From an uncultured Pseudomonadales bacterium (lineage in GTDB: Bacteria > Pseudomonadota > Gammaproteobacteria > Pseudomonadales > UBA7434): 64,000 nt of DNA. Location of the stretch: contig CALSRU010000004.1 of NCBI GenBank assembly GCA_943788835.1, positions 366,300 through 430,299 of the forward strand, written 5' to 3'. Position numbers and translations under genes: made by a program. Positions 1 through 64,000 of the stretch are shown here, piece by piece; within the stretch, counting starts at the first letter, position 1, and each line of letters begins with the position of its first letter. The notes under the pieces are model-generated. The model was given only the letters and a program-made list of their open reading frames with translations, made no database searches and was not told the DNA's origin.

Positions 1-267
1 CATAATAAGCTGGGTTGCTACAATCCAGCTTTTACGCTGGCCGAGGTTGATCCCAAGCGGGCGATGAATTCGGTCAATCAATGGCGACCAAATAAAATTG
101 ATTGAGTAGGCTGCATAAATGGCACCTGCATAACCAATGCTGGAGCGACTCAGCCCCGCGTCCTTGAGCCAGAGTGTTAGCATTGAGCCGATGACAACCC
201 ACGGTAGGCCGCTGGCAATACCTAAAACAAAAATACGCAGAGAGCGTGGATCAAAATAATAGTGCAT
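1..267 (-). CDS. ampG: AmpG-like MFS permease (N-terminal 89 codons, cut by window edge)
   Basis: The gene starts at 267 and runs off the left edge, so only 89 residues are visible. They show two hydrophobic segments, LRIFVLGIASGLPWVVIGS and a second around IGYAGAIYAAYSINF, followed by WSPLIDRIHRPLG. The FASGLP-like and WSPLxDR signatures are those of the AmpG family of major facilitator permeases, which import anhydro-muropeptides for cell-wall recycling. The gene lies 60 bases downstream of batD on the same strand and may be read through from the Bat operon. The family call rests on the N-terminus only; another AmpG-like MFS member of unknown substrate is possible. Confidence 0.7.
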   Translation of the reverse strand, partial: MHYYFDPRSLRIFVLGIASGLPWVVIGSMLTLWLKDAGLSRSSIGYAGAIYAAYSINFIWSPLIDRIHRPLGINLGQRKSWIVATQLIM

Positions 268-327
268 AGGTTTCTGGCAGTGGTGATAGGTAAGCGGTGG
301 ATACGGTAATGCTCTCTGCCAAATAGG

Positions 328-2226
328 TCAAGGGATCGTTTTACCATTGGGATAAAGCGGCGGTAAAGTATCTTTGCTATCAGTCGCGACACTTGGCAGG
401 TTGCGTATAGCGTCACCGAGTAACTCGCCGTTCCAACTTGGCTGATCCTTTGTATCGCTAGGAGCACTGTAGAGCCAAGCGTTGAGATCTTCGCCTGCCT
501 TGGTGAGTGCTGCACTGCCAATTAAGGCCATGATGGCCTCGCTGCTACGAGCGTGATTAAACGCGTTGTCTGTTGAGAGGTGGCTCATGGAGGATGCACT
601 GTGGCCAGCGCGTTCATAAGCGTAGGCTTTTAACCATAGGCTTAATGCTTGCTTAGCTGCGGCGGCATTATTATCTGCACAGGCCTGTTGTAATGTGCGG
701 AGACAAGCGCCGCCGTTGATTGGATTTTTGACGGGGTTTGCCCGTTGATTTGGTCTAGCCTTGCCTGCTATTCGGTTGCGTTTAATCCATAGGGCGCCAG
801 CTACTACTGTTGCAAGCCAGGCAAGCATTGCCCAAATCGCTATATTACGCCAAAAAGACGTCGGACTTTTATCGTCGGTAGGCTCGATGGTATTTCCTAA
901 GTCGCTGCGGCCAACGATTGTTTGTGAGCCAGCGCCTGCTGGTGTCGAAGCTTCTGCTCGTTGTGTAGATACGGGCAACGTATTCGTCTTCGCGCTATTG
1001 GGTGCATCGGCAACATAAAAGGTTTTGCTGGGTAAACTTGCGGTTCGTTCCTTTCCCGATTTTGTATCCCACCAGGTTAGCGTTGTTGCGGGTAGCGTAA
1101 AGTTACCAGAGCGTGTGGGTATAAGTGCAAAGGTGTCAACGCGTTTGCCTGCCACACCGCCTTGCCATGGTTGGCTAATGAAAGCCGGTTTTTCTGGATA
1201 GATATTGAGTCCATCAATGGTTGTACTTTTGGGCAGTGGAAGTTGCGCTCCAGCTAAGCCCTCGGCAAAGATCTCGATCGAGCGCGTGAGAGGTTGGCCA
1301 ACAACGGCGTTAGTGTCGCTATCGTCCCATTGCTCGGTTATGGTGAGACTCTCTGCTGGCAACCATGATTTACCCTGCGCGGCAGCGGGAATATCCTTGA
1401 CCAAAAACTTTATAGGGTCTGCGCCCAGTTTTATTTGCCGGCCGCCGGCTAATGAATTTGCGCTAAAGCCGAGGCCAAAACGACTGCGATTTGCGCCAAT
1501 GACCGCGGTGAGTACCTGAGGTTCTATGTTGATGGCGCCGGCTTCTTTAAAAAATAGAGCATAGCGTTTTTCCACTACCTGATAAGTTTGCCCACCGATG
1601 CTGCGTTGATAGGTAACATCTTCGAGTTCTGTAATGTCCGTATTAGGAATTTTTAGCGGGGTGATTTCAGCATTGTTTAACCCGACCCGATAAATAACAC
1701 GAAACGTATAGAGTACCTGCTCGTCGACATAGGCATTGGCTTTATCGGTTTCAGCCTGTACCACCATTGATTGATCATCTAATCGATCCGGTGGTGCTAC
1801 TGGTTCGCGAATAGTGATTGTTATCGGGGCGCTGCTGCGTTTGCGCTGCGTGATAGGTGGAATTGTGAAAGTGCCTACTGCCTTGGGTGCTAACGTAAGT
1901 ACTAGTTTTTGTACCGATTCGGTACGGCCATTCACCATCGAGTATTCACTCTGAGATGATCGATTGACGATAGTAAAATGCTCGTTAATTGCTTGGATAT
2001 TGATTGTATCGAAGCCTTTACTGTCGTTACTGCGGAGCTCTAAACGCAGGGTTTCATTGAAGGGTAGCGATTGCCTATCGGCAGTCACTACCAATGCCCA
2101 CGACAATTTTGGCAGACATAAACCAATGAATAAAAAGCAACAAAGTCCGCCCAACTTTAATAGATAAGTGAGCCGCTTGGTTTGATTTGTCTGGCTATGC
2201 GGTTTATTAATTACGTGGTTTACCAT
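328..2226 (-). CDS. batD: BatD-like protein, Bat aerotolerance operon
   Basis: This 632-residue protein has a hydrophobic signal segment near residues 25-45 ending in LSWA, a long beta-rich periplasmic region, and one membrane helix near residue 470 (WAMLAWLATVVAGALWI) before a cytoplasmic tail. That layout and the position after the two VWA genes fit BatD (oxygen tolerance family). BatD proteins are thought to act with BatA and BatB in the inner membrane; their biochemical role is not settled. The start overlaps the end of the upstream batB/C gene by 7 bases, so the two are probably translationally coupled. It is the last gene of the six-gene operon. Confidence 0.82.
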   Translation of the reverse strand: MVNHVINKPHSQTNQTKRLTYLLKLGGLCCFLFIGLCLPKLSWALVVTADRQSLPFNETLRLELRSNDSKGFDTINIQAINEHFTIVNRSSQSEYSMVNGRTESVQKLVLTLAPKAVGTFTIPPITQRKRSSAPITITIREPVAPPDRLDDQSMVVQAETDKANAYVDEQVLYTFRVIYRVGLNNAEITPLKIPNTDITELEDVTYQRSIGGQTYQVVEKRYALFFKEAGAINIEPQVLTAVIGANRSRFGLGFSANSLAGGRQIKLGADPIKFLVKDIPAAAQGKSWLPAESLTITEQWDDSDTNAVVGQPLTRSIEIFAEGLAGAQLPLPKSTTIDGLNIYPEKPAFISQPWQGGVAGKRVDTFALIPTRSGNFTLPATTLTWWDTKSGKERTASLPSKTFYVADAPNSAKTNTLPVSTQRAEASTPAGAGSQTIVGRSDLGNTIEPTDDKSPTSFWRNIAIWAMLAWLATVVAGALWIKRNRIAGKARPNQRANPVKNPINGGACLRTLQQACADNNAAAAKQALSLWLKAYAYERAGHSASSMSHLSTDNAFNHARSSEAIMALIGSAALTKAGEDLNAWLYSAPSDTKDQPSWNGELLGDAIRNLPSVATDSKDTLPPLYPNGKTIP

Positions 2227-4355
2227 AATTGACCATCTTTGCTTTCATCGACAACGTTGCCTTGGCGTTCTCGCACTTGGCGTTCATATTGAAATTTTCG
2301 GCGCAGTAAACCACCGGGGTCATCTTCTATTTTATTGAGCCATTGCTGTAATTTGACTTGCTCGGCCTCGTTTAATTGTTTTTGTGTCGGTAGTGACTGT
2401 TGTGAAGCAGCCTCTTGATCCTTTTCCTCCGCCGCTCCGGTTAGCTCATCAATTTGCGTATCGGCGCCATCGAAAGCAGTGCCCGGTTCACTTTCGTTAG
2501 GTTTGGCCGGCTCCTCTAAAGTGCCGCTAAAATCTGCCGAGCGTGATGATTGATCTTCATTTTGCGCCGAGTTGTTGTCTGCAGACTGCTCACTATCGCT
2601 GGCGGTTCGGTCTTGGGCGTTATCCTGCTTATTTGCATCGTTTTGCGTCTGTTGACCGGGCTGCGAGTTTTCGTCAGACGGATCGTCCGACGAGTTGTCG
2701 GCGGGTTCTTCTGCATTGTCTTGCGATGGATCTTGCTGCTCCGACTGTGATTGTTCCAGAAGTTTCTCGACAATTTTTTTTGCTTCACTTGCCGCAGCAA
2801 AATCCTCTTTCAGCTTAAGTGCTTGCGCATACTGCTCAATGGCCTCGGGTAAACTACCGTTGCGCGCTAACGCATGTGCAAAATTATAATGGGCGTAGGC
2901 AAGCGTTTTCTTCTCCTCGGCACTGACATCCTTATAGGCGTCGGCTGTCTTTGAGATGCTGCTAGTATCAGTGATGCTGGCCGCATTTTTTTCAGCGGCT
3001 AGGTTTTGTGTAAATGCGTCGAGCGCTTTTTCATATTGCTTGCCGCGAAAGGCCGCCGCACCGCGCCAATCGCTGCGTTTAAACAATTGTGCGGCTTGTT
3101 CATATTGTTGATTGCGCCATAGCTTTTGGGCCTGTTGGTCGGGTGATTGCCAGAGATTTTGAAAGCGCCAGCTTTTAGGCGGCTGTTTTAGGACGGCTGT
3201 ATCATCAGTGGCTGAAGATTCAACTTGGCTTGGTGGAACGTTTACCGGGCTGTCATCAGCATAAGTAGCTATTGGCTGTATAGAGGCTAAAGGTAGCAAG
3301 AGTAGACACGTCAGCACCCAGCCGCGGCGAAAGGCGCATAGTGCTATGGGTAAAATAAAAAAACAAAGACTCGCGCCGCGATCGAGCCATGCATCGAACA
3401 TGAGCGTGTCTTGTGCATAATCATCTACCAGTGGATTGTTACTCTCATGCGAGAAATCACTTGTTGCGGTGCTTTTTAGCGCGAGCGCAATGTCGGAGTT
3501 ATCATCACGCATATTAATATAAGTGCCGCCACTGTTGCTCGCCAGGCTACGCAGTGTTGTGGAGTCAAGTTTTGCCGTTGCGATTGTGCCTCGCGCATTT
3601 TTGAGGAATTTTCCGTTGGGCAGTGGTATTGGGCCACCGGTTGCTGTGCCAATGCCGATGATTATCAGTTCGGCGCCACTAGCGCTCACAAGGCGGCTTA
3701 CTTCGGCTTTATCGCGGCTGAGTACCTCATCAGTGAACCAAACAATGCGTGCTCTATCAGGCGTTGTTTTGAGTAGGGTTTCTGCCAGTAGAAAAGCCGC
3801 CTTGGCATTGCTGCCAATGCTTGGCATGATTTCTGGACTGAGTGAGGGGACGAGTGCGGCAATGGTTTTCGCATCGTCGGTGAGTGGACTGACGAGATGC
3901 GCATCACCAGAGTAGGCGATGAGTGCAGTATGCCCTTCATCGCGTCGCGCCAAAAGCTCAAGCAACTTAAAACGCATGCGGGTTAAGCGTGAGGGAGCGA
4001 TGTCTTGAGTATGCATCGATAACGTCAGATCAGCTATCACGATAACGGTACTGCTAGCTTTTATAGGAGTCTGCGGAAGTTTCTCCCATGCCGGTCCTGC
4101 CAAGGCTACGAGGCCAATACTTGTAGCCAGCGCACAGGCGGCTAAAGGTAGCGCGCGCTTTCGCTCCGTAAGGACGTTGGCTGAGTTGTTTAGAAGATAG
4201 CTAAGTAACGCGGGGTCAATCACCCGCTGCCATTGTGATTGGCCACGATGAGTGTGCCAATGCCAATAAAATAAGAGTAATGCCGGTGGTATTGCCAGCA
4301 GCCATAAAGGGCGCAGCCAATGCAGCGTTAAGAGAGTATTCAGTAGTTCGCTCAT
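2220..4355 (-). CDS. batB: BatB/BatC fusion: VWA domain plus TPR and acidic tail
   Basis: This 711-residue protein begins with the LHWLRPLWLLAIPPALLLFY membrane segment typical of aerotolerance proteins, followed by a second membrane helix near 70-88 and a VWA domain whose metal site starts with DLTLS (109-113, a D-x-T-x-S form). A third helix lies near residue 320. From about 390 to 520 there are TPR-like helices (AQLFKRSDWRGAAAFRGKQY; AYAHYNFAHALARNGSLPEA), and from about 540 to 670 a Gln/Asp/Ser/Glu-rich low-complexity tail. The order VWA then TPR equals BatB and BatC joined in one chain, as in many gammaproteobacteria. It overlaps batA by 4 bases and batD by 7. Confidence 0.88.
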   Translation of the reverse strand: MSELLNTLLTLHWLRPLWLLAIPPALLLFYWHWHTHRGQSQWQRVIDPALLSYLLNNSANVLTERKRALPLAACALATSIGLVALAGPAWEKLPQTPIKASSTVIVIADLTLSMHTQDIAPSRLTRMRFKLLELLARRDEGHTALIAYSGDAHLVSPLTDDAKTIAALVPSLSPEIMPSIGSNAKAAFLLAETLLKTTPDRARIVWFTDEVLSRDKAEVSRLVSASGAELIIIGIGTATGGPIPLPNGKFLKNARGTIATAKLDSTTLRSLASNSGGTYINMRDDNSDIALALKSTATSDFSHESNNPLVDDYAQDTLMFDAWLDRGASLCFFILPIALCAFRRGWVLTCLLLLPLASIQPIATYADDSPVNVPPSQVESSATDDTAVLKQPPKSWRFQNLWQSPDQQAQKLWRNQQYEQAAQLFKRSDWRGAAAFRGKQYEKALDAFTQNLAAEKNAASITDTSSISKTADAYKDVSAEEKKTLAYAHYNFAHALARNGSLPEAIEQYAQALKLKEDFAAASEAKKIVEKLLEQSQSEQQDPSQDNAEEPADNSSDDPSDENSQPGQQTQNDANKQDNAQDRTASDSEQSADNNSAQNEDQSSRSADFSGTLEEPAKPNESEPGTAFDGADTQIDELTGAAEEKDQEAASQQSLPTQKQLNEAEQVKLQQWLNKIEDDPGGLLRRKFQYERQVRERQGNVVDESKDGQLW

Positions 4356-5362
4356 GGCTTTGGCTGCCTTAGGCCATGAGTATTAATGCGCAGGTTAGGC
4401 AATAGCAGGGCGAGCGTAGCCGCAAGCGCTAGTGAGAGTGGCCAGTAAAATAATTCTTTGATGGGACGAAAGCTTTGTTCGTTTTGTTCTACCGGCTCTA
4501 GCAAGTCTAGTTCTGCGTAAATGGCTTCTAGTTCTTGTGGGCTAGTAGCGCGAAAGTAACGACCACCACTTTGCTCGGCGATGATGGTTAAAGTTTCTTC
4601 GTCGAGATCCGCACTTAGATTTCGCCGCAATGAGCGGCCAAAGATACCTGCGCGCGTCGTTCTTTCGCTGCCTATACCAATGGTATAAATTTTCACTCCT
4701 TGCTCGGCGGCTAATTGACCAGCTTCTAACGGCGTTACGCTGCCGGAATTATTTGCGCCGTCGGTGAGTAATATCAGTGTGCGTGACTCGGCAGGTCTTT
4801 CTATCAGGCGCTTGATTGAAACTCCAATAGCGTCACCAATAGCTGTTTTTTGTCCCGCGAATCCGAGTTGCGCTTCAAGTAAAAGCTGTTTGACCGTGCT
4901 GGTATCAAAGGTAAGTGGCGCTTGTAAGTAGGCATGGTCGGCAAAGAGCACCAATCCAATTCGGTCACCCGCGCGCCGGTCGATGAAACCACTCAAAACA
5001 TGTTTGACCATTTGGATTCGCGTGGCGGGCGTTTTTTCAATAAGCATATCGCGTTCGTCCATGCTGCCAGAGATATCGACTGCAAGAAGTAAGTCGCGTG
5101 CCGAGGTGGGTAGCGTCACAGACTCGCCGATAATGACTGGCCTACAGCATGCAATGACAAGTGATACCCACAAAATGATTAACCCTATCAGTCTTGCCCA
5201 GTCAGCGCGAGCGGACCCTTTATGTTGCGTCTCTAGGCTTCTAATGGTTGCAAAAAATGGCACGCGTAATGCTGCTGACTGTTCGTTAACCGCAGGTAGG
5301 TAGAGATAGATCAGTAGGGGTAGTGGCAGCAGAAGTAAGGGCCATGAGAGTTGTAATGTCAC
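4352..5362 (-). CDS. batA: BatA-like VWA membrane protein
   Basis: At 336 residues this has the usual BatA size. It starts with a membrane segment (LSWPLLLLPLPLLIYLYLP), has a second helix near 58-75, and carries a VWA domain with an intact MIDAS first loop DISGS (96-100) followed by the LTDGANNSG loop. A C-terminal helix (YWPLSLALAATLALLLPNL) re-enters the membrane. VWA proteins of this kind bind partners through a divalent metal and work with a MoxR AAA+ ATPase. It overlaps its neighbours on both sides by 4 bases, which indicates one polycistronic unit. Confidence 0.9.
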   Translation of the reverse strand: MTLQLSWPLLLLPLPLLIYLYLPAVNEQSAALRVPFFATIRSLETQHKGSARADWARLIGLIILWVSLVIACCRPVIIGESVTLPTSARDLLLAVDISGSMDERDMLIEKTPATRIQMVKHVLSGFIDRRAGDRIGLVLFADHAYLQAPLTFDTSTVKQLLLEAQLGFAGQKTAIGDAIGVSIKRLIERPAESRTLILLTDGANNSGSVTPLEAGQLAAEQGVKIYTIGIGSERTTRAGIFGRSLRRNLSADLDEETLTIIAEQSGGRYFRATSPQELEAIYAELDLLEPVEQNEQSFRPIKELFYWPLSLALAATLALLLPNLRINTHGLRQPKP

Positions 5363-6066
5363 GTGTCACCTCGGGCCGTTGTGTGGGCTGGAGATCGATC
5401 GATAGACGCCGGAGCTGGTTTGAACTGGAGTTGTTGAATCCATTGTCGGACGAGTTTTTGTAGACGAGAGACGTCCACGTTCGGCGCTGCTTGATAGTGT
5501 AATAATAATTGCTGGCCTTGCACGCAGTTAAGGCAGGGTCGAGAAACCAACTGGTCTAGCTGGGCGAGCCAAGCTAGACCAGTTTGATTTAATGCAATCC
5601 GATCAGGGTAGTAGTGCTTACAGCAACGCCTGAGAAGTTCATTAGTTTGCAAAAGGTAGCTATTGATATTGCCATCCTGCTGATAGCTGGCATAGATCAC
5701 ATCTAATGCCGAAAGTATCTGCAGTCGCCTTCGTCGGCGTTGCCAGAAGTTTTTTAAAAGCCTGTAGCACGCCCAACTCAATAAAATGAAGATGCCTGCT
5801 ACTATCCACCACCCTAAAGTTGGTGGCCACCAGCTTATTGGGGTAGGCAGCATTAGAGGCGGTAGTGCGTCGAGAGGGTCTTGGCCTGTATTAACGACAA
5901 CGCCATGGTCGGGTGTATTGTTGATCCAGGGCGGTAGCTGGTGCAGATTAAAGATAAAGCTGCTTTGAATGCTTTCTATTATATGGCCTGCAGCATTGCT
6001 CAGCCATAACTCGAGCGCCCAAGCATTGGGCAGTGTATGATTTTGGAGTGCGGCTAACAGTTTCAT
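5359..6066 (-). CDS. DUF4381 family membrane protein
   Basis: This is a 235-residue protein with one clear membrane helix around 95-118 (WWIVAGIFILLSWACYRLL) followed by an Arg-rich stretch (FWQRRRRRLQIL) and a helical cytoplasmic domain. The segment LPPLMLPTPISWWPPTLGWW just before the helix is the feature I associate with DUF4381, which sits between the DUF58 and BatA genes of Bat operons. It has no enzymatic motif. The start overlaps the DUF58 stop by 4 bases. No function is known to me beyond membership of the operon. Confidence 0.8.
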   Translation of the reverse strand: MKLLAALQNHTLPNAWALELWLSNAAGHIIESIQSSFIFNLHQLPPWINNTPDHGVVVNTGQDPLDALPPLMLPTPISWWPPTLGWWIVAGIFILLSWACYRLLKNFWQRRRRRLQILSALDVIYASYQQDGNINSYLLQTNELLRRCCKHYYPDRIALNQTGLAWLAQLDQLVSRPCLNCVQGQQLLLHYQAAPNVDVSRLQKLVRQWIQQLQFKPAPASIDRSPAHTTARGDT

Positions 6067-7112
6067 GATGCCGTGCTGCTCGATGAGCTTCTAAGCGGGT
6101 TCTTGCTATTGTGAGACTCGGTCGACCGATGGAGGTTGACAGACGTCTGCTGGTTTCGTCCAGATCGATACCAGCTCGCTAGTGCGCTCAATGCATCACT
6201 GTGCGTGGAGAGGGTATTCAGTTCGATGCCAAGTCGCAGTAAGGCGGTGCGAGTATCGTCGATCCGCTTGGAAAATGAGGCGGAAAAATCGCGACGCAGC
6301 CCACGAGCAGAGGTGTTCAAGATACGGCGCTGCGCTCCATCGGTAAACGCCATTGTGCCTTGGGCTGGCAAATTTTGCTCCATTTGGTCATATATGAGTA
6401 TGGCGTTAATGTCGCAGTGTCTGGCGAGTTGATGCAGCTGTTTTACGCAGGCATCATCAAAATCAATAAAGTCGCTGACAATGAACACGGCACTGCCGGG
6501 GCGGGCAACTCGACGAAGCTCAGCCAACATTTGTTCAAGGCTAATTGCAGGAGGTTTAGTTTGGGGCTTGGCAGGCTGAGCAACAGAGCTCGCTGGCTTT
6601 GCAATTAGCTCATTAGAGAATGTGTCGAGTGCCTTCAGCATGTGTAGTGCCGCTCCTCGGCTGCGGGCGGGCCTAATGTCGATATGACGCTGCTCGTTAA
6701 AAACTAAGCCACCAATGCGATCATTGTGATCTAGTGCAGCCCAGCTTAGCAGGGCTGCTACTTCAGCCGCCTGAACTGATTTAAAGCAGCAGCGGCTACC
6801 AAACGCCATCGAGCGCCTTTGGTCTGCTAATAAAAAAACGGGGCGCTCGCGCTCCTCACGAAAAAGTTTGGTATGAGCAATACCGGTGCGGGCCGTCACA
6901 CGCCAATCAATGGCTCTGAGCTCGTCACCGCCTTGGTAGTGGCGCACTTCTTCAAATTCTAGGCCGCGACCACGGAATAAAGTTCTACTTCCGCCTGCCA
7001 GCTGGCTACGTGAACGCCGGCGCGAAAACAATTCTATATCTTTGGCCGCATGCCGAAGCCCCAACAAGTTATTTAACGTGGTGTGTGCGCCGCGAGCCAT
7101 TAGAAACGCCAC
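6063..7112 (-). CDS. DUF58 domain protein of the Bat operon
   Basis: This 349-residue protein carries the DUF58 hallmark: GRGLEFEEVRHYQGGDELR followed by AIDWRVTAR (about 48-75). A divergent VWA-like fold follows, with FIVSDFIDFDD near residue 220. DUF58 proteins accompany MoxR ATPases and VWA proteins. The start is uncertain: Met1 at 7112 and a second Met five codons later are both possible, and neither has a strong ribosome site. It lies 156 bases after the moxR stop. The C-terminal 25 residues are Ser/Asn-rich and probably disordered. Confidence 0.85.
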   Translation of the reverse strand: MAFLMARGAHTTLNNLLGLRHAAKDIELFSRRRSRSQLAGGSRTLFRGRGLEFEEVRHYQGGDELRAIDWRVTARTGIAHTKLFREERERPVFLLADQRRSMAFGSRCCFKSVQAAEVAALLSWAALDHNDRIGGLVFNEQRHIDIRPARSRGAALHMLKALDTFSNELIAKPASSVAQPAKPQTKPPAISLEQMLAELRRVARPGSAVFIVSDFIDFDDACVKQLHQLARHCDINAILIYDQMEQNLPAQGTMAFTDGAQRRILNTSARGLRRDFSASFSKRIDDTRTALLRLGIELNTLSTHSDALSALASWYRSGRNQQTSVNLHRSTESHNSKNPLRSSSSSTAS

Positions 7113-7268
7113 TTGCTGGTTGTGTGCAGTTTAGTCGCTACCTTTGCATGAACCACGCAGCTCAGAGCATTTATTGTGCGGTCAATGCGGTCAATGCGAG
7201 CAATCGCATGACGCATAATCCGTTGCATGCCCCTGAGATTAGAGAGAGCGTAATGCGTTTGTAAATAA

Positions 7269-8255
7269 TTAAACAACGGGAACGATATCAATGAGTTTGT
7301 CGATAGCCGTATTGGCATTAATGCCGTTGGCCTCAGCTTCAAAGCTAACGATAATTCTGTGTCGCAGTACGTCATGGGCAACTGCCTGCACGTCGTCGGG
7401 CGTGACGAAATCATCACCGCGCAACCATGCATTGGCGCGAGCACAGCGATCAAGTGCAAGCGTTGCACGTGGGCTACCGCCATAATCTATCCAGTTTTTT
7501 AGCGCCATATCAAATTTTTCTGGTGTCCGACTTGCAATGACGAGCTGCACAATGTACTGCTCGACTGCCGGTGACATATGCATGTCGAGAATTTCGCGTC
7601 GTGCGGCAAAAATACATGCATCGGTAACGGGTTCGATGTCGCCAGCGGGCATACTAGCCTCGGCTTGACCGAGGTCGCCGCGCAGCTCATTGCGTACTAA
7701 ACGTAATATATCTAACTCGGTTGCTGCGTCGGGGTAGTCGACCGTTACATGCAGTAAAAAGCGATCCAGTTGTGCCTCGGGCAAAGGATATGTGCCTTCT
7801 TGTTCAATAGGGTTTTGTGTGGCCATGACCAAAAAGAGTTCAGGTAATGGGTATGTCGTTTTACCCACACTCACCTGTCGTTCAGCCATAGCCTCCAGCA
7901 GAGCTGCTTGCACTTTGGCCGGGGCGCGATTGATCTCATCGGCCAGTACTAAGTTGTGAAAGATAGGTCCAGATTGGAACTCAAAGTTGCCGGTTTGCGG
8001 ACGAAAAATGTCCGTGCCGGTGACGTCGCCAGGGAGTAGGTCTGGCGTGAACTGTATACGTTGAAAGTCGCCGGTGAGCCCCGTGGCGAGTGCGCGAATG
8101 GCGCGGGTCTTGGCAAGACCAGGGGCGCCTTCTACCAGCAGGTGTCCGTCGGCTAGCAAAGCCATAATGAGTCGCTCGACTAATCGAGACTGGCCTACAA
8201 TTTTTTCCGAAAGATAATCGCGAAGTGAAAAAAGAGCCTGAGTATTTTGTATCAT
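7269..8255 (-). CDS. moxR: MoxR-type AAA+ ATPase
   Basis: This 328-residue MoxR ATPase has Walker A GAPGLAKT (about 40-47), Walker B LVLADEINRAP (about 101-111), and the long MoxR sensor segment ATQNPIEQEGTYPLPEAQ. It is the first gene of the minus-strand operon and is expected to be the energy-using chaperone that acts on or through the VWA partners encoded downstream. It starts 312 bases from the divergent DUF2835 gene, so the operon promoter must lie in 8256-8567. Length and motifs are complete. Confidence 0.92.
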   Translation of the reverse strand: MIQNTQALFSLRDYLSEKIVGQSRLVERLIMALLADGHLLVEGAPGLAKTRAIRALATGLTGDFQRIQFTPDLLPGDVTGTDIFRPQTGNFEFQSGPIFHNLVLADEINRAPAKVQAALLEAMAERQVSVGKTTYPLPELFLVMATQNPIEQEGTYPLPEAQLDRFLLHVTVDYPDAATELDILRLVRNELRGDLGQAEASMPAGDIEPVTDACIFAARREILDMHMSPAVEQYIVQLVIASRTPEKFDMALKNWIDYGGSPRATLALDRCARANAWLRGDDFVTPDDVQAVAHDVLRHRIIVSFEAEANGINANTAIDKLIDIVPVV

Positions 8256-8567
8256 AATTGGGTAATCAAAAATTTAGATTAATGGTTAAACTGAGCCGTT
8301 CGTTGGCTTGCGGCGCTATAATCATGGGCATGTGCAACGATGGGGATCTGTTTTCCGCTAAGTTTTTCTCATCGACAAAACGGGAGTCATTGTATACAAG
8401 AGCGTGCGCTGTTGCATGTCTGATATCGATTATCAATGACTATCCTGCTCGCTTAAAGTTCAACTTTGGGAGCCGTTGACTTATTTAATGTGATGCGAGC
8501 TCTCTCGGTTTAAGTGATCTATTATTGGCAGCTAAAATAACCAACCAGAATCAGCTATTCTTGCTTT
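8256..8567. other. Divergent intergenic region, moxR / DUF2835
   Basis: This stretch separates the leftward Bat operon from the rightward DUF2835 gene and should hold both promoters. I could not pick a convincing -35/-10 pair. An open frame of 73 codons on the plus strand (8258-8479) has no ribosome site and no recognisable features. Confidence 0.4.
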
Positions 8568-8816
8568 ATGAATCGACCTCGCCACCGGCCAGATGAAATC
8601 TCTATTATCGTTGAGCTGATAATTAGCCCCGAAGAGCTGCTTAAACTCTATCGAGGTGTAGCTAAGGAGGCGGTAGCTACCGCCCGTGATGGCAGGGTTG
8701 TGCGATTTCCAGCCATTCGTTTACAGCCGTTTGTTACGCGAGAGGGTATTTCTGGTAGCTTTCGGTTGGTCATTAACGGGCAGCATAAGTTGCTCCGTAT
8801 TGAAAGGTGTGCCTGA
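8568..8816 (+). CDS. DUF2835 family protein
   Basis: This small 82-residue protein contains SPEELLKLYRGVAKEAVAT and IRLQPFVTREGISGSFRL, which I recognise as the conserved core of DUF2835, a family of small cytosolic proteins found mainly in gammaproteobacteria. No function is known. It is encoded just upstream of the 4.5S RNA gene and divergently from the Bat operon. Confidence 0.8.
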   Translation: MNRPRHRPDEISIIVELIISPEELLKLYRGVAKEAVATARDGRVVRFPAIRLQPFVTREGISGSFRLVINGQHKLLRIERCA

Positions 8817-8853
8817 GTTAACAGAAGGTTTGATTATGCACATCTCCCGAGGC

Positions 8854-8882
8854 TTGCGTGTGTGCACGCCTTTGGTCATAAT
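8854..8882 (+). promoter_or_regulatory. Candidate sigma-70 promoter for 4.5S RNA
   Basis: TTGCGT (8854-8859) and CATAAT (8877-8882) are separated by 17 bases. A start near 8889 would give a leader of about 23 bases before the mature RNA, resembling the short RNase P-processed leader known for E. coli 4.5S RNA. Predicted from sequence only; a second possible -10, TATTAT at 8906-8911, lacks a good -35. Confidence 0.4.
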
Positions 8883-8911
8883 TCGCGGCCTGCGTATCAG
8901 CGCTGTATTAT

Positions 8912-9024
8912 GGTGGCCCCAGCTGGTTCCTTCGCAACGATAAATAGTAAACCCCGCCAGGCCCGGAAGGGAGCAACGGTAGTTATTGACTCGTGTGCCG
9001 AAGTGTCGCTGGTTGGGGTTCACC
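8912..9024 (+). ncRNA. ffs: 4.5S RNA (signal recognition particle RNA)
   Basis: The conserved Ffh-binding hairpin is visible as CCAGGCCCGGAAGGGAGCA (about 8956-8974), with the GGAA tetraloop and the asymmetric internal loop, followed by CGTGTGCCG as in E. coli 4.5S RNA. The outer stem pairs GGTGGCCCCAGC (8912 onward) with GCTGGTTGGGGTTCACC (ending 9024), giving a 113-base RNA, close to the 114 bases of E. coli. With Ffh it forms the particle that targets membrane proteins to the translocon. Its position just upstream of dnaX is common in pseudomonad-like bacteria. Ends are set by pairing and may be off by a few bases. Confidence 0.93.
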
Positions 9025-9154
9025 ACCAATTTACCAGTGCGTTGCTTGCTTAGCGGGCGTTTCCTTCCTATTTAGCTCTGAGAATTTGCCCAACCGCTGT
9101 TGCTCTGCGCCTTATTGCTGCCTATCGGGCGCGCGGTGGGCGGTCGAACCGGTG

Positions 9155-9160
9155 TATAAT
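9155..9160 (+). promoter_or_regulatory. Possible dnaX -10 element
   Basis: TATAAT occurs 64 bases before the dnaX start and is preceded directly by TG. No good -35 lies 16-18 bases upstream, so this is only a suggestion. Confidence 0.3.
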
Positions 9161-9223
9161 CGGGGTAAGCTTGAGGGTGCTTCTAGTGCCCCCTAATATC
9201 AACCAATATGCATTGAAAGCTTT

Positions 9224-11071
9224 ATGTCTCACCAAGTTCTTGCCAGAAAATGGCGCCCGCAATCGTTTGCCGAGTTAGCGGGCCAGCAACACGTATTGCA
9301 GGCCTTGGGTAATTCGCTAGAGCAGCAGCGTATACATCACGCTTACCTACTGACCGGCACGCGCGGAGTCGGCAAGACTACGATTGCACGGATTCTGGCG
9401 CGGTGTCTAAACTGTGAGACTGGGATTAGTGAAAGCCCATGCGGCGAGTGCACATCTTGTCGCGAAATTAGTGAGGGGCGTTGCCTTGATTTGATTGAGG
9501 TTGATGCAGCATCGCGAACTAAGGTAGAAGATACGCGCGAGCTGCTTGAAAATGTTCAGTTCGCACCGTCGTCCGCGCGTTATAAAATTTATCTAATTGA
9601 CGAAGTCCATATGCTGTCGAATAGTAGCTTTAATGCGCTATTGAAGACTCTGGAGGAGCCACCTCCGCATGCGGTGTTTATTTTGGCTACTACACATCCG
9701 CAAAAGATACCCCCAACTGTCTTATCTCGATGCCTGCAATTCCATTTAAAAAATTTGCCAGCGCAGGTAATAGTTGATCATGCTAATTATATTCTTGAAG
9801 CTGAAGGAATCAGCGCAGAAACAGCTGCATTACAGGTTATAGCGCACGCCGCAGCAGGCAGTATGCGCGATGCCTTAAGCCTGATTGAGCAGGCTATTTC
9901 TTTTGGTAGTGGCTCGGTTCTGCTCGAACAAGTCAACGATATGCTTGGGGTTGTTGACCACCAGGTGTTGCTAGATTTGACTAATGCGATTATTGACGGT
10001 GATGGGCGCGCGGCATTAGCACAGCTAGCTACTTACGCACAGAGGGTAACGGATTTTACCCGTCTGATTGATGATCTTCTGGCCCTGTATCATCGAGTGG
10101 CTGTTGAACAAGTTGTTCCAGGTGCCGGCGCAGAAGCGCAGCTGTTAGGCGAGACAATTGCTGACTATGCTACGCGTATTTCGCCAGAGGATATTCAGCT
10201 TTTCTACCAGATTTTGTTAAATGCCAAGCGTGATATGGCTTTGGCCCCAGACCCATTAACTGGCATGGAGATGCTGCTATTGCGCTTATTGGCTTTTAGG
10301 CCCGTAAATGGTAATACAGTATTAGCTGACCCAGCCCGGGTTGCGACTGAGTCGAGGCCATTATCGCCTCAGGTTGAGCAGGAGCCAAGCGAGTCTGCGC
10401 AAGGGCCAAACGCGGCAAGGCAGTCGCCAGTCGAAAAAACTGAGAGGGTGGATGCAACAAAAAAGCCCGCGGCGGTCAGTGACCGCGCCGAGGCAAGTAC
10501 GCGATTATCGGTTGATATGGCTCAGCATAATAGATCGCCTTCCGAGTCTGCGGGCGTATCTGAGCAGGCCGAAGATTTGTCGGGTCATAATGAGCTGGCT
10601 GCAGCGCCTTTTGATCCTGCCAGTTTGAACCCGGTGAGCTGGTGTGAGATTTTTTCCCGCTTGCCGCTTAGTGGTGTGGTTAGAGCGATTGCTGGGCATT
10701 GCGTACCGCTCAATGCCGGACTTGGGGCCAGTTGTCATGTCGAATTTGCACTTCAAGATTCTGACGCGCTGCTATATAAAGAAGAGCACAGCGAAAGACT
10801 GGCAACGAGCTTAAGTATTTTTTGCGGTTGTTCGGTAAAGGTCAGTGTGCGTATTGTTGAAGATTGGGTTGCGTGTGGCTTAACAGCCGATATTGAGACA
10901 CCGGCAATGTACAAGCAGCGTTTGCTTGATGAGCGACAAGAGCAAGCAATGGTGGCTGTGCAACAAGATGAAAATATCCAAACTTTGCTTGAGGCATTTG
11001 ATGGCGAAGTAGATATGGAAAGCGTAGTGCCAGTGAGTACTGAGCCGGAGGGAGATCAACCCGGTAGCTAA
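9224..11071 (+). CDS. dnaX: DNA polymerase III subunit tau (and gamma by frameshift)
   Basis: This is the 615-residue clamp-loader subunit. It has Walker A GTRGVGKTT (about 45-53), zinc-site cysteines in CLNCETGISESPCGECTSC, Walker B LIDEVHMLS and the sensor LATTHPQKIPPTVLSRCLQF. A low-complexity linker from about 370 to 460 precedes the tau C-terminal domain that binds the alpha subunit and helicase. The linker carries a slippery heptamer and hairpin (see the separate entry) that should yield a shorter gamma form of 419 residues. ybaB and recR follow in the same orientation, the classical dnaX operon. Confidence 0.97.
   Translation: MSHQVLARKWRPQSFAELAGQQHVLQALGNSLEQQRIHHAYLLTGTRGVGKTTIARILARCLNCETGISESPCGECTSCREISEGRCLDLIEVDAASRTKVEDTRELLENVQFAPSSARYKIYLIDEVHMLSNSSFNALLKTLEEPPPHAVFILATTHPQKIPPTVLSRCLQFHLKNLPAQVIVDHANYILEAEGISAETAALQVIAHAAAGSMRDALSLIEQAISFGSGSVLLEQVNDMLGVVDHQVLLDLTNAIIDGDGRAALAQLATYAQRVTDFTRLIDDLLALYHRVAVEQVVPGAGAEAQLLGETIADYATRISPEDIQLFYQILLNAKRDMALAPDPLTGMEMLLLRLLAFRPVNGNTVLADPARVATESRPLSPQVEQEPSESAQGPNAARQSPVEKTERVDATKKPAAVSDRAEASTRLSVDMAQHNRSPSESAGVSEQAEDLSGHNELAAAPFDPASLNPVSWCEIFSRLPLSGVVRAIAGHCVPLNAGLGASCHVEFALQDSDALLYKEEHSERLATSLSIFCGCSVKVSVRIVEDWVACGLTADIETPAMYKQRLLDERQEQAMVAVQQDENIQTLLEAFDGEVDMESVVPVSTEPEGDQPGS
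10459..10489 (+). promoter_or_regulatory. Programmed -1 frameshift signal in dnaX
   Basis: The heptamer A-AAA-AAG lies at 10459-10465 in the right register (zero-frame codons ACA AAA AAG). It is followed by a GC-rich hairpin (GGCGGTC / GACCGC, roughly 10472-10486, three-base loop). After a -1 slip the new frame reads GCC CGC GGC GGT CAG and then TGA at 10480-10482, so the product stops five codons later. Heptamer, stem and nearby stop reproduce the arrangement known from E. coli dnaX, where it makes gamma. The E. coli signal also has an upstream Shine-Dalgarno-like stimulator; GAGAGGG at 10442-10448, 10 bases before the heptamer, may play that part. Confidence 0.85.
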
Positions 11072-11106
11072 TTATTTTTGGGTCAAAGTGAATAGAGGAT
11101 GAGGCA

Positions 11107-11427
11107 ATGAAAGGCTTGAATGAACTGATGCAGCAGGCGCAAAAAATGCAGCAGCAGATGCAAGAAACTCAGGCCGAGCAGGCCAAGCAAGAAGTTAAAG
11201 GTGAGTCTGGTGCGGGGTTAGTGACCGTTGTTATGACCGGCCGTCACGATGTGAAAAGTGTTTCTATTGATGATTCTTTATTAACTGAGGATAAAGACAT
11301 TTTAGAAGATTTACTTGCCGCAGCAGTCAATGACGCCGTTCGCAAGGTTGAGCAAAACACGCAGCAAACCATGGCCGATATGACAGCGGGTATGAACTTA
11401 CCCGATGGTTTTAAAATGCCATTTTAG
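11107..11427 (+). CDS. ybaB: YbaB/EbfC nucleoid-associated protein
   Basis: This 106-residue protein has the N-terminal Gln/Met-rich helix ([19 protein letters not shown]) and the core [20 protein letters not shown] followed by [12 protein letters not shown], the YbaB/EbfC pattern. These dimeric proteins bind DNA and are usually encoded between dnaX and recR, as here. GATGAGG just before the ATG serves as ribosome site. Confidence 0.95.
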
Positions 11428-11496
11428 TGCTCTTTTAGTTGGCCATTTGTATCTTTCGTCGCTTCGATTTACCCAATAATATAAAATACGTTTTCT

Positions 11497-12096
11497 ATGT
11501 CTCATAGCCCGCTTGTCCAGTCTCTAATTCAATCGTTGTGTTGTTTACCCGGTGTCGGCCCAAAGTCGGCGCAGCGCATGGCATTGCAAATTTTGGAGAA
11601 AAACCGAGATGCGGGTTTAGAATTGGCAGAATCGCTGACGCGAGCTATTGAGTTTGTTGGCCATTGCGCCCAGTGTCGAACCCTGACAGAGCAAACAGTT
11701 TGTAACATATGCTCATCGAGTCAGCGCGATGGCAGCATGTTGTGCGTGGTAGAGAACCCTATGGATGTCTCTTCTATTGAGCAAAGTGGAGAATACCGCG
11801 GTAAATATTTTGTTTTACTTGGGCACCTATCGCCATTAGATGGCGTGGGCCCCGAACAAATTGGTGTGCCGGCTTTGTTAGAGTTAGTGGCAGCGAGTGA
11901 TGTCGATGAAGTGATACTGGCAACTGGCACGACGGTTGAAGGCGAAGCAACGGCCTACTATCTAGCCGAGCACTTAGCATCGCATCAAGTGTCAGTGAGT
12001 CGTATCGCTCACGGCGTGCCGCTTGGTGGAGATCTTGAATATGTTGACGGCGGCACGATCGCTCGAGCCTTTGTGGGCCGTGGCAAATTTAATTAA
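11497..12096 (+). CDS. recR: Recombination mediator RecR
   Basis: This 199-residue protein has the helix-hairpin-helix [19 protein letters not shown] (about 15-33), a four-cysteine zinc finger ([16 protein letters not shown], 56-71) and a Toprim domain beginning [17 protein letters not shown]. The Walker-B-like C-terminus ends in VGRGKFN. RecR works with RecF and RecO to load RecA on gapped DNA. It is the last gene of the dnaX-ybaB-recR unit; length is normal. Confidence 0.96.
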
Positions 12097-12169
12097 GTAA
12101 AGTATTTTTTCTTGCGCGCGCTAACCTGTTGCGTCGAGGCCTATAAGATAGCTAATACGCGGAACAGCA

Positions 12170-13300
12170 ATGTATAACCAGCCCTTTGAATTTATTGATA
12201 ACAATGTTCAGCTTGCCGAACTGTGTGAAAAACTCGCTGATTGCAAAGTCATTGCATTAGATACCGAGTTCGTTCGCGAAACGACTTATTATCCGAGGCC
12301 TGCGCTACTTCAGTTACATTACGGTGAACAAGTTTGTCTTATCGACCCATTGAGCATTGATGACTTTTCGCCGTTGATTCATATTTTGGTAGATCCATGC
12401 GTCGTTAAAGTTATGCACAGTTGCTCGGAGGACATGGAGGTGTTTAGTACATTGTTTCAGGCATTGCCGGTTAATGTCTTTGACACCCAAGTGGCTTGCG
12501 CACTATGTGGCTTAGGATTTTCTTTAGGTTACCAAAAAATGGTTGAAGCGCTTTTAGGGCACGAATTAACGAAAACCGAGACGCGTTCAAATTGGTTGCA
12601 GCGGCCTTTGAGTAAAGATCAATGTCAGTATGCGTTGCACGACGTGCTTTGGCTGATAGATATTTATCATATGCTCACCGATCGATTAACTGCCATGAAC
12701 CGTGAGTCTTGGTGTGAAGAAGATTGTGCCCGTATTTGCCTTAATGCAGCTAGGGTCGTCGTTGATGCAGAGCTATACTTGCGTGTTAAGGCAGCTTGGC
12801 GGCTACCGCAAGAGGGGATTGCTGTATTGAGCCGTTTGTGCGCTTGGCGCGAACAAGTGGCGCGCGAGCAGGATGTGCCTAAGGGCCGTATTGCCATAGA
12901 TGCAACGCTGATGGATATTGCCACTCATTTGCCCGCCACCCGTCATGCTCTGAGTGAGTCTGCACAAATCAGGCACACCACCGTTAGGCGATGGGGCGAT
13001 GAGCTGCTTGAGTTGGTCGCTCAGGCTATCAAACCAGCACACGACGAGCCTGCCCTGAAGCTGGTGAATAAGGGCGATCGAAGTCATCGAGAGCTACTTA
13101 AGAGATTACAGAAAGTCACGCGAGCCGTGGCGGATGAATTCGATTTACCGGTTGAAATACTGGGCAAGAAACGGGATCTTGAGCAGTATATTGATATGCG
13201 CGATGATTCAGTCATCGGCCAGGGGTGGCGAGCGCCCTTGTTAGCAAAAAAACTTGCCATGGTTCTCGATGCCGATGCATCGTCGGATGCTGTAGCTTGA
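12170..13300 (+). CDS. rnd: Ribonuclease D
   Basis: This 376-residue 3'-5' exonuclease has the DEDD motifs: ALDTEFVRETTYYPRPALLQL near residue 30 supplies the D-x-E pair, then HSCSEDMEVF, and YALHDVLWLIDIY carries the last catalytic Asp after a Tyr. A helical HRDC region follows (from about 205, LCAWREQVAREQDVPKGRI). RNase D trims tRNA and other stable RNA 3' ends. It is followed after 21 bases by ycgL, a neighbour often seen in pseudomonad-like genomes. Confidence 0.93.
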   Translation: MYNQPFEFIDNNVQLAELCEKLADCKVIALDTEFVRETTYYPRPALLQLHYGEQVCLIDPLSIDDFSPLIHILVDPCVVKVMHSCSEDMEVFSTLFQALPVNVFDTQVACALCGLGFSLGYQKMVEALLGHELTKTETRSNWLQRPLSKDQCQYALHDVLWLIDIYHMLTDRLTAMNRESWCEEDCARICLNAARVVVDAELYLRVKAAWRLPQEGIAVLSRLCAWREQVAREQDVPKGRIAIDATLMDIATHLPATRHALSESAQIRHTTVRRWGDELLELVAQAIKPAHDEPALKLVNKGDRSHRELLKRLQKVTRAVADEFDLPVEILGKKRDLEQYIDMRDDSVIGQGWRAPLLAKKLAMVLDADASSDAVA

Positions 13301-13321
13301 TCAGTAATATAAGGGTGTAGA

Positions 13322-13630
13322 TTGGAACTTTCTGACGAAAAATGTATGTGTGTCATCTATCGGAGTGAGCGTCGAACCGGTGCTTATTTATATACACCCC
13401 TAGATTCAAATGAACAGACATTAGATGCGGTCCCAACAGCGTTGCGCGAGTCGCTGGGTAAGTTAACCGAAGTGATGCAGTTAGCGCTGAATGCCGAGCG
13501 CAAGTTGGCTGGTGCTGATGTCTTGGTGGTTATGAAGGAATTGGTCGAGCGTGGCTTTTATTTGCAAATGCCACCCGGTACTGCAACGAGCGCTAGCGAC
13601 CGCCATAATATAGCCTTTAAAAAGGCGTGA
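13322..13630 (+). CDS. ycgL: YcgL domain protein
   Basis: At 102 residues, the core CVIYRSERRTGAYLYTPL and KLTEVMQLALNAERKLAGAD match the YcgL family, whose fold is known but whose role is not established. I chose the TTG at 13322 because AAGGG precedes it at good spacing; an ATG eight codons later (13346) lacks a ribosome site, although most family members begin nearer that Met. It probably shares a transcript with rnd. Confidence 0.85.
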   Translation: MELSDEKCMCVIYRSERRTGAYLYTPLDSNEQTLDAVPTALRESLGKLTEVMQLALNAERKLAGADVLVVMKELVERGFYLQMPPGTATSASDRHNIAFKKA

Positions 13631-13709
13631 TACGGCAGTTAGTGGTTAGTGACGAAGCGCTGCCAAAGTTTGGCTAGTTGACTACAAGACAGAATAGGGT
13701 GGCAATGCT

Positions 13710-14018
13710 ATGAATGGTTGGGCGGTTTACGCAATAGCGGTGGTGACGAGTTTGGTGGCATTTTCTTATTTGATTCGGCAGCTTGGGCCGTTGAGCTGGC
13801 GTTTGTTGGTGATATTAGTGCTGGGTTTTATTTTACTCACGCCTGCTGCAGTTCCCGAGACGAGTAATCTGGCGCCTGCCTGGCTCGTGGCTTTATTCGA
13901 AGCGGTATTCGGCTCAAAGCAGCTTGCTATAAATGCGCTACTCCCGTTGAGCGTTGGTTTAGTCGCTTTTTTCGCGGCTTTAGTCGTTCTGCTTTTCATT
14001 CGTCGGCGCCCCCGTTGA
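13710..14018 (+). CDS. Small membrane protein of unknown function
   Basis: This 102-residue protein has three predicted membrane helices: about 4-22 (WAVYAIAVVTSLVAFSYLI), 30-46 (RLLVILVLGFILLTPAA) and 75-97, with a basic end RRRPR. AGGGTGGC precedes the ATG. I do not recognise the family. It lies between ycgL and the large VWA gene on the same strand, and the last helix plus basic end suggest its C-terminus is cytoplasmic. Confidence 0.65.
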   Translation: MNGWAVYAIAVVTSLVAFSYLIRQLGPLSWRLLVILVLGFILLTPAAVPETSNLAPAWLVALFEAVFGSKQLAINALLPLSVGLVAFFAALVVLLFIRRRPR

Positions 14019-14108
14019 ATTGATTGTTTTTTGCCCCGCCTTTTTGCCTTTCCTTCACAGCTGGCTAGCTTGTGTTCAGTTGAGCTGTATTCTGCTGATA
14101 AATTGGCC

Positions 14109-14148
14109 AATTTGTAATTCGATCAGCTAATTTGTAATTCGAGGAGCT
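14109..14148 (+). repeat. Tandem direct repeat, 2 x 20 bases
   Basis: AATTTGTAATTCGATCAGCT is followed immediately by AATTTGTAATTCGAGGAGCT, 18 of 20 bases identical. It sits about 30-70 bases upstream of the candidate promoter of the VWA gene and could be a pair of protein-binding sites or a simple duplication. Confidence 0.8.
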
Positions 14149-14179
14149 TAGCGGCCGTCACTCAAACGCTTGTTAGTGC

Positions 14180-14207
14180 TTGTTATACTTGCAAAAACTG
14201 CTATAAA
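14180..14207 (+). promoter_or_regulatory. Candidate sigma-70 promoter of the VWA gene
   Basis: TTGTTA (14180-14185) and TATAAA (14202-14207) are separated by 16 bases, about 140 bases before the start codon. Sequence prediction only. Confidence 0.4.
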
Positions 14208-14347
14208 TAACTGTAATATAAATGCTTTTCATTATGGCGGCGTCAGTTGCATTACTGCACTAACACTCGAGTGATCAGATTAGGTCACACAGATTAGTTA
14301 AGGTATTTTCTTGCGTGCTTTAAGCGGCCTCTCTAGAGAACTTGATT

Positions 14348-16960
14348 ATGATTGATTTTCTCAAAAGAACTTATTTGCCAGTACGCGGTGGCGTACCAAT
14401 AGCCTATATCGGTAAATCTATCGAACTTCTGGCCGTGGGGAAGTTGCGCTTAGCCGTGCTGTTAATGTGTGTGCTACTGAGTCCAGCCTTGTTGCATGCT
14501 CAGGTTAACAAACCCGCTGATGTTCGCGTGCTAATCGATATTTCAGGCAGCATGAAAAAAAATGATCCTAATAATCTACGAGCTCCAGCGCTGGATCTCT
14601 TGGTTCAATTGTTGCCGGCTAAAAGCAAAGCCGGTGTTTGGACGTTCGGCAACTTTGTTAATATGGTAGTGCCTCACGGTGAAGTGACAGCTGATTGGCG
14701 GTTAAAGGCGTCTTCGCAAGCGAAGAGCATTAACTCTGTTGCGCTGCGCACAAATATTGGCCTGGTTTTAGAAAAAGCCAACTATGATCGTGACCCGCAG
14801 GGCTTTCCCGCTTCCAATGATTTTCAGAAGTCAGTTATTCTATTGACTGACGGTATGGTCGACATATCTGCTGATGCTGAAACTAATCAGCGTGAGCGGG
14901 AGCGGCTGCTTAACGAAATACTACCGGAGTATGAGTCTGCAGGGGTTGCCATTCATACTATTGCATTATCGCGTAATGCCGATATTGATCTGCTTCAGTC
15001 GTTATCTCGAGCAACCAATGGAATCTTTGCACTAGCTGAAAGTGCTGCCGATTTGAATAAGGTTTTTTTGCGTGCGGTTGATCAAGCCGCCGCCGGCGAC
15101 CGGGTGCCGCTTGAAGATAACCGCTTTTTAATTGATACCAGTGTCGAGGAGTTTACCGTACTCGTCTTTAAGCGTCCTGAGGCCTCGGCGACACAATTAA
15201 CTAGTCCGAGCGGTGAGGTATTTAACGCATCTACTGCACGTTCCGGTATGAAATGGCTGAGTCATGGAAGTTATGATTTGGTGACTATCAAGGAGCCCAT
15301 CGCGGGCGAGTGGCTTATTAATGCTGAATTTGATCCTGAAAATCGCGTGACTATTGTCAGCGATCTTCAACTGAGTACCGGTGCGCTGCCAGCTAATGTT
15401 TATATCGGCCAACCCCAACAGCTTACCGTCCAGCTCAACGATGGCGGTCGGGCGATTACAGATAAGAACTTTTTAGATTTGTTAACAGTATCCGCAGCGG
15501 TTGCGCGCGTGGGTGCAGATTCTAACTTTCAGGTTTGGCAAAAAGTGCTACAGCCTAGTGCGGTTCAAAGCAGTGTTTATCGCCGAAATCTCGATATGCT
15601 AACCGATGACGGGCCTTTTGCGATAAGTGTATTGGTTGATGGTAAAACCTTCAAGCGGGAGCGTCAGATGAACGTTATGGTTCGTCATCCGTTCCGAACG
15701 GAGCTGGCAGTTAATCAAGAGCAATCACAGTTTAAACTAACAGTGATAGCCGAGGCAGCACAGTTTATCAATTCAACACAAAGCGTTTATGCCAACATCA
15801 TTGGTCCTCAAGATGAGTTGCAAATTGTGGAGTTTAGCGAGCAAGCTGCCGGGGTTTGGTCGTATACGGCTGCCGATTTAGCGCGTGGCAAGCACGTAAT
15901 TAATATGTTTGTTAGGTCGATGCCTGATGAGCGCAGTGATAGTGACAGCGGCATTGCAACAGGCGATGGCAAAGTCGCAGCGGGTGATTCGGAACTCGAC
16001 ATTGGCACACGAGAAGTGATTTTTACTGTACCGGCGGTGGCCGCTAACGAGTCTGCTCCTGAGATTGAACTAGCAGCGATTGAAGCGCCTGTTACTAGGC
16101 CAGTTGTTGATGAGCCAATCCCTACTGAGCCGGTCGTTGCAGAGGCAGAGATTCGAGAAGCTGTAGTTGCATTAGACTTGTCGGAAGACACTGTGCCTGA
16201 ACAAGCTCCGAAGGAGGCTCTTGAAGTTCTTGCCGAGCCAGTACCAGAGGATGTAACTGAGGTCGAATTAGAGTCGGCGCAAAACGATGGAGCGGTTTCC
16301 GATGAGCCGCCAACCGCAGACACTGAGCCTGCAGAGAGTGAGCTTGCAGAGAGTGAGCCAAAAAACAAAGACTGGATGATTTACACAGCCTTAGGGGTTG
16401 GCAACCTTTTGATGATTGCGATTCTTGTTCTGGTATACAAAAAATTGACGGCCACCGCAGTCGTTGACGAAGATGATGATGATGAGGGCAGAGAACAAGA
16501 TAGGCGTGTTCGCGACGCCGAGCGTGATGCTGCGAAGGAGAGTGATGAAGCGGCTGCGCAAAAAAAAACAGCTGAAGAGGCCGAATCTGCAAAGTTAAAA
16601 GCAGAAGCAGAAGCAGAAGCAGAATCGTCGGAAGCGAATGAGCTTGAAAAAAATGAGTCGACGCAGGCCGACCCCGAGCCTGGGGAGCCGAAACAAGAAG
16701 ATGCGCCTGACTTCAATGATCTGGATGCGGCAATTGATGAGGCGCTCGATCAGGCCACTAGTCAAACGCAAGATTCTGCTGAGGTGTTGGTTGAGCCACC
16801 AGTCGATCCTGTTGCTGAAGCCCCAGCGCAAGGCAACGATACTGTAGTAGAAGATGCCGTGCAAAGCCCTGATGATTCGGTCAGTCTTGACCTAGATGAT
16901 GATTTGGACCTTGATAGCGACATGAGTGAAAAGCTCGCTAAGCGCCCCGATAAGGACTAG
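14348..16960 (+). CDS. Membrane-anchored VWA protein with long acidic cytoplasmic tail
   Basis: This protein of about 870 residues has a hydrophobic export segment (LRLAVLLMCVLLSPALLHA, ending near residue 51), then a VWA domain with intact MIDAS DISGS (64-68), TDG loop (ILLTDGMVDIS) and a beta-rich region to about 560. A Pro/Glu/Val-rich spacer leads to one membrane helix near 677-700 (YTALGVGNLLMIAILVLVY). The last 170 residues are highly acidic, with KAEAEAEAE and a final DLDLDSDMSE. The body is probably periplasmic with the tail in the cytoplasm. It resembles VWA proteins of marine gammaproteobacteria (possibly the TIGR03503 group). The N-terminus is unusually long for a signal peptide; a GTG at the Val-Gly-Lys-Leu-Arg segment (about residue 30) would give a more standard one. 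Confidence 0.85.
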   Translation: MIDFLKRTYLPVRGGVPIAYIGKSIELLAVGKLRLAVLLMCVLLSPALLHAQVNKPADVRVLIDISGSMKKNDPNNLRAPALDLLVQLLPAKSKAGVWTFGNFVNMVVPHGEVTADWRLKASSQAKSINSVALRTNIGLVLEKANYDRDPQGFPASNDFQKSVILLTDGMVDISADAETNQRERERLLNEILPEYESAGVAIHTIALSRNADIDLLQSLSRATNGIFALAESAADLNKVFLRAVDQAAAGDRVPLEDNRFLIDTSVEEFTVLVFKRPEASATQLTSPSGEVFNASTARSGMKWLSHGSYDLVTIKEPIAGEWLINAEFDPENRVTIVSDLQLSTGALPANVYIGQPQQLTVQLNDGGRAITDKNFLDLLTVSAAVARVGADSNFQVWQKVLQPSAVQSSVYRRNLDMLTDDGPFAISVLVDGKTFKRERQMNVMVRHPFRTELAVNQEQSQFKLTVIAEAAQFINSTQSVYANIIGPQDELQIVEFSEQAAGVWSYTAADLARGKHVINMFVRSMPDERSDSDSGIATGDGKVAAGDSELDIGTREVIFTVPAVAANESAPEIELAAIEAPVTRPVVDEPIPTEPVVAEAEIREAVVALDLSEDTVPEQAPKEALEVLAEPVPEDVTEVELESAQNDGAVSDEPPTADTEPAESELAESEPKNKDWMIYTALGVGNLLMIAILVLVYKKLTATAVVDEDDDDEGREQDRRVRDAERDAAKESDEAAAQKKTAEEAESAKLKAEAEAEAESSEANELEKNESTQADPEPGEPKQEDAPDFNDLDAAIDEALDQATSQTQDSAEVLVEPPVDPVAEAPAQGNDTVVEDAVQSPDDSVSLDLDDDLDLDSDMSEKLAKRPDKD

Positions 16961-17343
16961 TGCTGCGCCTAAACTTACTCGACTTGTCTTACCATCGTGT
17001 AATACTTCGCTATAGCCAAGCTTTATACCGTAATTGTTTTTATTTAGCCCGGACATGATCGGTTCCCACACTTGTATTTTTAATTCCATTCTATAAACTT
17101 TGCTCGAGTTAATTTAGGCCGTTTCATCTTGGTTACGGTCGGTCGCAGCTTGTTAGCCCATCTTTTTAGAGCTGCTAGTTCATATTCCCACAGGGTTTAT
17201 CAAGCCGCTGTACATTTTTTAGTTTGACGGTGGCGCTGGTGGCGCAACCAACGTGCGTCTTATTCGACGTTCAAGAAGCGATATGAGTTCATTGGTATAT
17301 GCCAATAAAATATTAAGTAAAACACAGCTAGGGAGTTAGTTAG
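16961..17343. other. Intergenic region before the second moxR
   Basis: I see no convincing gene, hairpin or promoter. A minus-strand open frame (16892-17089, 65 codons) overlaps the VWA gene end and lacks a ribosome site. Confidence 0.4.
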
Positions 17344-18195
17344 GTGACAACATTTCAAAGCACAGCCGAGTATATCGCTACAGAAAATCTACGAATGGCA
17401 GTCAATGCGGCCATCGTATTAGAAAAGCCACTCTTGATTAAGGGTGAGCCAGGCACCGGTAAGACCCTACTGGCTGAACAAATTGCTAAGTCATTGGGTG
17501 CGCCGCTGGTCCAGTGGCATATTAAATCGACGACTAAAGCGCATCAGGGGTTGTATGAGTACGACGCAGTTTCACGTTTGCGCGACTCACAATTGGGTGA
17601 TCATAAAGTCGCCGATGTGCGCAACTATATCAACAAGGGTAAATTGTGGGAGGCGTTCGAGAGTGAGCAGCGCGCTGTGCTGCTGATTGATGAAATCGAC
17701 AAGGCCGATATTGAATTTCCTAACGACTTGTTGCAAGAGCTAGACCGTATGGAATTTTTTGTTTATGAAACGGGCGAAACGGTTAAAGCTGTGAATCGCC
17801 CGATCATTGTAATTACCAGCAATAATGAAAAAGAGTTGCCCGATGCGTTTTTAAGGCGTTGCTTTTTCCACTTTATCAGCTTTCCTAGTGTCGATACTAT
17901 GAAAGAAATTGTTGAAGTGCATTATCCAAACATTAGTGCAAAGCTGTCGGCCGAAGCACTCGAAGTGTTTTTTGAATTGCGCGACGTGCCAGGATTGAAA
18001 AAGCGACCGTCTACATCAGAGTTAATTGATTGGTTGAAGTTGCTTATGTCGGATGATATTCCCGACACGATTTTGTCAAACCGCGATCAAAGCAAGGCAA
18101 TACCACCGCTGCATGGCGCTCTGGTCAAGAACGAGCAAGATGTGCAGCTGCTCGAGCGGTTAGCGTTTATGCATCGTCGCGAGACCGCGAGATGA
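17344..18195 (+). CDS. MoxR-type AAA+ ATPase (second copy)
   Basis: This 283-residue ATPase has Walker A GEPGTGKT (about 36-43), Walker B AVLLIDEIDKADIEF and the sensor VITSNNEKELPDAFLRRCFF. It belongs to the MoxR branch paired with CoxE-like VWA proteins and is distinct from the Bat-type MoxR at 7.3-8.3 kb. I use the GTG at 17344, preceded by AGGGAG eight bases upstream. The CoxE-like gene follows after 39 bases, so the two form an operon. Such pairs act in metal insertion or remodelling of target enzymes; the target here is unknown. Confidence 0.92.
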   Translation: MTTFQSTAEYIATENLRMAVNAAIVLEKPLLIKGEPGTGKTLLAEQIAKSLGAPLVQWHIKSTTKAHQGLYEYDAVSRLRDSQLGDHKVADVRNYINKGKLWEAFESEQRAVLLIDEIDKADIEFPNDLLQELDRMEFFVYETGETVKAVNRPIIVITSNNEKELPDAFLRRCFFHFISFPSVDTMKEIVEVHYPNISAKLSAEALEVFFELRDVPGLKKRPSTSELIDWLKLLMSDDIPDTILSNRDQSKAIPPLHGALVKNEQDVQLLERLAFMHRRETAR

Positions 18196-18234
18196 TCATA
18201 TGGATGACTTCAGGCCGCGTATATTGAGTCGATT

Positions 18235-19410
18235 ATGCTGATTTATTTTTTTGACTGTCTTAAAAAGCATCAGGTGCCGGTGAGTCTCACTGAGCTGCTT
18301 GATCTTATCAATGGGTTAGACAAGCAATTAGTGTTTGCCGATCAAGACGAATTTTATCATTTTGCGCGATGCTGCTTGGTAAAAGATGAAAAGCATTTTG
18401 ATAAATTCGATCGTGCTTTCAAAGCGTTCTTTGACGGTTTGCAGTCGGTAGAAGGGATGCTCGAGGCGTTAATTCCTGATGACTGGTTGCGAAGTGAAAT
18501 CACGAAGCAGTTGACCGATGAAGAAAAAGATAAGGTGAAATCAGTAGGCGACCTTAACAAGTTGATTGAAGAATTTAAGAAACGTCTCGAAGAACAAAAA
18601 GAGCGACACGAAGGCGGCAACAAGTGGATCGGTACCGGCGGCACCTCACCTTTCGGGCATTCAGGCTACCATCCTAATGGTATGCGAGTTGGCGGGGCGG
18701 GTGGCAATCGCCAAGCGGCTAAGATTTGGGAGCGCCGTGACTTTAAAAATCTCGACAACGATGCGCAAATTAGTGCGCGGAATATTCAAATTGCGTTGCG
18801 CAGGTTGAGAAAGTTTGCCCGTACTGGGGCTGAAGATCAGCTGGACATCAACGATACCATCAGCAGCACGGCTAAGAATGCGGGTATGCTCGATATCAAA
18901 ATGGTTCCGGAGCGGCATAATGCTGTAAAGGTGTTAGTTTTTTTTGATGTGGGTGGCTCCATGGATTATCACGTCAAAGCCGTGCAAGAGTTGTTTAATG
19001 CCGTGCGAACCGAATTTAAGCACCTGGAGTTCTATTATTTCCATAATTTCATTTATGAGTCTGTGTGGAAAGATAACCGTCGACGCCATGAGGAGCGTAT
19101 TCCGATTGGTGAAATTCTCAATAAATATAGTCGCGATTACAAAGTTATTTTTGTGGGCGATGCCGCGATGTCACCCTACGAAGTGATGCAGCCTGGCGGC
19201 AGTATTGAGCACTGGAATGAAGAGGCCGGTTCAGTCTGGATGAAGCGGTTACTCAGTAGCTATGATAAGGCGGCTTGGATTAACCCCGAGGCAGAAGATG
19301 GCTGGAAATACACTCAGTCGACGCAATTAATTCGTGATTTACTCGAAGACCGTATGTATCCGCTTACAGTCAATGGTCTTGAAAATGGTATGGCCAACCT
19401 GACAAAGTAG
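18235..19410 (+). CDS. CoxE-like VWA protein
   Basis: This 391-residue protein begins MLIYFFDCLKKHQVPVSLTE, has a charged helical region to about 140, a Gly-rich stretch (IGTGGTSPFGHSGYHPNGMR), and a VWA domain with first metal loop DVGGS (about 239-243) in place of the canonical D-x-S-x-S. The loop FVGDAAMSPYE and the C-terminal WINPE match VWA proteins that accompany MoxR ATPases. It is expected to be a cytosolic partner of the ATPase encoded just upstream. No signal peptide or membrane helix is seen. Confidence 0.88.
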   Translation: MLIYFFDCLKKHQVPVSLTELLDLINGLDKQLVFADQDEFYHFARCCLVKDEKHFDKFDRAFKAFFDGLQSVEGMLEALIPDDWLRSEITKQLTDEEKDKVKSVGDLNKLIEEFKKRLEEQKERHEGGNKWIGTGGTSPFGHSGYHPNGMRVGGAGGNRQAAKIWERRDFKNLDNDAQISARNIQIALRRLRKFARTGAEDQLDINDTISSTAKNAGMLDIKMVPERHNAVKVLVFFDVGGSMDYHVKAVQELFNAVRTEFKHLEFYYFHNFIYESVWKDNRRRHEERIPIGEILNKYSRDYKVIFVGDAAMSPYEVMQPGGSIEHWNEEAGSVWMKRLLSSYDKAAWINPEAEDGWKYTQSTQLIRDLLEDRMYPLTVNGLENGMANLTK

Positions 19411-19737
19411 GCAGGGCGGGCCTTATAGTCGCGTTTTATCGCGGCCTTGTGCGCGAGACCTGACAAGGTTTGTACTCAATTGTGCTCCTCACAGGTCTAT
19501 GCAGTTGGTTGTTGGCGCAGGTTTTTCATTCCAAATCTGCCAATGGCATACAATGTCCGCCCTTAAATGGTGCAGAAACCCCCCGTTTTTTTTATCCTCT
19601 TTTGCCGTAATGTTAGCCTTTGGGTACCATACGCGCCTTCAAAAACGGCGGCCAGCGAATTTATAGTTCACAGGCAAGCCCTTAAAATAGTGACAATTAA
19701 AAAAGAAATTAGTTTTCTGAATCTTAGGAGCGATTAC
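19411..19737. other. Intergenic region upstream of amt
   Basis: An open frame continues upstream of the chosen amt start, but its residues do not look like an ammonium channel. I looked for a sigma-54 promoter (TGGCAC-N5-TTGC) because amt genes are often nitrogen-controlled, and found no acceptable match. Confidence 0.4.
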
Positions 19738-21048
19738 ATGTCTATAGAAAAATTTCATTCGAGCCGGCTGCTAGTGATGTCGTTGGTGCTCGCATTGTTG
19801 CCGACACAGGCGTGGGCGGACAGTTTGAGTGCGGCCAATACCTCATGGATTATGACCGCGACAGCCCTAGTGCTGTTTATGACCCTCCCAGGGCTCGCCT
19901 TATTTTACGGCGGCTTGGTTCGCTCCAAAAACGTTCTGTCGGTGCTCATGCAATGCTTTGCTATAGCGTGTATCGCATCAGTAGTCTGGTTTGTGGCGGG
20001 CTACAGCATTGCGTTTAGTGAAGGTGGACGATTTTTTGGCGGCTTAGATAAGATGTTTTTAATCGGTGTGGGTGAAGACACGCTGGCCGGTGATATTCCT
20101 GAAAGTGTTTTTCTAATGTTCCAGATGACCTTCGCTATCATCACTCCAGCCCTGGTTGTTGGTGGTTTTGCCGAAAGAATGAAATTCAGTGCCGTAGTGT
20201 GGTTTACCGTGCTGTGGTTGCTATTCGTCTACGCTCCGATTTGTCATTGGGTATGGGGCGGTGGCTGGTTGGGCGAGATGGGTTTGCTTGATTTTGCCGG
20301 TGGTACAGTCGTTCATATAACAGCGGGTATCGCTGCGCTGGTTGCTGCTATGATGATCGGACCACGCAGGGGCTTTCCGTCTACGCCAATGCCTCCTCAC
20401 AATCTAACAATGTCAGTAACTGGCGCTGGCATGCTGTGGGTGGGTTGGTTCGGTTTTAATGGCGGTAGTGCGTTAGCCGCTAATGGTGATGCGGGCATGG
20501 CTATTTTGGTGACCCATCTTTCAGCGGCTTGTGGTGCTATGGCTTGGAGTGTGATGGAGTGGATTAAGTTCGGTAAGCCTAGTGTGTTGGGTATTATCAC
20601 GGGGATGGTTGCAGGCTTAGGCACCATTACTCCGGCATCTGGGTTCGTTGGGCCTCTTGGCGGTGTTGTGATTGGTATTTCAGCGGGTATTGTGTGTTTC
20701 TTTGCTACGCAATTCCTAAAGAAAACTTTAAAAATTGACGACTCGCTCGATGTCATGCCGGTGCATGGCGTTGGTGGTATCTTAGGTACGTTTATGGCCG
20801 GTATTTTTTGCAGCACGCAGATTGGTGCTTTCAGTGGTCAAGGCCCTGTTGGTGTCGACGGGCAAACGATGGGCGCACAGCTAGGCGTGCAGGTGACAGG
20901 CATCGTTGCAACCATCATCTTTACTGCGGTAGTTACGTACCTCATTTTTAAGGTCATTGATCTAATGGTCGGTCTTAGGGTCGAAGAAGAAGACGAAACG
21001 CAAGGCCTCGATATTATTTCCCACAATGAGCGCGGCTACGATATTTAA
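19738..21048 (+). CDS. amtB: Ammonium channel (Amt family)
   Basis: From ATG 19738 (with AGGAG seven bases upstream) the product is 436 residues: a cleavable signal (LVLALLPTQAWA) and about eleven membrane helices. Family features are WIMTATALVLFMTLPGLALFYGG, the first pore His in GGTVVHITAGIAA and the second in MPVHGVGGILG. Amt trimers conduct ammonium across the inner membrane. The cytoplasmic end (VEEEDETQGLD followed by SHNERGYDI) carries the conserved Asp-rich and Gly-Tyr elements through which GlnK-type proteins gate the channel. No glnK gene is adjacent. A strong bidirectional terminator follows. Confidence 0.95.
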   Translation: MSIEKFHSSRLLVMSLVLALLPTQAWADSLSAANTSWIMTATALVLFMTLPGLALFYGGLVRSKNVLSVLMQCFAIACIASVVWFVAGYSIAFSEGGRFFGGLDKMFLIGVGEDTLAGDIPESVFLMFQMTFAIITPALVVGGFAERMKFSAVVWFTVLWLLFVYAPICHWVWGGGWLGEMGLLDFAGGTVVHITAGIAALVAAMMIGPRRGFPSTPMPPHNLTMSVTGAGMLWVGWFGFNGGSALAANGDAGMAILVTHLSAACGAMAWSVMEWIKFGKPSVLGIITGMVAGLGTITPASGFVGPLGGVVIGISAGIVCFFATQFLKKTLKIDDSLDVMPVHGVGGILGTFMAGIFCSTQIGAFSGQGPVGVDGQTMGAQLGVQVTGIVATIIFTAVVTYLIFKVIDLMVGLRVEEEDETQGLDIISHNERGYDI

Positions 21049-21059
21049 GTAGTCGTTAG

Positions 21060-21101
21060 AGATACAAAAAACCCGGTCTTGGTGCCGGGTTTTTTGTATC
21101 T
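21060..21101. terminator. Bidirectional Rho-independent terminator between amt and nth
   Basis: A near-perfect inverted repeat AGATACAAAAAACCCGG / CCGGGTTTTTTGTATCT with an eight-base loop has A-runs on one side and T-runs on the other, so it can stop transcripts from both convergent genes. Confidence 0.93.
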
Positions 21102-21110
21102 GGAAATAGT

Positions 21111-21764
21111 TTATGCTTTCTTAGCGACGACTGGTTTTTTTCGCCGTGGATAGCAGGTTCGGCAAATCTCGCATATAGTGCCATTGCAACTGCTGGCGGA
21201 ACAGTATTCACGCCCGTAAAAAATGATTTGTAAGTGCAGTTTGTTCCAACTGTCGCGCGGAAAAACTTGCTTTAGGTCACGCTCTGTTTGCACCACGTTG
21301 CGACCTTTGGTTAGCCCCCAGCGCTGTGCCAGACGGTGAATATGAGTATCCACCGGAAACGCAGGCTGCCCAAATGCCTGCGACACGACAACGCTGGCGG
21401 TTTTATGTCCGACGCCCGGGAGAGTCTCAAGTATTTCTAAATCGGCAGTGACCTCGCCCTTGTGCTGATCGATTAAAATTTGTGAAAGAGCGACAATTGC
21501 GGCAGATTTCCGCGGTGCCAGTCCGCAGGGCCTGATAATTTGATAAACGTCATCGACGCTTTGGCGAGCCATATCGTAGGGGTTGTTGGCTAGCGCGAAC
21601 AGGGCCGGTGTCACCTGATTGACGCGCTCGTCGGTGCATTGTGCCGAGAGTAATACTGCAATTAATAATGTGTACGGATCGTTGTGATCTAGCGGGACAG
21701 GTGTCTCTGGGTACAACTCGTTCAGCCTTTTAGCAATGTATTGGGCGCGTTCTTTTTTTAGCAT
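21111..21764 (-). CDS. nth: Endonuclease III
   Basis: This 217-residue base-excision repair glycosylase/AP lyase has the helix-hairpin-helix LETLPGVGHKTASVV with the catalytic Lys (about 122) and VDTHIHRLAQRWG with the catalytic Asp (about 140). The C-terminal cysteine cluster reads YCSASSCNGTICEICRTCYP, spacing C-x4-C-x4-C-x2-C-x2-C instead of the usual C-x6-C-x2-C-x5-C iron-sulfur loop. The gene is complete and convergent with amt. Confidence 0.93.
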   Translation of the reverse strand: MLKKERAQYIAKRLNELYPETPVPLDHNDPYTLLIAVLLSAQCTDERVNQVTPALFALANNPYDMARQSVDDVYQIIRPCGLAPRKSAAIVALSQILIDQHKGEVTADLEILETLPGVGHKTASVVVSQAFGQPAFPVDTHIHRLAQRWGLTKGRNVVQTERDLKQVFPRDSWNKLHLQIIFYGREYCSASSCNGTICEICRTCYPRRKKPVVAKKA

Positions 21765-21884
21765 AAGTTGGTAGACTGTTGTTCTGGTGAGTGAAGCGGC
21801 GCTTGAAGCGTTAGCGCAATTCGATACTTTCGTAGAGCTTAGACTTGCTGAGAAGAGCGAACATTTTATTTAATTTTAAAGAAG

Positions 21885-23006
21885 ATGAAATCAATGATTG
21901 AAAAACTAGCAGCCATGATAACGCAAGCAGGTACCGACCAAGCTTGGATTATGCAGGTATTTATTATTGTCTTTTTAAGCTTGCTGGTAAATTACGTTGC
22001 CCGCCGGTTTTTTAATAGGCTTGAAATTCAGCTGCAACATACGAGTAATCTGTGGGATGACGCCTTGTTATTTGCGGCTCGGCGACCGGCAAGCGCAGCT
22101 ATCTGGGTCGTGGGCATTGGCTGGGCTGCAGATATTGTGCGCGAAGTGTCAGATGTGCTGATATTGGCAGCTATTGACCCGCTGCGTGATGTGCTAATTA
22201 TCTTTTTGCTAGCGTGGTTTTTAATCCGTTTCATAAGCGCAGTTGAAGGAAAATGGCTCACGCATTACTCCAGCAATGACGAGTCTACCCTTGACGAGCC
22301 TACTGTGCATGCTATGGCAAAGTTGCTGCGTTTGGCGGTGATGATCACCACGGCACTCGTGGTGTTGCAAGCGTTGGGTTATAGCGTTTCTGGCGTGCTG
22401 GCTTTCGGTGGGATTGGAGGTATTGCGGTAGGTTTTGCAGCCAAAGATCTCTTGGCTAACTTTTTTGGCGGCTTAATGATATATCTCGATAAGCCTTTTA
22501 CTATTGGTGATTGGATACGTTCGCCTGACCAAGAAATCGAGGGCACGGTTGAGTATATTGGCTGGCGGCTCACGCGAATACGTACCTTCGATAAACGCCC
22601 ACTCTACATTCCTAATGCAACTTTTGCGCAGATTTCAGTAGAAAATCCTTCGCGCATGTCTAATCGGCGCATCTACGAAACGATTGGTGTGCGCTATGAC
22701 GATTCAGCGGCAGTAGCGAAAATTACGGTAAGTATTGAGGCGATGCTGCGCGAACACGAAGAAATTGATTCAGAGCAGACCCTGATGGTTAACTTTAATA
22801 AATTTGCTGAGTCATCGCTCGACTTTTTTGTTTACTGTTTTACCCACACCACGAATTGGCAACACTTTCACGAAGTGAAGCAAGATGTGCTTTTAAAAAT
22901 TCTCGCTATTATTGACTCCCACGGGGCTTCGGTGGCTTTTCCAACGCGCGTCGTTGACTTACAGCAACTCCCAGAAAACTTGGTTACAGCTGACCCCCGT
23001 CAGTAA
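21885..23006 (+). CDS. MscS-family mechanosensitive channel
   Basis: This 373-residue protein has membrane helices near 22-38, 65-85 and 100-120 and the pore-lining segment VSGVLAFGGIGGIAVGFAAKD followed by LLANFFGGLMIYLDKPFTIGDWI, the MscS signature. The beta domain includes VEYIGWRLTRIRTFDKRPLYIPN. Such channels release solutes during hypo-osmotic shock or act as small conductance channels of other roles. It stands alone; a ribosome site AAAGAAG precedes the ATG. Confidence 0.92.
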   Translation: MKSMIEKLAAMITQAGTDQAWIMQVFIIVFLSLLVNYVARRFFNRLEIQLQHTSNLWDDALLFAARRPASAAIWVVGIGWAADIVREVSDVLILAAIDPLRDVLIIFLLAWFLIRFISAVEGKWLTHYSSNDESTLDEPTVHAMAKLLRLAVMITTALVVLQALGYSVSGVLAFGGIGGIAVGFAAKDLLANFFGGLMIYLDKPFTIGDWIRSPDQEIEGTVEYIGWRLTRIRTFDKRPLYIPNATFAQISVENPSRMSNRRIYETIGVRYDDSAAVAKITVSIEAMLREHEEIDSEQTLMVNFNKFAESSLDFFVYCFTHTTNWQHFHEVKQDVLLKILAIIDSHGASVAFPTRVVDLQQLPENLVTADPRQ

Positions 23007-23047
23007 TTATTGTTGTAGGCGCAACATGTTGGAGTGAGGAGGTTGTT

Positions 23048-23809
23048 TTGCTAGGAATTATTGGTGGTAGTGGCTGGTCGAAGATAGCTTGGTTAGATGA
23101 TGTAGAAAAGCGCGCGGTACAAACCCCATATGGCAAGCCGTCTGCGCCACTCGAATTGGCTCGGTATAACGACTCTTCAACAGTTGGTAATGCTCAAGAA
23201 ACTGTATGTTTTCTCGGGCGTCATGGCGAAACGCATACGATTGCACCGCACAAGGTCAATTATCAAGCTAACGTTCATGCAATGTGGGAAGCGGGCGTTG
23301 ATGCGATTATTGCTATTAACGCAGTTGGTGCATGTTCAGCGGCCTTTTCGCCAGGAACCTTGGTACTGCCTGATCAGATTATTGACTATACCTACGGGCG
23401 CGAGCATACATTTTTCGATACGCTTGAGAATTTCTCTTCGCATGTTGATTTTACCGAGCCGTTTGACCTTAATTTGCGGCAACGCTTGTTAGCATGCGCA
23501 GGCCGCGTTGATGTTCCATTGCATGATGGAGGTACTTACGGCTGCACGCAGGGGCCTCGATTTGAAAGTGCTGCCGAGATTCGTAAGATAGCCCGAGATG
23601 GTTGTGATCTGGTGGGAATGACGTTGATGCCGGAAGCTGCGTTATGCCGCGAACGTCGCATTCCCGTCGCTAGTATTTGTATGGTCGTTAATCCAGCTGC
23701 TGGTGTGGCTGACGGTGTTATCTCTATGGCAGATATTGACCAAGCTATGGCGGTTGCTAGTGCTGCGGTTGCAGATATTTTGAAGCATTACTTGGCAGGC
23801 TCAATATAG
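23048..23809 (+). CDS. S-methyl-5'-thioinosine phosphorylase (MTAP/PNP family)
   Basis: This 253-residue phosphorylase has the start LGIIGGSGW, the phosphate-site segment GRHGETHTIAPHKVNYQANV, AINAVGACS, and TYGCTQGPRFESAAEI with VGMTLMPEAALCRE. It resembles the pseudomonad enzyme that cleaves methylthioinosine in polyamine by-product salvage; methylthioadenosine as substrate cannot be excluded. The start is a TTG with GAGGAGG five bases upstream, the only in-frame choice that keeps the GGSG loop. Confidence 0.85.
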   Translation: MLGIIGGSGWSKIAWLDDVEKRAVQTPYGKPSAPLELARYNDSSTVGNAQETVCFLGRHGETHTIAPHKVNYQANVHAMWEAGVDAIIAINAVGACSAAFSPGTLVLPDQIIDYTYGREHTFFDTLENFSSHVDFTEPFDLNLRQRLLACAGRVDVPLHDGGTYGCTQGPRFESAAEIRKIARDGCDLVGMTLMPEAALCRERRIPVASICMVVNPAAGVADGVISMADIDQAMAVASAAVADILKHYLAGSI

Positions 23810-23861
23810 CGCAAAAGCCGTTCGCCCTTAAGAGGATTCCCAAGCTAAACCATGGCGTTCG

Positions 23862-25136
23862 CTACTCGTTTACATCCGCTTGATCTAGAGGCTCTTCGTA
23901 TTTGCTAATCATGACGATTGCGCCAAATAACGGATGATCCAAGTAGTGCACCTCATCGCGCCTGAGGCGGCGATATTCCTGCAATAAGGCAGTGCGCTTC
24001 ACTACATAGTCCGGCCGTTGTGGGCCTGCGTTGATAGTCGATTCGTCTGAAAAGCCCACGGCCGGTTCAGGGGTTTCGTTCACAGGTGAGTCGCCTAGCA
24101 GGGCGGGTACCGCTTGGGTGAGCAATAGGGCTTCTTCGGGCAAATCGGCGCTATTGTTGCTGAGTGGCGGAGGTTCTGGTGGTGTAGGCGGGGTAGGAAA
24201 TTGCTGCTCTTGGTTCTCTGCTGCGTACCAAGGTTCCGATTCGGCTATTGATTTTTGGTACTCGAATTCACTGAGCCACAGGTCGGTAGTGATGTGTAAA
24301 AAACGTTCTTTACTTAATGTGACCGTGCCTGATAACTCATAAAAGTCATCGTAGGGCCTGCCCCCGTTCAGAGGAATAGCTGGCGCTTGCTGGCGATCGG
24401 TTAATGCTTGATTCCAGGCTTCATAAAATAATACGCGATACTGTGAGCGCCGCTGTAACGTTTTAGCGATTTGCGCTAGGCCAGACTCGCTCGCTTCAAG
24501 TTTTAGCAGCAGAGGTGGGATTGCTGGGCGCGCTTCAAGAGGGTCTTGTGCGAGATCGGCTTTTAAGTCAGAGCTTTCCGCAGCGACATTTTTCGACGTT
24601 CCATCGCTAGTTGAATCGCTAGTTGAATCGCCAGTTGAATCGATAGTTTCGATGCGCGCTTCACTCTTGATACCACTCACGTTAGTGGGCAATGGCTGAG
24701 GGTCTTGAAGCATTGTGGTGTTAAAGCCATCGGCATTAATGAGATCGACATTGTTAAGCTCGGCATCAAGGAGGTCAGTATTAAGGGCGTCCGCGATTGG
24801 AGGGACAACGACGTCTCGTAAAAAAACCAGATTTTCTGGGTATGACAGCGATCCATGATACTGCCACTGCTCCGCTGGCTGACTCTCTGCGGCAAGTGAC
24901 GAATTGCGGGTAGCGGCATAGGCATCGGCAAATACAATTAGCTCGATACGGTAGACGTCATCAATGTTGATGGGTGGAGCTACCGAGTGGGTTTCTTCTG
25001 CCAGTGTGCTAGTGGCCACCATACTCATTAGCGCTATTGTGCAGAACGTCGCCTTTAGACAACACGGCACGAGCTTGCGTGCATCCTGACGCAGAGGCCA
25101 TTGCAAGTTGATGTTGGGGCGTTTTTCAATAAGCAT
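23862..25136 (-). CDS. csiV: CsiV-like periplasmic protein
   Basis: This 424-residue protein has an N-terminal export signal near 28-46 (ATFCTIALMSMVATSTLA), then YRIELIVFADA (about 61-71), and a later block YRVLFYEAWNQALTDRQQAP with FYELSGTVTLSKERFLHITTDLWL. These are the conserved parts of CsiV, described in Pseudomonas as a peptidoglycan-binding protein. The middle (about 120-200) is low-complexity and contains a three-copy 12-base tandem repeat. It is co-oriented with and 65 bases downstream of mfd, the usual arrangement. Confidence 0.8.
   Translation of the reverse strand: MLIEKRPNINLQWPLRQDARKLVPCCLKATFCTIALMSMVATSTLAEETHSVAPPINIDDVYRIELIVFADAYAATRNSSLAAESQPAEQWQYHGSLSYPENLVFLRDVVVPPIADALNTDLLDAELNNVDLINADGFNTTMLQDPQPLPTNVSGIKSEARIETIDSTGDSTSDSTSDGTSKNVAAESSDLKADLAQDPLEARPAIPPLLLKLEASESGLAQIAKTLQRRSQYRVLFYEAWNQALTDRQQAPAIPLNGGRPYDDFYELSGTVTLSKERFLHITTDLWLSEFEYQKSIAESEPWYAAENQEQQFPTPPTPPEPPPLSNNSADLPEEALLLTQAVPALLGDSPVNETPEPAVGFSDESTINAGPQRPDYVVKRTALLQEYRRLRRDEVHYLDHPLFGAIVMISKYEEPLDQADVNE
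24606..24641 (-). repeat. 12-base tandem repeat, three copies, inside csiV
   Basis: The plus-strand unit GCTAGTTGAATC is repeated three times, the last with one change. It encodes repeats of Asp-Ser-Thr-Ser type in a disordered linker and keeps the frame whatever the copy number. Confidence 0.85.
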
Positions 25137-25201
25137 CGTAGCGCGTTTCCAAAAGTCAAAGCGGCCCGATCAATAATACACGGGGTGCTCTTTCGCCCAA
25201 T

Positions 25202-28200
25202 CTAGGCATTACTCAATTGAAGAATCAGCGCACTGACCCATTCTATCCGATCACTCGATTCTGGCAGATCCAGTTTAAAGTTCAAGCGGGTGGCGCCTTT
25301 TAATTGAAAAATGTGCGGTGAATCTTGAACCATGCTGACTATAGTCATTGGGTCTACGGTTGTTTTGGTGGTGAATTCTACAAACCCACCGCGTTCGCCG
25401 CTATCAATCTTTTTAATACCAATAGGGCGAGCTGCTAATTTCAGCTCCATGAGGGTGAAGAGGTTGCGAATTTCGTCACGCAACAAGCCAAAACGGTCGA
25501 TCATCTCGACCTGTATATCGCGCAGCGCCTCGTTGCTTTCTGCGCTGGCAATACGCTTATATAAAATTAGTCGGTTGTGAATGTCGGGCAGATAGTCATG
25601 CGGAATTAACGCGGGCAGATGAAGATTCATTTCTCCCTGAATTTCCAGCGGTGAGTTGAGGTCGATTTCTTCGCCTGCATTAAGTGAGTTTACAGCGCGG
25701 TCGAGCATATCGAGATAGAGTGAGAAACCAATAGATTGAATTTGCCCACTTTGATCGCTACCTAACAGCTCACCTGCGCCGCGTATCTCTAAGTCATGTG
25801 TTGCAAGCATGAAGCCGGCGCCCAAGTCTTGTGACTCTTCAATAGCTTGTAAGCGTTTCTCAGCATCTTTGGTGAGCCGCTTACGCTGTGGTATGAACAA
25901 ATAGGCATAAGCTTGGTGATGCGATCGGCCAACGCGTCCACGCAGCTGATGAAGCTGTGCGAGTCCAAATTTATCGGCGCGCTCAATTACAATGGTGTTG
26001 GCGTTGGGTATATCAATACCGTTTTCAATGATGGTGGTGCAGACCAAGACATTATATTTTTTATGGTAGAAGTCGGCCATTACTTGCTCAAGTTGGCGCT
26101 CGGGCATTTGTCCATGCCCCACAGTTACACGAGCATCAGGCAAAAGTTCTTCTATTTCTCTGGCAGTGCGTTCAATGTTGCTGACATCATTATGTAAATA
26201 AAATACTTGGCCGCCGCGTAATAATTCACGCAACATGGCCTCTTGCACTAAGCTCGTTTGCTTTTCGCGCACAAAGGTTTTTACTGAGAGCCTGCGAGCC
26301 GGAGGTGTGGTGATAATCGATAGGTCGCGCAGCCCGGCCATTGCCATGTTAAGGGTGCGTGGTATCGGCGTGGCGGTCATGGTAAGCAAGTCTACATTGG
26401 CACACAGCCGTTTGAGTTGCTCTTTTTGGCTCACGCCAAAGCGATGTTCCTCATCAACGACCACTAGACCGAGGTCTTTGGCGACAATGCTTTTTTGAAT
26501 TAATTTGTGGGTACCAATTAAAATATCAATGTTCCCGCTAGCGAAGGCCGCAAGCACACTCTTTTGTTCACTAGCGCTGCGAAAGCGCGACAAGGTATCA
26601 ATTTTTACTGGCCAGTCGGCCAATCGATCTTGGAAGTTTTGAAAGTGCTGCTGAGCCAGTAATGTCGTGGGCACCAGCACCATTACTTGCTTGCTGTTAT
26701 GAACCGCGACAAAAGCAGCGCGCATGGCCACTTCGGTTTTTCCAAAACCAACATCTCCGCAAACGAGTCGGTCCATGGCTTGCTGCGACTGCATGTCGCT
26801 AACTACGGCGTCAATGGCATTTTGTTGGTCAGCGGTCTCTTCAAAAGGAAATTGCCCGCAAAAGCGCTGATAATCATCAGCCTCCAATCCATGCGCAAAA
26901 CCGTGCATGGCTTTGCGTTTGGCATAGATGGCCAGCAGTTCGGCGGCAACATCTCGCACATTGGTAATGGCTTTACGCTTGGCGTTGCCCCAGCTGTCGG
27001 TGCCGAGTTTGTTTAGCGGGGCTGTATTTTCATCGCCGCCCATATAACGACTGATCAGATGCATGGCAGTGACCGGTACGTAAAGCTTGTCACCACCGGC
27101 ATACTCGAGGGTCATAAACTCTGCATCAATGCTATGGTTCTGGCTTACCGGCACAGGCATGCATTCAAGGCCTAGGTAGCGGCCCACACCGTGGTCAATG
27201 TGCACAATAGGCGCGCCTATGCGCAACTCCACCAAGCTGTGGATGGTTGCCTCTGCAAGTGTGTTTTTGTCGCGGTTCTTGCGGGCTTTAGGCTTAATGG
27301 TGATGCCGAACAGTTCAGGCTCGGCAACGATTGCTATGTTGAGATCGTGTAGCCAAGCCCCGCGATTGAAGCTGGTGACTGACACGCCATGGGCTAGGTG
27401 AGGTTGGTGTGCTTGGCCATCACTGCCTAAAAAGTCTCCCCATTGTTCAACGGCAACCGTTGTTATACCCGCGGCATTTAATTTTTCAAGTAAGACTTCG
27501 CGGCGGCCCAACGAGTCCACGCAAAACAATAATCTTGTATATTCGTGCTCAGAATCGAGAATAAAGTTCTCTATATTCTGTAGTGGGGTTTTGCTGTGAT
27601 CGTCAATGAGTAATTGCGCATTGCTGCTGCAATTGAAAATATACTCGCCTCGTTCAGGTTGTCTTGGTTCTTTCGCTGGGAGGGCGCAAATTTTAATATG
27701 GCCCGATCGTTTGATAGCCCCGAAGCATTCGTCGATGGCTAAGAATAGTTTGTCTGGCGCCAACAGCGGGCGAGTCGGATCAATATTTTGTTGGGTATAG
27801 CGGCGTTCCGCTTCGCGACGAAAACCTTGCAGCGAATCTTCGAGTTCGGGATAACTACAGATCACGCTGTGCTCAGGCAGGTAATCAAAAATCGTTTCGG
27901 TGCAATCAAAAAACATCGGTAGATAGGCTTCAATACCTGAGCTGACAATGCCGGCAACGGTATCGCCATGAATTGGGCATATGTCTGGGTCGTGATTAAA
28001 CTCGTTGTGCCATTGGTCTCTAAATTGGTTAATAGCGGTTTTGTCAAAGGCCACTTCACCCGCCGGCAGGATTGACAGAGCATCAATGCGATCAAGCGAG
28101 CGTTGATTTTCTGGATCAAAGGTTCGCAAGCTTTCTATTTCGGTATCAAATAATTCTATGCGGTAGGGTAGCTGGCTGCCCATTGGAAATAAATCGAGCA

Positions 28201-28777
28201 CTGAGCCTCTCACGGCGAAGTCACCGTGTTCAAAAACCGACTCTCGGTGCTGGTAACCCACCTCTACTAGGCGCCGTTTGAGTTGCTCTATTTCTAAAGT
28301 TTCGCCTACCTGTACAACTAAGCTGTGTTGGTTGATATAGCCTCGTGGGCAAAGCCTTGTCATTAGCGCGCCGGCTGAGATGATGCAAATGCCTTTGCGC
28401 TGCAGTCCATCATCGTTCTGCAAGCGATAAAGGGTATTGAGTCGGTCCGATATTATGTCAGGGTGGGGTGAGAAGTGATCGTAGGGTAGGGTCTCTTGGT
28501 CGGGTAATTGCACGACAGACACTCGTTCTTGGGTTTGGGAGTTCAAGGGGCTGCCGTTTGATTGTGCTTGTTGTGAAGCGCTAAAAAATTTTAGAGCCTC
28601 AAACAAATCTTCTGTTTCATTGCCGTCGCGGGTGACAGCCAGCAAAAACGTAGGTTGGGTCGTTTGTTGCACGGCGCTGAGTAGCGACAGGGCGCGTGAG
28701 GCGCCGGGCAGTCCGTGCCAACTTTGGGTGAACCCGGGTGCCGGCAGTTCAGGGCATGTAAAGTAGTGGTTCGGCAT
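25202..28777 (-). CDS. mfd: Transcription-repair coupling factor
   Basis: This 1191-residue protein is full length for Mfd. In order it has the UvrB-like N-terminus (VVQLPDQETLPYDHFSPHPD), the RNA polymerase-interaction domain (IGAPIVHIDHGVGRYLGLE), the superfamily 2 motor with Walker A GDVGFGKTEVA and DEEH box VVDEEHRFGV, motif VI QLRGRVGRS, and the C-terminal TRCF domain. Mfd displaces RNA polymerase stalled at lesions and recruits UvrA. csiV follows downstream and the rhombosortase gene lies upstream on the same strand. Confidence 0.97.
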   Translation of the reverse strand: MPNHYFTCPELPAPGFTQSWHGLPGASRALSLLSAVQQTTQPTFLLAVTRDGNETEDLFEALKFFSASQQAQSNGSPLNSQTQERVSVVQLPDQETLPYDHFSPHPDIISDRLNTLYRLQNDDGLQRKGICIISAGALMTRLCPRGYINQHSLVVQVGETLEIEQLKRRLVEVGYQHRESVFEHGDFAVRGSVLDLFPMGSQLPYRIELFDTEIESLRTFDPENQRSLDRIDALSILPAGEVAFDKTAINQFRDQWHNEFNHDPDICPIHGDTVAGIVSSGIEAYLPMFFDCTETIFDYLPEHSVICSYPELEDSLQGFRREAERRYTQQNIDPTRPLLAPDKLFLAIDECFGAIKRSGHIKICALPAKEPRQPERGEYIFNCSSNAQLLIDDHSKTPLQNIENFILDSEHEYTRLLFCVDSLGRREVLLEKLNAAGITTVAVEQWGDFLGSDGQAHQPHLAHGVSVTSFNRGAWLHDLNIAIVAEPELFGITIKPKARKNRDKNTLAEATIHSLVELRIGAPIVHIDHGVGRYLGLECMPVPVSQNHSIDAEFMTLEYAGGDKLYVPVTAMHLISRYMGGDENTAPLNKLGTDSWGNAKRKAITNVRDVAAELLAIYAKRKAMHGFAHGLEADDYQRFCGQFPFEETADQQNAIDAVVSDMQSQQAMDRLVCGDVGFGKTEVAMRAAFVAVHNSKQVMVLVPTTLLAQQHFQNFQDRLADWPVKIDTLSRFRSASEQKSVLAAFASGNIDILIGTHKLIQKSIVAKDLGLVVVDEEHRFGVSQKEQLKRLCANVDLLTMTATPIPRTLNMAMAGLRDLSIITTPPARRLSVKTFVREKQTSLVQEAMLRELLRGGQVFYLHNDVSNIERTAREIEELLPDARVTVGHGQMPERQLEQVMADFYHKKYNVLVCTTIIENGIDIPNANTIVIERADKFGLAQLHQLRGRVGRSHHQAYAYLFIPQRKRLTKDAEKRLQAIEESQDLGAGFMLATHDLEIRGAGELLGSDQSGQIQSIGFSLYLDMLDRAVNSLNAGEEIDLNSPLEIQGEMNLHLPALIPHDYLPDIHNRLILYKRIASAESNEALRDIQVEMIDRFGLLRDEIRNLFTLMELKLAARPIGIKKIDSGERGGFVEFTTKTTVDPMTIVSMVQDSPHIFQLKGATRLNFKLDLPESSDRIEWVSALILQLSNA

Positions 28778-28888
28778 GGTTATAGGAGCGATGTTGGGCG
28801 AAAAGCTAAGGACATAAGAGATCCATTGTGGATGGTTGGTGCAAAGGGGGGCCTTATGCTGGATGGCAAAATCGGCAGTGGGTCAGCT

Positions 28889-29503
28889 TCAGGGGCGTGT
28901 TGAATTGATTTCAATGAAGACTAAAATATATTGTACGAAGTGAATTAACGTATAAAAGACTAATCCGCCAATCGCCCCCCACAAATGTGCATCAATGATG
29001 ACTGTATGACCAATGTACTCAGAGGTCACTGACATAAGCCCTAGCTGAGAAAGTGCATCAATTTGTTCAATAGCTATTTTGCCTGCGATGAGCAGCAGCC
29101 AAACGGTACTCGCGTGTGAGCGCAGTGCGGCATATACCATCAGGCCGTGTAAAGCTCCCGATAAGCCCACACACCAGTCGGTTGTCGGGCTGAAAAAGTA
29201 CAGACCTACAGCTGAGACCATGGCTGAAAACGCCAATGCCAGCACCCAATTGAATGATTTGAATGCTTCGCCAAATATTGCTGCAATACACAGCAACGCA
29301 AGCAGATTGAGCGACAGATGTCTGAGGTTCAGGTGCGGTAGCACGTGGCTCAAACCCTGCCACCAATGCTCGCTAAAACTAGCGCGCTCGTAGCGCAGTA
29401 ACTCGATATTATCGACTAGCCCGTTAACCACTAATACCAGCGCAATCACGCTGGCGAGCATAATTAGCGGTTTTAATGACGATAGGCTAGATGATATTGG
29501 CAT
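28889..29503 (-). CDS. rrtA: Rhombosortase (rhomboid-family intramembrane protease)
   Basis: This 204-residue protein has six predicted membrane helices. The first loop HVLPHLNLRHLSLNLLAL, the serine motif GLSGALHG (Ser115) and the histidine in DAHLWGAIGG (His173) match rhombosortases, which cleave GlyGly-CTERM tails of exported proteins. Both catalytic residues are present. No GlyGly-CTERM substrate was found in this window; the only sorting-tail protein here is a PEP-CTERM type at 56.0 kb. It could alternatively be an ordinary short rhomboid. Confidence 0.83.
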   Translation of the reverse strand: MPISSSLSSLKPLIMLASVIALVLVVNGLVDNIELLRYERASFSEHWWQGLSHVLPHLNLRHLSLNLLALLCIAAIFGEAFKSFNWVLALAFSAMVSAVGLYFFSPTTDWCVGLSGALHGLMVYAALRSHASTVWLLLIAGKIAIEQIDALSQLGLMSVTSEYIGHTVIIDAHLWGAIGGLVFYTLIHFVQYILVFIEINSTRP

Positions 29504-29664
29504 AAACTATAGTAATGTGCGTCAGCGTTAAGGCACCGTTAAATTGTAGCCGTTGGCGCGCTATTGATTTCTATTATACTAGCATGGGATACGCTTGGCT
29601 TTGTCTGCTGGATTAGGTACTTTTCTCTAATGCTCAAGTGGTGTGATTCCTTTAAGTGCGTTAC

Positions 29665-30345
29665 TTAAACGTCGCCGGTGTGGGGCGCTTGAACAGGCCC
29701 AATTTGATCGGCGATATCGCGCAAAGCTTGCTCAAATGTTTCTGTGGGTTGTCCGCCATTAATCACATATTGTCCATTGATAATCACAGCAGGTACGGCA
29801 TTAATGCCTTGACGCTGATAGTGCTGCTGCGCTGCGCGGACTTCCTGTGAATAGCGCTCGGAATCGAGCACGTCGGCTGCGGTTGCTCCATCCAAGCCAC
29901 TATTGGCCACTACCTCTAGCAACTGTTGATGATCGCTGGGATTACCACCGGCTTTAAAATACAAATCAAACAGGCCTAGCTTTAATGCCATTTGGTTTTG
30001 GCTTTTTTCAGCCCAGTACAGCAGTCGATGCGCATCAAAGGTATTGTAAATCCTTCCTCCTCCTAGCTCCCCGAATGAGTATCCAACTTCTAGGCCACGC
30101 TGTTTAATTGCGGCTCGATTATGTTCGCTTTGGGCTACGCTAATGCCGTATTTTTCTGTGATATGTTCAACAATATCTTGGCCTTCGGGTGGCATTGAGG
30201 GGTTGAGTTCGAAGGGCTGCCAGGTGATTTGCGCCGTGATATCTGGTGCAAGTCGGAGCAGTGCCTCATCCAGTGCCTTATAACCAATGATGCACCAAGG
30301 GCATGACACATCTGAGACGATATCGAGCTTTAAGGTGGTGGTCAT
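29665..30345 (-). CDS. FrnE-like DsbA-family oxidoreductase
   Basis: This 226-residue protein begins LDIVSDVSCPWCIIGYKAL, with the redox motif CPWC (about 15-18), and has the FrnE-type C-terminus INAVPAVIINGQYVINGGQP with the cis-Pro loop. No signal peptide is seen, so it is cytosolic, unlike true DsbA. Related proteins are called disulfide isomerases or 2-hydroxychromene-2-carboxylate isomerase-like; the substrate cannot be told from sequence. Confidence 0.88.
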   Translation of the reverse strand: MTTTLKLDIVSDVSCPWCIIGYKALDEALLRLAPDITAQITWQPFELNPSMPPEGQDIVEHITEKYGISVAQSEHNRAAIKQRGLEVGYSFGELGGGRIYNTFDAHRLLYWAEKSQNQMALKLGLFDLYFKAGGNPSDHQQLLEVVANSGLDGATAADVLDSERYSQEVRAAQQHYQRQGINAVPAVIINGQYVINGGQPTETFEQALRDIADQIGPVQAPHTGDV

Positions 30346-30790
30346 ACGTTCGTTGCCTATGGCGATGTTATAGTGGTTTGAGTGGCAAATAAGAGTAGCA
30401 TAGCGCAGGCTATATGAATGTTTCTAACGCAGTCCGCGCCCACTCTGGGGCTGACTATTGAATATTGTAGTGTTGCCACAGGCCGCCTTCAATAGACTAA
30501 CAAGCTAATAGCGCAACAAGCTCTAGCTAACGGTTTGCGGCATCGAACTTCAATGAGGACTTAGTAAGTTTAGGGGTTTTATGGTTTGATGGAATTGACT
30601 TGAGCTTGCTGGGCTCGATAATACAAGGGTTGCTAGAGGAGTGGGTGCGAGTTATGAGTCATTCGCTGTGCTTTTGCCCCTGGGTTCTAGACCTGCTCAA
30701 GGACTGCTCTTAGCCTATTGTGCGCTGTCTTATTTTTCTCATACTATTGAGCTGATGAGTCGCGCTTAATAAATTTAAAAAGATCGTTTT
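30346..30790. other. Divergent intergenic region, frnE-like / cytochrome
   Basis: This stretch of 445 bases has no gene I can support. It must contain the promoters for both divergent genes, but no clear consensus pair stands out. Confidence 0.4.
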
Positions 30791-33179
30791 ATGGTTACAA
30801 AAAGAATAGCTGCGCCCTTTCTCTCGCTGATGGTGACGGCCTGCTTGATGACTTTTACTGACTTGGACGCTATGGCATCTGCTGATGCTTATGTGGGGTC
30901 GCTGCAATGCGTGGGTTGTCATGCTGAAGCCTATGAGCAATGGAGTCAGTCCGATCATTTTAAGGCTATGGCCGAAGCAAATGAGCGCACGGTACTCGGC
31001 GATTTCTCCGAACGTGGAAGTTGACTTTCACGATATCCGCAGCCGATTCTTTATGCGCGATGGGGATTATTTTGTGAGTACGGTTGTTGCTGATACCCCG
31101 TCAGGCGAAGAGACCGAGCCTAAGGGGCAAGGTGTTGTACGGGGAGATTTTCTTATTCAATATACATTTGGCCATTACCCGTTGCAGCAATATCTTATTG
31201 AGCTGCCTAACGGCCACATTCAGGCGCTAAGTATTGCCTGGGATAGTCGGCCAGCGGGTGAGGGTGGTCAGCGCTGGATGCATTTACAGCCCGATGAAAT
31301 GATCACTCCGGAGCATCCGTTTTTTTGGACGCGGCACTTGCAAAACTGGAATAGTCGGTGCGCCGAATGCCATAGTACCAGGGTCGAGCTAGGTTACGAT
31401 GCCAAGCTTCGCAGCTTCGATACGACTTGGTCTGAGATCAACGTTGCTTGCGAGGCATGTCATGGGCCGGCTAAAGAACATCTACAATGGGCTGCAGCCA
31501 GCCCGATCGACGTGTTGGAGTGCACGAGTGAGGGGGAATTTAATACGCCCGCTGAGTCTAGCGGTAGTAAAGGGTTTGCTATTGATCCGACTAACCGTAA
31601 CCAATTTGTATTTGAGCCCGGTGAGGGCATTGCCCGCAACGTGGGTGGTAATGGGCAGCAGCAAATAGAAGTGTGCGGTGGCTGTCATTCGCGACGCGCA
31701 ACGTTAACGAGCCCTGAGACTGCTCTTGATGGTATTACCAGTGGTGCAGACGCCTATCATGACCATTATGGCTTGAGTCTACTTGACCAAGGGCTTTATC
31801 ACGCTGATGGGCATATTCAAGACGAGGTCTTCGTTTTGGGTTCATTTTTGCAAAGTAAGATGCATGCGGCTGGCGTGACATGCAGTAATTGTCATAATCC
31901 TCATAGTGGGGAGCTGAAGGTTCCGGGTAATGCTATTTGTGCACAGTGCCACAGTCCGGCGGTGTTTGACCAACCTGAACACCATCATCATCCGATGGAC
32001 TCAGACGGCGCCCAATGTGTTAACTGCCACATGCCATCAAATACTTATATGCAGGTGGATTCAAGACGGGATCATGCTTTTTCAATTCCGCGACCCGCAG
32101 CATCGAATGCGTTGGGCGCACCTGATGCTTGCAGTGATTGTCATCACAATTGGATCGATTCAAAAGTGGCCGCGCAGTATGTTCGCTTGTATGGGGATGA
32201 GCGCAAAGATGTTTATAGCGAAATAAATGCGCAGGCTCGCCTGCTTAATGTTACTCAGTTACCGGCTATATTGAAGTTGGCTCAAGAGCCTTCGGTAGCA
32301 GCAGTTAGGCGTGCGACGTTATTAGCACAGGGCGTTAATTTCCCTGCGCGGATTACCCTCGAAGCCTTGCAGGATGCCCTCTATGACAAAGATCCTTTAG
32401 TGCGTCGTGCAGCTGTTGATGCATTAGCCTTTTTAGGGCCAGAAGAGCGCTTCGAATTACTGGATAAATGGGTTGAGGATCCTAGTAAAGTCGTGCGTAT
32501 GTCGGTGGCTAGGCAATTAATCGATCGAGCCGGTAACTTTGCGTCACCAAACTTGAAGCCAGAGGAGCAGCGTATTGAGGAGCTGATGCGCGAATATGAG
32601 GCGAGCTTGAGGGGTGTGCAGTACTCGCCTAGCGGTCAAATGGCATTGGCAGACTATTACAGTCGGCGCGGAGCTGTTGACCGGGCTGAGCAAGCATTGA
32701 CAGAAGCGCTCTTGATTGAACCAAATTATGTACCGGCGTTGCTCAATATGGCTGATTTTTATCGCTTGCGTGGTGCCGCGATGCAGGCAAAGGGCTTGTT
32801 GGATCAAGCTTTGTTGGTAGCGCCCGATAGTGCCGCGGCGCAGCACGCACTTGGCCTTTGGCTGGTGCGGGAGAAGCAAATGCCTCAGGCATTGCCGGTC
32901 CTGGAGCAGGCTGCGCGGCTTGATAGCAGCTCGCCTCGATACCTTTATGTTTTTGCCGTTGCGCTAGAATCGGCGGGTGAAAGTGACCGTGCTATCGCAG
33001 CTTTAATAGAAGCTAACGAGAGCTGGCCCTACCAGCCGGATGTATTGTTTGCGCTGATTGGGTATTTAGAAAAATATGAGCGGGTGCAAGAATTAACGCC
33101 GTTTCTGGCTGATTTGTCCCGAATTATGCCGGGCAATCGTCAGGTGAATGATTGGATTCGGCGCTATATTCAGCAATAG
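30791..33179 (+). pseudogene. Octaheme cytochrome c / TPR protein, interrupted by a +1 frameshift
   Basis: The first frame starts at ATG 30791 with a signal-like N-terminus and heme motif CVGCH, reads to VLGDF, then meets a stop at 31022-31024. The rest is in the next frame up to 33179 and carries seven more CxxCH motifs (CAECH, CEACH, CGGCH, CSNCH, CAQCH, CVNCH, CSDCH), HEAT-like repeats and a TPR C-terminus. Skipping one T at 31007 joins VLGDF to PNVEVDFHDIRSRFFMRDG without gap, the spacing I expect in this family. The intact product would be about 795 residues, periplasmic, with eight c-type hemes. It is either a recent pseudogene, a sequencing error or, least likely, recoding. Confidence 0.85.
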
Positions 33180-33283
33180 AATGCATTCATGTGGTGTGCA
33201 ATGCCTCTGATAGCAGGGGCAGACGGATATGTATAATATGCAGTCAGAAAAACGGCGCATGCATCTTTTCTGGTGTTTTTTGG

Positions 33284-33311
33284 TTGACATGCGCAATCCG
33301 GCGCATATACT
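33284..33311 (+). promoter_or_regulatory. Strong sigma-70 promoter of the cold-shock gene
   Basis: TTGACA (33284-33289) and TATACT (33306-33311) lie 16 bases apart. The start near 33318 gives a leader of about 180 bases before the cold-shock ATG, the long untranslated leader typical of cspA-type genes. Confidence 0.75.
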
Positions 33312-33499
33312 CGAACATGCTAGAAAATTGTATTTTATTTATGCCACTGTTCGATCTTCTCTAAGTAGTGTCTCGTCCTGTAGTTTATAAGTAAGTCGTA
33401 TTTCCAGCACAACCGCCCATCGATAAGTTACGGAGCAGACTCTTCTGCAGTAGTTGAGCGATGGGGTAATTCGTTATTATAGAAAATTGGTATTTATAT
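33312..33499 (+). promoter_or_regulatory. Long 5' leader of the cold-shock gene
   Basis: The stretch between the promoter and the ATG contains no gene. In E. coli cspA such leaders fold differently with temperature and control stability and translation; by analogy this one may too. I have not folded it. Confidence 0.5.
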
Positions 33500-33709
33500 A
33501 TGTCTGAAACAACTACTGGTACAGTTAAATGGTTTAACGAATCCAAAGGATTCGGTTTTATTGAGCAAGAGTCTGGCCCTGATGTGTTTGCACATTTCAG
33601 CGCAATTGCAGGCGACGGCTTCAAAACTTTAGCTGAAGGTCAAAAAGTACAGTTTACTGTTACTCAAGGCCAGAAAGGACCACAAGCTGAGAACATCGTA
33701 GCGATCTAA
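33500..33709 (+). CDS. Cold-shock protein (CspA family)
   Basis: This 69-residue protein is a single cold-shock domain with RNP1 KGFGFIEQ and RNP2 VFAHFSAI, and [15 protein letters not shown] at its start. It binds single-stranded RNA/DNA as a chaperone. A strong promoter, long leader and a Rho-independent terminator make it a single-gene unit. Confidence 0.96.
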
Positions 33710-33721
33710 TCGCCTCGGTAT

Positions 33722-33754
33722 AAAAAAAACAAGGCGTATGCCTTGTTTTTTTTT
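33722..33754 (+). terminator. Rho-independent terminator after the cold-shock gene
   Basis: AAAAACAAGGC and GCCTTGTTTTT pair around a four-base loop (GTAT), followed by a run of T. Confidence 0.93.
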
Positions 33755-34223
33755 GCCTAAAACATTTTGCGTTCATTTTTGTTTTGATACCTTCGTGTAA
33801 AGTCACTTCGCAACAAAAGCATACGTGGATAAGCGGGCGTTTATGCGACACCCCTAAAATTTTGGTGATCGGTAAACGAACCACATTCTTTACTGATCAA
33901 ACCCATCCTATCGTAGTCTTCCTCAATCACCTATAGAATTGCTGTGCGCCCACAACAGGGTCGCAAGGTCTTGATAGATAGGGTCAGATGAGGCTCTCGC
34001 TATACTAGACAGCTTTCGTCAAGTTTTTTGATACGATGTATGCTATCGATTACAAGTCTAATTCTGGCAGGATGATCAAATATTAATTCGGTTACCTTAC
34101 TGTATTTCATGCGTATTATAGGTCTTAGTCACTATACTTTGATCGATCCATTTTCCACTTTGAGATAGGCTTATTACTCTCCTTACTTATATTCTTGACT
34201 GGCTCCGTAAGCTCTGGCCGACA
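33755..34223. other. A+T-rich intergenic region before the Rieske gene
   Basis: About 470 bases with no supportable gene. It holds one inverted repeat (separate entry). Confidence 0.45.
33866..33899. repeat. Inverted repeat, 11-base arms
   Basis: TGATCGGTAAA (33866-33876) and TTTACTGATCA (33889-33899) are reverse complements except for one position, with a 12-base spacer. No T-run follows, so it is more like an operator or RNA hairpin than a terminator. Confidence 0.7.
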
Positions 34224-35024
34224 ATGTCGCTTAGCCTTCCTCATGTTGCAAGTTACACTCGTGAGTTGCCAATAAGTCTTGCTCGTATGTATGAAAATGC
34301 GCTAGACGGCGAACATTTACCGTGGCTTCATAGGACCTCGTTTTCTCACTTAGAAATAATTGATAAAGGTAGTTGGGGGTGGCGAGCTAACGGTAATTTG
34401 GTACCTAAATCATTCATGAATAGTATGGAATTGGAATTGCGGTTAGATCGTGAGAAAAATTGTTGGATAACACGAATGACGGGTGGGCTAGGCAAAGGGA
34501 CTGAAATTTGGACTCATGCCTTTGAGCTTGAAGAAAATAAAATTAAGATTGTTGTCGACTTTTATATACCCAAACTACCTAATTTCTTGAAAAATTTATA
34601 CGCTGAAAAATTAGTACAGACTTACGCCCAATTATATGACGAAGATTTGTGGATGATGGCAACTCGTCAAAATGAGTTGGATCGACTTAAACTCGGTAAA
34701 AGTATCGAGCCGCTCGAGTCGATTGAGCTGGGCTTGTTCGTTGAGGTAGAGAATAAATTACCTCTCACGTTTAGCTTTAATAATAATCCTTATAAATTAG
34801 TGATGCTTGATAACAAGCTGCTGGCGTTTGCAGCTACCTGCCCGCATATGCTAGGTCCACTTCAAGACTGTGATATTGATCAAGGCCTTGTTGAATGTCC
34901 GTGGCATGGTTATAAGTTTGATGTGAAAAGCCGTGAGTGTATTAGTGGTGCTAAATGTAAACTTGCGCCAGCGCCGACGATTTCTATCGACGATGAATCG
35001 GGAATAATTACAGCTTCGACATAG
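34224..35024 (+). CDS. Rieske oxygenase-like protein with reversed domain order
   Basis: This 266-residue protein carries D28-x2-H31-x4-H36 in the context ENALDGEHLPWLH, the mononuclear-iron motif of ring-hydroxylating oxygenases, and EDLWMMATRQ around Asp141, which resembles the third-ligand motif. A Rieske domain follows: C206-P-H208 and C225-P-W-H228. In known alpha subunits the Rieske domain is N-terminal and the catalytic one C-terminal, and total length is 350-450; here the order is inverted and the chain short. No ferredoxin or reductase gene is nearby. The start is uncertain, as no good ribosome site precedes the ATG. Flanks of about 470 and 570 bases are gene-free. Confidence 0.78.
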   Translation: MSLSLPHVASYTRELPISLARMYENALDGEHLPWLHRTSFSHLEIIDKGSWGWRANGNLVPKSFMNSMELELRLDREKNCWITRMTGGLGKGTEIWTHAFELEENKIKIVVDFYIPKLPNFLKNLYAEKLVQTYAQLYDEDLWMMATRQNELDRLKLGKSIEPLESIELGLFVEVENKLPLTFSFNNNPYKLVMLDNKLLAFAATCPHMLGPLQDCDIDQGLVECPWHGYKFDVKSRECISGAKCKLAPAPTISIDDESGIITAST

Positions 35025-35591
35025 CCTTACAGCTTAGATTTTAATTAAAGCGTTAGATTGTCTTCAATTAATGTAATAAAAAGCGCCATCTAATAAAGTG
35101 AGGCCTTGATATTTTTGCGGGAGCGGCAGCTTGCATTGAATCTCCGTCTGTTATCCCTCTGCGCTATGATCTGCATGCCTAGTCCCAGTAATTAATATAA
35201 CGAATTACAGCCCTTTTGCCTGACGTAAAACGCGATCCTAATAAAGTTTTTACTTTTTTATTGAAGAGCCGGTAAATAATTTATATCTATTAAGTCAGAT
35301 GAAGGTACATTGCCTTCCAAATCGTAAGGGGCCTGATGATTGTGGAAAGGATCAAAGAGCGCTAGGTATAAAAAATAGTAGGTCTCCCGAAATACTAGCT
35401 GCATTCGGTACTATTCTGCGCAGTTTTAGTGCTTGCTCTAGCATTCCATCATGACCTTACGGCGCTTCACATACGCAGCCCAATTATGCAGTGATTGATG
35501 CTGATGTTTGTTTCCGTTAACATTTGCCCTTGCCGCTTGCTTTGTTGAACGACTGGCAAGTGACGTGTCCTACCGGTAATTTGGTTTCTTT
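35025..35591. other. A+T-rich intergenic region after the Rieske gene
   Basis: About 570 bases without any open frame or signal I can support. Confidence 0.45.
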
Positions 35592-36074
35592 ATGTCTAAT
35601 AAGTTTTGTCCGCAGTGCGCTAGCGCATTAGTAGAGTGCGTAATTAACTCTGAAATTCGCAAAGCATGTCCCTTGGCCGAGTGTGGCTTTGTGCAATGGA
35701 ATAATCCAACCCCGGTGGTTGCAATTATTGTTGAGCTGCCTGAAGGCGTGGTGATGGCGCATAATGTGAGCTGGCCCAAAGAGTTTTTTTCAATAATTAC
35801 CGGCTTTTTGGAGGCAGGAGAGGATCCTGCCGAGTGTGCGGTGCGTGAAACCAAAGAAGAACTCAATCTTGATTGTTCGAGTTGCAGCTTAGTGGGCGTC
35901 TACCCGTTCGAGCAGCAAAACCAAGTCATTATCGCGTATCACGTTGCGGCTTTTGGAGAGATCAAGCTCAATCAAGAGCTTGATTCTTTTAGGGTGGTTC
36001 CGGTCGATCGACTCAAGCCTTGGAACATGGGGACGGGCTTGGCCGTGGCTGATTGGTTGGCACAGCAGCGCTAA
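35592..36074 (+). CDS. Nudix hydrolase with zinc ribbon
   Basis: This 160-residue protein begins with a CPQC...C...C zinc-ribbon-like segment (FCPQCASALVE then ACPLAECGF), followed by the Nudix box GFLEAGEDPAECAVRETKEE (about 76-95) ending in ELNL. It hydrolyses a nucleoside diphosphate-linked substrate, possibly NADH or a related dinucleotide given the ribbon, but it is shorter than NudC. Specificity cannot be assigned. Confidence 0.9.
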   Translation: MSNKFCPQCASALVECVINSEIRKACPLAECGFVQWNNPTPVVAIIVELPEGVVMAHNVSWPKEFFSIITGFLEAGEDPAECAVRETKEELNLDCSSCSLVGVYPFEQQNQVIIAYHVAAFGEIKLNQELDSFRVVPVDRLKPWNMGTGLAVADWLAQQR

Positions 36075-36106
36075 GGAAATAGGGATACCTTTTTGGTAGC
36101 CCAAGG

Positions 36107-37468
36107 CTATGTAAGCCAGCGCTGCATGAGTTGGTTTAGATTTACCTTTGCTTTGAGTCGGCTCGCGAGTAAAAACATGCCGCCTACCTTTCTGTGAATA
36201 TAGACTGAATCAGCGGGTGGGGCACGCCAAAAGTCAACATGCTGTTTGGCGTCGTCTCCGAGCTTGGCTAGTCGTGCCGGCAGATCAGAGGCAGCAAAAT
36301 CATAGGGCCTATCGGTCCGCGCAGGCTCTAACACCATGCTGAATAACTCGATGATTAGCTGCCGGTAGGGCGAGTCTGACTCGCCTACACCATAACCAAT
36401 TTTTTCTGCGGCATTGCAGATGCCTGCTTCGTCATTAGCAAGTGCGGCTTTTAGTAGAGTTAAGTACTGTTTGATAAAACTTGCTTTGAATTTACGGGTA
36501 GCTCCAAAGTCCAGTAGCACGACTTTTTCAGTAGTAGGATTATAAAGATAATTGGCAAAGTTAGGGTCTGTCTGCATCATCCGCAGTTCAAATAGCTCGG
36601 ACAACATCAGTTCGAACAGAGCAATCATCACTTCATTGCGAATTGACTGTGACGATTCAACGAGTTGCTCGATGGGCTTGCCTTCCACAAAACTCATCGC
36701 TAAGACATTGCTCCGGCTTAAACTGGGGAATAAAGTCGGTATACAGTAGCGGCTATCATCTTGAAGAGCCTCTGTGAAGCTTGTTAAATAACGTGCTTCC
36801 TTTTTGTAATTCGTCTCGTCTTTGAGCTGTATTTTTGCATCATCGAGGAGCGGTGTTAAATCTATGCCTGCCGGGACTAAGCCAGATATTCTTAGCAGCA
36901 TTGCTATGTTGTCAATATCGCTATCGATGCTTTTGACTATTCCAGGGTACTGAACTTTTAAAACAATATGCTGACCATCATGGGTCCGTGCGCTGTGGAC
37001 CTGGCCGATGGATGCGGCTGCAATAGGTCTTTCATTGAATTCAAAAAACTCACTGCGCCACGCATTTCCGTAAGCTGCTTGCATGGCCTGGTGGAGTTGT
37101 GCAGCGGGCATAAACTGTGCCTGCGCGCGGAGCGTGGCAAGAATATTAGCCAGCTCTTTGGGCAGTAACTCGCCGGAGTCCATCGACAAAAGTTGGCCAA
37201 ATTTCATGGCGGCGCCACGCATATCAGCCAACTGTTTAGCCACTCGGCGAGCATTGCCTGGCGTGAGTAGCATATCTCGCGGGCGAGGTAGGTTGCCTGC
37301 TTTGAGTTGTCGGGTGCCCTCGGCTAGCATGCCGCCTGCCACGCCGGTGGCAATACGGGCGACCTTACTCAAGCGTTTTAGTCGACCGGTGGGTAAGGAT
37401 TTACCTTTCGATGGTTCGGCGATACCCCCATTTTTCAATGTTGTGGGCGGATCGTTAGACTGGGTCAA
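36107..37468 (-). CDS. UbiB/ABC1 (ADCK) family atypical kinase
   Basis: This protein of about 453 residues has the family's KxGQ motif (MKFGQLLSMDS), the nucleotide-binding lysine in IVLKVQYPG, and the catalytic segments MQTDPNFANYLYN and VLLDFGATRKF. The family supports coenzyme Q biosynthesis and lipid homeostasis. I prefer the TTG at 37468, preceded by CGGGAG at good spacing; an ATG at 37504 would add 12 residues but has no ribosome site. UbiB proper carries two C-terminal membrane helices; they are not evident here, so this is a paralogue of the ABC1 group. Confidence 0.88.
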   Translation of the reverse strand: MTQSNDPPTTLKNGGIAEPSKGKSLPTGRLKRLSKVARIATGVAGGMLAEGTRQLKAGNLPRPRDMLLTPGNARRVAKQLADMRGAAMKFGQLLSMDSGELLPKELANILATLRAQAQFMPAAQLHQAMQAAYGNAWRSEFFEFNERPIAAASIGQVHSARTHDGQHIVLKVQYPGIVKSIDSDIDNIAMLLRISGLVPAGIDLTPLLDDAKIQLKDETNYKKEARYLTSFTEALQDDSRYCIPTLFPSLSRSNVLAMSFVEGKPIEQLVESSQSIRNEVMIALFELMLSELFELRMMQTDPNFANYLYNPTTEKVVLLDFGATRKFKASFIKQYLTLLKAALANDEAGICNAAEKIGYGVGESDSPYRQLIIELFSMVLEPARTDRPYDFAASDLPARLAKLGDDAKQHVDFWRAPPADSVYIHRKVGGMFLLASRLKAKVNLNQLMQRWLT

Positions 37469-37882
37469 TATATTCTCCCGACAATTAATGTCCTTTCTAC
37501 GCATGACAACGATAATTTGATGACTGCGAGATTGAAAAGTCGTTTGTTGATGCGCAATGTGTTACAGCGGGTAATCCTTGGCTCATTCTAGAATTCGGAA
37601 CCAAGTTCCATTTTTTTGGTCAAAATACCGACGGAGTGCAATAATTTATATGCCTTAATCTGTCGTGTGACTGACTAGTACTTTTATAGCTAGCGGATAT
37701 TTGAGCTTGAGCTGTCGCACAATAAGACCATGGTCGTATTAGTTAGTGGTCTATTTCACAAGTGTACAAATGTGAGTTACTGTGCCACGGATAATTGGGA
37801 GATGCTATGATAGGCTGGAAGCGAGTGCTTATTACGCGCTCCAGTGCTCGGATTTTTTTCTTATTTATTAGTGTAGAACCCT
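37469..37882. other. Divergent intergenic region, ABC1 / desaturase
   Basis: No gene or clear promoter could be supported in about 410 bases. Confidence 0.4.
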
Positions 37883-39196
37883 ATGCCTCTGACTCCCCAA
37901 TCGGCCGTTACATATAACTCTGGAAGTGATGCCACAAAGCTTGATGCAATCACAGGCGCGAATGAGCCGATTTATCAACGTATTCGCGATTTACCTAGTA
38001 AGGGTTTTACTATTGATTGGGTAAATACGATATTTATTTCGGTTACTCACCTCGTGCTACTGATTGGTACCCCGTTGGCTTACCTTTATGCTCCGGCAGG
38101 CTTTTGGAAAATCATGTTAGCTTGGACGTTGATTCATGCTTTGGTTGCGTGCCTATCTACCACGGTTTATGCGCACCGCTTAATCGCCCACGGTGCAGCG
38201 CGAAAAATAAGTTGGCCTGTGCATATTGTATTTGGTTTTGTTGGGCAGGTGTTGGCAATTCAAGGGAGCGTGCGTCGTTGGGCGGCCATGCACATCATTC
38301 ATCACGGCGTCGATCGCAACGGCAAGCACCATCTTGATCCTTACAGTGCCACTTGGTTTGACAGCACGTGGCGAAATTTCTTGTGGTCGCATATGCTGAC
38401 TTATTTCTTCTTTCATCCGGATAATGAAGCTACAGAAAAAGCTTATGAAGCTAAGAATGGTCGTATGTTAATTTGGCAAGATAAGCTCTACCTGCCGTTA
38501 TTGATATTACTGAATTTTTTGTTACCGCTGCTGTTAGGATTTTTATTAACTGGCACCGTGGTAGGCGCTCTATGCTTGCAGGTGGCCGCTGTGGGCGGTT
38601 TCATTCTAGCGCAGCACAATACTTGGACTGTCAATAGTGTGACGCACTTGTGGGGTGCGACTAAAGGCGCAATCAGCTCGGCCAAAAATAATTATATTTG
38701 GATGGGGCCGTTGGGCGAGGGCAATCATCATGCCGACCATCACGACCATGGGCATGATTACCGCAACGGGTTTGGCTGGAGCGGCTGGTTACTCGACCCT
38801 ACTCGGTATGTCATATTGTTACTCAGAGGCTTAGGTCTAGTTAAGGGCTTGCAACGAGCGAGCAAGCACAAAGAAGCGCAGATACTCGCGCGTCGAGCTT
38901 TGCAGAGGGCACAAACGCAATCACAGCCCTCGCGATGGTGTAAATATGAACGTAAGCTTGAAGCGTTAAAGAGAGACTGGTTAGAGGCTACTCGTCGCTG
39001 GGAAAAATTTAAAACGCAACAGGCCCAATTAAAAGCCAGCTACATCGAAAAATTTGAAACTCGACAGAAATTTGAACTTAAGCAAAAAATGGCTGCAGTC
39101 AAGGAGGATATGCGTGAGGCAAAACAGCTTATGCGTGCACGCAAGCAACTCTTCTTTACCGCAGTTGCTGAGGTGTATGCACCGCAATACGCATAA
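37883..39196 (+). CDS. Delta-9-type acyl-CoA/fatty acid desaturase
   Basis: This 437-residue protein has four membrane helices and the three histidine boxes of the stearoyl-CoA desaturase group: HRLIAHG, HIIHHGVDRNGKHH and GEGNHHADHHDHGHDY. These bind the di-iron centre that introduces a double bond into acyl chains. From about 320 the protein has an extra 110-residue tail rich in Lys/Arg/Glu/Gln, predicted helical or coiled coil (YERKLEALKRDWLEATRRWE). The ribosome site is weak. Confidence 0.92.
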   Translation: MPLTPQSAVTYNSGSDATKLDAITGANEPIYQRIRDLPSKGFTIDWVNTIFISVTHLVLLIGTPLAYLYAPAGFWKIMLAWTLIHALVACLSTTVYAHRLIAHGAARKISWPVHIVFGFVGQVLAIQGSVRRWAAMHIIHHGVDRNGKHHLDPYSATWFDSTWRNFLWSHMLTYFFFHPDNEATEKAYEAKNGRMLIWQDKLYLPLLILLNFLLPLLLGFLLTGTVVGALCLQVAAVGGFILAQHNTWTVNSVTHLWGATKGAISSAKNNYIWMGPLGEGNHHADHHDHGHDYRNGFGWSGWLLDPTRYVILLLRGLGLVKGLQRASKHKEAQILARRALQRAQTQSQPSRWCKYERKLEALKRDWLEATRRWEKFKTQQAQLKASYIEKFETRQKFELKQKMAAVKEDMREAKQLMRARKQLFFTAVAEVYAPQYA

Positions 39197-39325
39197 CTCC
39201 CAACAGATACTTGATCTGGTTTGGCCCTGCGCTGCTCTTCTTGTGTTGCGTTAAGGTCGCTTGTCATGAGTGGTGCGAAGGGATAAGAATGGTCAGCCTG
39301 CGCGCTATGTCAAAAGCGTAGGTCG

Positions 39326-40435
39326 TTACTTTAAACTGAAGAGCATTTCTTTTTCAAAGGCCACTAACTCTTCGGACGCATTGTCACGAACTTTATTGGC
39401 CCAATCAGGATTGGCAATTAAGGCGCGTCCTACCGCGGCTAAGTCAAATTCGCCAGCTTCGAGGCGCTCGATTAACCCGTCGATGTTGGCGGTGCCACCC
39501 TCGCCAAATATTTCCGCTCTGCTGTCAGGCAAAAAGTCGTTGTCTAGGCCGATACTGCCAACAGTGATAACGGGCAGGCCAGTAATTTTTTTGACCCACC
39601 CCGCCAAGTTAAGGGCGCTGCCATCAAATTGGGGCTCCCAAAAGCGTCGTTCCGAGCAATGAAAGAAATCGATACCGGCATCTCGCAAGGGCAACAAAAA
39701 CTCACCAAGTTGCTCAGGCGTTGTGCATAATTGGGCGGCGTAATCCTGCTGCTTCCATTGTGAAAAGCGCATGATGAGCGGCATATCGTCACCAACCGCT
39801 GAACGAATAGCGCGGGTGACCTCTATGCCGAATTGCGAGCGATTTGGCATGCTCCCGCCGTAGGCATCAATACGTTGATTGGTACCACTCCAGAAAAATT
39901 GATCAATCAAATAACCATGAGCGCCATGTATTTCAATGGCATCAAAGCCTGCGTCTCGCGCTTGACTAGCTGCTTGTGCGTAGGCAGAAATAACCTCTTG
40001 GATATCTGTGGCGCTCATAGTGTGGCCGGTGACTTTACCCGGTTTTATCATGCCTGATGGACTGTACCCAGGAAGCTCGCCTCCAGGCTCTATTCCAGGC
40101 TTGCGGATACCTCCAACGTGCCATAATTGGACAGCAATCTTCGAGCCCGCTGCATGGACTGCGTCGACTAGTTGACGCCAGCCTTTCAGGGTGTCTTCGC
40201 GGCCAATGAAGGGAACGTCTGGGTAGCCGGATGCTGCGGCATGATTGATGCAGCTTGCCTCGGTGATAATGAAGCCAACGCCGCCTTCAGCTCGACGGAC
40301 ATAGTAGTCAATCATTTTTTGATTGACTTGGCCGCCCGGTGCCTGGTTGCGAGTCATTGGCGCCATAACAATTCGGTTAGGCAGCTCGATTTTGTTGTGA
40401 ATAAAGGGTTTAAAAAGTGGAGTGTTATCTGACAT
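39326..40435 (-). CDS. Old yellow enzyme-like NADH:flavin oxidoreductase
   Basis: From ATG 40435 (AGGA eight bases upstream) the product is 369 residues. Family marks are LPNRIVMAPMTRNQAPGG, the WHVGG segment, FDAIEIHGAHGYLIDQF and the C-terminal FMN-phosphate site ITVGSIGLD...VGRALIANPDW. It is a TIM-barrel ene-reductase using FMN; the natural substrate is unknown. An ATG eight codons upstream (40459) is in frame but has a poorer ribosome site. Confidence 0.93.
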   Translation of the reverse strand: MSDNTPLFKPFIHNKIELPNRIVMAPMTRNQAPGGQVNQKMIDYYVRRAEGGVGFIITEASCINHAAASGYPDVPFIGREDTLKGWRQLVDAVHAAGSKIAVQLWHVGGIRKPGIEPGGELPGYSPSGMIKPGKVTGHTMSATDIQEVISAYAQAASQARDAGFDAIEIHGAHGYLIDQFFWSGTNQRIDAYGGSMPNRSQFGIEVTRAIRSAVGDDMPLIMRFSQWKQQDYAAQLCTTPEQLGEFLLPLRDAGIDFFHCSERRFWEPQFDGSALNLAGWVKKITGLPVITVGSIGLDNDFLPDSRAEIFGEGGTANIDGLIERLEAGEFDLAAVGRALIANPDWANKVRDNASEELVAFEKEMLFSLK

Positions 40436-40762
40436 AAAGTAATTCCTGATTAAAGCCAAATGGTGTTTTTTTGTGACGTTCGGCGTTCTTGATGAAAAGA
40501 AGCGCGGTAAAAAAATTAAATAAAGTTAATGCGCGGCGCTAGTTTAAAGTTAAAGGTATAGAGCCAAAGCGAGGTGACGAAGGATGATATTAAAGCAGAG
40601 TGCCGGTTTCACCGCTAGCGGTTTTGGGTGAAATTATAATGGATGAACTTTGCATGGCTTTTGTTGCAGAGCAGTGCCGTTAATGCAGTTTGGTTAACGG
40701 CTAGTTCTTTTGTGTGTATGGGGCTATCATGCCGCGATAGACTTCAAAAATTGAGGCGAGTG
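40436..40762. other. Divergent intergenic region, OYE / TauD-like
   Basis: About 330 bases. An open frame extends upstream of the TauD-like start but its residues do not fit that family. No promoter was identified. Confidence 0.4.
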
Positions 40763-41605
40763 ATGATAAAAATTGAGCCTTCCGGGCAGTCCTGCGGTGC
40801 AACGATTGCAGGGGTTAATTTAACAGAGCCGCTGGCCCATGAAACGGTTGAGCAGCTGCGTGCGGCTTGGCTAGAGCACCATGTGTTGGCTTTTCCTGAG
40901 CAGTCCATGACAACGCAAGATTTAGAGCGCTTTACACAATACTTTGGCCCGTTCGGAGATGATCCATTTATTCAAGCCATTGAGGGTCATCCTCATGTCA
41001 TTGCTGTACAGCGTGCAGCTGATGAAACAGGGCCGGTTTTTGTGGGCAATGTGTGGCATACGGATTGGAGTTTTCAAGCCAAACCACCGGCAGGAACGTG
41101 TTTGTTTAGTATAACGATTCCCCCTTGTGGTGGCGATACGGTTTTTGCTAATCAGCATATGGCTCTTGAAAGAATGCCGGAGGCGTTGCGCAAAAAACTG
41201 GAGGGCAAGTTCGCGGTGCATTCGGCACGCTATGGTTATTCAAAGCAAGGTGCCTACGGTGATAACGAAGAGGCGAAGAAAATGAGTATGACGTTTCATC
41301 CTAGCGATGAGGCAAATGCTGAACAGCGCCACAGTATTATTAGGGCTCACCCAGAAACGGGTAGGCTAGGCATTTTTGGTTGTTTTGGTTATATGATTGG
41401 CATTGAGGGTTTAGATGATGATCATGCGGCTGAGCTACTTCTTGAGTTACATGCTTGGCAGACGCGTGTAGAGTTTCAGTATCGCCATCAGTGGCAAGAG
41501 AATATGCTGGTGATGTGGGATAATCGCTCATTGCTGCATGCTGCGGAGGGGGGGTACGACGGGTATGCGCGCCTTTTGCATCGCACCACAATTGGTGAGC
41601 GGTAA
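40763..41605 (+). CDS. TauD/TfdA-family 2-oxoglutarate-dependent dioxygenase
   Basis: From ATG 40763 (GAGG just upstream) the product is 280 residues. The N-terminus IKIEPSGQSCGATIAGVNL, the iron site VWHTDWSF (His-x-Asp, about 98-100), PPAGTCLF and the distal LMVMWDNRSLLHAA-like segment with the third His are complete. The enzyme hydroxylates an unknown substrate using iron, oxygen and 2-oxoglutarate. Sulfonates, aryloxyacids and carnitine-related compounds are all handled by this family, and no sulfonate genes are nearby. Confidence 0.92.
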   Translation: MIKIEPSGQSCGATIAGVNLTEPLAHETVEQLRAAWLEHHVLAFPEQSMTTQDLERFTQYFGPFGDDPFIQAIEGHPHVIAVQRAADETGPVFVGNVWHTDWSFQAKPPAGTCLFSITIPPCGGDTVFANQHMALERMPEALRKKLEGKFAVHSARYGYSKQGAYGDNEEAKKMSMTFHPSDEANAEQRHSIIRAHPETGRLGIFGCFGYMIGIEGLDDDHAAELLLELHAWQTRVEFQYRHQWQENMLVMWDNRSLLHAAEGGYDGYARLLHRTTIGER

Positions 41606-41621
41606 GCCTGCTGATTGGGGT

Positions 41622-42380
41622 TCAACGTTTGGCCAACTGCTTTAAGCTGGCTCTCGCCCAGCGAGATGGAAGCCATTTTGAGAGTAGTTGCAAAATCCTC
41701 AACTGGGTCGATACCCAGTAATGCACACGTTTACCGGTTAATGCTTTAACCACCACTGATGCAACATCATCAGCGTATAAATGGATGCCGAGCTTTTCAA
41801 TAAAGGGGCTACTCGTATCTTTGAGCATGGGCGTGTCCACAAAGGGCGGCGCAATAGCGCATACGTAAATGTCGTGCTCTTGCCACTCAATGTTGAGAGC
41901 TTCGGTTAATCCCCTGACAAAAAATTTCGACGCTGAGTAACTCGCAAAACTGGGCACTCCATAAATAGCTGAGGCCGAGCACATGTTGATGACGCGTGCA
42001 TTATCACGATGCCGTAAATAGTCGAACGCCGCAAGTGTACCGTGCAGCACACCACCCATATTGACATCAATAATGCGTTGATGCTTAGCCGGGCTAATAC
42101 TGGCGAAGTCACCTACCTCGAGAACGCCTGCGCAGTTGAATAGGGCGTCGAGGTGGCCGGCATGAGCCACGTACTCAGCAAATGCGCAGCGAATGGCTTC
42201 TGGATTAGCAATGTCCAAAGCCACTTTATAGCAGCGTTCAGGGCCAATTTCTGTGGTGAGTGCACACAGAGCTTCTTCGTCCACATCCATTGCGCCAATG
42301 TGCCAACCTAGCGAAGCTAGTTTTTTTGCTGTGGCTTGGCCTATGCCTGAGGCAGCTCCTGTAATGATAATAGTTTGCAT
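41622..42380 (-). CDS. Short-chain dehydrogenase/reductase
   Basis: This 252-residue SDR has the cofactor loop TGAASGIGQA (about 7-16), the DALFNCAGVL segment, and the catalytic Ser and Tyr-x3-Lys in SASAIYGVPSFASYSASKF. The C-terminal end is hydrophobic and basic. It converges with the TauD-like gene (16 bases apart) and is divergent from the enoyl-CoA hydratase gene. Substrate unknown. Confidence 0.92.
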   Translation of the reverse strand: MQTIIITGAASGIGQATAKKLASLGWHIGAMDVDEEALCALTTEIGPERCYKVALDIANPEAIRCAFAEYVAHAGHLDALFNCAGVLEVGDFASISPAKHQRIIDVNMGGVLHGTLAAFDYLRHRDNARVINMCSASAIYGVPSFASYSASKFFVRGLTEALNIEWQEHDIYVCAIAPPFVDTPMLKDTSSPFIEKLGIHLYADDVASVVVKALTGKRVHYWVSTQLRILQLLSKWLPSRWARASLKQLAKR

Positions 42381-42521
42381 GAGAAGGATCCGTGCGACGA
42401 TGTGCGGCGAATGTTGATTTTTTTGGGGTTTACATTTCTGTAGTGGTTGCCGAGAGAGCGGTATGATAACGTATTAAATACATTACAAACAAAGTTCATC
42501 ACCCTGTATGGCGAGCATGCT

Positions 42522-43298
42522 ATGGCGAACGCACAAGCGAGTAAGAAAACCATCTTGTATAGTTGCGAAGAGGGTCTAGGCCGCTTGGTGCTTAATAATG
42601 CCAAACGGCACAATGCACTGGGGCAGGATGAACTCGATCAATTGCATGAACTGTTGTTGATATTGGCGCAGGATGCACAGCTTCGAGCATTGGTGGTGAG
42701 TGGTGCCGGTACGAAGACGTTTTGTTCAGGCGCGGCACTCGACCAGTTACATCCTGCGAATTTTAATGGCGACAACTTTGCTAAAGTTTCTGAGCAGCTT
42801 TCAGACTTAACCGTCCCTACGCTTTGTGCACTCAATGGTAATGTGTTTGGTGCAGGGGTTGATCTGGCATTGGCTTGCGATTTTCGGATCGGGCTTGTCG
42901 GCTCGCGCTTGCAAATTCCGGCAGCAGAAATTGGTGTGTGCTACCCCGCCAAGAGTATTCATCGAGTCGTTAATCAGTTGGGGGTTAGTTGCGCGAAGCA
43001 GCTGCTGATGCTCGCGCAAAGTTTTGACGATCAGCGCATGTATGACTGCGGATTTCTGCATGAATTGGTAGAGCCTAAACAATTACAAGGCAGAGTTAGT
43101 CAATGGTACGTGTCGATTAGTGAGCTTGCTCCGCTATCGATTAAATCGATGAAGCAAATTATCGATCACTCAGCGCGGCAGCGGCTTGATGCTGATTCCG
43201 CCAAGAGTTTGTCGGAAAGTTGTTTTTCGTCTCAGGATTTCGTTGAAGGTATGCAGGCAAAAAAAGAAAAGCGAACGCCTAAATTTATCGGCAAATAA
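42522..43298 (+). CDS. Enoyl-CoA hydratase/isomerase family protein
   Basis: From ATG 42522 the product is 258 residues. It has the crotonase oxyanion-hole segments VVSGAGTKTFCSGAAL (about 52-67) and ALNGNVFGAGVDLALACDFRIG. At the usual catalytic glutamate site the sequence reads QIPAAEIGVCYPAKS, so a Glu is present. It may act in fatty-acid degradation or as an isomerase. The start is uncertain because the ribosome site is weak. Confidence 0.9.
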   Translation: MANAQASKKTILYSCEEGLGRLVLNNAKRHNALGQDELDQLHELLLILAQDAQLRALVVSGAGTKTFCSGAALDQLHPANFNGDNFAKVSEQLSDLTVPTLCALNGNVFGAGVDLALACDFRIGLVGSRLQIPAAEIGVCYPAKSIHRVVNQLGVSCAKQLLMLAQSFDDQRMYDCGFLHELVEPKQLQGRVSQWYVSISELAPLSIKSMKQIIDHSARQRLDADSAKSLSESCFSSQDFVEGMQAKKEKRTPKFIGK

Positions 43299-43362
43299 AC
43301 GATGAGTAGTCTCTGTAGGTTCGTTTTTAGTAATTCTAAATTGTAATAAAAGGCTAAATACA

Positions 43363-44538
43363 TTGAGTAACGACAACAAAACTCTCGCTGTGCAGGACAC
43401 GGCTGGCGAAACCATGGCATTGGACTCTCAAAGTGAGCCGGTGGCAATGGCAGAGCAATTGCCAACGCTTGATAGCCTCCTTCCAGAATTATTGCAGCCA
43501 GCTTGGGAGTTTATGTCGGGCTACCCGTTAGCAGCCGCATCAGCAACAGTTGTGGTTTTTTTTATGATGGCTTTGGTGCTGCGGCTCGTCGTTTTTCGGC
43601 TGTTGCAGGGTGCGGCTGGCCTAACTAATAGCGCAGCCGATGATCAGATATTGCAAATATTGCGCAAGCCATTATTCAATACAGTTTTTCTTTTTGGGGT
43701 GACACTGGCTATTGCGTTGGCAGAATTACCCTGGGGTGAAAAGTTTTTAATTCATGCGGTGTTGTCATTTATCGTGATGAGTTGGTTGCTGGCTTCACTC
43801 AAGTTAACCACAATTATGCTTGAGGCGTTTTCGAGCGACCATCGCTTTAAGGTTATTGAATCGCGCACAGTCCCGTTATTTGATCTGACAGGTAAGCTGC
43901 TGATGATTTTGGTTGGCAGTTATATTCTTCTGATGATTTGGGGTATCAATCCGGTGGGCTGGTTGGCGTCAGCCGGCATTATGGGTATTGCAGTAGGTTT
44001 TGCTGCTAAAGATACGCTGGGTAATTTGTTTTCTGGCTTTTTTATCGTTGCGGATGCGCCATACAAAATCAATGATTACATTACACTCGACACAGGCGAA
44101 CGCGGCAAAGTGGTCGCTATTGGATTGCGAAGCACTCGCTTGATGACTCGTGGTGATGTAGAGATAACGATTCCCAACGGCGTGATAGGAGCAGCTAAAA
44201 TTGTCAACGAGAGTGGCGGGCCTTCATCGTCGATGCGTATCGCTGTTCCTGTCGGAGTCGCTTATGGCTCAGATGTTGATTATGTTTGCGAGCTGTTGAC
44301 CTATGTCGGTCAGGCGCATGCAAAAACCCGGAGCCATCCCGAGCCCCGTATTCGAATGCGCGCATTCGGTGCATCGAGTCTGGACTTTGAATTATTGTGC
44401 TGGATAGACATGCCAGAAGATAAGGGCCGGATTACGCACGAGTTGTTAATGGGCATTTATAAAACGCTAGGCGAGCACAATATCGAAATCCCTTATGCCA
44501 AGCGTGATGTTTACATTAAAGAGATGCCACGGACGTAG
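43363..44538 (+). CDS. MscS-family mechanosensitive channel (second copy)
   Basis: This 391-residue protein has a 40-residue polar N-terminus, four membrane helices and the pore segment WLASAGIMGIAVGFAAKDTLG followed by NLFSGFFIVADAPYKINDYI. It is longer than E. coli MscS and only distantly like the copy at 21.9 kb. The start is a TTG at 43363 with AAAGG upstream. It may be co-transcribed with the enoyl-CoA hydratase gene, 64 bases away. Confidence 0.9.
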   Translation: MSNDNKTLAVQDTAGETMALDSQSEPVAMAEQLPTLDSLLPELLQPAWEFMSGYPLAAASATVVVFFMMALVLRLVVFRLLQGAAGLTNSAADDQILQILRKPLFNTVFLFGVTLAIALAELPWGEKFLIHAVLSFIVMSWLLASLKLTTIMLEAFSSDHRFKVIESRTVPLFDLTGKLLMILVGSYILLMIWGINPVGWLASAGIMGIAVGFAAKDTLGNLFSGFFIVADAPYKINDYITLDTGERGKVVAIGLRSTRLMTRGDVEITIPNGVIGAAKIVNESGGPSSSMRIAVPVGVAYGSDVDYVCELLTYVGQAHAKTRSHPEPRIRMRAFGASSLDFELLCWIDMPEDKGRITHELLMGIYKTLGEHNIEIPYAKRDVYIKEMPRT

Positions 44539-44926
44539 CCTTGGCAAATTGTTTGTGCCGATCAATTGATCAAAGCATTATGATCTACGATCACTCATAG
44601 TACGTACATGATCACCGCACATAACAAAAGAAGAAATTGCTTAGGCTAAATAATTTGTAATGTGGAAATGGTTGCAAGTATTAATGCCTCTTTTGAGAGG
44701 CCGTCGTTTTTGTTATTCTCGTGCCGTCAGCTGACATGGCATATCACTCCAAGGTCTAATTCCGTAGCTACAATTTAACTATGAGATACCAGTCGGCGTT
44801 AATTAAACTGTTCACCTCGGCCGATAACATTGGCGGCGCTCACAGAAGTCCATTGGCGGTGAGAGCTCTTGCTAGCACAGTCAACGATCTAGTTGTTATT
44901 CAACATTTCCAGCGGTAAAACTCTTT
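44539..44926. other. Intergenic region upstream of the RND operon
   Basis: This 388-base stretch has no gene I can support. It contains a partial dyad ATTGATCAAA, but no clear promoter or repressor site. Confidence 0.4.
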
Positions 44927-46144
44927 ATGCACAAAAATTTGCTCATAGCTTTGTTGATCGGCGGTGGATTAATCCTTTGGATGTCATCGGGTATTATTTT
45001 TGGTGAGTCGCCTGAGACGGACCATGTAACGCTATCGGACCGAAATAGTGAACGTGAAGCTCAAGGGCAGTTGCATATTGCCCAAGTGCGAGCCGAGGTG
45101 CGCCATGCGCAGCCCCGCAAACGATTTTTGACTTTGCGTGGCAGGACACAAAGCAAACGTATGGTTGATGTTAAAGCAGAGGTTGCAGGTAAAGTTGTTG
45201 CCCGACCCATTGAGCGAGGAGCCCGTGTCTTGCAAGGGGATCTGCTATGTCAGTTGGCGCTAGATGACCGGCAAGTTGCACTCACCCAAATGCAGGCGGC
45301 ACTGAAAGAAGCTGAAATTGAGTATGCGGGAAGCCAAAAACTTAAAGCTCGAGGTCTACAATCTCAAACTGCCATTGCCCGATCTGAGGCTGCACTAGAA
45401 TCTGCACGCGCTGGTGTGCGTCGTGCCGAATTAAACCTGGAGCGAACGCGTATCGTCGCACCCTTCGATGGTGTGGTTGAGAGCTTGCCTCTCAATGTAG
45501 GTGATTATGCTACCAACGGTTCTTTATGCGCTACTGTGATTGATCTAGACCCTATGCTAATCACCGCTGAAGTTACAGAAGCAGAGGTTGGGTATGTTCA
45601 ATTGGGTACCGCTGTGTCGGGGTCGACTAGCGTGGGCGAGGAAATACAGGGTCGATTAACTTTTGTAGGTAAACAAAGCGATCCGCTTACCCGCACCTAT
45701 TCGGTAGAAGCTACCGTAGAAAATGCAGACTATGCTGTCCCTTCGGGCCTCACTACAAGCGTTCGCATTGAACTCAATGAAGTATTGGCTCATAAAGTTT
45801 CGCCAGCTTTGTTTGGTCTTGATGATGCCGGAGCGATGGGCGTGCGGTTAATCGACAAAGACAACCGCGTTGTATTTCATGCAGTAGAGATCATTGAAGA
45901 CACTGCTCAGGGCGCCTGGGTAACCGGTCTGCCAAGCAAGGTTAATTTAATTACAGTTGGACAAGAGTTTGTTTTAGCCGGGCAGCTGGTTGAGCCTATT
46001 TATGTTGATGCGCAAGACAACCCTAACATCAAAGCTGATTCGGTAAGCCGGGCAAGCAGGGTACTTGAAGCTGGGGCTTTGAATGCGGATTTGGCTGAAC
46101 CGACATCGGTGGTAAGCACGGCCCCTGCAGGTAATATTCAGTGA
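44927..46144 (+). CDS. RND efflux periplasmic adaptor (membrane fusion protein)
   Basis: This 405-residue protein has a membrane anchor near residues 4-21 (LLIALLIGGGLILWMSSGI), the lipoyl half-motifs DVKAEVAGKVVARPIERGARV and ERTRIVAPFDGVVESLPL, and an alpha-hairpin between them (about 115-165). It links the pump to an outer membrane channel. Its stop overlaps the start of the pump gene by 4 bases. No outer membrane factor and no local repressor gene are present. Confidence 0.93.
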   Translation: MHKNLLIALLIGGGLILWMSSGIIFGESPETDHVTLSDRNSEREAQGQLHIAQVRAEVRHAQPRKRFLTLRGRTQSKRMVDVKAEVAGKVVARPIERGARVLQGDLLCQLALDDRQVALTQMQAALKEAEIEYAGSQKLKARGLQSQTAIARSEAALESARAGVRRAELNLERTRIVAPFDGVVESLPLNVGDYATNGSLCATVIDLDPMLITAEVTEAEVGYVQLGTAVSGSTSVGEEIQGRLTFVGKQSDPLTRTYSVEATVENADYAVPSGLTTSVRIELNEVLAHKVSPALFGLDDAGAMGVRLIDKDNRVVFHAVEIIEDTAQGAWVTGLPSKVNLITVGQEFVLAGQLVEPIYVDAQDNPNIKADSVSRASRVLEAGALNADLAEPTSVVSTAPAGNIQ

Positions 46145-49100
46145 TCACTTTTATTGACGCGGCCATTAGTCGTACCCGCTCAACCTTGCTGATGATGGGC
46201 GTTGTAGTCTTGTGTGGGCTTATTGCGCGCTCTGTCCTACCAATTGCTAATAATCCCCATGTAGAGTTACCTTTCTTTTACGTGGGTATTGTTCACGAAG
46301 GGATTTCTCCCGAGGATGCCGAGCGCCTGCTTGTCCAACCAATGGAGATCGAACTGCGAAAGATTGAAGGCGTTGAAGAGCTTCGTGCGATAGCGTCTGA
46401 AGGCATGGCAACTTTGTTCGTTGAGTTCTCGGTACAGCATGACTTAGATCAGGCGTTAATAGACGTGCGTGAGGCAGTGGATCGCGCGAAAGCCGAGATA
46501 CCTAAGACGGCGGAAGAGCCCTTTGTGCGAGAGCTATCGGCCGACGATTTTCCGACCATTCAAATCAATTTAATTGGCGAGAACGTCAGTGAACGTGCGG
46601 TTTATGCCGCGGCTTTGAGCCTGCGAGATGAGCTAGAGACGATTCCATCGGTGCTGGCAGCTAATTTGCAGGGGCGGCGTGAAGAGTTGCTTGAAGTCAT
46701 TATCGATCCGGGGGCATTAAATGCTTACCGCATTTCCAGTGAGGAGCTGATAAACACTTTGCTGCGGAATAATCGTCTTATTCCTGCAGGCAGTATCGAT
46801 ACGGGGCAGGGACGCTTTTCAGTCAAAGTGCCGTCGGTGGTTGAAGAGGCAGTCGATGTGCTCGGTCTTCCAGTGCGCACCCAAGGCGATACGGTAGTGA
46901 CGCTTGGAGATGTGGCTAGTATCCACCGTACGTTTAAAGACCGCACCAGCTACTCGAGAGTTAACGGGCGGGAAGCAATGTCAATTGCTATAGCGCTGCG
47001 TGCTAATGGCAATGTGATCGATACCGTCGAACAGGTGTTGGGCATTGTCGATGCGGCGCGCCCGAATATTCCCGACGGCATTGAAGTGCTGATCTCGCAG
47101 AACCAGGCTGAGTTTGCCAATGAGCAGGTCACCGAATTACAGGGCAATATTTTTACCGCGCTGGCGCTAGTCATGGTTGTAGTGGTTGCAGCGATGGGCT
47201 TTCGGAGCGGTGTCATTGTAGGCTTGGGTATTCCGGTCTCGTTACTATTTTCAGTGACTATCATCTATTTGCTGGGTTACACATTTAATTTTATGGTGAT
47301 GTTTGGGATGTTGTTAGGCTTGGGCATGCTAATCGATGGTTCCATCGTTATTACTGAATATGCAGACCGTCAAATGGCTGATGGTATCGGGCATGAAGAA
47401 GCTTACGCGCTGGCCGTTAAGAGGATGTTTTGGCCCGTGGTTGCCTCTACAGCGACGACCTTGGCAGCGTTTTTACCGTTAATGTTTTGGCCAGGAGTAT
47501 CGGGCGAGTTTATGCGCTACTTACCAGTGACAGTCTTCACTGTATTGAGCGGTTCGCTGCTATATGCGCTAATGTTTGGTCCCGTGTTAGGTACGCTATT
47601 TGGTAAGCCCGATGCCCACAAAGGCAAACTTTCTGCAGAAGCGCACTTGCTCGAGACAGGCGATCCCACAGGATTAAATTCAGTGACGGGTCAGTATGCA
47701 CGTATGCTTGCGGGTGTAGCGGCTCGACCCTTTTTGACCATGGCAATTATTGGCGGCTTGCTGCTGAGTATTTTTTGGGGCTACGGTAAATATGGCGTTG
47801 GCATGGTGTTCTTTTCCGATTCAGACCCACAGTACATTCAAGTTGCAGTGCGTGCTAGAGGTAATTTTTCAGCCAGCGAGTCGAATGAATTAGTTAAACA
47901 GGTGGAAAATGAAATTTTACAATTGGAGGGTATTCGAGCGGTTAATGCGCGCACGATGCTCCCCGGTGGCAACGGCGGAGACCAGTTTGGTCTAGGTAAC
48001 AGCGGTAGCTCCGATACCATAGGGTCTTTGTTCATTGAGTTGTATCCTGAGAGTGAGCGGGAGGTCAAGGGCAACGCTCTGATGCAGCAGATTCGCGATC
48101 GTTCAGGACAGTTTGCAGGTATCTCGGTAGATGTGTTGCCGATGGAAATGGGCCCGCCCGTTGGCAAGCCAATTCAAATTGAGTTGCGTTCTACCAACCG
48201 TGCCTTACTTGAGCCGGCGCTCGCGCGAATTCGCGCGTATATGAATACTATGCCCCAGCTCGTCGACATTGACGATAGTAGTGCATTGCCTTCGATAGAG
48301 TGGCGACTGTCAGTAGACCGTGCGCAGGCCGCCATTTACGGCGCTGACGTGTCGTCGGCAGGTATTGCTGTGCAGCTGGTGACTAATGGTGTGAAGGTCG
48401 ATGAATATCGTCCAGACGGGGCCGACGATGCGGTTGACATTCGAGTTCGGTACCCAGAGCGTGAGCGTGGCCTTCGCGCAATGTCGGAACTTCGCATTAG
48501 TACTGCCCAAGGCATGGTTCCGCTGTCTAACTTTGTCCATATGGCGCCAGTGCCTGGTGTTGATTCATTTGAGCGTGTAAATGGTGTGCCAGTCGAAAGC
48601 GTCAGAGCTGACGTGATTGAGGGTGTGTATGCCGATGCGATGGTTCGCGAAATACAAGAATGGCTGGCGACGCAAAAATTTCCGGCCGGATTAGAAATTG
48701 AGTTTAGAGGAGCAAATGAAGAGCAGGCAGATTCGATGGCGTTTGTGCAGGTGGCATTTTTAATTTCGTTGTTACTGATGTTCGTGTTGCTGGTCACTCA
48801 GTTCAACAGTTTTTATCAAAGTGCGCTCATTTTACTGGCCGTAATTATGTCGACCGCGGGTGTCTTGTTAGGCCTCATAATTACGGGTAACCCTTTCAGC
48901 GCAATCCTATCGGGTGTAGGCGTTGTGGCGTTGGCTGGTATCGTCGTTAACAACAATATTGTTCTTATCGATACGTTCAATCACGTGCGTGACGAGCACC
49001 CCGAATTGCATGTACGTGACGTTATTGTTCGAGCAGCATCACAACGGTTGCGTCCCGTGATGCTAACAACGGTGACAACTGTGTTTGGTTTACTACCTCT

Positions 49101-49326
49101 GGCCTGTGGTTTATCGGTTGACTTGATTAACCGAAGCTACAGCGTTTCTGGTCAAATGAGTGTTTTTTGGGGGCCGTTGTCACAAGCTATCGTATTCGGT
49201 TTGTCTTTTGCGACCATCCTCACGCTCATCGCCACCCCCGCAATGCTCGCCTTTCCCGTTTCTGTGCGTGAGAAGTATGCGGTGATGAAGGCGGCTATTA
49301 TCAAAGCAAACCCGACCTCTTTGTAG
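46141..49326 (+). CDS. RND-family efflux pump (AcrB-like permease)
   Basis: This 1061-residue protein has the duplicated RND architecture: 12 helices with two large periplasmic loops. The start is GTG, overlapping the adaptor stop. In helix 4, where AcrB has the Asp-Asp proton-relay pair, this protein reads GMLIDGSIVITEYADRQ, keeping one Asp. In helix 10 the relay Lys is replaced in GIVVNNNIVLIDTFN. It belongs to the HAE-like RND branch; substrate unknown. Confidence 0.93.
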   Translation: MITFIDAAISRTRSTLLMMGVVVLCGLIARSVLPIANNPHVELPFFYVGIVHEGISPEDAERLLVQPMEIELRKIEGVEELRAIASEGMATLFVEFSVQHDLDQALIDVREAVDRAKAEIPKTAEEPFVRELSADDFPTIQINLIGENVSERAVYAAALSLRDELETIPSVLAANLQGRREELLEVIIDPGALNAYRISSEELINTLLRNNRLIPAGSIDTGQGRFSVKVPSVVEEAVDVLGLPVRTQGDTVVTLGDVASIHRTFKDRTSYSRVNGREAMSIAIALRANGNVIDTVEQVLGIVDAARPNIPDGIEVLISQNQAEFANEQVTELQGNIFTALALVMVVVVAAMGFRSGVIVGLGIPVSLLFSVTIIYLLGYTFNFMVMFGMLLGLGMLIDGSIVITEYADRQMADGIGHEEAYALAVKRMFWPVVASTATTLAAFLPLMFWPGVSGEFMRYLPVTVFTVLSGSLLYALMFGPVLGTLFGKPDAHKGKLSAEAHLLETGDPTGLNSVTGQYARMLAGVAARPFLTMAIIGGLLLSIFWGYGKYGVGMVFFSDSDPQYIQVAVRARGNFSASESNELVKQVENEILQLEGIRAVNARTMLPGGNGGDQFGLGNSGSSDTIGSLFIELYPESEREVKGNALMQQIRDRSGQFAGISVDVLPMEMGPPVGKPIQIELRSTNRALLEPALARIRAYMNTMPQLVDIDDSSALPSIEWRLSVDRAQAAIYGADVSSAGIAVQLVTNGVKVDEYRPDGADDAVDIRVRYPERERGLRAMSELRISTAQGMVPLSNFVHMAPVPGVDSFERVNGVPVESVRADVIEGVYADAMVREIQEWLATQKFPAGLEIEFRGANEEQADSMAFVQVAFLISLLLMFVLLVTQFNSFYQSALILLAVIMSTAGVLLGLIITGNPFSAILSGVGVVALAGIVVNNNIVLIDTFNHVRDEHPELHVRDVIVRAASQRLRPVMLTTVTTVFGLLPLACGLSVDLINRSYSVSGQMSVFWGPLSQAIVFGLSFATILTLIATPAMLAFPVSVREKYAVMKAAIIKANPTSL

Positions 49327-49600
49327 TGTGCGTGCTGGATTGCCCTGTGAGCCGCCGCTTGAAAGGGGGAGTGCCGGGGTTGGGCTATCGGATGTTGCCG
49401 GCTAGCAAAGCTCTGGCAGCTAAGCGCTATGACTTTTGCTGTGGATAGCTCTGCTTGTGCACAACGCCGACCTAATCGAGCCGCTCACCAGCAACTGAAC
49501 AAGGTATAATGCAACGCTACAGCCGAGCAAGCCTATCGGGCGGTCAGTCTACCCAGCTTATTCTTTTCGTTCTTCACAAGCCTCTTATAAAAAACCTCCT

Positions 49601-50941
49601 ATGAAAGTAAACTTTGAAACTGCGTTGGGTTCGTATCGAATTCAACGATTTCCGCTGCGAGCACAGCAGCCCCTGCAGGCTTGGGATGCTGCCGATGAGC
49701 TGCTACTGAATACGCTCGCTGCTGAATATCCTGAGTGCCTGAGGTCTTCCGAGAGTCGCGTGCTGCTGATCAACGATCAGTTTGGCGCACTAGCTACAGC
49801 GCTCCATGCACAGCGACCCGATTGTTGGAGTGATTCAACAATGAGTCATGCAGCTACGGCGTTTAATCTACATGAGAACTTTGATTCGGTAGATGACGGT
49901 AAGTATGGTTTTACTGCCATTAGCAGTGTGAGCGATTTACACGGACACTACGACCTCGTGCTTATCAAAGTGCCAAAGACACTGGCATTACTTGAGCAGC
50001 AACTCACAATGCTAAGCGGGCATGTTACCGAGCGTACGCTGGTTATCGCTGGTGGTATGACCAAGCATGTTCATAACTCAACCCTTGGTCTGTTCGAAAC
50101 ATTGGTCGGTCCCACTCGCACCTCACGAGCCACTAAGAAGGCGCGTTTGATTTTTTCTGAGCCAAAGCTAAGTAACGCGGATTTACCCGCTGCGCACTTA
50201 ATTGAGTCGAGGTATCACTGCGACCCGTTGCACGCAGAGCTGATCAGTTATGCCAATGGGTTCTCGCGTGAACGACTGGATATCGGGGCTAGAGCTATGT
50301 TGCAAGCCTTGGACAAGTACCCCACACCAATGGGTAATAATATTGCCGATTTGGGCTGTGGGAATGGCGTGTTGGGATTGTATGCATTGCAAAAAAGATT
50401 GAGTCAGCCGGCTGCTCGGGTAGCGTCAGCATCGGCAGCCGTGTCTCTTAGCTTTATTGATGAATCGTACATGGCGATAGCGGCAGCGCAAAAGAATTTT
50501 GAGCGCCTGCATGGCGCTCTGTCAGCTGACGGTGATAGATCATTAAAAAATAGCATTCATCAAACAGTGACTGATGAGCCTGATGTAATGGCGGCTATTG
50601 ATGACGGTGTAGAGCTCGAGCATGAAGTAGAGGCTGAGCAAAGTGGTGATCAATATATTAACGTGGCTTTCATGGCACAAGAGGGCATTGCCGCGAAGAA
50701 ACATAAGCGTTACGACTGGATCCTTTGTAACCCACCATTTCACATTGGTAACACCACCGATACATCAGTGGCGAAGCGCATGTTTCAGCAAAGCTTTCAA
50801 TCGTTGCAGCGTAATGGACAGTTGTGGGTGGTAGCGAACCGGCACTTAGATTATCCTGACACGATTCAAAGTTTGTTTAAGAATCACCAGATTATTTTTA
50901 GTAATACAAAGTTTGTTGTTATTTTGGCGGTTAAAAAATAA
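49601..50941 (+). CDS. rlmG: 23S rRNA (guanine-N2)-methyltransferase RlmG-like
   Basis: This 446-residue protein begins with an RlmG/RsmC-type N-terminal domain (YRIQRFPLRAQQPLQAWDAADE LLL) and has a SAM domain with IADLGCGNGVLGLYA (about 247-261) and the catalytic NPPFH (about 378-382). RlmG methylates G1835 of 23S rRNA in E. coli. It is about 70 residues longer than E. coli RlmG, mostly from an acidic insertion around 315-360 between the SAM-binding loops and NPPFH. Confidence 0.88.
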   Translation: MKVNFETALGSYRIQRFPLRAQQPLQAWDAADELLLNTLAAEYPECLRSSESRVLLINDQFGALATALHAQRPDCWSDSTMSHAATAFNLHENFDSVDDGKYGFTAISSVSDLHGHYDLVLIKVPKTLALLEQQLTMLSGHVTERTLVIAGGMTKHVHNSTLGLFETLVGPTRTSRATKKARLIFSEPKLSNADLPAAHLIESRYHCDPLHAELISYANGFSRERLDIGARAMLQALDKYPTPMGNNIADLGCGNGVLGLYALQKRLSQPAARVASASAAVSLSFIDESYMAIAAAQKNFERLHGALSADGDRSLKNSIHQTVTDEPDVMAAIDDGVELEHEVEAEQSGDQYINVAFMAQEGIAAKKHKRYDWILCNPPFHIGNTTDTSVAKRMFQQSFQSLQRNGQLWVVANRHLDYPDTIQSLFKNHQIIFSNTKFVVILAVKK

Positions 50942-51123
50942 AAACTATCTCCGCGCATGCCATCTACATTGGATTTGTGGCCGTCCAATTCAGCTGCATT
51001 TAACGTTTGCTTAACGCGCGCTCAAAGCTTAGCTTTTAATAGATTGATATTTACTTACGCCCGACCGCGTATACCGCTAAAAAATTTGAGCACCGGCAGC
51101 CTACTAAGCTATAGGCCAGCGTA
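50942..51123. other. Intergenic region after rlmG
   Basis: No feature could be supported. It precedes the small minus-strand open frame below. Confidence 0.35.
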
Positions 51124-51276
51124 TTAAACCAATAACAAACGAAATCCATTCGGTAACTCGATGCTATGTTCTGGGCGTTTATCTGCACCTGTCACGGGCT
51201 CAAAGGCAGGTAGTCTTGGGCCTAGGTCCATAGACGTTCGTGCTGTCAACCAATCGGTATCTGATGCGTTATTCAT
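51124..51276 (-). CDS. Possible 50-residue protein, unknown
   Basis: The frame starts at ATG 51276 with GGA six bases upstream and encodes MNNASDTDWLTARTSMDLGP through ELPNGFRLLLV. The composition is balanced and soluble, without a membrane segment. It is divergent from the sigma factor operon. I recognise no family; it could be a real small protein or the remnant of a larger one. Confidence 0.4.
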   Translation of the reverse strand: MNNASDTDWLTARTSMDLGPRLPAFEPVTGADKRPEHSIELPNGFRLLLV

Positions 51277-51435
51277 AGTATTCCACTATGCTTATTTTAA
51301 GTGGATAAGCTTCTTTTCCTAGGCTTGGCTAATACGGTACTAGCCCTGTCAGAATGGTCTAGAAGCGAGGCCAAGGCCTTTCATAAGGGTCAATCAGTCA
51401 CGATTAGTGCGCAGCAAATTGGAGACACAGGTCTT

Positions 51436-51975
51436 TTGCACACCAAAGTCCGTTTAAACGAATTTTTAAAGCAGGTAGAGCGCAAAGCTTTTCGTATTGC
51501 GAGTATTGCTGTGGGCAATCCCGATGACGCGATGGATATTGTCCAAGAGGCGATGCTTAGCCTCGTGAAAAGCTACGCCAGTAAGTCCGAGGATGATTGG
51601 CCAAAGCTCTTCTTTCGTATTTTGTATAACAGAATTAATGACCATTTTAGGCGACAGTCTGTCCGCCAAAAAGTGATGAGGGTTAGGTCTTGGTTTACAA
51701 GTGATGGCGAGCTTGAGGATACAATTGAGCAGGCACCGGCACATTCGTCGGCAGAGCCCCACACGCAACTGCATAGTGACAATATTAGCGCGTCTGTAAA
51801 AGATTCATTGAAGCAACTTTCACCGAAGCAATCGGAGGCGTTTTTAATGCGCAGTTGGCAGGGGCTGAGTGTTGCAGACACGGCTAAGGTCATGGGATGT
51901 TCTGAAGGCAGCGTAAAAACACACCATGCGAGAGCGGTGCGGAGGCTACAAGAATTGTTAGCGCAATTTAACTGA
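51436..51975 (+). CDS. ECF-type RNA polymerase sigma factor
   Basis: This sigma-70 family protein has region 2 (KAFRIASIAVGNPDDAMDIVQ then EAMLSLVKSY, with FFRILYNRINDHFRRQS) and region 4 with helix-turn-helix GLSVADTAKVMGCSEGSVKTH. Family similarity begins near the Leu at 51436, a TTG with GGAG upstream; an in-frame GTG at 51301 would add 45 unrelated residues, so the TTG is my choice (179 residues). It is followed by the DUF3619-like, small exported and DUF3106 genes, a gene order I know from beta- and gammaproteobacteria. Confidence 0.88.
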   Translation: MHTKVRLNEFLKQVERKAFRIASIAVGNPDDAMDIVQEAMLSLVKSYASKSEDDWPKLFFRILYNRINDHFRRQSVRQKVMRVRSWFTSDGELEDTIEQAPAHSSAEPHTQLHSDNISASVKDSLKQLSPKQSEAFLMRSWQGLSVADTAKVMGCSEGSVKTHHARAVRRLQELLAQFN

Positions 51976-52035
51976 TGTCAGAGAGGGATATGAATATTTT
52001 TCAAATCAAAAAAAGTCAGCAAAGTGGAGACCTTG

Positions 52036-52443
52036 ATGAGTGACGATACGATAGAGAAGCTCAATAAAGACCAGGACAAGGCGGCCATTGATCAGGTTCT
52101 TAAGGTCTTAAACGAAAGTGTCGATAGTCTTGATATGCAATCTCGCGAGCGGTTAAATCAGGCGCGTCAGCAAGCTTTGGATTCTTTGGATCCACCATGG
52201 TACGCGCAGTTTATGTTGCCAGTGGGATCAGTCGTGATCGCTGGTAGTTTATTGTTTGCGATTGTCATTGTTCCCAATACCGAAATCAATAGGCAGTTGG
52301 CTCCGCCAGTTGGATTAGCCAATAATGCAGTTATCGATGCTGATCAAATTGCGTTACTTGCAGAAGACATCGACTTACTTGCCGATTTGGAAATGTTGCA
52401 ATGGTTTGGTGATATGGCCGAGATTTATGAAGAAGCAGGTTGA
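52036..52443 (+). CDS. DUF3619-like single-pass membrane protein (candidate anti-sigma factor)
   Basis: From ATG 52036 (GTGGAG six bases upstream) the product is 135 residues: a cytoplasmic helical part (VLNESVDSLDMQSRERLNQA then RQQALDSL), one membrane helix (FMLPVGSVVIAGSLLFAIVIV, about 58-78) and a short periplasmic part. The pattern Leu-x-x-Ala-Arg-x-x-Ala-Leu before the helix is typical of DUF3619 proteins found next to ECF sigma genes. Position and topology suggest it holds the sigma factor at the membrane; that is inference. Confidence 0.7.
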   Translation: MSDDTIEKLNKDQDKAAIDQVLKVLNESVDSLDMQSRERLNQARQQALDSLDPPWYAQFMLPVGSVVIAGSLLFAIVIVPNTEINRQLAPPVGLANNAVIDADQIALLAEDIDLLADLEMLQWFGDMAEIYEEAG

Positions 52444-52720
52444 AAGAGCGTTATGCCTGTCAGCGATAAAATGGCTCTTGGTAGTCAGTTGCTTGAGTAG
52501 TAACGTCGCTTTGGGGAGAAGTACAGAGAAATCAGATTCAGAGGGAGTAAGTAATGAACCGTCTGCGGCCATGCTTGAATTTATTGCGATGTTTGATGAG
52601 CAGGGCAGCGGATCAAGTGAAGAGTGGATTGATCCCTTGATTATTAGTGACGCATTAGATGCGAGCGACGCTGCGTTGGAAGAGCTTGAAAACGATGAGC
52701 TGGTCAATCGAGATAGGTGA
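52427..52720 (+). CDS. Small exported acidic protein of the sigma operon
   Basis: From ATG 52427 the product is 97 residues with a signal segment (AIKWLLVVSCLSSNVALG) and an acidic mature part containing LEFIAMFDEQ and EEWIDPLIISD. A similar LEFL...EWxDP element is seen in small proteins of the same operon in other genera, as I recall. It overlaps the upstream gene by 17 bases and the next by a few, so translation is coupled. Function unknown. Confidence 0.65.
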   Translation: MKKQVERALCLSAIKWLLVVSCLSSNVALGRSTEKSDSEGVSNEPSAAMLEFIAMFDEQGSGSSEEWIDPLIISDALDASDAALEELENDELVNRDR

Positions 52721-52728
52721 GTGAGGTT

Positions 52729-53292
52729 ATGAAAGCAAACAGTCAATTTATTAGCGGGATCGTGTTGTGTATGGGTTTAATTATCAGCGCGGCTTGTAAC
52801 GCTGATAATTTAGTTTGGAGTGAGCTTAGTGCCGAGCAAAGGTCTATGCTTGCTGATCATCAAGGCGAGTGGGGTGGTTACTCGGTCAAGCGGCAAAAGC
52901 GACTGGCGAGCGGTGCGAATCGCTGGCTGACGATGACAGATGTGCAGCGTAGCCAGGTACTCAAGAGTTTTGAGCGCTGGGGAGGCCTCTCCCAAGAGCA
53001 GCAGTCGCGGGTACAGAAAAATTTTAAAAAGTTCCAGACGTTCAGTAAGGCCGAGAAGGCTAAGCTTAAGCAGTTGCGTGAACGCTTTAAGGCCATGCCC
53101 GATCAGCAACGCTCTGCGGTGAGAAAGCTGTGGAAACAAATGGAGCCTGCGGACAAGCAGCGCTTGAGGGTCTCTATGCTTGCAATGACAGACGATGAGA
53201 GGGAAAGATTTGTTTCATTGTTAAAGTCTCTCCCCATGGAGGAACGCTACGAGCGGATGCAACAGTTAATTAATGAGTTGCCTGAAAAGTAA
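52729..53292 (+). CDS. DUF3106 family exported protein
   Basis: This 187-residue protein from ATG 52729 has a signal peptide (GIVLCMGLIISAACNA) and repeated short helical units each with Trp or Leu and Gln/Arg (LSAEQRSMLADHQGEWGGY; LSQEQQSRVQKNFKKFQTFS; PADKQRLRVSM). This is the DUF3106 pattern, a periplasmic helical protein of unknown role. A GTG at 52717 would add four residues. It belongs to the sigma operon. Confidence 0.8.
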   Translation: MKANSQFISGIVLCMGLIISAACNADNLVWSELSAEQRSMLADHQGEWGGYSVKRQKRLASGANRWLTMTDVQRSQVLKSFERWGGLSQEQQSRVQKNFKKFQTFSKAEKAKLKQLRERFKAMPDQQRSAVRKLWKQMEPADKQRLRVSMLAMTDDERERFVSLLKSLPMEERYERMQQLINELPEK

Positions 53293-53403
53293 GTTGATAC
53301 GAGAATAAAACACCGGTGACTGTCAACCGATTTGGGGCCTGTACGTTTATTGAAGTGTAAGTTAGTAATATTCGCTCAACATCAATAACACCAGGAGATT
53401 CAA

Positions 53404-53713
53404 ATGAAAACTATTTTTCAATACGCAGTAGTGATCGCTCTTTTCAGTAGCTCTTGTACTATGGCTGGCAGTATCAACGAACGGCAAAGTAGTCAGCAAG
53501 ATCGAATTAAGCAAGGCGTTCACAGCGGTGAGTTAACCTCCAAACGAAGCTCGCATATTGGGTCGGCAGCAAGTCAAAACTCACCGAAAAGAAGCCCGCT
53601 TCAAATCTGACGGCACCTTTTCGGTTAAGGAGCGAGCCAGAATACAGCGTGACTTAAATCAAAATAGTCGAAAAATTCATAGGCAAATGCATGATGAGCA
53701 GCAGCGTTCATAA
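53404..53713 (+). pseudogene. Small exported basic protein, broken by a +1 frameshift
   Basis: The first frame from ATG 53404 has a signal peptide (YAVVIALFSSSCTMAG) and INERQSSQQDRIKQGVHSGEL, and stops at 53610. In the next frame EARILGRQQVKTHRKEARFK and SDGTFSVKERARIQRDLNQN then SRKIHRQMHDEQQRS continue to TAA at 53711-53713. Removing one A from the run at 53542-53544 joins the two. The joined protein (102 residues) matches a type of small periplasmic Lys/Arg-rich protein with a repeated RQxxxxxRIxxGxxSGELT unit. Either a sequencing error or a young pseudogene. It lies 111 bases after DUF3106 with AGGAG before its ATG. Confidence 0.78.
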
Positions 53714-54196
53714 GGTGCTGGGCTGATATTCTAATTTTCTCTTGGCACTTGCCACATTAACTACAAACTCGTGTAAGAGAACTCAATGTCCATTCGTCGG
53801 GTGCTGAATATCGGTCTCGCTTTAACGGCGGTCTCACTGGCCGCCTTCATTTAAACGGCTAGGCAATCTTGAAGTTGTCGGTCACCTCATCTGCAATAGC
53901 CCTACCTGCTGTGAGACGGTATCACTCGCATTGCGCTTTGCAAGGCCACCGTTAAGCTTTGCAAAAATTCACGCCCTTCCGGCTGATTGATATTTGATCA
54001 GGTAGATTATCTTGCTCTATTTGTATGGCAAAAGCCGGGCAGCTTCTCCCATCAATATATTAATTCTATGATTAGATTATGAATGCCGCTTGTACTGAAT
54101 GCGCGTGGCGTTTATTCTGCGCTCGCTAAAAATTGAGCGAAACTCTAACGACACATGCGCGTGTCGACCAAGTATTGATTAAGCCAAGGAATTTTA
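53714..54196. other. Intergenic region before gnd
   Basis: About 480 bases. A 22-codon frame at 53786 (MSIRRVLNIGLALTAVSLAAFI) looks like a bare signal peptide and then stops; the adjacent frame stays open to about 53990. I see no certain gene. Confidence 0.4.
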
Positions 54197-55666
54197 ATGA
54201 AAGAGCAGTCAGATATCGGCCTTGTAGGACTTGCAGTAATGGGAGAAAACCTGATTCTAAATATGGAGTCTAAAGGTTTTACCGTCACTGCCTATAATCG
54301 GAGCCATGAAAAAGTTGATCGGTTTATTAATGGTCGTGCGAGCGGCAAGAATATCCGGGGTGCTGCAAGTATCCAAGATTTAGTCGATTCGTTAGTAAAG
54401 CCACGTAAGATAATGCTTATGGTTAAGGCTGGACAGCCCGTGGATGACTTTATTGAGCAGCTCATTCCTTTTTTAGAAAATGGGGACATCATTATAGATG
54501 GAGGGAATACCCATTTTCCTGACTCCAATCGTCGCACAGCATACTTAGAGAGTAAGGGGCTCTTATACATTGGAACGGGCGTTTCCGGCGGTGAAGAAGG
54601 CGCTTTGAAGGGACCTTCAATAATGCCCGGCGGATCTAGAGACGCTTGGCCTGCAGTTAAACCAATTTTTCAAGCCATCGCGGCTAAAGTTGCCGACGAA
54701 AATAGCGATGTGTCAGTGCCTTGTTGTGATTGGGTAGGTGACGCAGGGGCGGGACACTTTGTAAAAATGGTACATAACGGCATTGAATATGGCGACATGC
54801 AGTTAATTTGTGAAGCGTATCAGTTGATGAAAACTGTTTTGGGCTTAACAAGTGACGAAATTCAGCAGGTCTTTGCTCAGTGGAATGATACGGAACTCAA
54901 TAGCTATTTAATTGAAATTACCCGCGACATTTTTTCTTACCGCGATGATGAGGGTGAGCCATTAGTTGAAAAAATCCTTGATACGGCCGGTCAGAAAGGC
55001 ACCGGAAAATGGACCGGGGTCGCAGCGCTCGATTTAGGCGTGCCGTTAACGCTTATTGCTGAGGCGGTATTTGCTCGGTGTATTTCTGCGCAAAAAGAGC
55101 AGCGTGTTGAAGCGGCACAACATATTATTGGGCCAGACTTACAGTTTACCGGCGATAAAGCAGCCTTTATTGAAGATTTGCGCCAGGCACTGCTTGCTTC
55201 CAAGATGGTTTCATATGCACAGGGTTATGTGCTTATGCAAGAAGCTGCCACAGAATATGACTGGGAGTTAAATTATGGCGGTATTGCGTTGATGTGGCGC
55301 GGCGGTTGCATTATTCGGTCGGCCTTTTTGGGCAAGATCAAAGAAGCCTATGATGATAATGCGGAGCTATCTAATTTACTGTTAGCGCCCTATTTTCGCG
55401 ATACGGTAGTGAGTGCGCAGAGCGGTTGGCGCCGAGTAATGGGCTCAGCTATTAACCATGGTATTCCGGTTCCCTGTTTAAGCGCAGCATTAAATTATTT
55501 TGACGGCTTTCGTACAGCGCGTCTTCCGGCCAACTTGTTGCAGGCGCAGCGAGATTATTTTGGTGCGCACACCTATGAGCGTTTAGATCAACCTAGAGGC
55601 GAATTTTTTCACACCAATTGGACGGGTAGAGGCGGTGATACTGCTTCAACGACTTATGATGTGTAA
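54197..55666 (+). CDS. gnd: 6-phosphogluconate dehydrogenase (decarboxylating)
   Basis: This 489-residue enzyme of the pentose phosphate pathway has the cofactor loop GLVGLAVMGENL (about 8-19), substrate-site GVSGGEEGA, catalytic HNGIEYGDMQLICEAYQ and GTGKWTGVAA, and the C-terminal GRGG. It converts 6-phosphogluconate to ribulose 5-phosphate with NADP. It is full length. It stands alone; no zwf or pgl gene is near. Confidence 0.97.
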   Translation: MKEQSDIGLVGLAVMGENLILNMESKGFTVTAYNRSHEKVDRFINGRASGKNIRGAASIQDLVDSLVKPRKIMLMVKAGQPVDDFIEQLIPFLENGDIIIDGGNTHFPDSNRRTAYLESKGLLYIGTGVSGGEEGALKGPSIMPGGSRDAWPAVKPIFQAIAAKVADENSDVSVPCCDWVGDAGAGHFVKMVHNGIEYGDMQLICEAYQLMKTVLGLTSDEIQQVFAQWNDTELNSYLIEITRDIFSYRDDEGEPLVEKILDTAGQKGTGKWTGVAALDLGVPLTLIAEAVFARCISAQKEQRVEAAQHIIGPDLQFTGDKAAFIEDLRQALLASKMVSYAQGYVLMQEAATEYDWELNYGGIALMWRGGCIIRSAFLGKIKEAYDDNAELSNLLLAPYFRDTVVSAQSGWRRVMGSAINHGIPVPCLSAALNYFDGFRTARLPANLLQAQRDYFGAHTYERLDQPRGEFFHTNWTGRGGDTASTTYDV

Positions 55667-55996
55667 TTAGGGATGGGGCAACAAGCGATTCGGTGGATGC
55701 TTGTAAACGCTTGCAGCGGAATATTTGGTGTGACTGGGTTGACGCTTTTTGTAGTACAGGCTTAGCTGGCGTTTTCGCGGCTCAAGAGACATTAATTGGG
55801 TGTCGAGAGAATTTACAAATTAGGCGCAGGCGGTTTAGCTGTTTTCTTTAAGTTTCTGTTTATGCTTTATTTTTTTTTTGGTGTGTTTTTTGCTGTCCTC
55901 TCGTTAGGAGAGTAAGGGTCTACGAGTTTGACTCGTTAATAAGCTGAACTAAGCTTGTTTGGTGGCATGAGATATACAATCGAGAGGAAGCTAGTC
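55667..55996. other. Intergenic region upstream of the PEP-CTERM gene
   Basis: A T-rich run at 55869-55892 is followed by a small hairpin, CTCTC-GTTAG-GAGAG (about 55899-55914). It could end the gnd transcript weakly or act in the leader of the next gene. Nothing else was supported. Confidence 0.4.
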
Positions 55997-56200
55997 ATGA
56001 GAAATACAATTAAATCCAAGTTGTTGGTTGCGGCTATTACGGCTGTTGGTGTAGTTCAATCAGTTGCGGCAGGCGATCCGGAGGGACCAGGCGGTATCGG
56101 AGGTCCAGTCGTGACAGTGCCTGAGCCCGGTATGCTCTCGCTGATTGGTGTTGGCATAGTGATTATGCTGGCCGCCAAATATAAAAACCGCAATAAGTAG
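55997..56200 (+). CDS. Tiny PEP-CTERM sorting-domain protein
   Basis: From ATG 55997 (GAGAGGAAG upstream) the product is 67 residues. It has a signal peptide (LLVAAITAVGVVQSVAAG), a 20-residue middle made of Gly/Pro (GDPEGPGGIGGPVVT), and a C-terminal tail of Val-Pro-Glu-Pro, a hydrophobic helix and a basic end KYKNRNK. That tail is the PEP-CTERM signal recognised by exosortases. After processing almost nothing but the Gly/Pro peptide would remain. A terminator follows directly. Confidence 0.78.
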   Translation: MRNTIKSKLLVAAITAVGVVQSVAAGDPEGPGGIGGPVVTVPEPGMLSLIGVGIVIMLAAKYKNRNK

Positions 56201-56217
56201 TAAGACTGCAGCGGGTT

Positions 56218-56247
56218 AAAAAGGGCGGTTTTACTGCCCTTTTTTTA
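56218..56247 (+). terminator. Rho-independent terminator after the PEP-CTERM gene
   Basis: AAAAAGGGC and GCCCTTTTT pair around GGTTTTACT, followed by T residues. Confidence 0.9.
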
Positions 56248-56390
56248 GAATAAAAAAGCCGGGAGGCAATGCTGGGTGCCTGACCTCATTCTAGGTGTGA
56301 AGTCCAATGAGCATTGCGCAGTTAAATGGTAATGGCTTTAGTATTCGATCTTAGACTAATCGTCTTTTTAGTAGCGGGCCAATTTCTGCT

Positions 56391-57227
56391 ATGTTGACAC
56401 TTGCCTACCTCCCCATTGTCGCGTTTGTTATCATTGTTTCGTTCGAGCTTTTCTGGCCGCGCAGCACCGATGCACGTAGTGATGTGCATCGTTGGCTGAG
56501 TAACATAGCGCTCTATATAACCAATAAGTTCGGATCGCGCGGCATTTACTTGCTGTTGTTAGCAGGTGGAATGAAGATTAACGGAGCTCAGTCGGCGACT
56601 GATGATGGGTTGCTGAAGGCTGCGAGTATCACGTTAGCTGTATTAGTGTTATTTGACGTCCTCGACTACGCTAAGCACGTAATGCTTCATCGAGTGCCTT
56701 TTTTGTGGCGCTTCCATCAAGTCCATCACAGCGACAGCAAATTAGATTTTACTAGTCAATTTCGGTTTCACCCCTTTGAAATGCTACTTTCAATGACGCT
56801 CGATGTAAGCCTTATTTTGCTACTCGACATACCAGTGTATGCGATCACAGCTGTTGCCCTAATCGGCTTAACGTGGGGTATGTTTCAGCATGCAAACACG
56901 CATGCACTCAAGGGCCTTGACCGGTATGCGAGGCTGCTCCTAGTAACACCTAATTTACACCATACACATCACTACACAGATGCTGCCGCAGCGAACAAAA
57001 ATTTTGGCGTTATTTTTTCAGTTTGGGATCGACTATTCAGTAGCTATTTATCGCCGGGGAGCTTAACTCTAGATACCCCGCAATACGGAGTTATTGGGTT
57101 GAATGACAAAGGTAATCTCAATCCTATTGATTTGTTGATATTACCATTTCAAGCTTCAAATACAGTGACGCAAGTGGGCTTGGATCGGGATCAGAGTCCA
57201 ATAAAACGTTTAAACAAGAAAAGTTAG
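56391..57227 (+). CDS. Sterol desaturase / fatty acid hydroxylase family protein
   Basis: This 278-residue membrane protein has the histidine clusters HVMLH, FHQVHH, HANTH and HHTHHYTDAA, which bind a di-iron site in this superfamily. Three to four hydrophobic helices are spread across the protein. The exact reaction (hydroxylation or desaturation of a lipid) cannot be set. It follows the PEP-CTERM gene after a terminator, so is a separate unit. Confidence 0.9.
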   Translation: MLTLAYLPIVAFVIIVSFELFWPRSTDARSDVHRWLSNIALYITNKFGSRGIYLLLLAGGMKINGAQSATDDGLLKAASITLAVLVLFDVLDYAKHVMLHRVPFLWRFHQVHHSDSKLDFTSQFRFHPFEMLLSMTLDVSLILLLDIPVYAITAVALIGLTWGMFQHANTHALKGLDRYARLLLVTPNLHHTHHYTDAAAANKNFGVIFSVWDRLFSSYLSPGSLTLDTPQYGVIGLNDKGNLNPIDLLILPFQASNTVTQVGLDRDQSPIKRLNKKS

Positions 57228-57312
57228 CCTTGCATTGTTTGAGCTGGAGCTTTTCGGCGTAGCACGTGACAACAATTAAGAACTCGAACTTATCTCTCTA
57301 GTACCTTAATTG

Positions 57313-58272
57313 TTAGTGTGCTATTTCTCGTTCAGACGCTTGGCTGTGCTCATTACTAAAAAACTTTTTATCAATAGAGCGCACTAAGTCTTCCCCGGAA
57401 GCATAAGTGTTGCGATTGTAATCAATGCAGCCAACAAAGTCAGGGTACAGAGCCCCACAGCCTCCGGTGTCTAGTGCAACACCTGGGCTGGCATAAAGTT
57501 GATTGAGTCTATGGCCCCGACGCAAAGGGTTTGTTGATTCAAATAAAGCGGCGAAGTGGTTGCCACCTAAATGAGCCACTAACTTTGTCTCAGGAAAGAG
57601 ACTTCGGAGTTGTGTGGCAAAGTTTTCGCACCATCGGTTACGCATTTTTTCGGTACTACGAACTTTAAAAATCTCATTGGTATCGAAAAGAGCTAGTGAG
57701 ACATTGAGTTTCGCATTTTCTCCATCCTGGTAATGCTTGCAGGTTTCAATTAATGCGTTGCGATTCTCAAGCCCAGTTGAGAGATCGATATAACGAACCA
57801 TATCTTCAATAATCATGTCCGCAAGGTTCTTAAGCAATATCGTTTCCTCTATGTTTAGGTTGCGGGGCTTTTTGTCGATGATGCATAAAGTTCCTAAATT
57901 TTGTCCGTTAGGGGCTTTGAGGGGTGCACCAGCATAAAAGCGAATGTTTGGTTCACCAGTTACCAAGGGGTTGTCTTCGAAGCGCGAATCTTGAGTGGCA
58001 TCAGGTATTTCAAAAACATCACCGGCAAGTATTGCATGACCGCAGAAGGAAATGTTTCGGGGGGTTTCTTTGGCGTCAAGTCCACAAACCGATTTAAACC
58101 ATTGACGGTATCGATCTACTAGACTGATAACTGCTATCGGAGTGCCGAAGAGTTGGTTGCAAATGCGAGTGTATCGATCGTATCTATCAGTCTCGGGAGT
58201 GTCGAGAATTTTGAGCTTTAATAATGTTTCGATTCTTTGTGTTTCATTATGTGGGATTGTTGGCTCTAGCAT
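57313..58272 (-). CDS. GAF domain plus degenerate GGDEF domain protein
   Basis: This 319-residue protein starts with a GAF domain (about 20-150: ICNQLFGTPIAVISLVDRYR, SFCGHAI, GAPLKAPNGQNLGTLCIIDK) typical of proteins with the ISLVDxxRQWFKS motif. A GGDEF-like domain follows: YIDLSTGLENRNALIE, then HLGGNHFAAL where active enzymes have GG[DE]EF. With Asn-His in place of the acidic pair it is unlikely to make cyclic di-GMP. It may be a regulatory binder. It is encoded alone on the minus strand. Confidence 0.87.
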   Translation of the reverse strand: MLEPTIPHNETQRIETLLKLKILDTPETDRYDRYTRICNQLFGTPIAVISLVDRYRQWFKSVCGLDAKETPRNISFCGHAILAGDVFEIPDATQDSRFEDNPLVTGEPNIRFYAGAPLKAPNGQNLGTLCIIDKKPRNLNIEETILLKNLADMIIEDMVRYIDLSTGLENRNALIETCKHYQDGENAKLNVSLALFDTNEIFKVRSTEKMRNRWCENFATQLRSLFPETKLVAHLGGNHFAALFESTNPLRRGHRLNQLYASPGVALDTGGCGALYPDFVGCIDYNRNTYASGEDLVRSIDKKFFSNEHSQASEREIAH

Positions 58273-58718
58273 ACTTACCTCGGACTTTAATTGCGATATG
58301 AAAATTTAGTATAGGCATTTACGGAAAGAGTATTTGAATAATACGCTCGTTTTTTTTTAAATCAACAGGCTAATATGTTTTGTTAGGTTGTAGATTCATG
58401 GTTTTAGGTTGGATTACTATAGTATTTTTACAGTGGCCATAGGCACGATGCGTGTAACACTATGCATAGGTTTAGAAAAAATAAACGTTAAAAACTTTAT
58501 CAGCGGCGCCGAGCGTATGTATCCATGTGCACAGTGTTGATGGGCCTTTTATTTAAAACTGTTTTCACTTAAAACCAATTTTTTTGAGTTAGAATTTCAG
58601 GTAATTTAAATATGCTTTCTGCCATTTTTTAGATAGGCTCTATGAACTTTTGGCCATGCATGTAATTGCCTAGCGAGTTAAACTGGTACGTGGTTTCAAC
58701 CAATTCAAGGATTTCTAA
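58273..58718. other. Divergent intergenic region, GAF-GGDEF / SDR
   Basis: About 450 A+T-rich bases with no gene that I can support. Confidence 0.4.
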
Positions 58719-59468
58719 ATGATTCGTCAAAATATTCTAATTACCGGTGCAAGTTCTGGTCTTGGACGGGGGATGGCCGTTGAGTTTGCTCGTATGGGGA
58801 GAAATCTTGCACTGTGTGCGCGACGCACAGACCGCCTTGAAGCGCTTCGGGATGAGTTGCTGATGATCAATCCGGACATATCGGTTTTTTTGCGGGCGCT
58901 AAATGTAGATGATCACGACCAGGTATTTGAAGTTTTTAAGGCTTTTAAGGCTGATATGGGGCAGATCGACCGTATTGTGGTTAATGCGGGCATGGGCAAG
59001 GGAGCCTCGATGGGCACAGGGTATTTTTATGCGAACAAGCAAACGGCAATAACTAATTTTGTTTCTGCGATTGCGCAATGTGAAGCATCGATGGAGATTT
59101 TTCGAGAGCAAAATTCGGGGCATTTGGTCACGATTTCATCTATTAGTGCATTGCGTGGTGCGCGCCGAGCTTTAAACGTTTATGCCGCGACTAAAGCGGG
59201 GTTGTCGTCGCTGAGCGAAGGCCTACGGGTTGAGCTATTAGATACGCCAATTAGGGTTTCGACGGTTCATCCAGGGTTTATTCGCAGTGAGATTAACGAG
59301 AAAGTTAAAAAGGTGCCATTTATTGTAGATACAGACGTCGGGTGCTTGGCGATGGTGAAGGCGATTGAAAAGGAGGGTGCTAATAGCTTTGTGCCGATCT
59401 GGCCATGGGCGTTCTTGCGATTCATCTTTCATGTTTTGCCGCTTCGGTGGTTGCAAAAGCTTAGCTAA
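58719..59468 (+). CDS. Short-chain dehydrogenase/reductase (second)
   Basis: This 249-residue SDR has TGASSGLGRG (about 8-17), VVNAGMGKGA, and the catalytic triad in ISSISALRGARRALNVYAATK. The C-terminal third is hydrophobic (WPWAFLRFIFHVLPLRWL), suggesting membrane association. It differs from the SDR at 41.6 kb. Substrate unknown. Confidence 0.92.
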   Translation: MIRQNILITGASSGLGRGMAVEFARMGRNLALCARRTDRLEALRDELLMINPDISVFLRALNVDDHDQVFEVFKAFKADMGQIDRIVVNAGMGKGASMGTGYFYANKQTAITNFVSAIAQCEASMEIFREQNSGHLVTISSISALRGARRALNVYAATKAGLSSLSEGLRVELLDTPIRVSTVHPGFIRSEINEKVKKVPFIVDTDVGCLAMVKAIEKEGANSFVPIWPWAFLRFIFHVLPLRWLQKLS

Positions 59469-59638
59469 TGGGCCAGTTCTTTGCGGGAACTTGATGCAAT
59501 GCTTAGAAAGTTGGAAGCCTATTAAAGTTGACGTGGGTCAATAATAGTTGCAAAACCCAGCGGTATTCTTGCTTTTGCACGCGTTATGGCATTTGGCTGA
59601 GCGTGAGCCTGTGATTCTCATATCGTAAAGGATTAGTT

Positions 59639-59989
59639 TTGCTCAGACGAAAGTACAGTTGCATGCATGAACTCCTTCGATCTAAATCAGTTGAGATGGT
59701 AAGTGAGGTAGCGTTATTTGAACGCAGGGTGCTTTGCAGGCTCGCTCGAATTAATAGGCTCTATGGACAAGCGAAATTGATTGTCGAAGGTCTTGGGGGG
59801 AATGGTGAGGCTTGGCGTGAGCTGAGACAATATTCTGTGCAGCGTGACTATTTAATGCAAAAGATTAGCACCATTAAGGCGATGGATAGCCGCGACTGGC
59901 ACGGGCAATTCAGCCCTAACTGCGGGCCGTTGGCAATGTGGGATATTTTGGCTGAGGCGCTGGAGGATTTCATTGAGCGTTATGAGTAA
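59639..59989 (+). CDS. Hypothetical helical protein
   Basis: This open frame of 116 codons starts with TTG at 59639 (AAAGG upstream) or possibly ATG at 59663. The product is helical and charged (ALFERRVLCRLARINRLYGQ; YSVQRDYLMQKISTIKAM) and lacks signal or membrane segments. I do not recognise a family. It precedes the CvfB-like gene by about 180 bases. Confidence 0.55.
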   Translation: MLRRKYSCMHELLRSKSVEMVSEVALFERRVLCRLARINRLYGQAKLIVEGLGGNGEAWRELRQYSVQRDYLMQKISTIKAMDSRDWHGQFSPNCGPLAMWDILAEALEDFIERYE

Positions 59990-60171
59990 TGTTATGCCTA
60001 TTACTAGGTTGCGGTAGCATGCCTGTCAGGATCGCGGGTGTTGCTGCAATTATGAAACATGCATCATGTTTGCTAAGTAATTGCGAGAAATCGCGAATTC
60101 CAGCTTTGAGGAAGCAGCAGAACCCACGCAATCAAGTATAATCTTGTCTGACTTTCGTGTTGGACGTGTTG

Positions 60172-61128
60172 ATGCTGCAGCCAGGAAAAATAAACCGCTT
60201 ACCCATTGTTGAAATAGTCTCTGAGGGGTGCTACTTCGATACAAGCATCGCCGTCGGTGCTAATAATTCTGTTTGGGGCAAGACTGAATCTCAAAGGCTT
60301 TTCTTGCCTCGCAGCCAAATGCCGGCAACTAATGTTTCGGCGAGGCTCGAGCATTCTAGTGATGCGGCGTCAGATCAGTGTGCGCAGTTGAGCGTAGGCG
60401 ATAAGCTTGATGTGTTTGTGTACACGAATGCTGATGGCGAATTTGTTGCCACCACTAGTCAACCTAAAGCGGTGGTTGGCGAGTGCGCCTATTTAACCGT
60501 GCTTTGTGTTAATGATCATGGCGCTTTTTTAGATTGGGGCCTGCCTAAAGATCTGTTGTTGCCTTTTGGAGAGCAAGCCTACCCTGTGGTTGAGGGCAAG
60601 CGCTATGTGGTTTATGTCTATCTCGATGAACAAACAAATCGCGTCGCTTGCAGCACGAAGCTGCATCATCATTTGCCAGAGGCCTACATGCCGCCATCAT
60701 CGGGTTCGCTATCAAGTGCAAAGCTTAAGCCTTATCAGGCTGTAGACTTATTGATTGCTGCGAAGTCCGACCTTGGCTATAAGGCCGTAGTGAATGGCGA
60801 GTATTTGGGTCTGATTTTTCATCAGGATCTAGGCCATCCATTGCGTTTTGGCGACCATATGAAGGGCTGGGTGAAAGCAATTCGGCCTGATGGAAAAATT
60901 GATTTGAGTGTCAACGCTTTAGATGCGAACTCGCGCGGAGAGTTAGCGGAACGAATCCTTGATTACTTAAAAGAGTCCGGGGGACGCGCAAATCTTTCGG
61001 ATAAAAGTTCCCCGCAAGAGATTTTCCGCGTTTTCAAGGTAAGCAAGAAAAACTTTAAGCGAGCGCTAAGCACTTTATATAAAGAACGTTTAATTCGTAT
61101 TGAGACCAGCTTTATTGAGTTAGTGTAA
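60172..61128 (+). CDS. CvfB-like S1 RNA-binding protein
   Basis: This protein of 318 residues from ATG 60172 has tandem S1-like domains: LSVGDKLDVFVYTNADGEFV and KAVVGECAYLTVLCVNDHGAFLDWGLPKDLLLP, then LGLIFHQDLGHPLRFGDHMKGWV and a C-terminal winged helix (FKVSKKNFKRALSTLYKERL). That order is the CvfB/YitL family, an RNA-binding regulator first studied in Staphylococcus. A GTG five codons upstream (60157) is possible. Confidence 0.87.
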   Translation: MLQPGKINRLPIVEIVSEGCYFDTSIAVGANNSVWGKTESQRLFLPRSQMPATNVSARLEHSSDAASDQCAQLSVGDKLDVFVYTNADGEFVATTSQPKAVVGECAYLTVLCVNDHGAFLDWGLPKDLLLPFGEQAYPVVEGKRYVVYVYLDEQTNRVACSTKLHHHLPEAYMPPSSGSLSSAKLKPYQAVDLLIAAKSDLGYKAVVNGEYLGLIFHQDLGHPLRFGDHMKGWVKAIRPDGKIDLSVNALDANSRGELAERILDYLKESGGRANLSDKSSPQEIFRVFKVSKKNFKRALSTLYKERLIRIETSFIELV

Positions 61129-61351
61129 CTTTAGCTCTTTGGCTTAAGAAAAAATTAGCGAGGTTACAAGTGGCTTTGTTTGGTCTTAGTCTCGGTCTGG
61201 GAGCAGTGTCGGGCTAGGGCAAAGATCCCTATTCGAGCAGTCCCAGTAAAAGTTAGAAGTGTCATGCACCTGTCGAGTTTAGCTGCAGCTCCTGAGTTGA
61301 GTAGCAGCGCAACAGATCTGTAAGTCTATTATTATTGGCCGATGCCTTGCA

Positions 61352-62353
61352 CTAAAAGGTGGTGTGGATCAAATGCAATGCTGAAAGGTACGCCCCTTCA
61401 ATTCGGCCGCCATAGCTCCAATCGCCAATAGCGGCTAAGTGATTGCTCTTATCGATAAGCGTTGGAGGCTGCTCTGAATTTTTTGCCATTCGTGCAAAGC
61501 GCCAGTAATGCTGGCAGTGATTAACGATTTGCAAAGGCTTTTTTTCCTTTTGGTCGGGCAAGGTATCTATCGCATTTTGTAACCATTCCAGCCCGATCGG
61601 GCCAATGTTGTTCTCAGCGCTAGGGTCATAGTTGGCTGACCAGTCACTTGAAAAGTGCAGAAGCCACAAATCGTCATAGGCTGCATCTTTGGCGCGTTGC
61701 GGCTTAGCCGATAACCGAGATACCCATCCTACGGTGCCATCTCCAAAGATGCCTTGTACGGCTTCCGGTGCGTGTCCTGAAGTGGCGATAACCAATGCCA
61801 AGCAGGGCTCAAGTAGTTCGCTGCTAATGTGCTCGGCAATTGGGGTGTGGCCGCTCAGTAATACCCGGCTTTGTTCAGCAGGCGCGCTGACTATTACCCA
61901 GTCGTAATCAGTGAATTGATCACCGCTGTCGCTGACCAGTCTCCACCGATTATGCTTGCGAACTAAACTGGTAATGCATTGCTTGCGATGAACGGTTAAT
62001 TTTTTGGCTAGGGCGTGTGCCAGATTGTTCATGCCCGGCACACCAACGTATCGGAGGGTTTGGTCGGGTGAGGGTAAAAGTGCTCCGTCAGCACTGAGGC
62101 TGTAGGGAGTGAATGGCCATGGTTCAACTACCCCGGCTTCTTGCCAGCTCGTGACTTGTTGCACGAAACGGGGATCGCGCGCCGTAAAGTATTGTGCGCC
62201 CGTGTCCATATGCGCCCAGTCTAGGCGCTTAGTGGCTAGTCGACCGCCTAGCCCACGAGACTTTTCAAAAACTTCTACCTCTAAGCCACGAGTGGTAAGG
62301 TGGTGTGCTGCTGTCAAGCCGCTCACGCCGGCGCCAATAATAGCTATTTTCAT
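61352..62353 (-). CDS. Renalase-like FAD-dependent oxidoreductase
   Basis: From ATG 62353 (AGGA six bases upstream) the product is 333 residues. It opens with the dinucleotide-binding motif IAIIGAGVSGLTAAHHL and an amine-oxidase-like VFEKSRGLGGRLATKRL, followed by DTGAQYFTARDPRF. The C-terminus has GDWSYGGRIEGAYLS, which closes over FAD. Proteins of this kind resemble renalase. The substrate is unknown. An upstream in-frame ATG (62407) has no ribosome site. Confidence 0.9.
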   Translation of the reverse strand: MKIAIIGAGVSGLTAAHHLTTRGLEVEVFEKSRGLGGRLATKRLDWAHMDTGAQYFTARDPRFVQQVTSWQEAGVVEPWPFTPYSLSADGALLPSPDQTLRYVGVPGMNNLAHALAKKLTVHRKQCITSLVRKHNRWRLVSDSGDQFTDYDWVIVSAPAEQSRVLLSGHTPIAEHISSELLEPCLALVIATSGHAPEAVQGIFGDGTVGWVSRLSAKPQRAKDAAYDDLWLLHFSSDWSANYDPSAENNIGPIGLEWLQNAIDTLPDQKEKKPLQIVNHCQHYWRFARMAKNSEQPPTLIDKSNHLAAIGDWSYGGRIEGAYLSALHLIHTTF

Positions 62354-62476
62354 GATGTGTCCTACAAAATGTACAAATGGGTGCCCCTGTGGCTTTTGAT
62401 CCAACAAAATTAGATTACGTATAATTCAACAATTGCTATCACTCAATGGCTGCTCGATTAACTAAAGAGGCCCAGT

Positions 62477-62668
62477 ATGTTTTCACTATTCAAGTCCGAC
62501 CCTGTTAAGAAGCTCCGCAAAGCCTATGATATTAAGCTTGAGCAGGCAATGCTGCTGCAGCGCAATGGTGATATAAGAAATTACTCTACCAAGACCGCTG
62601 AGGCTGAGGCTATTTGGGCGCAGATTGAGGCACTTGAGGCACTTGATAACAAACCAAAGGAACCGTAA
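62477..62668 (+). CDS. DUF6435 / Lacal_2735 family small protein
   Basis: This 63-residue protein reads MFSLFKSDPVKKLRKAYDIK, LEQAMLLQRNGDIRNYS and then a helical end. The pattern (LFKxDPxKKLxKxYxxxLExAMxxQRNGDIRxY) matches the small Lacal_2735-type family of unknown function. AAAGAGG precedes the ATG. Confidence 0.8.
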   Translation: MFSLFKSDPVKKLRKAYDIKLEQAMLLQRNGDIRNYSTKTAEAEAIWAQIEALEALDNKPKEP

Positions 62669-63914
62669 CACAGATTACAGTTGATAACATTTTGCTTAGT
62701 CAGCGTGTAGATTTAAGTGGCTCAAAGATACGGTGCCTGGAGTACTAGAGGAGCAAAAAAAAACGCCGTTTGCAGTTCTAATCAATTCAAGCATGGCTAG
62801 ATTACAGAGAAAGTATTCTAACTGTGAATATCATCTTGCCTAAATGCTCATGCTAAGCAGCACTAGCAATGAGTGGGGTCAGGTGGGGCCTTTCCAGTGC
62901 AAACGCAAATGGCAGCTCCGTAACATTATCCGCCATCATGCAACAGTAACCGCCTGTTGCAGCTTCTTTTGCCATGACATCTTTGCAATCTCTGATGAAA
63001 AATCAGTTACCACAAGGTGGCATCGGCATGCTCTATGGCCGTAATTCGTATATGGTAGTTGTTGAGGTGGCTACCGGACGTGTACGGATGAGTCTCGAGC
63101 CGGCAAACCAGCGGGATTATAATTTGCTAGTAGCAGACCTGGACGATTCTTTGCACGGTGTAGGAGTGGGCGACGCAGCCATGAACGCTGCATTGTTTCG
63201 GTATTCCCCCTGTGGCGGAGGGGTATCGGTGCAAGAGCGTGACATCGCGGGGACACGGTTTATCCATGTTGCGATTCTCGGTAAACCAAAAGTTCATCCC
63301 GGTGGCATGATGCAGTCCAGCGCTAACAAGTCGCACGTAGTGGGTTTTGGAGCGGGCACGCATTGTGACCATCATGAGCTTGCCCGAGGGTGATTTCGTT
63401 GGAGTGGTGGGGAGCGCCGAGCATGACGAAGATATGCCCGGCGCGTTAAGGCTCGTTTGAGAGCCGTTGAGCCGCGAGCGCCGCGGATAGTCGCGTTGCC
63501 TTCGCCAACCGTTGCGTTTTTTCATTTTGGCTCAGGCATGCGCAGCGTTTAGGCGCCAGTAACGCTGCCCTAAAATCGGTGCAGCGCTCCCTGAAGAGGG
63601 TGATCTATCTTTTTCCGATGCCGACCCTCAGTCAGTGTCTTCACTTAAGCATGAATAATTGCTAGTCGATTGTGAGTGGCTAGGCACTTGTAGTAGGTTG
63701 AGCAATGTTAGGGGGTATTATATCCTTCCAAAGTGCCTCGGTGGCGGTATTAGGAAAGTGACGGTAAGCTACTCCATGTTTGTTAGGAGGGCGGAAGCCC
63801 TATAGAAACAACGCGCCATGACTGTGCTATCCCAAAACAGCTGCGTGGCGACCCTGGCGCTGAGCAAATAGACCACTTGAACGTTGAATCGGCATTCAGC
63901 ACGGAGGAGCCAAA
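62669..63914. other. Long stretch with no convincing gene
   Basis: About 1.25 kb where composition seems to shift to higher G+C after 63000. It contains one open frame of moderate quality (separate entry), hairpins GGCTC-GTTTGA-GAGCC (63450-63465) and CAGCGTT...AACGCTG (about 63542-63566), and no recognisable RNA or mobile element. Confidence 0.4.
63031..63393 (+). CDS. Possible protein, unknown
   Basis: From ATG 63031 the frame encodes 120 residues with a fairly natural composition (YMVVVEVATGRVRMSLEPAN; DYNLLVADLDDSLHG; GTRFIHVAILGK). No strong ribosome site or family is seen, and codon use differs somewhat from neighbours. It may be real, foreign or spurious. Confidence 0.3.
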   Translation, partial: LYGRNSYMVVVEVATGRVRMSLEPANQRDYNLLVADLDDSLHGVGVGDAAMNAALFRYSPCGGGVSVQERDIAGTRFIHVAILGKPKVHPGGMMQSSANKSHVVGFGAGTHCDHHELARG

Positions 63915-64000
63915 ATGGGCCGTATTAAAGATTTTTTCCGGCGTATTAATCGCGCCGTGACTGAAGTGGGGATAGAACACTTCAGTGATGACAAGGATTG
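63915..64000 (+). CDS. Start of an unrecognised gene (cut by window edge)
   Basis: An ATG at 63915 follows GGAGGA at ideal spacing and opens MGRIKDFFRRINRAVTEVGI, then EHFSDDKD to the window end. The N-terminus is amphipathic and basic. The strong ribosome site is the main support. Too little is visible for a function. Confidence 0.55.
   Translation, partial: MGRIKDFFRRINRAVTEVGIEHFSDDKD

Follow-up and report, generated by a model that had tools for sequence, protein, structure and literature searches.

A candidate family of Rieske oxygenases with the catalytic domain placed before the Rieske domain

Characterised Rieske oxygenases, SxtT among them, carry the Rieske domain first and the catalytic domain second, as the authors of the SxtT report write (PMC7293229). 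A gene of an uncultured Pseudomonadales bacterium raises the question of whether such an enzyme can also be laid out the other way round. The gene lies in a stretch of 64,000 nucleotides, which we call the window; its open reading frame at 34224-35024 (forward strand, 266 amino acids by translation) is the only Rieske place of the window. A sequence-only reading had proposed that it encodes an oxygenase with its domains in reversed order, and had named as metal-site residues D28, H31, H36, D141, C206, H208, C225 and H228, all of which the translation places where that reading had them. The catalytic motif indeed comes first and the Rieske motif last in the window protein, and they do so in all 18 relatives that we collected. 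The word permuted, used in the same reading, is apt for the exchange of whole domains but not for anything within them: we rejected circular permutation inside a domain because the catalytic and the Rieske motifs each run in their normal internal order.

The second half of the protein was identified by sequence alone, the listed fold-search matches covering the N-terminal half. The Pfam Rieske domain PF00355 matches residues 174-242 (34743..34949, forward strand) with an E value of 2.8e-10 and a score of 40.4 bits, the cut-off being 20.3, and it encloses both parts of the putative ligand set of a [2Fe-2S] cluster, C206-P-H208 at 34839..34847 and C225-P-W-H228 at 34896..34907. Compared with PDB sequences, the full protein retrieves Rieske proteins through this half (best DdmC, E 4.1e-4, query residues 180-241). 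The NCBIfam model that fits the Rieske half best is AndAb, a ferredoxin subunit, whose cut-off is missed by a wide margin (E 1.4e-5). Of 56 Rieske domains placed in a tree, the 19 with reversed order fall into a single group (support 100/99), separate from both the canonical-oxygenase (14) and the ferredoxin-sized (23) domains, these labels denoting motif order and frame length and not function; the tree was built from 96 columns and its deeper forks are unsure. Since the reversed-order domains group together, the tree fits a single origin of the architecture.

Is the first half (34224..34697, forward strand) a catalytic domain? A helix-grip fold of this half, on which the sequence-only reading had staked its claim beforehand, is what a structure model built from 12 sequences predicts (pLDDT 89.1, pTM 0.78): the N-terminal half takes the Bet v 1/START form, with a Foldseek match at E 1.3e-7 and, in a VIA fold search, a Z score of 15.1 to 2flh over model residues 21-163. 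When this domain was modelled alone, its secondary structure was unchanged (pLDDT 82) and it gave the same kind of fold match. The best fits in the fold searches are Bet v 1/START proteins of plants and others like them, and no Rieske oxygenase structure is found among the 50 matches listed for each search, though one may stand lower down.

Profiles of known families add to this picture. Searched against the Pfam SRPBCC and Rieske families, as had been proposed as a check, the N-terminal half of the window protein stays below threshold, with traces of VanA_C (E 0.16) and DUF5914 (E 0.2), and that of a member from the window's genus, L014, exceeds the gathering cut-off of Ring_hydroxyl_A (26.5 versus 24.9 bits, residues 15-145 of 152). 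At E<=1 VanA_C matches the N-terminal domains of 17 of the 19 members (best 3.8e-4) and Ring_hydroxyl_A those of seven; seven of the eight relatives whose N-terminal domains were scanned against Pfam cut-offs lie below every catalytic-domain cut-off. Profile-profile comparison with two sets of canonical catalytic domains, A4 (10 rows) and A5 (3 rows), gave E values of 4.7e-6 and 1.3e-5 (probability 86 and 80%), and of 7e-7 and 3.9e-6 (92 and 87%) when 19 rows were used, in local alignments that span just 29-46 columns around the ligand helix. Global alignment of the profiles places D141 on the canonical aspartate of the C-terminal helix in both A4 and A5. The N-domain profile also matches a canonical Rieske-first oxygenase (L049, from genome G1194; E 8.7e-4), and among PDB sequences (hmmsearch, E<=10) it retrieved no oxygenase and three kinase sequences at E 0.8-0.9. 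Three lines, namely the predicted fold, the family profiles and the profile comparison, agree in pointing to a catalytic domain of the Rieske-oxygenase type.

The residues that would make up the mononuclear iron site are H31 (34314..34316) and H36 (34329..34331), the putative histidine ligands, both aligned with canonical histidines, and D141 (34644..34646), the putative carboxylate ligand; D28 (34305..34307) is, by the SxtT-like spacing of the motif, the counterpart of the bridging Asp161 of SxtT (all on the forward strand). When the window protein was aligned with its 18 relatives (minimum pairwise identity 29.5%), these four residues and C206, H208, C225 and H228 were each identical in all 19 rows, the rows having been picked by the pattern N..[DE]..H....H before C.H...C..H, a filter that prescribes most of the eight residues, does not contain D141, allows D or E at position 28 and let through all 18 relatives found by homology. 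Altogether 42 residues of the alignment are invariant, N25 and all eight ligand or bridging residues among them. Second copies of places already counted (L001, L013, L042, L044, L045, L050, L051 and, as larger regions, L052-L059) were excluded, and L062 is the window itself. Judged from this alignment, conservation of the putative ligands exceeds chance, and the three iron ligands, whose variation among homologues had been named as grounds for abandoning the claim, are invariant together with the bridging aspartate.

Eleven of the relatives, with 40-92% identity, came from a scan of contigs and derive from 18 stretches; the remaining ones were found in the order (L014-L016), the phylum (L043) and the class of G575 (L046-L048), L013 having the same coordinates as L002. 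Across the order, matches occur in 64 of 194 genomes and are near full length in five (G000, which is the window's own genome, G012, G087, G179 and G039), the other listed matches beginning at query residue 148 at the earliest, in or beside the Rieske half. With the N-domain profile, matches were obtained in two of 398 genomes of the phylum (G000 and G548, the latter of the window's phylum and not of its class), in one of 395 genomes of the phylum of G571, which is the seed itself, and in five of 369 genomes of the class of G575, four of them of reversed order (the seed, G1081, G1112 and G1198) and one the canonical L049. The 19-row profile likewise matched five of 369 genomes of the window's class, four with reversed order, including G000, and one at the place of L049, and in these 369 genomes it revealed no clearly new member: apart from the window, its matches carry the contig numbers of the earlier class search and almost the same positions.

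The family is sparse, occurring in some Pseudomonadota, mostly Gammaproteobacteria, and in Bacteroidota; by the titles of their records, the relatives belong to Gammaproteobacteria and Bacteroidota (Saprospiraceae, Polaribacter). The five Bacteroidota rows are 53-58% identical to the window protein, an identity that suggests horizontal transfer between Pseudomonadota and Bacteroidota. The tree forces no more than one change of phylum, and misbinned metagenome contigs may be the source of the cross-phylum likeness. In plasmid records, matches were confined to the Rieske half (four records, three annotated as NifU proteins), and a search of PHROGs gave no match at E 0.001. A different combination is seen at L023, where a single open frame (1342-3104) joins a Rieske motif to a thiamine diphosphate enzyme, pyruvate-oxidase-like, that follows it.

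The sequence-only reading had the gene begin at the first ATG, 34224, and by doing so missed a conserved upstream helix. Ahead of this ATG the frame stays open for a further 20 codons, and the segment 34173-34223 is conserved, L002 departing from the window at 5 of its 51 bases, of which four are third codon positions. At the place of the ATT shared by the window and L002, nine relatives carry ATG; the protein therefore probably has 283 amino acids, with a probable full coding sequence at 34173..35024 (forward strand). ATT is a rare start codon, known for infC; it becomes a probable one here because ten relatives share the helix and the segment differs little from that of L002, mainly at third positions. 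Probably, then, translation starts at ATT 34173, or else the product has recently lost the helix. The helix (34173..34223, forward strand) is amphipathic and present in 11 of the 19 members (the window, L002-L010 and L014), hydrophobic-basic in these relatives, and lacking in the other eight members as read here. An AlphaFold model has a helix at residues 2-14 (pLDDT about 64), and the helical moment is 0.43-0.60 in the ten sequences for which it was computed (the window, L003-L010 and L014), which would fit a helix lying on the membrane surface.

Between the window and L002 (NG86), dN is 0.037 and dS 0.234 over the whole gene, a dN/dS of about 0.16; the values are 0.022 and 0.248 for the catalytic part and 0.061 and 0.214 for the Rieske part. 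The gene is under purifying selection, which is stricter for the catalytic than for the Rieske part.

Does the neighbourhood suggest a redox partner or a substrate? The gene had been described as lying in a gene-poor, A+T-rich stretch without redox partners. The base composition bears this out (about 40-43% G+C versus 47-55% in most flanking windows), but genes are close by: on the upstream side a cold-shock gene at 0.5 kb, on the downstream side a NUDIX gene at 0.6 kb. The lack of redox partners also holds: within the window there is no FAD_binding_6 or Fer2 place at E<=0.001, and no dedicated reductase or ferredoxin adjoins the gene. Elsewhere in the genome lie two FAD_binding_6 and four Fer2 places, and a 408-aa frame that combines the two domains may be NqrF-like. 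The genome also has a Rieske place (L060, contig C5, 58-300) in a 197-aa frame at a contig end, which by its motif may be the start of a Rieske-first oxygenase.

The scanned neighbours in the window (a multihaem cytochrome, a cold-shock protein, NUDIX and ABC1-kinase) include no lipid genes and offer no substrate lead. The cytochrome is a 764-aa frame at 30885-33179 (forward strand) with doubled CXXCH motifs of multihaem cytochrome c, HEAT and TPR repeats, matched by 21 NCBIfam models, none at its cut-off. Further downstream, a 437-aa frame at 37883-39196 (forward strand) has no Pfam match at E 0.001, and a DesA-family fatty acid desaturase model matches it far below cut-off (33.6 versus 400 bits).

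In the relatives the neighbourhoods differ, and none of the operon partners seen recurs throughout the family. Several of the relatives adjoin acyl-CoA or lipid genes. By Pfam, L054 is surrounded by enoyl-CoA hydratase and luciferase-like genes and also a 1043-aa open reading frame, and L012 and L053 have the same three neighbours, as compared by eye over the first 60-70 residues; L055 has two acyl-CoA dehydrogenase frames and NMO upstream, and L059 an enoyl-CoA hydratase upstream; the gene adjoins KAS III in L056, an FMO-like gene in L052 and patatin in L007, and in L057 an epimerase/3-beta-HSD-like gene lies downstream. Other surroundings speak against lipids: the genes scanned beside L003 (DUF6436) and beside L006 (a mechanosensitive channel) are not of lipid type, and L009 has MeaB and RecG. 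Of L003-L010, the neighbour scan took in L003, L006, L007 and L009, and the genes named here are common ones. On account of the acyl-CoA and lipid genes, the neighbourhoods lean towards a hydrophobic substrate, which may be acyl, isoprenoid or steroid-like. Two other arrangements were observed: a 777-aa frame, with weak PHB-depolymerase-like similarity below cut-off in L057, ends directly before the reversed-order gene in L057 (7028-9358) and L058 (1032-3362), and in L059 a gene for an Rv3169-family protein (7386-8489, E 2.2e-105) stands beside a phosphotransferase/EcKL gene downstream of the reversed-order gene.

Could these observations be explained by something other than an oxygenase? A lipid- or ligand-binding protein of the START/Bet v 1 kind might have been fused to a Rieske ferredoxin, in which case the helix-grip half would bind a hydrophobic ligand or a redox cofactor in place of catalytic iron, with the Rieske half serving as an electron carrier. 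The structural matches of the N-terminal half and the AndAb match of the Rieske half are both what such a fusion would give. Yet the D-x2-H-x4-H and D set is invariant in the family and can be aligned with canonical oxygenases, the score of L014 is above the Ring_hydroxyl_A cut-off, and in the tree the Rieske halves join neither the ferredoxin-sized nor the canonical-oxygenase domains; we regard the fusion as unlikely.

We find it harder still to believe that the protein has the reversed order and both metal sites but is no oxygenase, using them, for example, as an O2/NO sensor or in the response to oxidative stress. The patchy distribution, the lack of a family-wide operon partner and the absence of a reductase nearby would suit a protein of this kind, whereas the acyl-CoA and lipid enzymes beside several relatives are as for a metabolic enzyme, and Pfam found no regulatory domain. 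An artefact of annotation or assembly, either a canonical gene that was cut and rejoined or a chance reading frame, might be suspected in an A+T-rich stretch of a genome in 17 contigs, but it deserves next to no credence: there are no internal stops where these were counted, dN/dS is low, and the existence of 18 relatives of the same order led us to reject both a chance frame and an assembly artefact. The window protein is, in our judgement, very probably a Rieske-type non-heme iron oxygenase with its two domains swapped.

How might an oxygenase of this layout work? The N-terminal helix-grip domain would hold one Fe(II) between H31, H36 and D141, and the C-terminal domain a [2Fe-2S] cluster between C206, H208, C225 and H228. 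An external reductase, none being encoded nearby, would reduce the cluster, from which an electron would pass to the mononuclear iron by way of D28, which corresponds to the canonical inter-subunit aspartate bridge; the reduced iron would then activate O2, and a substrate in the helix-grip cavity would be hydroxylated, desaturated or demethylated. We infer enzymatic activity, and the same chemistry, from the positions of D28, H31, H36 and D141, which are spaced nearly as the residues D161, H164, H169 and D280 given for SxtT (PMC7293229). The amphipathic helix suggests that the protein may dock to the membrane and that its substrate may be hydrophobic, of an acyl, isoprenoid or steroid-like type.

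According to the same source, the Rieske cluster and the iron of a single SxtT chain are nearly 45 angstrom apart, and because of this distance electrons cross between the subunits of the trimer, by way of Asp161 and Tyr76 (PMC7293229). In the window protein the Rieske domain follows the catalytic domain, so the cluster could serve the iron of its own chain or, as in the canonical trimers, that of a neighbouring subunit. It is conceivable, though we hold it rather doubtful, that each cluster passes its electron to the iron within the same chain, in a monomer or a non-trimeric assembly that has kept the canonical bridging aspartate. A reversed order combined with an invariant bridging aspartate and invariant metal sites offers a test of whether the trimeric wiring is indispensable or just follows from the usual sequence of the domains, and the family provides a small two-domain scaffold for engineering. 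Profile searches alone read these proteins mainly as plain Rieske proteins.

The two halves each have likenesses outside the oxygenases. Bet v 1/START (SRPBCC) proteins such as norcoclaurine synthase and cytokinin-specific binding protein have the predicted fold of the N-terminal half in common with the window protein, but they are not known to have a D-x2-H-x4-H...D metal site, catalytic iron or an attached Rieske domain. The Rieske ferredoxins AndAb, CarAc and HcaC share a short Rieske domain and sequence similarity with the C-terminal half; they are, in contrast, separate small proteins, and the reversed-order Rieske domains group alone in a tree that does not include these three. In the titles and abstract beginnings of the literature matches listed, no reversed-order Rieske oxygenase is described. 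A hydroxylase with another domain first and a Rieske domain last does exist in NamH, the mycobacterial muramic acid hydroxylase, which has an N-terminal UlaG domain (PMC10050696), a likeness that implies no relationship. The first half of NamH belongs to the UlaG/beta-lactamase superfamily, whereas that of the window protein is a predicted helix-grip domain and the window protein has no Pfam match to that superfamily; we rejected a NamH-like hydroxylase because its first domain is different.

With the Rieske non-heme iron oxygenases (SxtT/GxtA, the dicamba monooxygenase DdmC, VanA, KshA and PaO) the window protein has in common the Rieske CxH...CxxH set and, as predicted, the helix-grip catalytic domain. 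Its Rieske domain falls outside the tree group of the canonical oxygenases, and the catalytic domain of the family lies below Pfam cut-offs except in L014, among the members for which cut-offs were shown. The spacing of the bridging aspartate and the two histidines is the same as in SxtT, and from the second histidine to the carboxylate it is 105 residues (H36 to D141) versus 111 (H169 to D280), by the numbering in PMC7293229. The description compact, given earlier, applies to the whole protein, probably 283 residues versus 351-446 in canonical oxygenase frames (12 places), and not to the spacing of its ligands. By the residues that define function the family appears to work like other Rieske oxygenases, and it is probably a new architectural variant of them that acts on a hydrophobic substrate at the membrane, departing from the characterised layout in having the catalytic domain first and the Rieske domain last.
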